Of a stretch of DNA of 40,605 bases, positions 1 through 40,605 are shown one piece after another. The notes below the pieces were generated by a model that saw nothing but the letters and a program-made list of their open reading frames with translations, was not told the origin of the DNA and did no database searches. Every line of letters begins with the position of its first letter. Position 1 is the first letter of the stretch. Source of the stretch: Bacteroidota bacterium (GTDB taxonomy: Bacteria > Bacteroidota > Bacteroidia > Bacteroidales > F082). The stretch spans positions 1 to 40,605 of the forward strand of contig JACNJS010000011.1 in NCBI GenBank assembly GCA_014382445.1, given 5' to 3'. The translations under genes and the position numbers were made by a program.

Positions 1-514
1 CTTTGTTGATGAGCAAAATTATATGAATTTAAAAATTATGAGAATTATTGATGAGCTAAATCCGATTTATACTTACAGTTCGGCGCAAGAAGAAGAAGGT
101 AAAGAGCATCTAACATTGCTATGTGAGGAGTATAATCTATGTCAAAAATTGGTGGGATTATATGATACTTCGGAAGCCTGTTTTCATTATCAAATTCATG
201 TTTGCAAGGGGGCATGTATAGGTCAGGAGCCTGTAAAGCTTTACAATGCCAGAGTTCATGAGGCAATCGGAAATTATCAGTTTGACCGACAGAACTTTTT
301 TGTAATCGATAACGGAAGAAATGATGGTGAAAGCTCAGTTGTGAAAATTGAAAATGGTAAATATATCGGTTTTGGATATTTAAGTAACGAACTGATGAGT
401 GACGACCTAACCCAAATGCATGACTGTATTGTTTGCTATAAAGATAATAAGGAGGTACGGAGGATTATTAACACTTATATAAAAAAGAACAAATCGAAGG
501 TTGTTGAGTATTAA
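1..514 (+). CDS. Exonuclease/GIY-YIG (UvrC-like) family protein, C-terminal part (5' truncated)
   Basis: The reading frame is open from base 2 into an ATG at 23, so the gene almost certainly begins before the window and the ATG is internal. The visible part, about 170 residues, contains the segment LCQKLVGLYDTSEACFHYQ followed by CKGACIG and YNARV. That pattern is typical of the region after the GIY-YIG nuclease domain in Bacteroidota proteins that combine a DnaQ-like 3'-5' exonuclease with a UvrC-like module, often annotated as DNA polymerase III epsilon. The later stretch FFVIDNGRNDGESSVVKIE is also characteristic of that family's C-terminus. No catalytic domain lies within the window, so the function is inferred from the tail alone. 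The stop codon at 512-514 overlaps the stop of the convergent solute-binding protein gene by a few bases. Confidence 0.65.
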   Translation, partial: FVDEQNYMNLKIMRIIDELNPIYTYSSAQEEEGKEHLTLLCEEYNLCQKLVGLYDTSEACFHYQIHVCKGACIGQEPVKLYNARVHEAIGNYQFDRQNFFVIDNGRNDGESSVVKIENGKYIGFGYLSNELMSDDLTQMHDCIVCYKDNKEVRRIINTYIKKNKSKVVEY

Positions 515-2160
515 TCTGTATGAACTTTTTTAACCTTCTCCAGATTTAACATGTTTATTGGGTTAATGGTCATACCGGTAATATCTTTTTGGATGAACCT
601 TATAACCTTATCATAATAAAGAACAGCAACCGGTGCTTCTTCCATTATTAAACTGTCGATAGTGCGGTAGTGCCTAATTCGTGTGTTAACATCCGTAATG
701 TTAAAAGACGAGAGATAAAGTGAATCAATAATGGGGTTTGACAAATGGGTATAATTAGGACCATTCGGTGTAAAGTTTTTTGTGTAGAACATCGAAAGGT
801 AATTTTCTTCATCAGGATAATCTGCAATCCATGATGCTCTGAAAAAATTAAGTTTGCTATGAGCTTTCATTTCACGAACTGTGGCGGCAGGCGAAACTTC
901 AATGTTAATTTTAATACCAACATCTTTTAATTGCGACTGAACAAACTTACACAGGTCCAGATAATCGGGTGTTGTAACAAGAGTAATTTCAGGGATGGGA
1001 TTTTCAGAGTTGTAACCTGCATCTTTAATCAGTTTTTTCGATTTCTCAGGCTCATAATCATAGCCATAACCGGCATTCTCGTCGAATGTTGGCATGCCTT
1101 TAGGAATAATCCCTTTTGTGCCGGGAGTCCCAATTCCGTTTCTAAGATAGTGTATCATCTTTTGCCTGTTGAAACCATAATTTATTGCCATACGCACGTT
1201 CTTGTTTAGAAGTGGATTTTCTTTTACCGTCGATAATGAAGTATCAACCATGAATGCAAAGTATTCGGTGTTTAGGAAAGGACCTTCAATTATGCTAAAC
1301 CTGTTGGTGAATTTTGATTTCAACATACCCGATCTGGTTAATAATTCGTCTTTATATGAAGGATCAATGCCAGAAATGAAATCAAAATTTCCTTTAACAA
1401 ATTCCATAAATGCTATCATCTTATCAATTAAAAACGATACCGCAACACCATCCAGATAAGGCAATTGATCTCCGTTGTATTCTTCAAAGTAATTAGGATT
1501 TCGATGGAGCACGAGTTTAATATTCTCAATCCAGTTTTGTAATTTAAAAGGACCAGTTCCTACAGGATGTTTCCTGAAGTTGGAACCGTATAATTCTACA
1601 GCTTCGTGCGGGATAACCGAACAGTATTTCATGCTCAAAATTCCCATGAATGGGGGGAAGGGCTGTTTTAATTCAATGTTTAAAGTGCTGTCGTTTAAGG
1701 CGTAAATTGCGTAATTGTTATCAGTATTTTTTACATTCGACAATACCCATGCACCAGGTGAAGCAGTTTTTGGATTGAGTAATCGATTGAAGCTAAAAAC
1801 AAAATCGCTTGCAATTACTTTTCGTGTAACGCCATTGAATGATGTATCAGGATGAAAAAAAACATCATCACGTAAGTAAAAAGTATAGTTAAGCCCATCT
1901 TCCGATATTTTCCAGCTCTTTGCTATTGATGGTACAACATTTAAACTATCATTAAGTTTTACTAAACTGTTATATAGCTGATTACATACCCAAATGTGAG
2001 CCTGATCGCGAGAAAAGGCAGGGTCTAATGAAATAATGCCCGCTGATTCATTGTAAGAAAAAACTGATTTCTCAGAGTTGTATTGCTTAGAAGTGCATGA
2101 ATTCAAAAACAAAATTGATATTACAACGATAAAAAGAAAATGTTTTTCTATCACTATCAT
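511..2160 (-). CDS. ABC transporter solute-binding lipoprotein, peptide/nickel type (SBP_bac_5)
   Basis: This 549-residue protein starts with a short hydrophobic signal ending in a lipobox (LNSC, Cys about residue 22), so it is predicted to be a lipoprotein. The mature part has the OppA/DppA pattern: LDPAFSRDQAHIWVCNQLYN near the N-terminus, SWKISEDGLNYTFYLRDDV for the first lobe, and HPVGTGPFKL followed by the NPNYFEEYNG segment. Family members bind oligopeptides or other small ligands and hand them to an ABC permease. No permease or ATPase gene is adjacent, so the partner must be encoded elsewhere or the protein works as a stand-alone sensor or binder. It follows lon by 75 bp on the same strand, with a small palindrome but no clear terminator between them. 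The family call is secure; the ligand is unknown. Confidence 0.85.
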   Translation of the reverse strand: MIVIEKHFLFIVVISILFLNSCTSKQYNSEKSVFSYNESAGIISLDPAFSRDQAHIWVCNQLYNSLVKLNDSLNVVPSIAKSWKISEDGLNYTFYLRDDVFFHPDTSFNGVTRKVIASDFVFSFNRLLNPKTASPGAWVLSNVKNTDNNYAIYALNDSTLNIELKQPFPPFMGILSMKYCSVIPHEAVELYGSNFRKHPVGTGPFKLQNWIENIKLVLHRNPNYFEEYNGDQLPYLDGVAVSFLIDKMIAFMEFVKGNFDFISGIDPSYKDELLTRSGMLKSKFTNRFSIIEGPFLNTEYFAFMVDTSLSTVKENPLLNKNVRMAINYGFNRQKMIHYLRNGIGTPGTKGIIPKGMPTFDENAGYGYDYEPEKSKKLIKDAGYNSENPIPEITLVTTPDYLDLCKFVQSQLKDVGIKINIEVSPAATVREMKAHSKLNFFRASWIADYPDEENYLSMFYTKNFTPNGPNYTHLSNPIIDSLYLSSFNITDVNTRIRHYRTIDSLIMEEAPVAVLYYDKVIRFIQKDITGMTINPINMLNLEKVKKVHTD

Positions 2161-2197
2161 CTTTTATTGTTAAGTTCTACAATTCAACTCTTCAATC

Positions 2198-2211
2198 CCG
2201 ATATTTATCGG
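2198..2211. repeat. Short perfect palindrome between lon and the solute-binding protein gene
   Basis: CCGATATTTATCGG reads the same on both strands as a 6-bp stem with a 2-base centre. It lies in the 75-bp gap after the lon stop. No T-run follows on either strand, so it is not a convincing intrinsic terminator. It could be an operator, an RNA-processing hairpin or a small dispersed palindrome. Confidence 0.4.
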
Positions 2212-2235
2212 ATGAGGACACTGGAATGTAGGTTA

Positions 2236-4674
2236 TTATTCAATCAGCAAAGGGTTGCTAACTTTTGTATTTAAAAGAGCGTGGTCCATAACTTCGAGCA
2301 TATTGTCAACATAAATAAATGTTAGTCCTTTAATATACTTCTCTTTTATATCTTCAATATCTCGCCGATTCTCTTTTGAAAGTAGAATTTCTTTTATGTG
2401 AGCACGTTTGGCTGCAAGTATTTTTTCTGTTATACCACCTACGGGAAGTACTTTTCCTCTAAGAGTTATTTCACCCGTCATGGCCAATTTTGCTTTAACT
2501 TTACGCTGCGTAAAAGCTGATACCAGGGCAGTAAGCATTGTAATACCGGCTGAGGGACCATCTTTTGGTGTTGCCCCTTCAGGAACATGAATATGCACAT
2601 TCCACTTCTCAAACATTTCGGGGTTAAGCCCTAATGGCTGATGATGAGCTTTTAAATATTCATACGCAAGACTTGCCGATTCTTTCATTACATCCCCTAG
2701 ATTTCCTGTTAGTTTCAGCTCTCCCTTACCTTTACTTAAGCTCACTTCAATAAACAATATTTCACCGCCAACTGCTGTCCATGCCAAACCAGTTACTACA
2801 CCGGCAACATTATTTGTAATGTCTTTATCTTTTTGAAATCTGGGGATTCCCAATATTTCATTGAGATCGCCCAGCGATAATTTAGGCTCGTAAGGTTCAT
2901 TCATGGCTATGAATTTTGCCCTGTTTCGGATAACTTTTGCAATTTGTTTCTCAAGATGACGAACACCAGCTTCCCTTGTGTAATCATCAATTATTTTCTC
3001 AATAGTATTTTTACTGAATTTTACCTGATGAACCTTAACGCCATTTTCCTTGAATTGTTTAGGTAATAAATGTTTTTTTGCAATCTCAATTTTTTCTTCC
3101 AGAAGATAACCGCTAAGGTTGATTATTTCCATTCTGTCACGCAAAGCCGGGTGTACGGTTGATAAAGTGTTGGCAGTAGCAATAAACATAATATTTGAGA
3201 GGTCATACTCAACCTCTAAATAATTGTCGTAAAATTTGTTGTTTTGTTCAGGGTCAAGTACTTCAAGGAGGGCTGCCTGAGGATCACCGCTATAATTATT
3301 GCCACTAACCTTGTCAACCTCATCCAGCATAAAGACAGGGTTTGATGTTTTAACTTTTTTAAGACTTTGAATTATTCTGCCTGGCATTGCGCCGATATAA
3401 GTTTTTCGATGGCCGCGTAATTCTGCTTCATCCCGAACACCGCCTAACGACATGCGTACATATTTTCTGCCCAATGCATTGGCAATTGATTTACCAAGAG
3501 AAGTTTTGCCAACTCCCGGAGGGCCAACAAAACAAAGTATTGGCGATTTCATATTATCCTTTAGCTTAAGCACAGCAAGGTGTTCAATAATTCTGTCTTT
3601 TATCTTTTCAAGTCCGTAATGGTCGTTATTGAGTATTTTTAATGCGTTGTTTAAATCCAGATTATCTTTTGAAAACTCATTCCAGGGTAATTCAGTAAAT
3701 AGGTCGAGGTATCCTAATTGTATTGAATATTCGGCTGCTGCCGGATTCATCCGCTGGAGTTTAATCATTTCATTCTTAAAAACTTCCGCAGTTTCTTTCG
3801 ACCAGAGCTTTTTCGCAGCCTTTTCATTTAATTCCCTTATTTCACTGTCGTGGGGGCCGCCTCCAAGTTCGTTCTGAATAGTTTTAAGCTGCTGATTTAA
3901 CATAAAATCACGCTGCTGTTTATCCATATCAACTCGTACCTTCTTCTGTATATCATGTTTAAGATCAAGCATTTGAAGTTCTTTTGTCATGATTTCCAAT
4001 ACCCGGTTGGCGCGTTGTTCCAGGTCGGTCATTTCCAGAAGGCTCTGCTTTACATCGTTATCAACATTTAAGTTAGAAGATATAAAGTTCAGTAAAAAAA
4101 CTGCACTTTCGATGTTGTTAATTGCAAAAACAGCTTCAGACGGTATTGCCGGTGACTTCTCGATAATTTGTATGCTGAGGTCTTTTACTGAAGATATTAA
4201 TGCATTAAAGTTTTTGTCATCTGGTACATCACTTATGTATTCCAGGCTAATAATTTTGGCTTTATAATATGGTTCTGATTGAGTTATCTCGGTTATTTTA
4301 AATCGTTTTTTCCCCTGGATAATAGCAGTAGTGTTTCCATCCGGCATCTGCAGGATTTTTATTAGCCTTGCCATAGTTCCTGTTTTTTGCAGGTCATCTG
4401 TTTCAGGATCTTCAATTTCAGCGTCTTTTTGGGCAACAACGCCGATAGTTTTATTTCCCTGGTAGGCTTCTTTAATCAGCTTAATTGATTTATCCCTTCC
4501 AACGGTAATTGGTATTACCACGCCAGGGAACAATACTGTGTTTCTTAAAGGTAGAATGGGCAATTCATCAGGAACGTCTTCTGCATTCATCATTTCTTCA
4601 TCTTCAGAAGAAAGAAGCGGAAAAAATTCTGTTTCTGTGTCAACAATGTCTGTTAATCCAAATATTTTATCCAT
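2236..4674 (-). CDS. lon: ATP-dependent protease Lon
   Basis: This 812-residue protein has the full LonA layout. An N-terminal substrate-binding domain (about 38-230, beginning [18 protein letters not shown]) leads through a coiled linker to an AAA+ module with Walker [10 protein letters not shown] at about 384-392 and Walker [10 protein letters not shown]. The C-terminal protease domain has the catalytic serine in PKDGPSAG at about Ser708 and the catalytic lysine in TEKILAAK at about Lys751, the same 43-residue spacing as the E. coli dyad. Lon degrades misfolded and regulatory proteins in the cytoplasm and is usually heat-shock inducible. The N-terminal extension before the LON domain, about 35 residues and acidic, is common in Bacteroidota. 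No clear -7 TAnnTTTG box was found in the 225-bp upstream gap, in which nothing else is recognisable. All catalytic residues are present. Confidence 0.98.
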
Positions 4675-4899
4675 ATTTTGTTTTACGGTTCAGTCAATTT
4701 GTCAGCCGCCTGATTTTCAATTTCAGATACCGACCTGTAGTATTCATTAAATCAATAAGATAGCAGCCTGATTTTAACCACAGTCTTATTTGTAAAAAGA
4801 TATTGAGTATTAGTCAATTAATATGCCAAATATCAAGGTCATACTTATTAAACTTATCATTTCGGCTGTTAGATATGTATACTCTGATCGGTAGAATTT

Positions 4900-6075
4900 T
4901 CATTTTTTATTGTGAGTAAGCTCGTAAATGTGATTAAAAATAGACTCTTCTGTTTGATCAAATTCCATATCTCGTCGGGCAAACACAGCTTTAGCAACAT
5001 CAACAGATTTTTTAAAATTATAAGTTTTTAAACCATGTGTCCCTCCCCACATAAACGAAGGAATAAAGTTCCGCTGAAATCCAGAACCGTAAATGTTACT
5101 GGAGACACCAACAACAGTACCTGTGTTAAACATTGTGTTTATGCCCGATTTTGAATGGTCGCCCATAATAAGTCCGCAGAATTGTAATCCCGTATTAACA
5201 AATGTATTATAGTTGTATGACCACAGCCTTACAATGTCGTATGTATTTTTTAAATTGGAAGTATTTGTATCAGCACCAAGGTTACACCATTCACCAATTA
5301 CTGAATTTCCCAAAAAACCATCATGTCCTTTGTTGCTGTACCCAAATATAACGGAGTTATTAATTTCACCGCCAACCTTGGAATAAGGACCAATGGTTGT
5401 TCCAGAATAAATTTTTGCATCCATTTTAACTGTACTGTGTTCGCAAAGTGCAAAGGGACCACGTATTTTACTGCCTTCCATTATTTCGGCATCATTGCCA
5501 ACATAAATCGGTCCGTCGGTTGTGTTTAAATATGTATATTCTGCTTTTACGCCTTCTTCAAAAAATATCTTGCCAGGATCTCCAATTATAAAGTTTGTGT
5601 TAGAAATTTTTGAAGATTTACGGTTATGTGTAATGAGTGAAAAATCGTTTAATATGGCTTGATGGTTAAGTGAGAAAATATCCCAGGTGTTTTCAATTTT
5701 CAAAAAGTACGTCTTTGTTTCAATTAATTGATAATTAGCACTATTTATTTTATGAATGTTAGAAGTATCCGGTCTTATTGCAATTTCAAAATCTTCTTTT
5801 TTTAGTATCTGACCGGGTAACAAGCTTTCAATCTCTATAACCAAATCATGATTAGGAAGTACCGAACCTGCAATTAATACATTATCATCAGAAATTATTG
5901 TTGGATATTTTTTATTTAAATATTCCTCAGTTTTAGTTGAAGTACTTGCGTTTAAAACTTGCTCCCATTTTTCTTTGATTGTGAGAATACCAATCCTTAT
6001 ATCGGCAACCGGCCGTGTGAGTGTTAAAGGAAGAAGCTTATTACGAGCTGGTCCGTCAAATAATATATAATTCAT
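4900..6075 (-). CDS. GlmU-like sugar nucleotidyltransferase/acyltransferase (Bacteroidota type)
   Basis: This 391-residue protein begins MNYILFDGPARNKLLPLTLTRP, the diagnostic N-terminus of the Bacteroidota GlmU-like family. The N-terminal half (about 1-150) resembles a reduced nucleotidyltransferase. The C-terminal half (about 165-370) has the short-period repeats of a left-handed beta-helix, for example AEIMEGSKIRGPFALCEHS, AKIYSGTTIGPYSKV and NNSVIFGYSNKGHDGFLGNS. By family, it is thought to make UDP-N-acetylglucosamine for peptidoglycan and LPS, either the uridylyl transfer or the acetyl transfer step. The classical GxG-x-G-T-x-M nucleotide-binding signature of E. coli GlmU is not visible, so the exact reaction is uncertain. 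It lies downstream of the rpmE2 terminator and is probably transcribed on its own. Confidence 0.85.
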   Translation of the reverse strand: MNYILFDGPARNKLLPLTLTRPVADIRIGILTIKEKWEQVLNASTSTKTEEYLNKKYPTIISDDNVLIAGSVLPNHDLVIEIESLLPGQILKKEDFEIAIRPDTSNIHKINSANYQLIETKTYFLKIENTWDIFSLNHQAILNDFSLITHNRKSSKISNTNFIIGDPGKIFFEEGVKAEYTYLNTTDGPIYVGNDAEIMEGSKIRGPFALCEHSTVKMDAKIYSGTTIGPYSKVGGEINNSVIFGYSNKGHDGFLGNSVIGEWCNLGADTNTSNLKNTYDIVRLWSYNYNTFVNTGLQFCGLIMGDHSKSGINTMFNTGTVVGVSSNIYGSGFQRNFIPSFMWGGTHGLKTYNFKKSVDVAKAVFARRDMEFDQTEESIFNHIYELTHNKK

Positions 6076-6141
6076 AATCCGATTAAAAAAGAAATAAAAA
6101 TACTACAAATTATTCAAGTAAGGTTTAATAGGATTTAAGCT

Positions 6142-6173
6142 CAAAAAAAAAGTCTTTGCGTTAAACAAAGACT
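6142..6173 (-). terminator. Rho-independent terminator after rpmE2
   Basis: On the minus strand the arms AGTCTTTG and CAAAGACT (6151-6158 and 6166-6173) form a perfect 8-bp stem with a 7-base loop, followed directly by nine T residues (6150 to 6142). It lies about 85 bp past the rpmE2 stop and 66 bp before the GlmU-like start, so it separates these two units. Confidence 0.85.
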
Positions 6174-6258
6174 CTTATAATAATTTTAGCAAATAGTTGA
6201 TGGGCAATAATTGCTTTCTGAATAAGGTACAGCAATAAATCAAAGCAGTTGAAATACT

Positions 6259-6525
6259 TTACTCTGTTTTCTTATCGAAATGCTTTTTATATTTATTTTT
6301 AAACTTGTCAACACGACCGGCAGTATCAACCAGCTTCATTTTTCCGGTGAAAAACGGATGTGATTTATTTGAAATTTCAAGCTTTACCAGTGGGTATTCT
6401 TTGCCGTCTTCCCAAACAATATTGTCTTTAGTGTTTGCAGCTGACCTTGTGATAAATGCGTAATCGTTCGACATATCTTTAAAAACGACTAATCTGTAAT
6501 TTGTTGGATGAATATCTTTCTTCAT
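6259..6525 (-). CDS. rpmE2: 50S ribosomal protein L31 type B
   Basis: This 88-residue basic protein begins [19 protein letters not shown] and contains [23 protein letters not shown] in shorter recognisable blocks ([17 protein letters not shown]). It is clearly L31. It lacks the CxxC zinc-binding pairs of the type A form and carries the longer insertion of the type B (zinc-independent) form. L31 bridges the two ribosomal subunits. Many Bacteroidota have only the type B form, so its presence does not by itself indicate zinc limitation. The gene is flanked by a possible promoter upstream and a strong terminator downstream, so it is probably a monocistronic unit. Confidence 0.97.
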
Positions 6526-6560
6526 TTTTACTGATTTTATATGCTTCTTAAAAAGGGCTG

Positions 6561-6568
6561 CAAAAGTA
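6561..6568 (-). promoter_or_regulatory. Possible -7 box for rpmE2
   Basis: TACTTTTG on the minus strand matches the Bacteroidota -7 consensus TAnnTTTG. It lies 36 bp before the rpmE2 start, immediately after the acyl-CoA reductase stop. No good -33 TTTG was found at the usual distance, so support is limited. Confidence 0.35.
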
Positions 6569-7651
6569 TTACCTTTCGTAATTATATCCTAATTTTTTAA
6601 TCAAAAAATTCATTGTATCAACTCCGTCAGCATAATCCCATAACTGTGGCTGTTGACTAGTACCCGGTGATATGGATTCTTTAATATCTTTTGAAATTGA
6701 AACCACGCATTGAATTTTATGATCGTTAAGTTGTAACTGCTGGTTAACCAGCTCAATATTAGTATAATGCTGAAAATGAAGCACGCTTACAGGCGATGAA
6801 AAACTACTATTTTCTGTAAGTAACATGTTACCAGAATCGTAATGCTGCGTCCTGTTTACCAGATAAATAGCTTTGTTATATTCATAATTGTTAAAATACT
6901 TATTATGGATGTTTACCTTACTATTTGAAGAACAAGCATCCAAAAAAGGTGTAAAATTATAACCTTGAGGAACCATAATGTGTGAAACATTCCTGCAGCC
7001 TAAACCATAATACATAAAAATATCCTCTGTAAAGTTGTGCATGTCGTTATCTGTTTCATCACCAGTCAATACGGCAATACCAGCTCTGTTTTTTCTGATA
7101 ATATTAGGATAACCACCAAAATAATAATCAAAATACCTGGATGTGTTGTTGCTTCCGGTTGCAATAATTGCATCAAAATCCTTTAGCTGATCAACTGTGA
7201 AGCTGATCGATTCTTTAAATCCGGGTTCAATATTAATAAGCAATTCAGCAATAATTGGAAGTAGTTTGTTATCATCCGCTGATAGTTTAGCTTTAATCTT
7301 ATTTCCAGATATCAGCACACACAAGAAATCATGAAATCCAACAATTGGAATATTTCCGGCCATTACTACACCAATAGTTTTGGGTGTTGCAGTGTATAAT
7401 AAATTTTGTTTGTATGGCTCAACCCAATCATTAATGTTCGCATACGTCAGGCTCTTTCCCAAGGAAGTAAGCATATACCTTACGTTATCTTCAATAAACC
7501 AACCGTTATGATGAACTGCCTCAACTACTGTTTTTTCAAGTTTATTTAATATTTCGTATTGAAATAACTTCTTTTCTTTGTTTTTTCCAACTTCCAGAAG
7601 TAACTCTCCAAGAGATGCGAAAGCCTGTATTCTATTATTCAGACTGATCAT
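6569..7651 (-). CDS. Acyl-CoA reductase, LuxC family
   Basis: This 360-residue protein matches the LuxC-type acyl-CoA reductase family, which is related to aldehyde dehydrogenases. Visible marks include [19 protein letters not shown] (about residues 93-111), the [13 protein letters not shown] nucleotide-binding stretch, [13 protein letters not shown], and the presumed catalytic cysteine Cys219 in [11 protein letters not shown]. In Bacteroidota this gene is common and is not tied to bioluminescence; no luxAB homologues are in the window. The family reduces acyl-CoA or acyl-protein thioesters with NAD(P)H to aldehydes, but the natural substrate in this group is unknown. The gene stands between the PD40 lipoprotein and rpmE2 with its own possible -7 box. 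Confidence 0.85.
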
Positions 7652-7664
7652 TTAGATTTTTTTG

Positions 7665-7672
7665 CAAAGGTA
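7665..7672 (-). promoter_or_regulatory. Possible -7 box for the acyl-CoA reductase gene
   Basis: TACCTTTG on the minus strand matches TAnnTTTG and lies 13 bp before the start codon, which would give a very short 5' leader. A matching -33 element is not evident. Confidence 0.35.
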
Positions 7673-7734
7673 TAAAATGATTGAATGAGAAAATGGATTC
7701 TGGATGAGTAACTATGGTTTAACAGGGATATACT

Positions 7735-8817
7735 TTAATCTTCAAAATTAACAAAATCTCGCACTTTGAATGGTAAGCCAACGTAATACAAATCAAATCC
7801 TCCCTTACCGCCTGGCCTGTTTGAAGAAAATATCATCAGGTCGTTTTTAAAATTCTCAACCTCAATTGTCACCGGTCTGAATTCGTCAAATTCTGTATTT
7901 ATTGTCTCCCCAAAGTTAACGGGTTTCGACCATATTCCGTTTTCATACCATGAATAATAAAGGTCGTAACCGCCAAATCCACCTGAACGATTGGAGGTAA
8001 ATACCATTAAACTGGCATTAACGAAAGGGCATTTGTCTTCGGATATCGAATTTACTGTAGAAATCCTGACAGGAGTAATTATAGTGTCACTTTTAAGCAT
8101 TTCGATAAAATCATCACTCTCGGGAAGTGCAATACTGTATATTCCATTACTTCCATCGATGTTGGCGTTAAATATTAACTGCTCAAATTTGTTGGGATCA
8201 ATATTCCAATAACTTACATCATCAATTTCTTCACTAAAGAAAGAGATATACTGAGCATCAGTTAAATAATCAATCATATGAATTTCAAAAGGTCCGTGAT
8301 AAGTTCCTGTTTCACTACCATCAGATTGAAAATAAACAAACTTCGACTTGAAACTATTTGTTTCATAATTTGAAGAATATGTGATTAAATCATATCTGGC
8401 ATATTCATTTTGATTGTAAGATGTCCAGTAATTTAATGCGTAGGGTCCAAATTCGTTAGCTGGAGTATTGATCATTTTAAACAAAGTATCAGTAAAATCA
8501 GTATTGTAGTATGTTTCAGAATTACTGATTGACAGAAGCCCGGTTTCCATGTCCCACCAAATGTGAAGATTATCTCCAATAACATCGAATTCTTGTCCTG
8601 CACTATTTCTGTTGGATGAAAAATAAAGATACTGTGTATGTCGAATTATAGGCAATGCCATATTATAATCATCGTATTCCGAGTTCACTTCGTAGAAATT
8701 AACAGGATATCTGGGAAAAAATCCCTCTCTATATAGGGGTTTATTATTAATAAACGGACATCCACTAAAAATAATAGCAAATAGGATAAAGATAGCAAAT
8801 ACATATAAGTTTTTCAT
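7735..8817 (-). CDS. PD40 (TolB-like beta-propeller) lipoprotein
   Basis: This 360-residue protein has an N-terminal hydrophobic segment ending in FSGC (Cys about residue 20), a likely lipobox. The body contains repeated PD40 strand motifs: YLYFSSNRNSAGQEFD, VFTSNRSGGFGGYDLYYS and IFSSNRPGGKGGFDLYYV, which are typical blades of a TolB-like propeller. In Bacteroidota such proteins are often exposed lipoproteins and frequently accompany OmpA-like or T9SS components. Here it stands alone, 159 bp downstream of the AlbA_2 gene and 83 bp upstream of the acyl-CoA reductase gene. No enzymatic domain is visible. A protein-interaction role at the envelope is an inference from the fold only. Confidence 0.75.
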   Translation of the reverse strand: MKNLYVFAIFILFAIIFSGCPFINNKPLYREGFFPRYPVNFYEVNSEYDDYNMALPIIRHTQYLYFSSNRNSAGQEFDVIGDNLHIWWDMETGLLSISNSETYYNTDFTDTLFKMINTPANEFGPYALNYWTSYNQNEYARYDLITYSSNYETNSFKSKFVYFQSDGSETGTYHGPFEIHMIDYLTDAQYISFFSEEIDDVSYWNIDPNKFEQLIFNANIDGSNGIYSIALPESDDFIEMLKSDTIITPVRISTVNSISEDKCPFVNASLMVFTSNRSGGFGGYDLYYSWYENGIWSKPVNFGETINTEFDEFRPVTIEVENFKNDLMIFSSNRPGGKGGFDLYYVGLPFKVRDFVNFED

Positions 8818-8976
8818 TATAATTTTTTTCGGATATTAAAGAAAATACCATGCCAAAAGGATGAGATACTTTGCAACCAGGCAATTTAGAACGAGTTAAA
8901 ACTATGTGAGGAGTGAAATTGGGAAAAAGAAATAATTTGGTTGAGGTACTATAATGTACTCTTGGTATTGATACAT

Positions 8977-9624
8977 TTATTCCGTAGGATCGCATAATGA
9001 AAATGAACTGTCAAACTCGCTCACATTCATTTTTATTACCTTCATAATAATTAGCTCTGCCAACAAATTCTCTGTTTTAAATCTTGATAATTCTAACATA
9101 GGTATTAGTTGACTTAACAACAAGGAATTGTGTTTCTTTAATATTTCCATTAATCTTTTAACTTCTTCTGAATAAATCAGTTTAATGTCTTTGGTCCCAA
9201 TTAGTTTTTGCCATATCTTCATTTGAACACCATTAGCAAGTATATTTTGATCATTAACCCGTACATAGGCTCTTAATTTTCCCTTGTTATCAGGGGCACG
9301 GTGTGGAGCCATGTTGCTTTTAGAGATATAAACCTCGAGCACTTTCTTCCCTTCTACTACCCACTCTTTTGAATTAAAATTAAGCACAGGAGTGCAATAT
9401 TTAGCTGCAGCATTTTCAATCATATAGTATTCTTCCTCCAACCTAATCCCTGAAATATTTCCGTTATCCTTAACGCCAATTAGCAGTTTGCCACCCTCAG
9501 TGTTTGCAAAGGATACTAACGAACGCGCAATTTTCGGAGGATCGCTTACTTCAAATTTGAAGTCGAGATGTAACCCTTCCCCTTGTTCAATCAGACATAT
9601 TATTTTATGCTTTTTTTTGATCAA
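8977..9624 (-). CDS. AlbA_2 (Schlafen AlbA_2) domain protein
   Basis: This 215-residue protein carries an AlbA_2 domain over about residues 10-140: EQGEGLHLDFKFEVSD, IARSLVSFANTEGGKLLIGV with DNGNISGI, and the YVRVNDQNILAN strand. The domain is found in putative transcription regulators and ATP-binding proteins and resembles the Schlafen core. The remainder (about 145-215) is a small basic helical region that could be a winged-helix-like DNA-binding module, although no typical motif stands out. The longer relatives often have an ATPase-like C-terminus, which is absent here. The gene begins 17 bp after pyrI and is probably the third gene of the pyrB operon. A nucleic-acid or regulatory role is inferred, not shown. 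Confidence 0.75.
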   Translation of the reverse strand: MIKKKHKIICLIEQGEGLHLDFKFEVSDPPKIARSLVSFANTEGGKLLIGVKDNGNISGIRLEEEYYMIENAAAKYCTPVLNFNSKEWVVEGKKVLEVYISKSNMAPHRAPDNKGKLRAYVRVNDQNILANGVQMKIWQKLIGTKDIKLIYSEEVKRLMEILKKHNSLLLSQLIPMLELSRFKTENLLAELIIMKVIKMNVSEFDSSFSLCDPTE

Positions 9625-9641
9625 AAGAAAAACTATAAATA

Positions 9642-10115
9642 TTAAAGAAATTCTATATTTTCTTTACCCATTGTTTTCTCACAATAACGGCAGGCAAGTT
9701 TCATTATACCCCTATGATCTTCAATAACGCGGAATTTTGTTTTCACCGCCTGAATATTAGTAACACATTTCGGATTAAAACATCTTACAATATTTTCAAC
9801 AAACTCAGGTAGTTGAACCTTCTCCTTCTTAGTAACTTCATAGTCTCTAATTTCTATCAGAGTTGCTGAAGGAGCTACTAGTGCGATTTTCTTAATTTCA
9901 TTGTCCGCAAAATATTTACCACTTATTTTTATAATTCCTTTTTTACCAAATTTTTTACTTTCAAGCGCCGTGCCAAAATAAATCTGATTTTCAGAGGCTT
10001 CCAGATTTAATATTTTGATTACCTGAAATGTTTTATCTGATGGAATATGGTCTATTACAGTGCCATTGCGAAGCGCTGATACTTGTAACTCTTTTCTTTT
10101 TTTGTCCATGATCAA
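9642..10115 (-). CDS. pyrI: Aspartate carbamoyltransferase regulatory subunit
   Basis: This 157-residue protein contains the nucleotide-binding region (GTVIDHIP, with ISGKYFADNEIKKIALVAP) and the C-terminal zinc domain with four cysteines, Cys112 and Cys117 (CFNPKC) plus Cys142 and Cys145 (CRYC). These hold the regulatory chain against PyrB in the c6r6 enzyme. CTP or ATP binding to this subunit adjusts the first committed step of pyrimidine synthesis. The likely start could be the third codon (MDKKRK) rather than the first methionine; the two differ by two residues. It follows pyrB by 13 bp, so the two are cotranscribed. Confidence 0.97.
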   Translation of the reverse strand: MIMDKKRKELQVSALRNGTVIDHIPSDKTFQVIKILNLEASENQIYFGTALESKKFGKKGIIKISGKYFADNEIKKIALVAPSATLIEIRDYEVTKKEKVQLPEFVENIVRCFNPKCVTNIQAVKTKFRVIEDHRGIMKLACRYCEKTMGKENIEFL

Positions 10116-10128
10116 TTTTTTTGAAATA

Positions 10129-11046
10129 TTACTTAAGGTCTAAAATTGCAGCGATTAATGCCTGTCGAACATAAACTCCGTTTTTTGCTTGTTGAAAATA
10201 ATAAGCCTTAGGACTATCATCAACATCTTCATTAATTTCGTTAACTCTTGGAAGCGGATGTAGTACCCGCATATTATCTTTCGATCCCTCAAGCATTTGT
10301 TTATTAAGAATGTAAGAGTTTTTAACTTTTTCGTACTCGAGTGGATCGGGGAATCGTTCACCTTGAATGCGTGTCATATAAAGTATATCAGCAATTGGCA
10401 TAACATCCATAATATCTGAATATTGATGGTACTCCAGTCCTGCGTTTTTAATCCATGTTTTAACCGAACTTGGCATTTTTAATGATTCCGGAGAAACGAA
10501 GTGGAAAGTGGCACCAAATAGGGTAAGAGCCTGAACCAGTGAGTGAACAGTTCTTCCGTATTTTAAATCACCGATCATTACAATATTAATATTCTCCAAA
10601 CTGCCCTGTGTTTTTCTAATGGAATAAAGGTCAAGCAAGCATTGCGTGGGATGTTGATTTACACCATCGCCTGCATTAATTATCGGAACGGGTGATACTT
10701 CACTTGCGTATCTGGCACTGCCATCCATTGGGTTACGCATTACAATTAAATCGGAATAGCAGCTCACCGTGAGAATTGTGTCTTTTAAGGATTCACCCTT
10801 TTTTACACTTGACGTGTCGGCACTGGCAAACCCAATTATGCTACCACCCAAATACTGTACAGCGCTTTCAAAGCTAAGACGAGTGCGTGTTGAAGGTTCA
10901 AAAAACAAAGATGCAATTACATATTGGTCAAGTATTTTCTGCCTTTGGTTTTTTTCAAACTCTTCGGCCAAATCCAATATTTGAATTATTTCATCCTTAC
11001 TATAATCGGTTATTGAAACCAGACTTCTGCCCTTAAGCATATTCAT
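10129..11046 (-). CDS. pyrB: Aspartate carbamoyltransferase catalytic subunit
   Basis: This 305-residue protein has every ATCase signature: the carbamoyl-phosphate loop FFEPSTRTRLSFESA (about residues 49-63), the 80s loop segment SSVKKGESLKDT, HPTQCLLDLYSI, and HPLPRVNEI near the C-terminus. It condenses carbamoyl phosphate with aspartate to give N-carbamoylaspartate. The start codon ATG at 11044-11046 lies 20 bp after the stop of a leader ORF, whose 3' part holds a terminator hairpin. Expression is therefore likely controlled by attenuation. pyrI and an AlbA_2 gene follow in the same operon. Confidence 0.98.
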   Translation of the reverse strand: MNMLKGRSLVSITDYSKDEIIQILDLAEEFEKNQRQKILDQYVIASLFFEPSTRTRLSFESAVQYLGGSIIGFASADTSSVKKGESLKDTILTVSCYSDLIVMRNPMDGSARYASEVSPVPIINAGDGVNQHPTQCLLDLYSIRKTQGSLENINIVMIGDLKYGRTVHSLVQALTLFGATFHFVSPESLKMPSSVKTWIKNAGLEYHQYSDIMDVMPIADILYMTRIQGERFPDPLEYEKVKNSYILNKQMLEGSKDNMRVLHPLPRVNEINEDVDDSPKAYYFQQAKNGVYVRQALIAAILDLK

Positions 11047-11066
11047 AATTTTTTGGTTTTAGTTAG

Positions 11067-11183
11067 TTATTGCAAAAAAAAAGACGACCGTAAAAACCGA
11101 CCGTCTGAAAAATATTTCGAAACTGCAATATCTTCTGCAGCTATATTTGTTTGGCTATTCCTGATCAAAAAATGTTTTTTCAT
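11067..11183 (-). CDS. Leader peptide of the pyrB operon (38 codons, candidate attenuator ORF)
   Basis: An ATG at 11181-11183 opens a frame of 38 codons ending in TAA at 11067-11069, 20 bp before pyrB. The peptide begins MKKHFLIRNS and ends FLRSSFFLQ. Its last codons run through the terminator hairpin and its T-run, and the stop lies just beyond, as in the leader peptide of the enteric pyrBI operon. The region before the hairpin holds two U-tracts in the RNA (11172-11167 and 11112-11108), which could be pausing sites when UTP is scarce. It is short and lacks an obvious homologue, so its translation is inferred from the layout only. Confidence 0.6.
   Translation of the reverse strand: MKKHFLIRNSQTNIAAEDIAVSKYFSDGRFLRSSFFLQ
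11074..11106 (-). terminator. Intrinsic terminator (attenuator) inside the pyrB leader ORF
   Basis: On the minus strand AGACGGTCG (11106-11098) and CGGTCGTCT (11090-11082) pair into a 9-bp stem, counting two G-U pairs in RNA, with a 7-base loop GTTTTTA. Nine T residues follow (11082 to 11074, the first shared with the stem base). It ends 27 bp before the pyrB start codon, where a constitutive terminator would silence the operon, so it is probably conditional. Confidence 0.8.
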
Positions 11184-11192
11184 CTCAGGGTG

Positions 11193-11221
11193 CAAATATA
11201 CTACAATAAACAGCGTTCAAA
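11193..11221 (-). promoter_or_regulatory. Promoter of the pyrB operon
   Basis: On the minus strand TTTG (11221-11218) is followed after 17 bp by TATATTTG (11200-11193), which matches the Bacteroidota arrangement TTG-N17-23-TAnnTTTG. Transcription would start near 11187-11190, only a few bases before the leader ATG at 11183, so the leader ORF would have almost no 5' untranslated region. Confidence 0.65.
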
Positions 11222-11308
11222 TTATGAGTTTTCGACAAACGAATGTGAGTTATTAACAATTTGTGATTAAACTTTCAGTCCCCGCTTGAGGCAGGCTGGA
11301 AGAGACTA

Positions 11309-11372
11309 TTATCGCGTTATCGCCTTGTCGCGTTGTCGGGTTGTCGGGTTGTCGCGTTGTCGCGTTGTCGGG
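11309..11372. repeat. 8-bp tandem repeat, eight units, upstream of smpB
   Basis: Eight consecutive octamers of the form TTRTCGSS run from 11309 to 11372: TTATCGCG, TTATCGCC, TTGTCGCG, TTGTCGGG, TTGTCGGG, TTGTCGCG, TTGTCGCG, TTGTCGGG. The tract is markedly GC-richer than the surrounding DNA. It lies in the 361-bp gap between the divergent pyrB and smpB genes and abuts the smpB promoter. The stretch from 11222 to 11308 between this repeat and the pyrB promoter holds a GC-rich segment around 11280-11300 but no gene. Confidence 0.9.
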
Positions 11373-11389
11373 TTTTGTTCTTACATTTG
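11357..11389 (+). promoter_or_regulatory. Promoter of smpB
   Basis: TACATTTG at 11382-11389 matches the -7 consensus TAnnTTTG. A TTG at 11357-11359, inside one unit of the 8-bp repeat, lies 22 bp upstream and could serve as the -33 element. The start of smpB is 18 bp after the -7 box. Confidence 0.5.
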
Positions 11390-11407
11390 CATTCTTAAAT
11401 ATTCGCC

Positions 11408-11857
11408 ATGCAACAAAACATCCGTATAAAAAATAAGAGGACCTCATGGGAGTATTTTTTAATAGAAAGGATTGTTGCAGGGATTGTGCTCACTGGTACC
11501 GAGATAAAATCGATCAGAATGGGGAAAGCAAGTCTGGCCGACTCGTATTGTTATTTTGAAAACGGAGAGCTCTTTGTGCGAGGAATGCATATTTCCGAAT
11601 ATAGTTACGGTACTTATAATAATCATTTGGCCAAGCGCGACAGGAAATTATTACTCAATGTTAGAGAGCTTAAGAAGCTGAATATTAAAGTTAAAGAAAA
11701 AAGTATGACACTTATTCCGGTTGTGCTATTTATAAATGATCGTGGGCTGGCAAAACTTGAAATTGCGGTTGCCAAAGGGAAGCATTTTTATGACAAACGT
11801 AACACATTAAAAGATAAGGACCATAGGCGTGAAATTGACAGGCATTTGAAAAAGTAG
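11408..11857 (+). CDS. smpB: SsrA-binding protein SmpB
   Basis: This 149-residue basic protein shows the SmpB core: [38 protein letters not shown] in the barrel, [20 protein letters not shown] with LLL, and the C-terminal tail [17 protein letters not shown]. The tail enters the empty mRNA channel of stalled ribosomes. SmpB delivers tmRNA for trans-translation and rescue. It is the only complete plus-strand gene in the window. Its stop codon is one base from that of guaD on the opposite strand, so terminators for either gene would have to lie inside the other. An 8-bp tandem repeat abuts its promoter. Confidence 0.97.
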
Positions 11858-11858
11858 G

Positions 11859-12332
11859 TCAATACGGAATTTTATTTCCATTTTCATTCCAGGCTTCAAA
11901 AACTTTTACAGCCTCATCACGCATTAATTGTAACGATGGTGTTGACCGCTGATCTTTTGATAAAGAAAATTCTTTATAAATAAATGAATCATCAAAATCA
12001 GCTTTTGCAGCATCATCTTTTGTGGCTGCATAATATAGCTTGTCAAGCCTGGCCCAGTAAATGGCTCCCAAACACATCGGACAAGGTTCACAACTTGTGT
12101 AAATTTCACAACCGCTCAGCTCAAATGAGCCTAAATTAGAGGCAGCTTCCCTAATCGCCACAATTTCGGCATGAGCTGTGGGGTCGTTAGTATTTGTCAC
12201 CATGTTAGCACCTTCCCCAATTATCTTACCATCTTTTACAACCACGGCACCAAATGGTCCGCCTTTGTTTTCGCTTACATTGGAAAATGCCAATTCAATG
12301 GCTTTCTTCATGTGTAATTTCTTCTCTTCCAT
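11859..12332 (-). CDS. guaD: Guanine deaminase (cytidine-deaminase fold)
   Basis: This 157-residue protein has the zinc deaminase motifs: PTAHAEI (His54 binds zinc, Glu56 is the proton shuttle) and SCEPCPMCLGAIYWAR (Cys84 and Cys87). Several blocks follow Bacillus-type guanine deaminase closely: GGPFGAVVVKDGKIIGEG, NDPTAHAEI, FDDSFIYKE and a C-terminus ending NKIPY. The reaction would be guanine to xanthine plus ammonia, in purine salvage. Related tRNA adenosine deaminases (TadA) share the fold, but TadA lacks the FDDSFIYKE-type segment. The 7-bp repeat tract starts only 6 bp before its ATG. The gene converges on smpB. Confidence 0.82.
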   Translation of the reverse strand: MEEKKLHMKKAIELAFSNVSENKGGPFGAVVVKDGKIIGEGANMVTNTNDPTAHAEIVAIREAASNLGSFELSGCEIYTSCEPCPMCLGAIYWARLDKLYYAATKDDAAKADFDDSFIYKEFSLSKDQRSTPSLQLMRDEAVKVFEAWNENGNKIPY

Positions 12333-12338
12333 TAATAT

Positions 12339-12416
12339 TAGTTATTAGTCATTGGTAATTAGTTGTTGGTCATTAGTCATTAGTCATTGGTCATTTGGTA
12401 ATTAGTCATTGGTCAT
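12339..12416. repeat. 7-bp tandem repeat, about eleven units, upstream of guaD
   Basis: The plus strand shows consecutive heptamers of the form TRGTMAT with few variants (TAGTCAT, TGGTCAT, TGGTAAT, TAGTTGT), one of them expanded to 8 bp, over 12339-12416. On the minus strand this reads as ATGACTA/ATGACCA repeats leading directly into the guaD start at 12332. The 129-bp gap between aat and guaD contains nothing else recognisable. Confidence 0.85.
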
Positions 12417-12461
12417 TCTTTTGTTGTAGCCTATACCAATTCAATATTATATTTTCTATAA

Positions 12462-13151
12462 TCAATTTATGTAATCCCAGCTGCCGTTAATACTTTTTTT
12501 ATTTACTGATCCAGTCAGCAAATGTAAAAATTCTTTTCTTTCCATACTATCGGCTCCCATACTCTTGAGGTGATGAGTTTCTTGCTGCACATCAATCATA
12601 TCAAATTTCCACATTTTTAACTGTTCAACCAAATGCCATAATGCTACTTTAGATGCATCAGTCATGGTGTGAAACATCGACTCACCGAAGAAACACTTTC
12701 CCAGTGACAGACCATACAAACCTCCTACAAGCTCTTTTCGATAACTAACTTCAACCGAATGGGCTATTCCGATTTTGTGTAATTCAAAATAAGCTGTTTT
12801 CATTTCATCAGTAATCCACGTATCACCATCCTGTCCCTTACGCGGAACTGAGCTGCATCGTTCAATAACCTGGTCAAACATTTTGTCGAAACTTACCTGA
12901 AATTTTTTGTTTTGAACAATTTTCGCTAAGTTTTTATGCCTGATAAAATTTTTTGGTAATAGTACCATTCGTGGGTCGGGCGACCACCAAAGTATAGGTT
13001 GCCCTTCTGAATACCATGGAAATATGCCCAAGCTGTAAGCTTCTATTAACCTTTGTGTACTTAAATCTCCACCGATCGCTACCAGGCCGTCAGGTTCGGC
13101 AAAAGCAGGATTAGGAAATATTACACTGTCATTTAGTAGATAAACAGGCAT
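12462..13151 (-). CDS. aat: Leucyl/phenylalanyl-tRNA-protein transferase
   Basis: This 229-residue protein has the Aat signatures FPNPAFAEPDGLVAIGGDLS, LIEAYSLGIFPWYSEGQPI with LWWSPDPRMVL, and GGLYGLSLGKCFFGESMFH. It adds Leu or Phe from tRNA to proteins with N-terminal Arg or Lys, creating N-degrons for ClpS/ClpAP. The length is typical. It is the last gene of a three-gene unit, 17 bp after the T9SS deiminase-like gene, which itself follows the aminotransferase by 14 bp. Confidence 0.97.
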   Translation of the reverse strand: MPVYLLNDSVIFPNPAFAEPDGLVAIGGDLSTQRLIEAYSLGIFPWYSEGQPILWWSPDPRMVLLPKNFIRHKNLAKIVQNKKFQVSFDKMFDQVIERCSSVPRKGQDGDTWITDEMKTAYFELHKIGIAHSVEVSYRKELVGGLYGLSLGKCFFGESMFHTMTDASKVALWHLVEQLKMWKFDMIDVQQETHHLKSMGADSMERKEFLHLLTGSVNKKSINGSWDYIN

Positions 13152-13168
13152 TTCGATATAAGGTTGGA

Positions 13169-14806
13169 TTAATTCAAAATTACCATTTTTAATTTTGAGA
13201 TATTGTTATTGTGTCCAACAATCACAGTATAATATCCTTTATCTAGTTTATTCCCTGTATTAATAATTTCTCCTGTATAAGCTTGAGTTACAAAAACTAA
13301 TTGTCCGACAGAATTAAAAATCTTGATTCGTATCTCGCTATTTTCATTTTGCCTTATGATTGCGAATTTGCCATTTGAAGGATTTGGTACTAATTCGAAA
13401 TCATAGGTGTTAACATAAGTTTCATCGATATTAACAATATCAAACCAGAATGTGAAGTTCCCTTCAGGAGCTGATAACGGATAAGTTGTTGTGGTTGATG
13501 AAGAAATAGCCTCAATGTAGTAATGTACAGTATCTGTGGTTTGTAGTCCTGCAATTGTACCAAAATGTTGTGGACAGACCAGATGGATTGTTGTTTTTGT
13601 ATAGGAAGTATCATTATTTAACTTGTAGTATAACCACATTTCCTCAACCTGATTACCTGAGGCTACCAGGCAATTTATATGAAAATCTGAGATGAATTCT
13701 TGAGGTCCGGTTACTTTTTCGTGTAATATTCTTAAAAAATTTGATTGCGGAATTTCTTTTGTAATCGTGTGAATACTCCCGTAATTAGGCGTTAATAACC
13801 TTGCATCAACCATATATATATTATATCCAGGCATGTATTTTTCATAAATATTATATGCTGCAAAATCAAATTCCGGTAATCCATATGAAGGAACAATAAC
13901 TGTATTATTTAGTATTAAAGAGTTTGTATATGTGCGCATTTCATCTTCAGGGATTATGGGATAATTACCATTATCATTTGGAGGCGACAAAATCCGAATT
14001 ATTTTGTAGTTACTACCATAATAGCTTGAAATGGAGGATAGTTCAAATACGATATCTTCAATAGCTGCGTAATCAGGAAGGGTGTCAGGAATCGACGCTA
14101 CGAGTATGGTTTCAGAATCGAGGAGTTTCATATACATGTCGATACTATGAAAGTTGCCTCCCCCGCTTTGATCTAGTGAAGGTATAAAAATCACTTCCCC
14201 TGTGCTATAGTATGAATTAAGTGCAAAACTAATTTCAACTTCATCCATAGGAATATTTTGTTCGATTATATGGTCTCCAACAAATAGATTCCGCAATCCG
14301 TCGTACTGAACATTTGTGCTTTCGAATTCCAGATTGTACTCTGCAAAATCCATATTCCAAAAATTAGCAAGCTGAACAGGAATACTGTCGTCTGCCGGCC
14401 TATTGTAGCTTGAAAAACCGGGATTCCCTAAATATTGAACAAGGCTATCAATAAACACTCCGTATCCTGTTATCGGTGAGTATTGCCTTAGCCAATATGT
14501 ATTTGAAAATGCTGGAATAAAACTTACATTTTCGTTATTAATACCCATATTAGATAAAAAACTTCTAATTTGTGTTGTGTCGAACTGAGTGCTATCAGGA
14601 TTATAAATTATCTCAACATTAACAACTTGTTTTGCAATTCCGGTAATTTCACCTATGATGGAATCAACTCCTGAAAGGTACGGCCAAACAAGGATAAGTT
14701 TATCATTTTTTTCATATTCGGCAGGTATAGTAATTGCAACTTGCGCTTTGGCAGTGATTGTTATTAGGGCTATTATTAATGTAAGGAAAATTTTTGTTAT
14801 TGTCAT
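13169..14806 (-). CDS. Agmatine-deiminase/PAD-like secreted protein with T9SS sorting domain, active site degenerate
   Basis: This 545-residue protein has a signal peptide (about 1-21, ending TAKAQ) and a guanidino-modifying-enzyme fold resembling the porphyromonad-type peptidylarginine deiminase/agmatine deiminase family over about residues 25-365. A C-terminal type A sorting domain covers about 455-545 (YDFELVPNPSNGKFAI, DKGYYTVIV). Secretion by the type IX system is expected. In active relatives an Asp sits in WxRDxxP, a His-x-Asp pair follows, and a Cys sits in HC near the end. Here these read WLRQYSP (Gln108), HSIDM (Asp223, with Ser221 where the His is expected) and SIHTIT (Thr347 for the Cys). 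The protein is therefore probably not a deiminase. It lies between an aminotransferase gene and aat with short gaps. Confidence 0.75.
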   Translation of the reverse strand: MTITKIFLTLIIALITITAKAQVAITIPAEYEKNDKLILVWPYLSGVDSIIGEITGIAKQVVNVEIIYNPDSTQFDTTQIRSFLSNMGINNENVSFIPAFSNTYWLRQYSPITGYGVFIDSLVQYLGNPGFSSYNRPADDSIPVQLANFWNMDFAEYNLEFESTNVQYDGLRNLFVGDHIIEQNIPMDEVEISFALNSYYSTGEVIFIPSLDQSGGGNFHSIDMYMKLLDSETILVASIPDTLPDYAAIEDIVFELSSISSYYGSNYKIIRILSPPNDNGNYPIIPEDEMRTYTNSLILNNTVIVPSYGLPEFDFAAYNIYEKYMPGYNIYMVDARLLTPNYGSIHTITKEIPQSNFLRILHEKVTGPQEFISDFHINCLVASGNQVEEMWLYYKLNNDTSYTKTTIHLVCPQHFGTIAGLQTTDTVHYYIEAISSSTTTTYPLSAPEGNFTFWFDIVNIDETYVNTYDFELVPNPSNGKFAIIRQNENSEIRIKIFNSVGQLVFVTQAYTGEIINTGNKLDKGYYTVIVGHNNNISKLKMVILN

Positions 14807-14820
14807 TTTACAATTATTAG

Positions 14821-16020
14821 TTAATTATCACACATCTCCTGTAAACTTATTATTATTTTTGATGCAATTAATTTGATTTCATCTTCAGTTATGGTGAGGG
14901 GAGGTGCAATTCTGAAACTTGTTTCATTAAAGAGAAACTGATCGACAATTAATCCGTTTTTAAGGAAAATACTAATTAGATCGGATACTGTGTATGGAGA
15001 AACAATTTCAACTCCCAGCATTAAGCCCATTTGTCGTATTTCTTTTATAGAAGGTTGATCAGTAAGCAAATCAACAAATAATTTACCCTTTTGGTTTGCT
15101 TTAAGGTGGAGTTCTTCATCAGTTATAACTGCAAATCCTGCCAGTGCTGCAGCACAACTTACAGGATGCCCTCCAAAAGTTGTAATGTGCCCTAAAGCAG
15201 GATTGTGAGTTAGTAGATTCATATTAGCAGACGAGGATATAAATGCTCCAATAGGCATCCCAGCACCCATTGCCTTAGCTAGACAAAGGATATCAGGAAT
15301 AATGTTAAAATTCTCAAAAGCAAATAGTTTCCCTGAGCGACCGAAACCCAATTGCACCTCATCAAAAATAAGCATGGTTCCTGTTTCATCACATTTTTGC
15401 CTGATTGCGATTAACCATTCAATATCAGGAATTATTATACCAGCTTCAGTTTGAATGGGTTCCATAATAATACAAGCCGTTCTTGATGTTATCCCTTCAA
15501 TAACTTCGTTGTTACTAAATTTGTAAAAGTCAACACCGGGGAGAAGTGGGCGAAATGCATTTTTCATTTCTTCGTTGCCGAGCACACTTAATGCACCATG
15601 TGTACTACCGTGATATGCATTATTAAAAGCAATAATTTGTGTTCTTCCGGTTATTCGTTTTGCTAATTTTAATGCCCCTTCAATAGCTTCACTACCGGAG
15701 TTTACAAAATACACAGAGTTTAAACTATCAGGAAGTTTGTCAACCAGCTTTTGAGTTAAAAGGACCTGTGGCGATTGAATGTATTTTCCATAAACCATTA
15801 GGTGCATGTACTTATCTAACTGGTCTTTAACTGCTTTTACAACCTTTGGGTGCACGTGTCCCACATTACTAACGGAAACTCCCGATACGAGGTCGATATA
15901 TTTTTTACCAGTATCATCAAATATATAAATGCCTTCTGCTTTAACTATTTCCAGAGGATTCAAAAGTTTTGCAGGAGTTGCAAGATGCTGCTGAAAAATC
16001 TGTCGGTTTGTAAGTTGCAT
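14821..16020 (-). CDS. Class III PLP-dependent aminotransferase (acetylornithine/ornithine aminotransferase-like)
   Basis: This 399-residue protein is a fold-type I class III aminotransferase. Visible marks are DLVSGVSVSNVGHVHPKVV, the NSGSEAIEGALKLAKR cofactor-binding segment, FNNAYHGSTHGALSV, IFDEVQLGFGRSGKLFAFE and the PLP lysine Lys249 in CLAKAMGAGMPIGAF. The family transfers an amino group from ornithine, acetylornithine, GABA or similar donors to 2-oxoglutarate. The exact substrate cannot be fixed by reading. It heads a probable operon with the T9SS deiminase-like gene and aat. A possible -7 box lies 23 bp upstream. Confidence 0.9.
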   Translation of the reverse strand: MQLTNRQIFQQHLATPAKLLNPLEIVKAEGIYIFDDTGKKYIDLVSGVSVSNVGHVHPKVVKAVKDQLDKYMHLMVYGKYIQSPQVLLTQKLVDKLPDSLNSVYFVNSGSEAIEGALKLAKRITGRTQIIAFNNAYHGSTHGALSVLGNEEMKNAFRPLLPGVDFYKFSNNEVIEGITSRTACIIMEPIQTEAGIIIPDIEWLIAIRQKCDETGTMLIFDEVQLGFGRSGKLFAFENFNIIPDILCLAKAMGAGMPIGAFISSSANMNLLTHNPALGHITTFGGHPVSCAAALAGFAVITDEELHLKANQKGKLFVDLLTDQPSIKEIRQMGLMLGVEIVSPYTVSDLISIFLKNGLIVDQFLFNETSFRIAPPLTITEDEIKLIASKIIISLQEMCDN

Positions 16021-16043
16021 AATTGATTTCTCTTATAACCCAC

Positions 16044-16051
16044 CAAAAATA
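16044..16051 (-). promoter_or_regulatory. Possible -7 box for the aminotransferase operon
   Basis: TATTTTTG on the minus strand matches TAnnTTTG, 23 bp before the aminotransferase start. No clear -33 element at the usual distance. Confidence 0.35.
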
Positions 16052-16086
16052 CAATTTTCTGATTACCATAGATATTTAACCCAGAT

Positions 16087-16209
16087 TCACTTAGACATAT
16101 CTTTCTTCGATTTTTTCTTTTTTTCCTTAATAAACGATTTAAAAAGTGAGTCGTATCGCTCTGAAAGTTCTTCCGTTAATTCTAAAAACCTGTTATGAGG
16201 CTTTGATGA
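16087..16209 (-). pseudogene. Possible remnant of a small lysine-rich protein gene
   Basis: In the 251-bp gap a 40-codon minus-strand frame between two stops reads NRFLELTEELSERYDSLF and then SFIKEKKKKSKKDMSK. The composition is that of a real amphipathic, basic C-terminus. No ATG, GTG or TTG precedes it and the frame is closed by TAA at 16210-16212. It could be a decayed gene, or a chance frame. Confidence is low. Confidence 0.3.
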
Positions 16210-16271
16210 TTAAAAGCCTAAAGATACAAAATTAAAAATAGAAAATCAAGAAAATACAGGCGAATACTTGT

Positions 16272-16685
16272 TTATGCAAAAGCTCTTATTTCTATAAACT
16301 GAGAAATTCGATCAAGCAAATGTGCCGATTTAAAAGGTTTCGCAATGAATTCGTTTACACCTGCTTCGAAGCAATTTCTCTTATCATGTTCCATTGCAAA
16401 TGCCGTAACAGCAACAATAGGGATACGTGATTCCGTTTGCGTTTTTTCTTCATGGTTTCTAATTCTTTGCGTGCACTCAAGGCCATTCATAATAGGCATC
16501 TGAATATCCATTAGAATCAGATTGAATTTGCCTGTTAAATATAAGTTATAGGCAATTTTACCGTTTTCAGCAATAGCGTATTCAATGTCGTGGTTTCTGA
16601 GAATGGCGCAAACCAATTTAAGGTTTATTAAATTGTCGTCAACAACAAGGACTTTAGGATTGCTTATGTCTGTATTTATTTCCAT
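16272..16685 (-). CDS. Stand-alone response regulator (receiver domain only)
   Basis: This 137-residue protein is a single CheY-like receiver: acidic pair in VLVVDDNLIN, phosphoacceptor Asp60 in LILMDIQMPIMNG, VAVTAFAM and the conserved lysine in EFIAKPF. No output domain follows. Such proteins pass phosphate on or act by protein contact. It lies 183 bp downstream of the hybrid kinase gene on the same strand; its sequence style resembles receivers that pair with hybrid kinases, so it may be a phosphorelay partner. No promoter or terminator was recognised in the 183-bp gap. Confidence 0.93.
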   Translation of the reverse strand: MEINTDISNPKVLVVDDNLINLKLVCAILRNHDIEYAIAENGKIAYNLYLTGKFNLILMDIQMPIMNGLECTQRIRNHEEKTQTESRIPIVAVTAFAMEHDKRNCFEAGVNEFIAKPFKSAHLLDRISQFIEIRAFA

Positions 16686-16868
16686 GGTATTAATTTTAAA
16701 AAACTAATCTCAATACTTATGCCACGATTCACAAATGCATCATAAACAAACGTTTAAGAGGGGATTATTGTTAATTATTATGTTAAGAATTGGGAATAAA
16801 CATCTATAAATGGGAAAATTGTTTCACTATTCGACAGATTATGCTAACTGACCTTATAGCCGTAAGTA

Positions 16869-19196
16869 TTAACTGCTTATTACAGTGTTAATAGATTTTA
16901 TTAGTGAACTTTTAATAATTGGTTTGGTAATATACTCATCAAAACCTTCCCCCATCATAGTTTGCCTGTTTCCGGATATTGCATAAGCTGTTTGAGCGAT
17001 AAAAGGTATGTTATTGTAAACAGGCCATTTGGTTCGTATTTCCTTCATTAAACTTATACCATCCCATGGGGCTGGAAGGTTTATATCCATTAATACAAGC
17101 TGATAGTTATTGCTGTTTAATTGTTTTTCTACTAATGCAAAAGCAGTTTTACCGTCTTTGGCTATATCAAGGTGGTGTGCTTTTTTCAGCATCTTTCTAA
17201 ACAGTATCTGGTTCATCGTATCATCTTCAACTACCAAAACAGATAATGGTTCCCAGGGCATTGTTTCCTTAATAGAAACTTCACCTACTTCAGGTATCTT
17301 GTCAGAAATAGCAATTTCTGGATCGCTTTTGTATGCAGGAAAGCTAAGAATTATCGTGGTTCCACTTCCCTTTTCCGATTCAATGTTAATGTTACCACCA
17401 ACTTTTAAAGTCATCTTTTTTGCCAGCGGTAATCCCAATCCTGCACCCTGGTATGATGTAGAATAACCAAGGCTCTCTTGTCTGAATGGTTCAAAAACCT
17501 GATCAATGTATACTTTATCAATGCCAATACCGGTATCTTTCACAAATATGTTTATCATATTTTTTTTATCATCATAATCGTGACTGATTTTTATGAACCC
17601 TTTTTCAGTAAACTTAACCGAGTTGCTTAATATTAATGAAAGTATCTTGGCAAATAGTTGATTGTCGGTGTGAATTTCCGGAATGTCCTGTGAATCGTAT
17701 ATGAGCTTAATCCTTTTTAAGGATGCCTCATGGAAGTATTTGTCAACAGCACTTTGAATCAGTTCTTTAGTATTCTGCCTTTTTATGTCAAGTGCCATTT
17801 TATTCGAATTTAAACGGCTTATATCTAATATATTGTTGAGAAGCGACACAAGACTCAATCCGCTTTGAGTTATGCTGGTTGAGAATTCCAGGAGTGTATT
17901 ATCTTCAAGCAGTACCAGCTCGGTTTCAAGCATAGATGAAAATCCCAGAATGCTATTTAAGGGCGTTCTTATTTCATGACTAATTTTTGAAAGAAATGTA
18001 TCTTTTAAATTATTAATATTATCTAAATTCTTAAGCGAATTGTTAAGAACAGCCCGTGTACTCTCGTTACTGCTAATTTCCTGTTCAATCTCAAGAATTT
18101 TATATTTTGTTTTTTGTTCGACTTTTTCACTTAAATTAGAAATATTTAATTTGAAGGCTTCAAGTTCAGATGTGCTTTTATTAACTGCATCGTTGTGTAT
18201 TTTTCTTTTATTTCTAATCTTAAACAATAGAAGAAATACAATTATAAACATCACAGTAATTAACAACCAGAAAACGAATTTCATTCCAAACATTTTCTTT
18301 TCCGTAGCATTTTCATTTGATATGGAAATAAGAAATTTTTCAAGGGCCGTACTTTTGTCTAAATTTAATGAGTCTTGTAACATTATAAAGTTATGTAGCT
18401 GAGCAGCAGCCTCCAATTCATTATCAATTGCCGTATAGTAGTGGTTTAATATTAAGAATGCATCAGCTTTAAGGTATGGGAATGAATCATTTTCAGCAAT
18501 TTTTATTACTAAACTTACTTGTGATAGTATACTATCCATTAAACCCAATTCAATCTCAATTTTGCTTAACAATAGGTAATTTAGCGCAGCATAATAATTA
18601 TATTTCTTAACTTTAGCCATATAAATTGCATCTTTAAAAAATTTGGCAGCTGTTTGATAGTTGCCTAAAGAACTATTTACCTGACCAATGTACGTGTAGC
18701 ATGTTACAATCCCAAGGCTATCGTTCATCCCGGAAAACTCACTAAGTGCTGAATTATAGTACATCAATGATTTACTGAATTGATCATTTCTGAAATAAAC
18801 CTGGCCGATATCAAGTAGGATTGAAGTAATATTTTGGTTATTACCAGAATTCTCAAAGAAAGCAAGTGCTTTTTTTAGATTAGTTAAAGCCTCCTCAGTA
18901 TCATTATTCTTTGATAGTACGATTCCCAGTTGATGATTGCATTGGGCAATTAAATAGTCGTTATTACTTTTTAGAGATAAATTATGTGCTTGCGCGATTG
19001 CATCGAGGCTTAAGGTTAAATCAAGTTTTTCTACTTTTTTGGATGTGCTAATAAGAAATTCTACTTTTTTCTCAATATTAATAATGCTGTCAGTATTTAA
19101 TCGAATTGTATTAGTTGGCTCATTACCAAATACATAAAATATTGCTGCTAACATTAAGAATAAAATTAAAGCCGCCCTTACCTTAAATACTTGCAT
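16869..19196 (-). CDS. TPR-sensor hybrid histidine kinase with receiver domain
   Basis: This 775-residue protein begins with a signal-like hydrophobic segment, then several tetratricopeptide-type repeats over about 40-300 (for example ALTNLKKALAFFENSGN and SLMYYNSALSEF). A transmembrane helix follows at about 305-328, then a coiled linker, a HisKA domain with His407 in SHEIRTPLNS, and an HATPase with DTGIGI and GAGLGLPLAKK. A C-terminal receiver has Asp704 in LVLMDINLP and a lysine in YITKP. The TPR part would be periplasmic, so it may sense a periplasmic protein or envelope signal. It begins 13 bp after the methyltransferase gene and therefore appears to be cotranscribed with the end of the polysaccharide operon. 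Confidence 0.93.
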   Translation of the reverse strand: MQVFKVRAALILFLMLAAIFYVFGNEPTNTIRLNTDSIINIEKKVEFLISTSKKVEKLDLTLSLDAIAQAHNLSLKSNNDYLIAQCNHQLGIVLSKNNDTEEALTNLKKALAFFENSGNNQNITSILLDIGQVYFRNDQFSKSLMYYNSALSEFSGMNDSLGIVTCYTYIGQVNSSLGNYQTAAKFFKDAIYMAKVKKYNYYAALNYLLLSKIEIELGLMDSILSQVSLVIKIAENDSFPYLKADAFLILNHYYTAIDNELEAAAQLHNFIMLQDSLNLDKSTALEKFLISISNENATEKKMFGMKFVFWLLITVMFIIVFLLLFKIRNKRKIHNDAVNKSTSELEAFKLNISNLSEKVEQKTKYKILEIEQEISSNESTRAVLNNSLKNLDNINNLKDTFLSKISHEIRTPLNSILGFSSMLETELVLLEDNTLLEFSTSITQSGLSLVSLLNNILDISRLNSNKMALDIKRQNTKELIQSAVDKYFHEASLKRIKLIYDSQDIPEIHTDNQLFAKILSLILSNSVKFTEKGFIKISHDYDDKKNMINIFVKDTGIGIDKVYIDQVFEPFRQESLGYSTSYQGAGLGLPLAKKMTLKVGGNINIESEKGSGTTIILSFPAYKSDPEIAISDKIPEVGEVSIKETMPWEPLSVLVVEDDTMNQILFRKMLKKAHHLDIAKDGKTAFALVEKQLNSNNYQLVLMDINLPAPWDGISLMKEIRTKWPVYNNIPFIAQTAYAISGNRQTMMGEGFDEYITKPIIKSSLIKSINTVISS

Positions 19197-19209
19197 AATT
19201 GAGTAGTGA

Positions 19210-20022
19210 TTATTTCTTTTTGTGTGCTATAATTAGTTTTTCATCTTTGTTTAATGCAAATCGGTTTAGTTCGTCGGTAATATCATTAAATACAGGGTAG
19301 TATGACTGTACCTTAAACCCTGCATTTTCAAGTCGTTTTACATAATCTTTCCCATATATTCTAACGTGGTCGAATTGTCCGAAATGCTTTTCTCTAAGTT
19401 TAGGACATGTTATTGAGTAATCTTCGTATGAAGTTTCCAGCAGATTTGATAAGGGCACCTGTAGAATTGCAATACCGTTGTGGGATAATACTCTGTATAT
19501 TTCCGACATAGCCTTAGTATCGTTAATAATATGTTCAAGTATATGATTGCATATAACCATATCGTATTCTCCATCGTGGGATGGCAATTCTAACAGGTCC
19601 ATTGTATCAATGTCTTTATGATAATATATACCCTCTGTATATTTTACTCCGGTTACATAAAATATGTTACTATGTTTTTTAAGGCGGTTATACAACGAAG
19701 GTTCGGGGCCTATATGTAATATTTTTACTTTATTTTTAAAAATTTCGGTTTCGTGTTTTAAATACATAAATACTAATCTATCACGATCAGTGCTTTGACA
19801 ATTTGGACAAATATTGTTATTTCTACGCCCGCCCCCAATAATATTTTTTTCCTTAATTACATCAAGGTCAAACCCTCCGGGAAGCATTTTACGAAAATTA
19901 TATTCACAAATCGGACAATTATATTTATTACCAATATAATAATATCCCCTCATTTTCAAGTAGATTTTTTTTATCGACCGTAAAAATTGATCGGGTAATA
20001 AATTAAGTATTAAATCTTTCAT
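19210..20022 (-). CDS. SAM-dependent methyltransferase with N-terminal zinc-ribbon-like Cys pairs
   Basis: This 270-residue protein has four cysteines in two CxxC pairs, CPIC (Cys36, Cys39) and CPNC (Cys72, Cys75), then a class I methyltransferase core. Motif I is ILHIGPEPS (101-109), and VICNHILEHI and ILQVPL complete the type 11 pattern. Family members in polysaccharide loci methylate sugars or related small molecules; the substrate is not predictable. The gene starts 5 bp after the secreted beta-helix gene and is followed closely by the hybrid kinase gene. Confidence 0.8.
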   Translation of the reverse strand: MKDLILNLLPDQFLRSIKKIYLKMRGYYYIGNKYNCPICEYNFRKMLPGGFDLDVIKEKNIIGGGRRNNNICPNCQSTDRDRLVFMYLKHETEIFKNKVKILHIGPEPSLYNRLKKHSNIFYVTGVKYTEGIYYHKDIDTMDLLELPSHDGEYDMVICNHILEHIINDTKAMSEIYRVLSHNGIAILQVPLSNLLETSYEDYSITCPKLREKHFGQFDHVRIYGKDYVKRLENAGFKVQSYYPVFNDITDELNRFALNKDEKLIIAHKKK

Positions 20023-20027
20023 ATTTA

Positions 20028-21680
20028 CTATTTTATTATTATTATCGGTCGGTTTACCGATTGATTATAAGCAGTGATTGTAAGTATATAGTTGCCAGGT
20101 TGCAGATATTTTAAATCTACTTTAAGATTACCAACCAACAACTTGCTACTACTAAACGTTTTTTTTAAAACCGTTTGTCCGGTTAATGAAGTAATTCTAA
20201 TAATAACATCTTCATCTATATTAGGATTAATCGGAATGTTTATATAATCTTTTGTGGGTACTGGATAAGGTATACCAAAATCATCATTATATTCGTTTAT
20301 ATCAGCGTAAGGATCGTGGCATTCGTATGCTCCCGCATCGAAATAAGTATGGAAGGGTCTGAATCTGTTTTCAATATCAAAAGTAATTCCCTCAGTTGTT
20401 AATGATTTTCCATAATTTACAGCCGGTGAATTAGGTTTCAGATCAAAATTATTATCATCGTAATTAACAAATTTAACCGTTGAATTAGCAGGCACATTGA
20501 AGTTATTACTTATATCCACTTTTTGAGGATTAACCATAACATTTATATAAGGGTAATTTTTTTCGGATGATAACAACCCGGGATCAGTAATAAGGTTATT
20601 GATTATATAGCCCATTGTTGCATTATTATTTGCATACTTCATGCCATTTGACTTTGGGCTAATAATAGTGTTATTATAAAGTTTAAAAGTTGCGCCCGGC
20701 GTAGTAACCAATTCTCCAATATAAATTCCGTGTTTATATTCAGAAGGCTGGCCAGGTTTATAAGTTCTACCTGCTCTTACTATTAAATTGTTATAAATTT
20801 TCATAAACCCTAACCCAAATATATCAATACCATCGCCCTTCCCGTCATAAATTTGATTGTTGTAGCAATCGCATTTTGCACCACCACCTATGAGGATTCC
20901 TGACATTTGGTATTGCTCCTCAGCATACGAATCGTAGCGAATGAGGTTGTTGAAGATATTACAATCATCCGGAGACGAACCTATCTGTATCCCATCCCAT
21001 CCTATATTTTCCAGGATGTTGTTATAAATTTCCACGCCTAGTATAATATGAGGGAGGACAACTATATTGTTGCATTGAGGTATAGTTTGTCCGGTATATT
21101 TTGAACTCCCTACATATAATCCTTCATCGGCGATATCGTGCAAATAGCAATCATGTATTTTCAGATCGTACATGGTGAAATTATCCCTGGTAACCAAATT
21201 ATCGCAATCTCCCTGGTAAGGTTCTGTTTTTGCATAAATGCCACCAATATCAGTGTTTGAAATTTCAACAAACCCAATTTCAATATTTGTTGACAAATTA
21301 TCAACTGACATACCGGCACCATTGCCAACACGATTAACCTGTACACCATATTGTATACCTTCCTGACCATTGCCAAGGAAAATAACATGTTTGCAGTTTG
21401 CGAATTTTACTCCGTAAAAATGATCATTATCAATTACTATTGCACCCCCTTTGTTAATAATTGTAATTGGTTGGGATTCTGTTCCCTGAACATCCCTTAT
21501 AAGGAGATACTCTTTATTTCCGGATAACATACAAACAACATCACCAGGATTAATACTAGCTCCATCAATCAGGAATTCATTTCCCGGAATTTCTATAGTA
21601 CAATTAATTTGTGATATTCCGGTAAATGGGAAAAGTACCGTTATTATTAAAGCAAATAAAATATTTACGAATTTTTTCAT
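20028..21680 (-). CDS. Secreted right-handed beta-helix protein with T9SS sorting domain
   Basis: From the ATG at 21678-21680 the product is 550 residues and begins MKKFVNILFALIITVLF, a signal peptide cut near TGISQ. The frame stays open upstream for 49 codons, but that part overlaps the preceding glycosyltransferase gene and lacks a signal, so the internal start is preferred; its ATG overlaps the TGA of that gene as ATGA. The middle holds many short repeats rich in N and G (NNILENIGWDGIQIG, NNQIYDGKGDGIDIFG, NNLIVRAGRTY), the mark of a parallel beta-helix such as polysaccharide lyases or epimerases. The end is a type A sorting domain (PYPVPTKDYINIPI, KYLQPGNYILTI). It may bind or modify the polysaccharide outside the cell; catalytic residues cannot be assigned. 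Confidence 0.85.
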   Translation of the reverse strand: MKKFVNILFALIITVLFPFTGISQINCTIEIPGNEFLIDGASINPGDVVCMLSGNKEYLLIRDVQGTESQPITIINKGGAIVIDNDHFYGVKFANCKHVIFLGNGQEGIQYGVQVNRVGNGAGMSVDNLSTNIEIGFVEISNTDIGGIYAKTEPYQGDCDNLVTRDNFTMYDLKIHDCYLHDIADEGLYVGSSKYTGQTIPQCNNIVVLPHIILGVEIYNNILENIGWDGIQIGSSPDDCNIFNNLIRYDSYAEEQYQMSGILIGGGAKCDCYNNQIYDGKGDGIDIFGLGFMKIYNNLIVRAGRTYKPGQPSEYKHGIYIGELVTTPGATFKLYNNTIISPKSNGMKYANNNATMGYIINNLITDPGLLSSEKNYPYINVMVNPQKVDISNNFNVPANSTVKFVNYDDNNFDLKPNSPAVNYGKSLTTEGITFDIENRFRPFHTYFDAGAYECHDPYADINEYNDDFGIPYPVPTKDYINIPINPNIDEDVIIRITSLTGQTVLKKTFSSSKLLVGNLKVDLKYLQPGNYILTITAYNQSVNRPIIIIK

Positions 21681-22870
21681 GACCCACGTTTTGCGCGCTC
21701 CCAGTTTACACTTTGCTGTCCTACAAGATATCTTCCAAAACCAAGAAATACAGCATAATTCATAATAAAGAAATAGTACGGAATGAATAAAAGCTTGATC
21801 TTGATTTTTCGGTTTTCGAAATACCATCCCAGTAATGACGCAGCGTAAAAAAATACCTGAGTATAAAATAATATAATATATATATTTGAGAGATTATCAA
21901 ATCCATAATTGATAGCTAAAATAAAATTGATGATAAAAATGATTGGGAGTGCTAAAGGTGCTAATGTCCAGCGTAGTACTCTGTGCGAAATATACTGGAA
22001 GCTTAAAGTCCCGTACTTAAAGGGATTTAAAAGCGGGCTTAGACGAACAATGGATTGAATACCACCTGCCGCAATACGAATTTTACGTTTCAACTCCTCT
22101 TGTACGTTTGCCGATGCACTTTCAATAGCATAGGCTTCCGGATCGTATTGTATCGTATAGCCTTTCATGGCAATACGTATTGAGATTATGAAATCGTCGA
22201 GAAGGGTATCTTTTTCAACTTCTTGAAACAGCTCAGTACGAACCGCAAATAACTCACCGGCAGCACCAACTACTGAATATAATTCCGCATCCCATTTCTT
22301 TAATGTGGATTCGTATTTCCAATAAATGCCTTCACTGCCAACTGCACTGTCAGTATCTTTGCTTAAAATACGTTTTTCACCAGAAACGCAACCTACTTTT
22401 GGGTCTTTAAAAAGATTAACAATCCTGTTAATGGATTCTTTTCCAAGCATTGTATTGCCATCAGAAAAAATAACAATGGGCGTTTTTACAAACTGCATGC
22501 CTCTGTTCATGGCGCCAATTTTACCACCTCTTGCTTGTTCATGATAAACTTCAACGCCTTTATCAGCGAATAGCCTCAAAGCATCCGGTGTTCCATCATC
22601 CGATCCATCTGTAACCCAAACCTGTCGTACTTTTTCTTTGGGATAATCTAATCCAAATGAATTCTTAACTTTCTTATCAACATAATCTTTTTCGTTGTAA
22701 GCAGCTACAAACAACGTAACTTCGGGTTCAAAATCATACTGAATATTCGATGATTTTCTACTAAAAATCCTTTTAATCCTTACTAAGAGAAACAATAAAA
22801 TACCGTATCCCAGATAAGTGTAAAAAACAATTCCTATCAATACCCAAAATATGATCTCCAAATAATTCAT
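21677..22870 (-). CDS. Membrane glycosyltransferase, family 2
   Basis: This 397-residue protein has an N-terminal transmembrane helix (about 5-32), a GT2 catalytic domain with VTDGSDDGT (87-95) and FSDGNTML (135-142), a DDFIISIR acceptor region, and several transmembrane helices near the C-terminus (about 305-390). This arrangement resembles chitin/hyaluronan-synthase-like or other membrane GT2 enzymes that build glycans at the inner membrane. A clear QxxRW motif is not seen. It is translationally coupled to the secreted beta-helix gene through an ATGA overlap. Sugar donor and linkage are not predictable. Confidence 0.88.
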   Translation of the reverse strand: MNYLEIIFWVLIGIVFYTYLGYGILLFLLVRIKRIFSRKSSNIQYDFEPEVTLFVAAYNEKDYVDKKVKNSFGLDYPKEKVRQVWVTDGSDDGTPDALRLFADKGVEVYHEQARGGKIGAMNRGMQFVKTPIVIFSDGNTMLGKESINRIVNLFKDPKVGCVSGEKRILSKDTDSAVGSEGIYWKYESTLKKWDAELYSVVGAAGELFAVRTELFQEVEKDTLLDDFIISIRIAMKGYTIQYDPEAYAIESASANVQEELKRKIRIAAGGIQSIVRLSPLLNPFKYGTLSFQYISHRVLRWTLAPLALPIIFIINFILAINYGFDNLSNIYIILFYTQVFFYAASLLGWYFENRKIKIKLLFIPYYFFIMNYAVFLGFGRYLVGQQSVNWERAKRGS

Positions 22871-22877
22871 GATAAAA

Positions 22878-23669
22878 TTATTTATTCTTTTTTGCAGCCA
22901 TGTTTAACTCGTCAACTTCCAGAAATTCAAAATCTGCAATACTGCTAAACAACTCCTTAAGTTTTTCATTACCACTATGAACCGACTCAATAACTATTAA
23001 TAAGTTAGGGTGGTTTTTGATAAAATTAACTGCACCTAGTATAACATCAGGCTCCATCCCTTCAACATCAATTTTCATAAATACTTTATCGTCGGGTTTA
23101 ATATTCAATTCGTGGATTATATCATCGAAGCGAACAATTTCAACGTTAACAAATTCAGGATTAGATATTTCTTCTAAGAAGTCGGAATTTTCAGTAAGAT
23201 GTGATGCGCCAGTATTAACAGGGTCGAATGTAAAGCCTACATTTCTTTTCTTTTCACCTAATCCGAATGGATAAGCTACTACCTTATCTTCAATTTTGTT
23301 TAGTTTAAGATTGGTAATCAGTGCATCGAAATTTGATATCACAGGTTCAAAAGCAAAACCGGTTAACCCTTTATTTGCAAGCAATATTGAGTAAGTTCCA
23401 ATATTTGCACCTACATCCAAAAATACGTTGTAATCATGTATATGTTTATAAACGAATTTCTTAACCCCCCATTCGTAAGCATAGTTACCAAACTGAAAAT
23501 CTAAAGTGCCTTTACGAACAAGGAACTTACCCAGGCTGCTCTTATAATATCGCGTTTTTCTAGTTGTTTTACCAAGTAGCACATACCTAACGGAAGAAAG
23601 TACATATCTATATTCACCATGCTTTAAAAAATCTTTAGTGTATTTTAAAAACGTTCTAATTTTACCCAT
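22878..23669 (-). CDS. FkbM family methyltransferase
   Basis: This 263-residue protein has the SAM-binding motif FLDVGANIGTYSILLANKG (83-101) and the FkbM-type segment MKIDVEGMEPDVILGA. Members methylate hydroxyl groups on sugars or other small molecules. In this locus a sugar O-methylation of the polysaccharide is a reasonable inference. It lies between the acyltransferase gene (35-bp gap) and the membrane GT2 gene (7-bp gap). Confidence 0.88.
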   Translation of the reverse strand: MGKIRTFLKYTKDFLKHGEYRYVLSSVRYVLLGKTTRKTRYYKSSLGKFLVRKGTLDFQFGNYAYEWGVKKFVYKHIHDYNVFLDVGANIGTYSILLANKGLTGFAFEPVISNFDALITNLKLNKIEDKVVAYPFGLGEKKRNVGFTFDPVNTGASHLTENSDFLEEISNPEFVNVEIVRFDDIIHELNIKPDDKVFMKIDVEGMEPDVILGAVNFIKNHPNLLIVIESVHSGNEKLKELFSSIADFEFLEVDELNMAAKKNK

Positions 23670-23704
23670 TATAAATAATTTTATTGTTGAAAATGAAACT
23701 TATT

Positions 23705-24337
23705 TTATTTACTCTTGTCGCTATTTACCTTATCCCAGTTTTTTGTTTCGCTGTTGTATTGTTTTAAAATGCGCCCTGGATTACCTCCTACTATTGAATA
23801 AGGTGGTACATCTTTAACAACAACACATCCTGCAGCAACCACCGAGTGCTTACCAATTGTTACTCCAGCTGTAATTACAGCATTAGCGCCTATCCAAACT
23901 TCGTCTTCAATTGTTATTTGACTGGTGGTAACAGGTTGTTTAGTAATAGGCATGTTTATATCAAGGTAACCGTGATTAAGTCCCGATGCTACAATATTTT
24001 GCGCAAACATGATATCATTACCAACGGTAACCGGTCCAATCAGTGTATTACTCATACCAATCCTAACACGGTTGCCGATTATTATATCGCCCACTCCATT
24101 ATTAATAGTAGAGAAATCTTCTATTGTGGAATCGCGTCCTAACACAAATTTGTTGTAGGGCATAACATCAAGCCTTACTCTTCTTCTAATAAGCGAGCCT
24201 TTTCCTCTTTTGTGTATAAATGGGTTTATAAACAATTTTATCCACAATCGTGGTCGCGCCTGGTTTTTAGGAGATAATAGCCAAAGGGCTAATTTTTTTA
24301 TTTTCGGGTTTGATTTTATTTTTTCTTTTAGTCCCAT
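23705..24337 (-). CDS. Left-handed beta-helix acyltransferase (hexapeptide repeat)
   Basis: This 210-residue protein is built of hexapeptide repeats (IIIGNRVRIGMSNTLIGP, VTVGNDIMFAQNIV, VWIGANAVITAGVTIG, HSVVAAGCVVVKDVP) with the typical C-terminal PPYSIVGGNPGRIL. A histidine in SGLNHGYLD could be the catalytic base of the xenobiotic/sugar O-acetyltransferase type. It probably acetylates a sugar in the polysaccharide. It follows the preceding glycosyltransferase gene by 3 bp. Confidence 0.88.
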   Translation of the reverse strand: MGLKEKIKSNPKIKKLALWLLSPKNQARPRLWIKLFINPFIHKRGKGSLIRRRVRLDVMPYNKFVLGRDSTIEDFSTINNGVGDIIIGNRVRIGMSNTLIGPVTVGNDIMFAQNIVASGLNHGYLDINMPITKQPVTTSQITIEDEVWIGANAVITAGVTIGKHSVVAAGCVVVKDVPPYSIVGGNPGRILKQYNSETKNWDKVNSDKSK

Positions 24338-24340
24338 AAC

Positions 24341-25537
24341 TTATTCCTCTATAGTATTGCTTATGGCCTGGTAAATGGCATTAACATTATTTTCCCATGT
24401 ATGAGTACGAGCAAAAGTTATTCTCGATTTTGCTAATTCCTCAGAATCCTCCTCAAGAGCCTTAGTAATTAGCTCAACATATTCTTCCTTATTTTTGGCA
24501 AGATAGGTATAATCCGCAAATACCTCCATAGTTTTGGTAAGAGTAGCAACAACAGGTTTTCCCATTGCCAGGTATTCGTCAATCTTTCGCGGGTAATTTC
24601 CAATAGTTAGCTCATTTAATGCCTGTGGATTTAGTGCAACATTAAAAGCATTTAAATATTTTGGTAGTTCAATTTCCTTTTTTGAACCCAAAAAATGGAC
24701 ATTTTTAATATTGTGGAGATTACTGTTTGCAAAAGCTTCATCCTCGGGTCCAACAAGTACAACATTCCATTTTGGATTACTTAAAGCAATGTGCTCTATC
24801 ACAGCAATATCGAGTCTGGAACTTTTCAGAGCTCCTATATAACCAATAACAGGTGATGGTATAGTTTTAATATCTTCAGGTACTATGGTTATTAAATCTC
24901 TGTTAAATAATGTAACATCACACCCCTGGCCTACATAAACAGAATTCGGATTATTTACTTTTGCAATATCATTTAAATACATTGAGTTTGAAACCACTAA
25001 GTCGGACTTTTTTATAAGTCTGTCTTCAAAATACGCTCCATGTTTTTTAAAGAATGGTACTTCTCTCAAATTATCACGTGTGTAATAGATCATGAGAGAT
25101 GGCTTAAGTGATTCTTTAAAATAAAAAGCACGATAGAAGTCGCCATCGTTAAACATAATATAATTACTAAAGCCAAGCTTGTTTATAGCTTTCAGAATTT
25201 GCTTAGAATATCTCTTGTTGTTTATTTTGTTTAAATAAGAGAATATTGGCCTGAAATTGATACTACTTATTGATTCAAGTTTAGTTTGTGGATTCAGGTA
25301 CCACATATTATCGTTAACCTTAACCAAATCAGGTTGCTTTCCGGCTAAAACTTCTTTCCTTATTTTTATTAACGAGTTTGCCGAGTGTCGTAATAAAGTT
25401 AATCTGGATACTGGATAATTAACATATAGAACCCGATTGTTTTTTGCAAATATTTTAGCAATGTTAACGCAGTTGCTGCCTATAGGTGAGTCGAGGCTTT
25501 GCAAACCATAAACTATTATGTCTCTTCCTTTAATCAT
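24341..25537 (-). CDS. Glycosyltransferase (GT4-like, paralogue of the broken neighbour)
   Basis: This 398-residue protein begins MIKGRDIIVYGLQSLDSPIG and has a GT-B-like C-terminal half with PSPVIGYIGALKSSRLDIAV, WNVVLVGPED, and YPRKIDEYLAMGKPVVAT (about 315-335), which is a nucleotide-sugar binding site of the GT4/GT1 kind. It aligns along its whole length with the frameshifted gene just upstream (IIVYGL, NNRVLYVN, FSNYIMFND, VGQGCD, LVGPED, IDEYLA), so the two arose by tandem duplication. This copy is intact. Donor and acceptor are unknown. Confidence 0.85.
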   Translation of the reverse strand: MIKGRDIIVYGLQSLDSPIGSNCVNIAKIFAKNNRVLYVNYPVSRLTLLRHSANSLIKIRKEVLAGKQPDLVKVNDNMWYLNPQTKLESISSINFRPIFSYLNKINNKRYSKQILKAINKLGFSNYIMFNDGDFYRAFYFKESLKPSLMIYYTRDNLREVPFFKKHGAYFEDRLIKKSDLVVSNSMYLNDIAKVNNPNSVYVGQGCDVTLFNRDLITIVPEDIKTIPSPVIGYIGALKSSRLDIAVIEHIALSNPKWNVVLVGPEDEAFANSNLHNIKNVHFLGSKKEIELPKYLNAFNVALNPQALNELTIGNYPRKIDEYLAMGKPVVATLTKTMEVFADYTYLAKNKEEYVELITKALEEDSEELAKSRITFARTHTWENNVNAIYQAISNTIEE

Positions 25538-25553
25538 ATCAGTAATTTGTGGT

Positions 25554-26752
25554 TTAATTATTTTCTGTTTCTTCGATGTAACGATATATTTTATTTACAA
25601 AATTTTCCCAGGAATGCTCTCCAGCATATTTTATCCGTTTGTTTTGCAGCTCGGGGGAGTCTTCTTCAAGTGCTTTTTCAATTTCTACAACATATTCTTC
25701 TTTTGTAGTTGGCAGGTAAGTATGGTCTTTAAAATATGCCATGAAGGTTGTTTTTGTTGCAACAGTGGGCTTGCCCAATGCAAGGTATTCATCAATTTTT
25801 AGGGGATAATTGATATCAGTAACTTGGTTAACTGCCTGAGGATTTAAGGTAACATCCATACCTTTAATGTAACCTGCTAATTCATTAGGATCTTTTTTCC
25901 CAAGAAAATATACATTACTTAGATTATGGAGTTTGCTATTTTTAAAATCTTCATCTTCGGGACCAACCAATACAATACTCCATTGTGGGCGTTGCTCAGC
26001 AATGTAAACCAGCACATCAATATCAAGCCTTATAGTTGTTAGAAATCCTACATAACCGATAATTGGTTTGCTGATATCTTTGATATCATCGGGAATTGCA
26101 AGTTTGCCATCTTCATCATTGTACATCTTCAGATCGCAACCCTGGCCGATCATATAAGATCGAGGGTTAGTTTGCCGTTCATAATCAGCAAAATAGTCGG
26201 AATTAGCTACTGCAAAATCAGCTTTTTAATAATAAGTGGTTGTAACCTAGTTCCATGGCGTTTATGATAATCCACATGAATAACTGCATCGCGCAGCAAG
26301 TACACAAAAACAGCAGGATTGAGAAGCTCTTTAAAATAGTAACCCGTAATCATCGAGTTATCATTAAAAAGTATATAATTACTGAAATTTAGTTTCTTAA
26401 CGGCTTTAAGAACTTCCCTGGCATATCTCTTATCATTAATTTTATTGAAGAAGTTAAATAAACGAGGTGATCTAATCCAGTTAATTGATTCAACAACAGT
26501 TTTTGGATAGAGAATCCAGAGGTTTTCACTCTCCTGTACCAGGTCTTCTTCTTTACCACTATTTATTCTAATCCTTTTTTGGATTATTGGGTCGTTTTTC
26601 TGGAAAAATGTTGAGCTACGTTGCAATGGGGGATTAACAAATAATACTCTGTTATTTTTAGCCATTTCAATAGCAGTGTAATTGCATGTTGTTGCGATGT
26701 TAAAATCCCAGGGTGCCAATCCGTAAACTATTATGTCTCTGTTTTTTACCAT
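25554..26752 (-). pseudogene. Glycosyltransferase (GT4-like) interrupted by a single-base frameshift
   Basis: Two frames make up one gene. The 5' part (26752 to about 26223) encodes 181 residues starting MVKNRDIIVYGLAPWDFNIA and ends abnormally IIKKLILQ at a TAG. The 3' part continues in another frame as ADFAVANSDYFADYERQTNPR and then YMIGQGCD, finishing at 25554. Alignment with the intact neighbour (LIKKSDLVVSNSMY) shows the break falls at a run of five A residues (plus-strand T-run 26223-26227) where six would keep the frame. The total of 1199 bp is one base short of 400 codons, matching the neighbour's 398-residue length. It may be inactive, a sequencing error, or restored by slippage. It is flanked by genes with normal short gaps (8 and 16 bp). 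Confidence 0.85.
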
Positions 26753-26760
26753 TTATTTCA

Positions 26761-27918
26761 TCAGTTTGAATAATGATTTTCATAAACTGACCTATAAAGA
26801 TCCAGCACATCTATCGCCATATTTTTCCAGGAAAACTTTTGAGATTGTTTATTTCCTTTTTTAATGAGATCGTCTCTAAGTTGCTTGTTATTCAATAGTT
26901 CAATTATACCCTCAGTTATTTCTTGGGGTTTATATGGATCGACGATGTAGGCCGCATCGCCCGATACCTCCGGCATTGAGGAAGTGTTGGAAGTTATAAC
27001 CGGAACGCCACAACGCATAGCTTCAAGCATTGGTATTCCAAAACTCTCGCGTAGCGATGGGTATAAAAATATACTACATAAGTTGTAAATAGCCGGTAAA
27101 TCAGTGTTTACAACATAACCGGTTAATAATATTCTTGATTTGAGGTCTTTGTCACCAATTTCAGAGAGTATTTTATCCAAAGCAGATTTTTCAAAATCCA
27201 ACATAACAAGAAACATATCATCTCCTGTTTTTTTCAGGTAATCAGAAAATGCTTTTAACACTCCGGGGGTGTTCTTCTTAGGATCGGTATTGCCAAGGAA
27301 GAAAAGAAACTTTTCAGGAAGATTATAAAGTTGTTTAACCCGATTTAGCTCATTTTGGTCATTAATATGTCTAAAATGTTCAGTTACACCATTGTAAATA
27401 GCTACAAGCCGTTCATCGTTTTCAGGTATACTGAAAAAATTGGCAATCCTTTTTCTTTCGAATTTGGAAACTGTAATGATACTATCACTTTTTTTTACAA
27501 CCCGTGGAACAACAAAACGCCTGTACATATTACCTGTTTTCTGGTACCATGTTCCTGCCTTGCTAAAAATACTGATGCTTTCCATGTATATTATATCATG
27601 CAATGTTGTAACGAGAGGCATGCCGGGAGAAATTGGTGCCGTATTACTGGTACAGTGTAAGATGTGGCAACCTTCTTTTTTTGCAGCTTTAGGGAGCGCT
27701 ATTTGTTCCCAGATAGGGTAGGGTCCTCCGTCAAGTTCAACGATTTTAAAATTTGGAGTTACTTTAAGTGCACATTTGTCTTTATCAGGTTTTACAAAAA
27801 CCACGTATTCGTTTTCTTTGTCCAGTTTTTGGAGTTCATTAATTAGCTCCAATGCTACCATATCCATGCCATGCTTCTTTTCCCGAAACAGTCGCTGACC
27901 TTCAATTCCAATTTTCAT
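26761..27918 (-). CDS. Glycosyltransferase family 4
   Basis: This 385-residue protein has the GT4 layout: N-terminal KIGIEGQRLFREKKHGMDM, HCTSNTAPISPGMPLVTTLHD, FFLGNTDPKKNTPGVLKAF at the start of the GT1-type domain, and the nucleotide-sugar site ESFGIPMLEAMRCGVPVI (about 287-305) with two glutamates spaced as usual. It has no transmembrane helix and is predicted to work at the cytoplasmic face of the membrane. Mannosyl- and similar transferases share this pattern; the sugar is not predictable. Confidence 0.93.
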   Translation of the reverse strand: MKIGIEGQRLFREKKHGMDMVALELINELQKLDKENEYVVFVKPDKDKCALKVTPNFKIVELDGGPYPIWEQIALPKAAKKEGCHILHCTSNTAPISPGMPLVTTLHDIIYMESISIFSKAGTWYQKTGNMYRRFVVPRVVKKSDSIITVSKFERKRIANFFSIPENDERLVAIYNGVTEHFRHINDQNELNRVKQLYNLPEKFLFFLGNTDPKKNTPGVLKAFSDYLKKTGDDMFLVMLDFEKSALDKILSEIGDKDLKSRILLTGYVVNTDLPAIYNLCSIFLYPSLRESFGIPMLEAMRCGVPVITSNTSSMPEVSGDAAYIVDPYKPQEITEGIIELLNNKQLRDDLIKKGNKQSQKFSWKNMAIDVLDLYRSVYENHYSN

Positions 27919-27943
27919 GATAGTTAGATTTATTTATCAATGA

Positions 27944-29107
27944 TTAAGTACCATGCTCAGTATGAATAAATTTCTTATTTGCACCCCGGATATTACATAA
28001 TGAGAGAAACATTAAAAAGAAGGCTAAAGGTAATGTAAAAATCGCTTTTACTGTATTTGCGTTATAAAATTTTACAGGTATCGAAAAAATAAGTGCAAGA
28101 ATACACGTTACTAAAACTCCCAACCAGATAAAACTCCATTGTATTGGATTAATAAATATGGAAATCAAATTGATAAGTAATAATAAGCCTAGTAGCATTA
28201 CCCTTGGTGGTTGAATGAATTGAATAGCTTTATCAAAATAATCAAAATTACCGTACAATATTAAATGTTTTATTGATGTAATAAAATCCATACTAAAATA
28301 GTGTAACTGTGCTGAAAGCCACCTTCTTCGCTGTTTTGAGAAAACTTCAGCTTTTTGGACCTTTTCATCATAAACGATTGCATCATTAAGAAACTCAATT
28401 CTGATTTTCTCCCTTAGCATTTGCAGTTCAATTTCCTTATCAAAGCCACCCACTGCCTTGATAGACTTCATCATTTTTTTAAAATATTTATAATCCATAG
28501 CCATACCCGAACCTATTAAAGCAGCTGATAATCCCAATACCCGATGCCCCTTTCTAAAAATCTTGTTATTAACTTCTTCACTTATCGCATCTAGAATAGC
28601 GAAGGGTGTATTAAAATTTTTTGCAACCCTATGGCCCTGAACTGCAATATATCCTTCACTAAATGCATTGTTAATCTTAGAAATGAAGTTTGACTCCATC
28701 AAATTATCAGCATCCAGTACTAAGGCAACGTCATAAATATCGGGAAGTTGATCCATTGCCTTATTAAGTGCTTTTGACTTTGTACTTAATTTAAAGGATA
28801 CTTCAATAACCTGAATTGGTAATTTGCGTAAAGCTTCTATTGTTTCTTTTCTGAATGAGTCGGCTATCACAATAACATCGTACATTTCAGTTGGGTAGTC
28901 TTGGTTAAGTGCATCCTGGGCTACTTCAATTATAACCTGATCTTCTTTGTAACCCGGAATTAATACAGCATATTTTAGTTTTTTTGCCGATGTAGTTTTT
29001 TTTGTCCGGGCAGAAAAAAGACTGGCAAAACTGAATATAAATATATAAAGTGCTGCAAATCCTAAATAGGCTAATAAAATGAACTGGATAATTTGAAGAA
29101 ATATCAT
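27944..29107 (-). CDS. Membrane glycosyltransferase family 2 (copy 1 of a tandem pair)
   Basis: This 387-residue protein has an N-terminal transmembrane helix (about 8-32), the GT2 core with IPGYKED and LDADN (131-135), the QRRRW motif (259-263) typical of processive or membrane GT2 enzymes, and C-terminal transmembrane helices (about 300-375). It aligns along its length with the next gene, including the shared block EVSFKLSTK and IFRKGH. The start is 2 bp after that gene's stop. Sugar and linkage are unknown. Confidence 0.9.
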   Translation of the reverse strand: MIFLQIIQFILLAYLGFAALYIFIFSFASLFSARTKKTTSAKKLKYAVLIPGYKEDQVIIEVAQDALNQDYPTEMYDVIVIADSFRKETIEALRKLPIQVIEVSFKLSTKSKALNKAMDQLPDIYDVALVLDADNLMESNFISKINNAFSEGYIAVQGHRVAKNFNTPFAILDAISEEVNNKIFRKGHRVLGLSAALIGSGMAMDYKYFKKMMKSIKAVGGFDKEIELQMLREKIRIEFLNDAIVYDEKVQKAEVFSKQRRRWLSAQLHYFSMDFITSIKHLILYGNFDYFDKAIQFIQPPRVMLLGLLLLINLISIFINPIQWSFIWLGVLVTCILALIFSIPVKFYNANTVKAIFTLPLAFFLMFLSLCNIRGANKKFIHTEHGT

Positions 29108-29109
29108 AG

Positions 29110-30333
29110 CTATAGATTTTTAATTCGTTCTCTAATCCTTTCATTCTTAGTATGGTTAGCAGTATGATGTGGTGTTGGGCTTAATCTATTATGACCTAGT
29201 TTAATTTTAAACAACGCAAGCGCCATCATTAAAAACCCATATGGTAAACTTAGTAATGCAAGCAAGGTTTGTTTATTATAAAATCGTTTAGGTACTGAAA
29301 TAACTAGAGCCAAAACAAAAGCTAAAAAAACGACGAGCCAGGAATAAAAAAGGAATCCTCTATTAAAAAATGAAGATAGTACCGCAATAATAAAAGTAAT
29401 TCCAAGCATTAATATTCTGGGGGCGAGCAATAATTGAAGCATTTTATCAAAAAAATCGAAATTTGAGTGCTTAAAAAGCTCATAAATTGATTTAAAAATA
29501 TATGTACGAGCATAAAATATTTGTGAAGAAATCCACCTGGAACGTTGCTTAACAAAAACTTTAGAGTTAGTCACCTTTTCATCATAAACATAAACATCGT
29601 TAAGAAAATCGATCTTGATTCGATTAAGAAATAATTTGATTTCCAGCTCTTTATCTTCATCTGCGTAGGTGTCGATAGTTTTCATTATTGACCGGTACAG
29701 TTTATATTCAAATGCCATTCCTGAGCCAATTAATGCTGAAGATATACCTAAAGCGATATGTCCTTTTCTGAAAATAGTATTATTAATTTCTTCACTTAAA
29801 GCATCTAAAATGGCAAATGAAGTATCCTGGTTTTTGGCAACACGATGGCACTGGATAGCTTTACTTCCATTTGCCATAGCATTATTAACTTTTAGGATAA
29901 GGTCATCATCCATTATATTATCGGCATCCAAAATTATCACTCCATCATATTCTTCAGTTATTGCTTGTAATGCTTTATTTATTGATCTGGCCTTAGTACT
30001 AAGCTTAAAAGAAACTTCGATACATTGTATGTTATCTTCATTTTGCAGTAACTCAATTGTTTCGCGTTTAAATGAATCAGCAATTACATAAACATCGTAT
30101 AAATCAGAAGGATAATCTTGTTTTAATGCTTCGGTTGCTGTATTTATAATTATTTTATCCTCTTTATAAGCAGGTATAAGAATTAAAAATTTTCTCAATC
30201 TATTTGTACTTGTTTTTCCGCCATATTTATAAAAGAATGAAGCAATTGCATAAAACAATAAATAAACTGCATAGAAACCTGAATATATCAAAAAAAGATA
30301 TTGAATAAAATTTAAAAAGTTCAATGCAGTCAT
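29110..30333 (-). CDS. Membrane glycosyltransferase family 2 (copy 2 of a tandem pair)
   Basis: This 407-residue protein mirrors its neighbour: N-terminal helix (about 10-35), IPAYKED, LDADN (135-139), QRSRW (263-267) and C-terminal transmembrane helices (about 295-375). The C-terminal tail after about 385 is basic and rich in N, H and R. Shared blocks with the neighbour (IADSF, EVSFKLSTK, GSGMA, YDEKV) show a tandem duplication. Both copies keep their catalytic motifs, so they may now add different sugars or act as a pair. Confidence 0.9.
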   Translation of the reverse strand: MTALNFLNFIQYLFLIYSGFYAVYLLFYAIASFFYKYGGKTSTNRLRKFLILIPAYKEDKIIINTATEALKQDYPSDLYDVYVIADSFKRETIELLQNEDNIQCIEVSFKLSTKARSINKALQAITEEYDGVIILDADNIMDDDLILKVNNAMANGSKAIQCHRVAKNQDTSFAILDALSEEINNTIFRKGHIALGISSALIGSGMAFEYKLYRSIMKTIDTYADEDKELEIKLFLNRIKIDFLNDVYVYDEKVTNSKVFVKQRSRWISSQIFYARTYIFKSIYELFKHSNFDFFDKMLQLLLAPRILMLGITFIIAVLSSFFNRGFLFYSWLVVFLAFVLALVISVPKRFYNKQTLLALLSLPYGFLMMALALFKIKLGHNRLSPTPHHTANHTKNERIRERIKNL

Positions 30334-30374
30334 GTAATTTAATTTTTATTTAAAATTAAAGATAATATTTAAAT

Positions 30375-31304
30375 TTAAAGTTTAGGGTTTTCATATATTT
30401 CCTGATTAAATAAATTCTTCAGATGCCATCCAATTGCCTTATAATATGCCAAAAATAGTATAACTTTACCTTTAAGTAGGAACTTAAAAGCATTTTTTGG
30501 GATGGCTACAAATAGCTGGTATCCTAACCCAAGATAGAATTCACGACCATGAATATTTCGCCTCATAAAAACAAGGCGGTTTCGGTTTTGATAATAAATT
30601 TTTAATGCACTTAATTTCCCGGTTGATATCGACTCTTTATGAAGTACGTAGGAATTATGAACATAAAACATGGAATATCCTGCGTTAGATATTCGTGCGC
30701 ACCAATCAGCTTCTTCATAGTATAAAAAGAAAATGTATGACATTAGCCCAACTTCTTTTACAACCCGAATTGGCACCATCATAGCAGCTCCGTGGGCGTA
30801 GGCAGTTTCCCTGTCTTGTTCAAACTGACCTGTATCTTTTTGGCGAAAACCGATTGCTGTATTACGCATTGTGATGTTGTTAATTGGAGTGAAGCCTGCG
30901 TATTGTATAGTGTCGGGTTGGTAATAGAACTTAATCTTCGGACTCACAGCGCCAATTTTCGGATTCTTTTCAAGTTTTTCAATTAATGGTTCCATAAAGT
31001 TTGGCGGAACTTCAATATCATTGTTAAGCAACATAACATATTCACCTTTTGCTCGCATTAACCCAAAATTATTTCCTGCTGCAAAGCCGTAATTTATAGG
31101 GTTAGGTATATATATTATATTTGGATAGCGCTGTTTAATTATCGAAGGGTCATCCTCTGTAGAATTATTGTCGACAACTATCACCTCGAAATTAGGATAT
31201 GATATTTTGTTTAACGACTCGATAAAGGCACAAGTTACCTCCGATTGGTTGTAGTTAACCGTGATAATTGAAACCAGAGGGTAATATGTTCTTTTAGTTG
31301 CCAT
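30375..31304 (-). CDS. Glycosyltransferase family 2, rhamnosyltransferase-like (copy 1 of a tandem pair)
   Basis: This 309-residue protein has the GT2 donor motifs VVDNNSTED (43-51) and LLNNDIEVP (92-100), GAAMMVPIRVV, and the FFLYYEEADWCAR segment carrying the probable catalytic base. A single membrane-associated hydrophobic stretch lies near the C-terminus (about 270-295). The pattern matches WbbL/RfbF-type rhamnosyl- or similar transferases. The gene upstream is a clear paralogue and ends 9 bp before this start. Confidence 0.9.
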   Translation of the reverse strand: MATKRTYYPLVSIITVNYNQSEVTCAFIESLNKISYPNFEVIVVDNNSTEDDPSIIKQRYPNIIYIPNPINYGFAAGNNFGLMRAKGEYVMLLNNDIEVPPNFMEPLIEKLEKNPKIGAVSPKIKFYYQPDTIQYAGFTPINNITMRNTAIGFRQKDTGQFEQDRETAYAHGAAMMVPIRVVKEVGLMSYIFFLYYEEADWCARISNAGYSMFYVHNSYVLHKESISTGKLSALKIYYQNRNRLVFMRRNIHGREFYLGLGYQLFVAIPKNAFKFLLKGKVILFLAYYKAIGWHLKNLFNQEIYENPKL

Positions 31305-31313
31305 TAACCTAAA

Positions 31314-32252
31314 TTATATACCATCGGATTTTAGCGCAGGTAGCTCAAATATAATACCACTGCGATGGGTCAGATTCCACCAAACAGCTTTCCAGAATGC
31401 CCATACAAGATCGAATCTCAATATCATTGCATAACCTAATGTAATTCGTGGGGTGGATAGTACGTAAATATAAATTAAGGCAAATATTTTTCTAATCCCA
31501 AAAGTATTTCTTCGAGCAAATAAAATACGGCCCCGTGTTAAATAATAAATTTTAAACGGACTGTCGTTACCCGTTGATACGGATTCTTTATGATAAACAA
31601 GTGATTTTCCCTGATAATATGTGCTATAGCCTGCTCGTTTAATATGAGCGGCCCAATCGTGTTCTTCGTAATACAAAAAGAAAATATCAGCCATCATGCC
31701 AACTTCCTTAATTACTTTTAAAGGAACCATCATTGCAGCCCCAAAAATAGATCCGGATTCGCTTACATTTGAAAATTGTCCTAAGTCTTTTTTCCCATAA
31801 CCAATACCGAAATTCCTTATCGTTATAAAGTTAAATGGTGTATATCCACCGTGCTGAATTATCCCGGGCAAATAATAATATTGAACGCGAGGATTAACCA
31901 TTCCAATTTTAGGATCCGATTCCAGTAGGTCTACCATTGGCTCAAGAAATCCAGGCTCAACCTCAGTATCATTATTGAGGAATAGAATATATTTACCCTT
32001 ACAATGAGGGAGAGCAACATTGTTACCACCAGCAAAACCAAGGTTACTATCAGTTTTTAATAATTTGATATAAGGGTATCGTTCCTTAATAATATCGGGA
32101 TTATCACTTTGTGAATCATTATCAACAACAAAAACCTCAACATTTTCGTAAGTTATACGTTGGAGTGAATTCAAAAATTCACAAGTTACTTCCGATTGGT
32201 TATAATTTACAGTTATTACTGAAACCAATGGTTGACTAATTTTTGATTCCAT
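31314..32252 (-). CDS. Glycosyltransferase family 2, rhamnosyltransferase-like (copy 2 of a tandem pair)
   Basis: This 312-residue protein carries VVDNDSQSD (42-50), FLNNDTEVEP (91-100), GAAMMVPLKVI and FFLYYEEHDWAAH. It aligns with its neighbour from end to end (VSVITVNYNQSEVTC against VSIITVNYNQSEVTC). Both retain the catalytic motifs. Cytoplasmic face of the inner membrane is the likely location. Confidence 0.9.
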   Translation of the reverse strand: MESKISQPLVSVITVNYNQSEVTCEFLNSLQRITYENVEVFVVDNDSQSDNPDIIKERYPYIKLLKTDSNLGFAGGNNVALPHCKGKYILFLNNDTEVEPGFLEPMVDLLESDPKIGMVNPRVQYYYLPGIIQHGGYTPFNFITIRNFGIGYGKKDLGQFSNVSESGSIFGAAMMVPLKVIKEVGMMADIFFLYYEEHDWAAHIKRAGYSTYYQGKSLVYHKESVSTGNDSPFKIYYLTRGRILFARRNTFGIRKIFALIYIYVLSTPRITLGYAMILRFDLVWAFWKAVWWNLTHRSGIIFELPALKSDGI

Positions 32253-32267
32253 AGAATATTTAAAGAA

Positions 32268-33761
32268 TTAATCTTTTATAAAAAGTGATTGAGGTGACTT
32301 ACCGATAGATTCCAGATAAGAATATTCGCGGTCTAATTGTTGAGCCATAAAAATGAATGTCCAGCTTAAATACACTATTATACCTGTTGGCATTTGCCCT
32401 AGAACCCCATTGCCATAACTTGCACCCATGATTCCTGCGTAGCCGGCAATAAGTGCTCCAAGTATTCCGGCCAGTTCAACATTCTTAACTCTAACCATTA
32501 TCAGGTAAAACCCTTTCAAAAGTATGTATGAAAGAATTAACACATGGATGAATAATCCAACAATCCCCATTTCGGCCCAAATCTGTACATACCAACTATC
32601 GGTAGCAACGTTTGCAAGGAATCCTTGTGGGGAGAAACGTAGTCCCCAGTTACCAGCAGCCCCCACTCCGCCACCAAAAGGTTTATCAGCTAAATACGCC
32701 TTTAATATTGCTCTGTTTTCAAGTCGAACTTGGTAAGATGCATCGAGTTCGGGTCTGAAGGCTGTTCTTAACCTTGCGATTTGGTAGTAATTATCTCCAA
32801 TAAATGTGAAAGCAAAGAAAACGTAAAACATCGTCATAAGAATTCCACCCAAAATAAATATTCGAAAGTTTCTTCTTAGAATTAAATATACAACTCCACC
32901 AATCATTGGAATAATAATTGCGCCTCGTGTACCCGACATAAACATGCCCCACATGCCCATAATTCCAACAATAAGAAAGAAAATTTTATTTCTCTTACCT
33001 TTAATACTTGTTGCCAATATTATACCAACAGTACCTGCTGCACCCTGTGCTGCGCCAAATTGACCAGCATCACTAAAAAATGAGAAGGAGCGTAGCCTGT
33101 TATCGATTAAGTGAGTAACAGCACCTACAGTATCAAGCCAATACTTTTCTGCACCATCGAGGTCTATATATAATTGTTGTGCTCCTTTTAAAGTACCAAG
33201 TATTGTAAAGATTCCCCAGATATATAATAAAAGATAAAGGAATCGAAGCCGGTTAAATACAAGCAGAGCCAGAGGAACTAATAGTAGAGGATAAAGTGCT
33301 AATCCCCTCATTGCATAAAACCATGCTGCTTGACTTAAGGCAAGAGGATTGAAAAGTTCAAGCACTGTAAAAGCAAACCAAAAAAACATTAAATATGTAA
33401 TCTCACGATTAGCCTGGCCTATGTTTAATCCATCATAAAAATTCTTAAAAAAAAATGCTACGTATGTAATAACAAGTATGCCATCAATTCCTAACCCAAA
33501 AGGTACTCCTCGGATATAACGAGAAAGCCCGATGGCTATAAATGAGAATATTAACAAAGTATTAATTCCTATGGCAGGATTGTTGAAAAGGCGATTAAAG
33601 AATATTAACCCTGGTATAAGAATTATTAGTCCTATTACAATAAAAATCCCCCCCTTGGCTATCAAATAACTCAATAATACAGATAATACAATCATTGCTG
33701 CAATAATTGCAGGGTGTTGTAATTTTGCTGCACCTGTTCTATCTTTTATTGTGTCAAACAT
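32268..33761 (-). CDS. O-antigen polymerase/ligase family membrane protein (Wzy or WaaL type)
   Basis: This 497-residue protein has about 12 hydrophobic helices and the O-antigen ligase/polymerase family arrangement, with a large periplasmic loop containing the ARLRTAFRPELDASYQVR region and FGGGVGAAGNWG, preceded by MSGTRGAIIIPM. Sequence alone does not separate a Wzy polymerase from a WaaL-type ligase, and both share this domain. Position next to the flippase and co-polymerase favours a Wzy polymerase that links repeat units at the periplasmic face. Confidence 0.82.
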   Translation of the reverse strand: MFDTIKDRTGAAKLQHPAIIAAMIVLSVLLSYLIAKGGIFIVIGLIILIPGLIFFNRLFNNPAIGINTLLIFSFIAIGLSRYIRGVPFGLGIDGILVITYVAFFFKNFYDGLNIGQANREITYLMFFWFAFTVLELFNPLALSQAAWFYAMRGLALYPLLLVPLALLVFNRLRFLYLLLYIWGIFTILGTLKGAQQLYIDLDGAEKYWLDTVGAVTHLIDNRLRSFSFFSDAGQFGAAQGAAGTVGIILATSIKGKRNKIFFLIVGIMGMWGMFMSGTRGAIIIPMIGGVVYLILRRNFRIFILGGILMTMFYVFFAFTFIGDNYYQIARLRTAFRPELDASYQVRLENRAILKAYLADKPFGGGVGAAGNWGLRFSPQGFLANVATDSWYVQIWAEMGIVGLFIHVLILSYILLKGFYLIMVRVKNVELAGILGALIAGYAGIMGASYGNGVLGQMPTGIIVYLSWTFIFMAQQLDREYSYLESIGKSPQSLFIKD

Positions 33762-33821
33762 AGGAGCTAAAAATAATAAATTTATTTGAAACAGAAACTG
33801 TTTGGAAATTAGCGTTTTCGA

Positions 33822-35243
33822 TTATTTTTTTATAAAAAAGTTTGCATAAAACATTAGCCCACCTGAAAATATTAATCTGATCTTAATGTTAAGCGCTTTT
33901 TTTAGGAAGTGAGTCCCAACAACAATTCCAACAATTGTAAAAAGAATTGTTACAACGGCAACCATATCAAGTAGAGTGATCATTGTAAACATAGAGGCCG
34001 TTTCTCCAATAATTTCAGGATTTGTGTACCCTATAAATAAAAGTGTAAGTACAGATGAGATAATCACTACATAATAAAGGCCAAAAACTACAATTGCGTC
34101 ACCTATTATATTTGAAAGCGTCATATATACAACTTTAATAAAATTTTGTTTTGGCATATTCACACTGTCGAGCGCAACCCCGGTAAACCTATCAATAGGT
34201 AGAAGTAAACCGTAAAAACAAAAAATCCTGAATACACTTGCTGTTTCTCTGTATTCCTCTCCTCCAAGTATTGTTACCAACTCTTCGGCAAATATAAACG
34301 AAGCAGCTAATATTGGTATTAGTAAGAATGTAAGTCCTCCTGCATTTTGATAATATATTTTTCTAACAAGATCTTTCTTTCCTTCAATACTTGCTTTCGA
34401 CATTTTTGGGAAGGCAGTCATGGCAAAACTCCTTACTGGTATTTCAATAATTTCGGTTAATTTAAGGGGAATACTATAAAGAGCAACTCCGGTAACGCCC
34501 ATAAACGGGCTTAATCCAAGTATGAATGTATCAGCACTTCTTAACAGATTCGATCCAATAAGTGTTCCTGAAGTGTATTTTCCAAAATTTAATATTAATT
34601 TGCTTGTTCGTTTTGTTGCTTTTAAAACAAATAATATTCCATCCCAGTTTAATAAAGATGCAATTAGTGAACTAACTATATTTGTGATAACGTAGGCCCA
34701 CATGATAACAAAAATGCCTGCGTGAAAATAGAAATAGTTTACTATCAGAAAAAGCATGAAAGAACCCACATTAATAATTCTGATAATGAGTATATAATCA
34801 AAACGCATCCTTGCCTGAAGTACTGATAAAGAATTATTAAATGGAAGGTTTATAATCGCTATTAAGGGAAACCAATTAAAGAATAGCAAGAATCCTGATT
34901 CCTGGATGTTTTCTGCAAATGAGTAGTTTATCAATACAACAACTATTATTAAAAACACAGTTGTAGTAAAGTTAATGGTATAGTTTGATCCTAACAGTTG
35001 TTTTCCTTCTACCTCGTCTGCACCAGATAAAAACCTAACAATTGCTGATCGGGTTAGCCCAAACCTAAGCATGTCAATGAAATTAAGGGTAGTAATAAAC
35101 AGAACCCACTCACCAAACTCGTAGGTTGGTAAACTGCGAACGAGCACAACAAACGAAAAAAAGCCTAGTACGGCTACTAACCCGTTGTTTGCTAATGAAA
35201 GAAAATTATGGTTTTTAAATATTTTAGCTAAATAATTAGCCAC
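33822..35243 (-). CDS. Wzx-type oligosaccharide flippase (polysaccharide biosynthesis membrane protein)
   Basis: This 473-residue protein has about 12-14 transmembrane helices and opens with FLSLANNGLVAVLGFFSFVVLVRSLP in separable blocks (NNGLVAVLGFFSFV, LVRSLPTYEFGEWV), the usual N-terminal pattern of the polysaccharide transporter family. Later blocks AMTAFPKMSKAS and FAEELVTILGGEEY also fit. It would flip undecaprenyl-linked repeat units across the inner membrane. It begins 4 bp after the LysM co-polymerase gene and precedes the polymerase/ligase gene by 60 bp. Confidence 0.9.
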   Translation of the reverse strand: MANYLAKIFKNHNFLSLANNGLVAVLGFFSFVVLVRSLPTYEFGEWVLFITTLNFIDMLRFGLTRSAIVRFLSGADEVEGKQLLGSNYTINFTTTVFLIIVVVLINYSFAENIQESGFLLFFNWFPLIAIINLPFNNSLSVLQARMRFDYILIIRIINVGSFMLFLIVNYFYFHAGIFVIMWAYVITNIVSSLIASLLNWDGILFVLKATKRTSKLILNFGKYTSGTLIGSNLLRSADTFILGLSPFMGVTGVALYSIPLKLTEIIEIPVRSFAMTAFPKMSKASIEGKKDLVRKIYYQNAGGLTFLLIPILAASFIFAEELVTILGGEEYRETASVFRIFCFYGLLLPIDRFTGVALDSVNMPKQNFIKVVYMTLSNIIGDAIVVFGLYYVVIISSVLTLLFIGYTNPEIIGETASMFTMITLLDMVAVVTILFTIVGIVVGTHFLKKALNIKIRLIFSGGLMFYANFFIKK

Positions 35244-35247
35244 AATT

Positions 35248-38172
35248 TTATGCTTTTCTATTGATGTGAATACGATATTTAAACGGGTATACTAATAATT
35301 GTTTAATTTTTCCTATGGTAGTATATTTTATTATCCCGGGCATATCAGAAAGTATCTCATCTAAGTTATATAATTCTACTGCATTAATAACAACCATTGG
35401 TTTATTTAATACTACATCATTATAAGTATCTAATGCTGTTTTGTCGGCTTTTGAAAGGTTGCTCGTGGCACTTATAACATAAAGCGATATATCAACAGTG
35501 CTAATAAGTTTTATAGGATATGTGTTATAAACAATAGATGGCAATTCAAGAAAAATAAAATCGTAAGGTTTATTTTGTATTCTTAAATATTTTGAACTAA
35601 TAAGCTGTTGTAAATCTTTAATGTCCATAAAATTGTCAGTAATTTTATATGTACATGAATAATTAAAGTCTTCTTCAGCATCATCGTCAGAGGAATGGTT
35701 AAGATAAAGAACGTTATCACCAATTTCTCTTAATCGATTTATTATCCTTTCGCAAAGTAAAGTTTTACCAACACTATTTTGTGTACTATAAACCGCTATA
35801 AAGTATGGTCGGGTTTCTTTTTTCACAACTTCTTTAGAAAGTTTTAACTTGATATTTTGAATAATAATATCGATGAGCCGTTGACTAATAAAAGCGAGTT
35901 CATTTGCTTGACTTCTTGAACTGAGCCTTGGAAAAGCACCGGCAAGCTTCATGTTGGTTGATTTTACTACTTGTGATGGATTTTTCATCGACCTGTCGAA
36001 ATATTCAAGTAATAAAATAATGAATCCTATTAAAAGGAATCCGAAAATTGCAGCACCAAGAACAATATACCTAGCCCCGGATGGTTTAGCAGAAATTGGG
36101 AAAAATGGTTCGTCAACTAATTTAATATTTGTTGCCATCTCTTCATTTTGCTGTTTCGTTTTGGCAAGGTTTAAACTTTTAAGCAATTCAAGATAGGATT
36201 GTTCAGCAACCTTTATTTCCCTTTCAATACGTGTTAACATAGCACCGAGAGGAGCAAATTTTTGATAGGTTCTCACAAAATCAATCTTTCTTCTTGCAAG
36301 AACTATTAAGGAAGCTTTTGATTCCTCTCCATTTATTGTGTGCTTTAACCATTCTGAAAGTAATTCTTTTATGGGTAAACCTTGCGCTGAATGACTGTAC
36401 AAATAAAGCTGGTCAACATAAAACTTAATTTCATTTCTAAGCTGTAGTTGTCTGGTTCTAAGTATATTAAGCTGTTCAACTACCCTCTCATCATAATCAG
36501 ATGCTAACTCATTAATGACAATACTTTCGGTAACTTGTGAAAGTTCTTTTTTCATTTGGGTTATTTCATCGCTTTTCAAATAAATACTATCGCGGGCAGT
36601 TAAATTAAGTTCTAATTCTTTTAGTGACGCTACAGATGATGCTAGACGTATTTGTTCGTTTTGATAATATAAATCTAAATCCTCTTTTTGACTTGCAATG
36701 GCTTTACTTTGTTCGTAATAATTAATAATGTTGTTTTTCATATTAAATTTTAAAAGTCTGTCCTCAGCAGCCTGTAGTTTTTTGTCGGCTGAATCAACTT
36801 GAGCTTCAAAATATTTAACAACTAAATTTGTTTGGTTTGCCCTAAGCAATTTGTAATTTTGCATAAATACTTTACAGACTATTTTAAGAGTTTGTTGACA
36901 AATACCAGGGTCATCCGAAGTAAATGTTAATCTTACAAGGTCACTATTGCTAATTCGGTATATAGATATCCTTCCTATTGATTGTTCGCTGTAATGCTTG
37001 CTTCCCCCGTAATGTAACAGGCCGTAAATATAATTTGAGTCGCTGCTATTGTAATAATAGGTAAGATTGTTAAGCGTTTGTTTAAAATCGGATGGATTAA
37101 TGCCGGGCGGAATAATAGGGTCTTTTACAAATAATTGGCTATCATCATCATTTCCATTATAGTAGGTAGATGATGTTGTAATATAATTTGATTCAACAAC
37201 AGCCGGGTCATCCGATTCTTGCGGAGAAACGCTCTTTATTGCATAATCATATGAATTAATTAGATTTCTCCCCCTAGTACTTTCGCTGATTAATATTTCT
37301 TGCCCGGGAGTGAGAGATTTGTTATCGATGCTATTTAATTCACGAAGTTTACTGATATTAACTCCATATTTTTTAGCAATTGAATACAGTGTTTCACCGG
37401 GTTTAACAGTATGATATTTACTATTTGAAACAGTTTCCTTTTTGATTATCAACGATTGACCGGGGTTCAAATTACTATCAGAAAGGTCATTTAGCGACAT
37501 AATCTGACCGCGGGAAACACCATATCTGCTAGCGATCAGAGAAAGAGATTCACCCTGCTGAACAACATGATATGTAAACCCCGCTTCATCATCATCTACA
37601 GGAATGGCCTCTTTTTTAATACCGGTATTAATTTGATCGGTAGAATTAACGCCTAGTCCGTCGCGTATTTTTTCTTGAACAACCCGGTTTTTCTTTTTAT
37701 TTATCTCTTTTTCAAGTGATCGTAATTCCTTCTCTAAATTATTAATTTGTTCTTGTTTCTCACGTTCAATACCTGATTTGTTGTTCTTCACAACCATGTC
37801 TTTTACACGCTTAGGCATAGAAGCTTGTAATCGATTAAAATTGTCCATCGAAATGTACTGAGGATTATATCTTTCAAGGGAGAGATCCTGAGTAAGTAAG
37901 AGAAGCGATGTTTCAATAAGCGTTTGTCGTGATCTTAGTAGATTAATCATATTATCATACTGAGCACTCATAGTAAAATAATCGCTTTGTCGTTGCGTTG
38001 CTGACTCTATTGAATAACCCGTAGTAATTCCTGTATAAATAACGGCTTCCGATTGGTATACTTTTTCCTGATTTCGAGTAAAATAATATGTAACTCCCGC
38101 AAATATGATAGGAACAAGTATTAATAATAACAAGTTACGTTTAAAAAGTTTTATTATTTGAATAATATCCAT
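35248..38172 (-). CDS. GumC/Wzc-like polysaccharide co-polymerase with two periplasmic LysM domains and a degenerate BY-kinase-like domain
   Basis: This 974-residue protein has transmembrane helices at about 13-31 and 703-727 with a long periplasmic region between them. A Wzz-like segment comes first, then a charged coiled coil (about 130-175), two LysM domains at about 201-245 (YHVVQQGESLSLIASRYGVS) and 253-296 (YHTVKPGETLYSIAKKYGVN), then the long helical GumC-type part. The C-terminal cytoplasmic domain has a P-loop STQNSVGKT with Lys803. The usual Walker A' aspartates are replaced (VLYLNHSSDDD), Walker B reads FIFLELP, and there is no C-terminal tyrosine cluster, so autokinase activity is doubtful. 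Family members control chain length and export of capsule or EPS. LysM normally binds peptidoglycan or chitin-like glycans and is unusual here. Confidence 0.88.
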   Translation of the reverse strand: MDIIQIIKLFKRNLLLLILVPIIFAGVTYYFTRNQEKVYQSEAVIYTGITTGYSIESATQRQSDYFTMSAQYDNMINLLRSRQTLIETSLLLLTQDLSLERYNPQYISMDNFNRLQASMPKRVKDMVVKNNKSGIEREKQEQINNLEKELRSLEKEINKKKNRVVQEKIRDGLGVNSTDQINTGIKKEAIPVDDDEAGFTYHVVQQGESLSLIASRYGVSRGQIMSLNDLSDSNLNPGQSLIIKKETVSNSKYHTVKPGETLYSIAKKYGVNISKLRELNSIDNKSLTPGQEILISESTRGRNLINSYDYAIKSVSPQESDDPAVVESNYITTSSTYYNGNDDDSQLFVKDPIIPPGINPSDFKQTLNNLTYYYNSSDSNYIYGLLHYGGSKHYSEQSIGRISIYRISNSDLVRLTFTSDDPGICQQTLKIVCKVFMQNYKLLRANQTNLVVKYFEAQVDSADKKLQAAEDRLLKFNMKNNIINYYEQSKAIASQKEDLDLYYQNEQIRLASSVASLKELELNLTARDSIYLKSDEITQMKKELSQVTESIVINELASDYDERVVEQLNILRTRQLQLRNEIKFYVDQLYLYSHSAQGLPIKELLSEWLKHTINGEESKASLIVLARRKIDFVRTYQKFAPLGAMLTRIEREIKVAEQSYLELLKSLNLAKTKQQNEEMATNIKLVDEPFFPISAKPSGARYIVLGAAIFGFLLIGFIILLLEYFDRSMKNPSQVVKSTNMKLAGAFPRLSSRSQANELAFISQRLIDIIIQNIKLKLSKEVVKKETRPYFIAVYSTQNSVGKTLLCERIINRLREIGDNVLYLNHSSDDDAEEDFNYSCTYKITDNFMDIKDLQQLISSKYLRIQNKPYDFIFLELPSIVYNTYPIKLISTVDISLYVISATSNLSKADKTALDTYNDVVLNKPMVVINAVELYNLDEILSDMPGIIKYTTIGKIKQLLVYPFKYRIHINRKA

Positions 38173-38186
38173 AATATCTCTTTAGC

Positions 38187-38972
38187 TTACCTTAATACAG
38201 TTATCAGATTAAACCTCATGCCAGTTAACACTTCTAACGATTGATAGTTTTTTTTAAAGGCAGAAATTGCCTGCAAATACAATACAGCACCACTTGTTTG
38301 AATCTCTTTCAATCTTGTATATTCTGCTGATGATATCTCACCGTTAAGAAATTCATTTTGTGCCATTTGCATCTGCATCATTGTGAATTGTTGATAATCA
38401 TTGTAAATTCTGATTTCACTTTGCATGCTAACTAAATCATTATATACAATTATTACACGTTCTTGTAAATAACGTTTATTTATTTCTTTTTGAGTAAGAG
38501 ATATCTCAATCCACTTTTTCTGTTTATTAATTCTGTTACGCCTGTCTACCATTGGTCCAAGTGGCATTCTGATATAAAACATAGCTGCAAATGCAGAACG
38601 CCAAGATGTAAGATTGGAATAATTTGAATAATAGGAGATGTTGCGCGGGTTTGATCGACTCCAATCGTCATAGCCCCACCTTCCACCAATAGCATCTAAA
38701 TTTATAGTAAAATATTCGAGCCATTCACGCGCTGCAGTTATTTGCTCGTAATAATAAAATTCGGCTTTGAGTTCTTCATACTTTATTGTTGGTGAGTTAT
38801 AAGCAGCTGAATCAACAAGGACACGTAACGGTGGCAAACGTTTTGTAATATCGTCTGTTAAAGGATTGAAATATATAACATCATCATTTTGAGTTTGCTG
38901 CCCAACTACATTTGAAAAATAAAACATTAATACTAATCCTGTTACTATTTTTGTTAAACAACCTCTCATCAT
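38187..38972 (-). CDS. TolC-like outer membrane protein, about half the usual length
   Basis: This 261-residue protein has a signal peptide (about 1-24, ending NVVGQ) and a mostly helical, coiled-coil body with the TolC-family flavour: LRVLVDSAAYNSPTIKYEE, RVIIVYNDLVSMQSEI and a NEFLNGEISSAEYTRLKEI segment. TolC-family proteins are usually over 400 residues with two internal repeats; this one holds about one repeat. It lies 14 bp upstream of the LysM co-polymerase gene, so it may serve as the outer-membrane or periplasmic partner for export. No Wza/SLBB-type export protein is in the window. Function is inferred from place. Confidence 0.65.
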   Translation of the reverse strand: MMRGCLTKIVTGLVLMFYFSNVVGQQTQNDDVIYFNPLTDDITKRLPPLRVLVDSAAYNSPTIKYEELKAEFYYYEQITAAREWLEYFTINLDAIGGRWGYDDWSRSNPRNISYYSNYSNLTSWRSAFAAMFYIRMPLGPMVDRRNRINKQKKWIEISLTQKEINKRYLQERVIIVYNDLVSMQSEIRIYNDYQQFTMMQMQMAQNEFLNGEISSAEYTRLKEIQTSGAVLYLQAISAFKKNYQSLEVLTGMRFNLITVLR

Positions 38973-39088
38973 TTATTATCGCTTAGTTCATTATGAAACT
39001 CTACATATTTAGCATGGCAAGCTACTAAAATATTTTCTGCCTGTATGTATGAGTTTTAATAGTTATTAATATTTTTTTAACATTTTAT

Positions 39089-40264
39089 TTATACATCTTC
39101 CTTTTGTAATAGTGCGGGTATTGTTCGCAATATCAATTTGATATCTCCCCAAAATGAATAAGTTTTAGCATATTTATTGTCTAAGGCTTTCCTTTCTTCT
39201 TCTGACAAAGTACCTTTTTTACCTCGTAGTTCAACCTGCCAAAGCCCTGTAATACCTGACGGCCCCATAAATCTGCCGCTCCAGTCATCCGATGTTAACA
39301 GTTCCGCTTCATAAAGTGGAATAGGGCGATTACCAACTATTGACATGTCTCCCTTAAATACATTAATTAGTTGTGGAAGTTCATCGATACTCGTGTTTCG
39401 GATAAAATTACCAATTTTAGTAATCCTGGGGTCGTTTTTAATTTTAACAAATACAGATACATCTTGGTTTTTCTTTTGTTGGATATACCAATGTTCACAA
39501 ATTTTTAACCCTTTAATATATAGTATAGGTGAACAATACTCTCCTTCACTCAGTTTAGCACACTCCGGACAATCAGCAGTTAGTTCATCATGCTCAGTTT
39601 CATAAGAAGAATATTGGTTAAGATGCTTTAGGTCTTTTAAATGTTTGTCAGCATCAATATTCATAGATCGAAACTTCAAAAAATCAAAAATCTTATACCC
39701 CGTACCTACGCGTTTCGATTTGTAAATAATTGCACCTTTTGATTCTATCCGTATAGCTAAAGCAATAACCAGCAAAAGTGGAGAAAGTAAAAGAAGTGCT
39801 ATTGAGGAAACAACTATATCAAACGCTCTTTTCAAAAACGGAATTTTGTATTCTTTAAAGGCAGATTCAGGAGCTATATCGTCTTCAACCGTGTCGTAGT
39901 ATTTAATGAGGTATTGTAGTCTAATATACAAATTGTTTAAATCAAAAGGAAATAAATAAACATCATCAACAATAGCTCTTGCTTTAAATGCTTCTTTGGT
40001 AAGGTTAACATCGGGTTCACAATTAAAAATAATAAAAGGTGTTTTAACGAAACCGGTTAAACCACGTATGATTTTCCCAATTTCGATGCCATTCATCCCT
40101 GGCAATCTGGCTTCACAAACTATTGCATCAGGAGAATTTCCTTCCTTTAAATACGCAAATGCTTTAAGACCGTTTGGTAATTGATAAAAATTAAATTTCG
40201 TATCAAAATTAGCAAGAGCGTTTATCACGTCAGGATTATTTCCAATATAAAGTAGGTTTAGCAC
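39089..40264 (-). CDS. Polyprenyl-phosphate sugar-1-phosphate transferase fused to an N-terminal pseudo-receiver domain
   Basis: This 391-residue protein has two parts. Residues 1-120 follow the receiver fold, but the phosphoacceptor is Glu51 (VCEARLPGMNG), the acidic pair is replaced (YIGNNPD) and the conserved lysine is Phe105 (VYLFPFD). Residues 141-391 are a bacterial sugar transferase: FLKRAFDIVVSSIALLLLSP with one membrane helix, VGTGYKIFDFLKFRSM, RNTSIDELPQLINVFKGDMS and GITGLWQVELRG. The enzyme would load the first sugar on undecaprenyl phosphate. Between 220 and 262 there is an insertion with Cys232, Cys235, Cys244 and Cys256, possibly a metal site. It follows a separate receiver gene by 26 bp. 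Confidence 0.9.
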   Translation of the reverse strand: MLNLLYIGNNPDVINALANFDTKFNFYQLPNGLKAFAYLKEGNSPDAIVCEARLPGMNGIEIGKIIRGLTGFVKTPFIIFNCEPDVNLTKEAFKARAIVDDVYLFPFDLNNLYIRLQYLIKYYDTVEDDIAPESAFKEYKIPFLKRAFDIVVSSIALLLLSPLLLVIALAIRIESKGAIIYKSKRVGTGYKIFDFLKFRSMNIDADKHLKDLKHLNQYSSYETEHDELTADCPECAKLSEGEYCSPILYIKGLKICEHWYIQQKKNQDVSVFVKIKNDPRITKIGNFIRNTSIDELPQLINVFKGDMSIVGNRPIPLYEAELLTSDDWSGRFMGPSGITGLWQVELRGKKGTLSEEERKALDNKYAKTYSFWGDIKLILRTIPALLQKEDV

Positions 40265-40290
40265 TTAGGTACAATTATTTTTGTAATAAA

Positions 40291-40605
40291 TTATGCTCCC
40301 CTTCTTGTGATCAGGTTTTCAATTCTAATGGCGAGTTCTTCGGGGTTGAAAGGCTTAACAAGGTAGTCATCAGCGCCTAATTTTAAACATTTTACCCTTT
40401 CATTACTGCTTTCAATCCCTGATAGCATTATCATAGGGATATTTTTAAAAAAACCACTTGCTCTAATATTTCGCAAAAATTCATAACCGTCGAGATTAGG
40501 CATTTGGATATCAGCAACTATCAAGTCAGGCATATTGCCTTGTTCAAGATATTTTAAGCCTTCCTGTCCGTCATTAACTGTATTTACATTATACGTTTTG
40601 CTTAA
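40291..40605 (-). CDS. Response regulator receiver domain (N-terminus outside the window)
   Basis: The frame stays open to the window edge, so the gene is truncated at its 5' end and the ATG at 40531-40533 is internal. The visible 104 residues contain a canonical receiver C-terminus: LIVADIQMPNLDG with the phosphoacceptor Asp, IMLSGIES with the conserved Ser, and DDYLVKPFNPEEL with the conserved Lys. It ends shortly after the domain (ENLITRRGA), so there is no C-terminal output domain; one could still lie before the visible part. It sits 26 bp upstream of the pseudo-receiver transferase gene and is likely cotranscribed with it. Confidence 0.92.
   Translation of the reverse strand, partial: LSKTYNVNTVNDGQEGLKYLEQGNMPDLIVADIQMPNLDGYEFLRNIRASGFFKNIPMIMLSGIESSNERVKCLKLGADDYLVKPFNPEELAIRIENLITRRGA

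Follow-up and report, generated by a model that had tools for sequence, protein, structure and literature searches.

The leader of the pyrB gene in the window (the whole 40,605-nucleotide stretch of DNA analysed here, contig 96 of a 3.47-Mb assembly that is 96% complete) is probably a ribosome-coupled transcription attenuator of the pyrBI type, a reading to which a probability of about 0.73 is given. Across the window's family, which consists mostly of uncultured Bacteroidales bacteria, the sequences upstream of two genes that serve the opening steps of the pyrimidine pathway are best explained by attenuation of this type controlling both carAB and pyrBI. Comparison of relatives established that the leader open reading frame (ORF) stays open as far as the terminator or across it, whichever frame is used, that the arrangement recurs at carA, that a U-rich tract precedes the terminator stem, and that hairpins at the 5' end are commoner than in shuffled sequences. 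Ribosome coupling is well supported by these comparisons, and UTP would be the signal, as suggested by the identities of the genes and a modest enrichment of U before the stem. We further infer that the leader ORF is translated, that termination takes place in the cell, and that two hairpins upstream of the terminator have roles in regulation.

An initial annotation, made from the letters of the window, had described a promoter, an ORF of 38 codons, two U-tracts, a terminator within the last codons of this ORF, and pyrB 20 nt further on. All of these elements were found, on the minus strand, and a hairpin at the leader start codon, a second hairpin in the middle of the leader, and copies of the device at carA, outside the window, are additional to them (Table 1). 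The promoter box is placed at -12 to -5 relative to the start site in the available portion of PMC9723704. The two T-runs inside the leader comprise 6 nt at 11172-11167 and 5 nt at 11112-11108, and 20 nt separate the leader stop codon from the pyrB ATG at 11046. Folded alone, the terminator reaches -9.8 kcal/mol (z -3.2), which 4 of 200 shuffled sequences equal; the region contains two terminator-like sites, counting both strands, vs a mean of 0.9 in shuffles. Stems of the GACGG..CCGTC kind followed by a T-run are frequent among the terminators of relatives. The operon is pyrBI, since the gene that follows pyrB matches TIGR00240 above its cut-off; beyond the leader, smpB is transcribed divergently. 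Between the pyrB promoter and smpB, at window positions 11312-11374, lies the tandem repeat TCGCGTTG in 7.9 copies, and tandem repeats of the ATTAGTC type occupy window positions 12337-12417, directly upstream of a minus-strand gene for a TadA-like deaminase, an assignment whose match scores under its NCBIfam cut-off. By itself the case of the window is weak, since 14% of dinucleotide shuffles of its own ATG-to-stem stretch give an ORF through the terminator; conservation decides.

Table 1. Features of the pyrB leader and of the genes downstream of it in the window.
Feature	Position	Strand	Basis or remark
Promoter, Bacteroidota-type, TTTG-N17-TATATTTG (TTTG at 11221-11218, then 17 nt, then TATATTTG at 11200-11193)	11193..11221	minus	sequence
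Transcription start, predicted	near 11188	minus	about 5 nt 5' of leader ATG
5'-terminal hairpin, probable, CCUGA...UCAGG, leader start codon in loop	11160..11189	minus	folding, shuffles
Leader ORF of 38 codons that runs across the terminator (ATG 11183-11181, TAA 11069-11067)	11067..11183	minus	frame kept open in relatives
Hairpin in mid-leader (AGCUGCAG, loop, UUGCAGUU), a candidate for pausing	11121..11142	minus	p = 0.013 in the window
AU-rich segment containing U5, where UTP-sensitive pausing may occur	11107..11120	minus	U content in relatives
Intrinsic terminator (predicted attenuator), 9-bp stem, 7-nt loop and U-run, within leader ORF (stem 11106-11082, T-run 11082-11074, both inside the last leader codons)	11074..11106	minus	
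pyrB, aspartate carbamoyltransferase catalytic subunit	10129..11046	minus	TIGR00670, 371 bits, cut-off 237
pyrI, aspartate carbamoyltransferase regulatory subunit	9642..10115	minus	TIGR00240, 155 bits, cut-off 148.6

Searches for pyrB matched 94 of 100 genomes of the family and 283 of 295 genomes of the order, and were extended to genome contigs (the best 80 among the matches listed); 140 further upstream regions were fetched beyond the loci from family genomes and contigs. A search of the phylum, in which 130 of 238 genomes matched, concerned the genes only, and leaders were compared within the Bacteroidales and with E. coli. The family set began with 65 upstream regions, from which 7 near-identical ones, 2 without a terminator and 3 without a TA..TTTG promoter box were removed, leaving 53; tests of structure and U content drew on 54 of these 65 regions, selected earlier. 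Terminators with loops of up to 14 nt were accepted, and by this rule one was present in 56 of the 58 distinct family regions, with the box located 5' of it in 53 of those 56. The leader ORF was taken from the first ATG after the box, so that its frame was not chosen, and expectations came from dinucleotide shuffles of the stretch between ATG and stem with the terminator kept.

Homologues that keep the hairpin without an open frame had been named in the initial annotation as the pattern that would count against it, and the opposite was found: the leader ORF runs through both hairpin and U-run in 43 of the 53 family leaders, representing 16 genera, vs 10.6 expected. Three of the remaining ORFs end in the stem-loop, five within 15 nt before it and two earlier, so that 51 of 53 reach to within 15 nt of the stem (16.2 expected). 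The two other frames of the same leaders gave 2 and 7 ORFs through the terminator, and 3 and 17 that come within this distance of the stem. Kinship inflates these tests, least of all the version in which one random leader was drawn per genus, and there the frame was still kept through the terminator in a mean of 12.1 of 16 leaders (lowest 10; 2.9 expected; probability of at least 12 about 8e-8). Among the 16 genera of this analysis, a through case was not found in g9, g10 and g16. Two of the four g10 leaders end early under the first-ATG rule; for one of the genus, L017, a GTG start chosen by eye and post hoc gives an ORF that extends to 6 nt before the stem.

The same arrangement precedes carA. 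A carA match was present in 53 of the 100 family genomes searched, and 32 loci were examined, of which 1 was near-identical to another and 6, all in genus g3, had no terminator; for the other 25, the promoter rule was relaxed. Their leader ORFs pass through the terminator in 18 cases (5.8 expected), end in the stem-loop in 1, just before it in 4 and early in 2, which gives 23 of 25 reaching to within 15 nt of the stem (9.5 expected), and the two other frames pass through in 2 and 7. The leader stop codon overlaps the start codon of the following gene as ATGA in 8 of the 25 carA leaders and in 7 of the 53 pyrB leaders, overlaps that would fit ribosomes passing from leader to gene. A pyrimidine signal is indicated because carAB and pyrBI appear to share this control; arginine would explain carAB only. 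Within 300 nt upstream, a terminator was found at 0 of 10 family pyrE loci and 0 of 9 family pyrD loci; before pyrD the stretch looks like coding sequence of the preceding gene, so the count there does not bear on the leader of the pyrD operon.

Several observations concern the distribution of carA itself. In six contigs (G062:C142, G016:C94, G035:C22, G022:C31, G056:C109 and G070:C112), carA and pyrB share a strand, with carA some 4.5-5.5 kb upstream and space enough for carB between the two genes, and in G062, G016 and G022, for which both leaders were sampled, carA and pyrB each have a leader of their own. At E <= 1e-100, carA was matched in 0 of 26 genomes of genus g14 and not in the window's own genome (G000); the five g14 leaders analysed retain the pyrB attenuator. 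At one carA locus of genus g3 (L284, genome G002), CCCGGAAC..GUUCCGGG overlaps a GGGAUUAUUUCCC stem, which a T-run follows; judged by eye, this single sequence has the look of two hairpins of which only one can form at a time, with no leader ORF.

Immediately upstream of the terminator, the leaders are rich in U. In the interval from -20 to -5 relative to the stem, the U fraction is 0.42 vs 0.27 further upstream in the 54 pyrB leaders (higher in 43 of them) and 0.44 vs 0.28 in the 25 carA leaders (higher in 17), with A at 0.38 vs 0.37 and 0.37 vs 0.32, respectively. The excess is modest when set against 38 other terminators (0.41 vs 0.36 over 20 nt, p 0.011). Of the 54 pyrB leaders, 17 had a hairpin significant at p < 0.05 within the 55 nt before the stem, as did 8 of the 21 that were tested among the 25 carA leaders; the significant hairpins end 8-29 nt before the stem. 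No mutually exclusive antiterminator was recognised by eye on the folds of family leaders.

At the other end of the leader, a hairpin is likely to form around the start codon, beginning near the predicted transcript start, with the leader ATG situated in the loop or within an arm; its statistical support is mixed, and covariation is only partly shown. Stem scores exceeded those of shuffles at p < 0.05 in 32 of 54 pyrB and 12 of 25 carA leaders, and the highest-scoring stem surrounds the ATG in 51 of 54 pyrB and 24 of 25 carA leaders, an outcome likely anyway given the position of the ATG. A test of folding energy was significant for 24 of 54 pyrB leaders, the window included: its stem-score p was 0.22, yet 0 of 150 shuffles folded as well. 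Pairing was then counted in two groups of chosen rows, group A being that of the window (16 of 21 rows, with L005, L006, L008, L025 and L120 omitted) and group B comprising 21 of the 33 leaders outside it, several without an evident hairpin having been omitted. Paired cells amounted to 78% in group B vs 22-43% when the arms were slid, and to 74% vs 18-48% in group A. The covariation score of group B was 0.177 vs 0.128 for shuffles and at most 0.13 for slid versions, with changes on both sides in 5 pairs and 10 cells (shuffles 3.2 and 4.1; one slid version 7 and 11); in group A, the window among them, covariation did not exceed shuffles, the sequence being conserved. Searched against the window's genome, a model of the element (R1, with scoring of 150 of the 6743 candidates from a first look) clearly finds the pyrB leader only, the next match having an E value of 1.6.

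The presence of this hairpin allows another interpretation, in which leader translation still matters but the signal is the frequency of ribosome initiation on the leader, set by the 5' hairpin either alone or together with a ligand, sRNA or protein, rather than polymerase pausing at U residues. It is encouraged by the occurrence, at both pyrB and carA, of differing start-codon stems (CCUGA..UCAGG, CCGGUAACAU..AUGUUAACGG, CCGAAC..GUUCGG and UUUAAUAUGAC..GUCAGAUUAAA) that are commoner than in shuffles. Their stem and loop sequences, however, differ from group to group, as would not be expected of a ligand pocket or protein site, and the U-rich tract would be left unexplained. Nor did the window or the 11 tested loci contain a match above the gathering score to any known Rfam cis-regulatory RNA, although Rfam cannot decide membership of the pyrBI class because the E. 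coli control locus also had no match. Control through initiation frequency is considered unlikely as a replacement for pyrBI-type attenuation, though it is the most probable of the alternatives.

The peptides encoded by the leaders bear on what is being selected. Among the 43 ORFs that pass through the terminator, the three possible frames enter the stem 16, 6 and 21 times, and genus g3 alone uses all three across similar hairpins, encoding DGSSPSFF in L027, RRFLPSFFF in L028 and TALAVFF in L121 over the hairpin. By eye, leader peptides differ between relatives and share no regulatory codon run. Translation through the terminator looks like the selected trait, because all three frames are used and the peptides differ; these sequences conserve freedom from stop codons, but no peptide and no single frame of the hairpin. 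A leader of the trp or his type, which senses charged tRNA, might have been expected from a short ORF, hairpins and a terminator preceding biosynthetic genes, and carA also serves arginine synthesis. Such a leader would not account for peptides and through-frames that vary between species, nor for an ORF that crosses the terminator rather than ending short of it to allow alternative hairpins; amino-acid attenuation was rejected on inspection of the pyrB and carA leader peptides by eye, and is improbable.

Control by a PyrR-like protein, or by an undiscovered UMP or UTP riboswitch, is slightly less probable again. In Firmicutes, PyrR acts on pyr genes whose leaders contain a terminator. In the family, by contrast, 0 of 60 genomes exceeded the cut-off (138 bits) of NF003549, which we take to be the PyrR model, and PyrR control was rejected; weak matches occurred in 47 of the 60, the best at 34 bits, and 6 of 14 control genomes scored above the cut-off. 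Conserved aptamer-like sequence was not seen, the Rfam result given above applies here as well, and neither mechanism requires an open frame through the stem. An accidental open frame, across a terminator that serves some other element, might be allowed by the 14% chance for the window alone but is the least credible explanation, the ORFs through terminators being far above shuffles and other frames in 16 genera and at two genes.

Ribosome-coupled attenuation has its closest counterpart in the pyrBI operon of E. coli, in which high UTP permits fast transcription and termination, and low UTP causes polymerase pausing so that a coupled ribosome prevents the hairpin from forming (available excerpt of PMC10135430). 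The E. coli leader ORF, pyrL, consists of 44 codons that run through an eight-pair terminator and end 3 nt before pyrB. Its anatomy matches that of the window in the operon served, a short ORF, a hairpin recognised by eye, a U-rich stretch, and a terminator within the last codons, and this likeness, with the occurrence of the same device before carA, supports the pyrBI-type reading with which the initial annotation began. The two systems differ in phylum, and by eye they share no leader sequence; the window has a TTTG/TAnnTTTG promoter, a predicted 5' untranslated region of only a few nucleotides, and a start codon that sits inside the 5'-terminal hairpin. The U-rich tract adjoins the stem in the window's family, whereas in pyrL it lies further upstream, and the -20 to -5 interval of pyrL shows no enrichment (0.20 vs 0.30 upstream). 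The E. coli rph-pyrE attenuator, in which a ribosome close behind polymerase blocks the terminator at low UTP, uses the end of a full gene, whereas the family uses a dedicated leader, and family pyrE differs from it in having no terminator at the ten loci described above. PyrR-controlled pyr attenuators likewise possess a leader terminator, but employ a protein sensor for which the family genomes gave no match above cut-off. With respect to carA, the device of the family differs from E. coli carAB, which is controlled at initiation (PMC6245113, as far as its accessible text goes), and resembles Pseudomonas aeruginosa, of another phylum, in which a leader peptide at carA is associated with pyrimidine control by attenuation (accessible part of PMC4997734).

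Under pyrBI-type attenuation, RNA polymerase would start about 5 nt before the leader ATG, as predicted from the promoter. When UTP is plentiful, polymerase would outrun the ribosome through the U-rich tract, and the terminator would fold and stop transcription before pyrB. When UTP is scarce, polymerase would slow in the U-rich stretch before the stem, perhaps aided by the middle hairpin, and the trailing ribosome would close up and enter the stem region, blocking the terminator so that pyrBI is transcribed. A ribosome finishing at or near the pyrB start may also feed pyrB translation, and the 5'-terminal hairpin may delay the first ribosome, in which case polymerase would keep its lead unless slowed. 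A more elaborate version is put forward tentatively and is open to considerable doubt: a two-gate attenuator, in which a 5'-terminal hairpin around the start codon, on an mRNA that is almost leaderless, times the loading of the first ribosome while a U-rich pause and an ORF through the terminator decide termination, would control carAB and pyrBI in the Bacteroidales, would have originated independently of the enterobacterial pyrBI leader, and would be under selection for translation in any frame, not for a peptide.

The device may extend beyond the window's family, on thinner support. From 163 regions of other Bacteroidales families, 12 were removed as near-identical, 76 for want of a terminator, 56 of a promoter box and 1 of an ATG, and among the 18 analysed the leader ORF reaches to within 15 nt of the stem in 16 (6.5 expected; other frames 0 and 11) and passes through the terminator in 6 (3.9 expected; other frames 0 and 6). 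Outside the window's family, L196 (family f138) has a start-codon hairpin, UCUGAU-AUGAA-AUCAGA, and L188 (family f109) has an ATGA overlap.

As of 2010, leader peptide systems had been shown only in Proteobacteria and Actinobacteria, ermC apart, according to the available text of PMC2965389. Small ORFs reminiscent of leader peptides have been mentioned in Bacteroides leaders (PMC7366714, in part), and clues for leader-peptide attenuation in amino-acid operons of Flavobacterium (PMC9723704, in part); the accessible content of PMC4833913 and PMC7819879 has no bearing on Bacteroidota pyr genes. No description of such attenuation of Bacteroidota pyr genes was found in the open-access literature, as represented by titles and the openings of abstracts among the matches listed.

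If the reading is correct, a race between ribosome and polymerase that controls pyrimidine genes would not be peculiar to enteric bacteria and their relatives. It would also show close coupling of transcription and translation in Bacteroidota, in which translation initiation differs from that in E. coli. That similar terminators are crossed in all three frames is a clean comparative sign of selection acting on translation itself, and a tractable test organism might be found, given the similar leaders present in some other Bacteroidales families.
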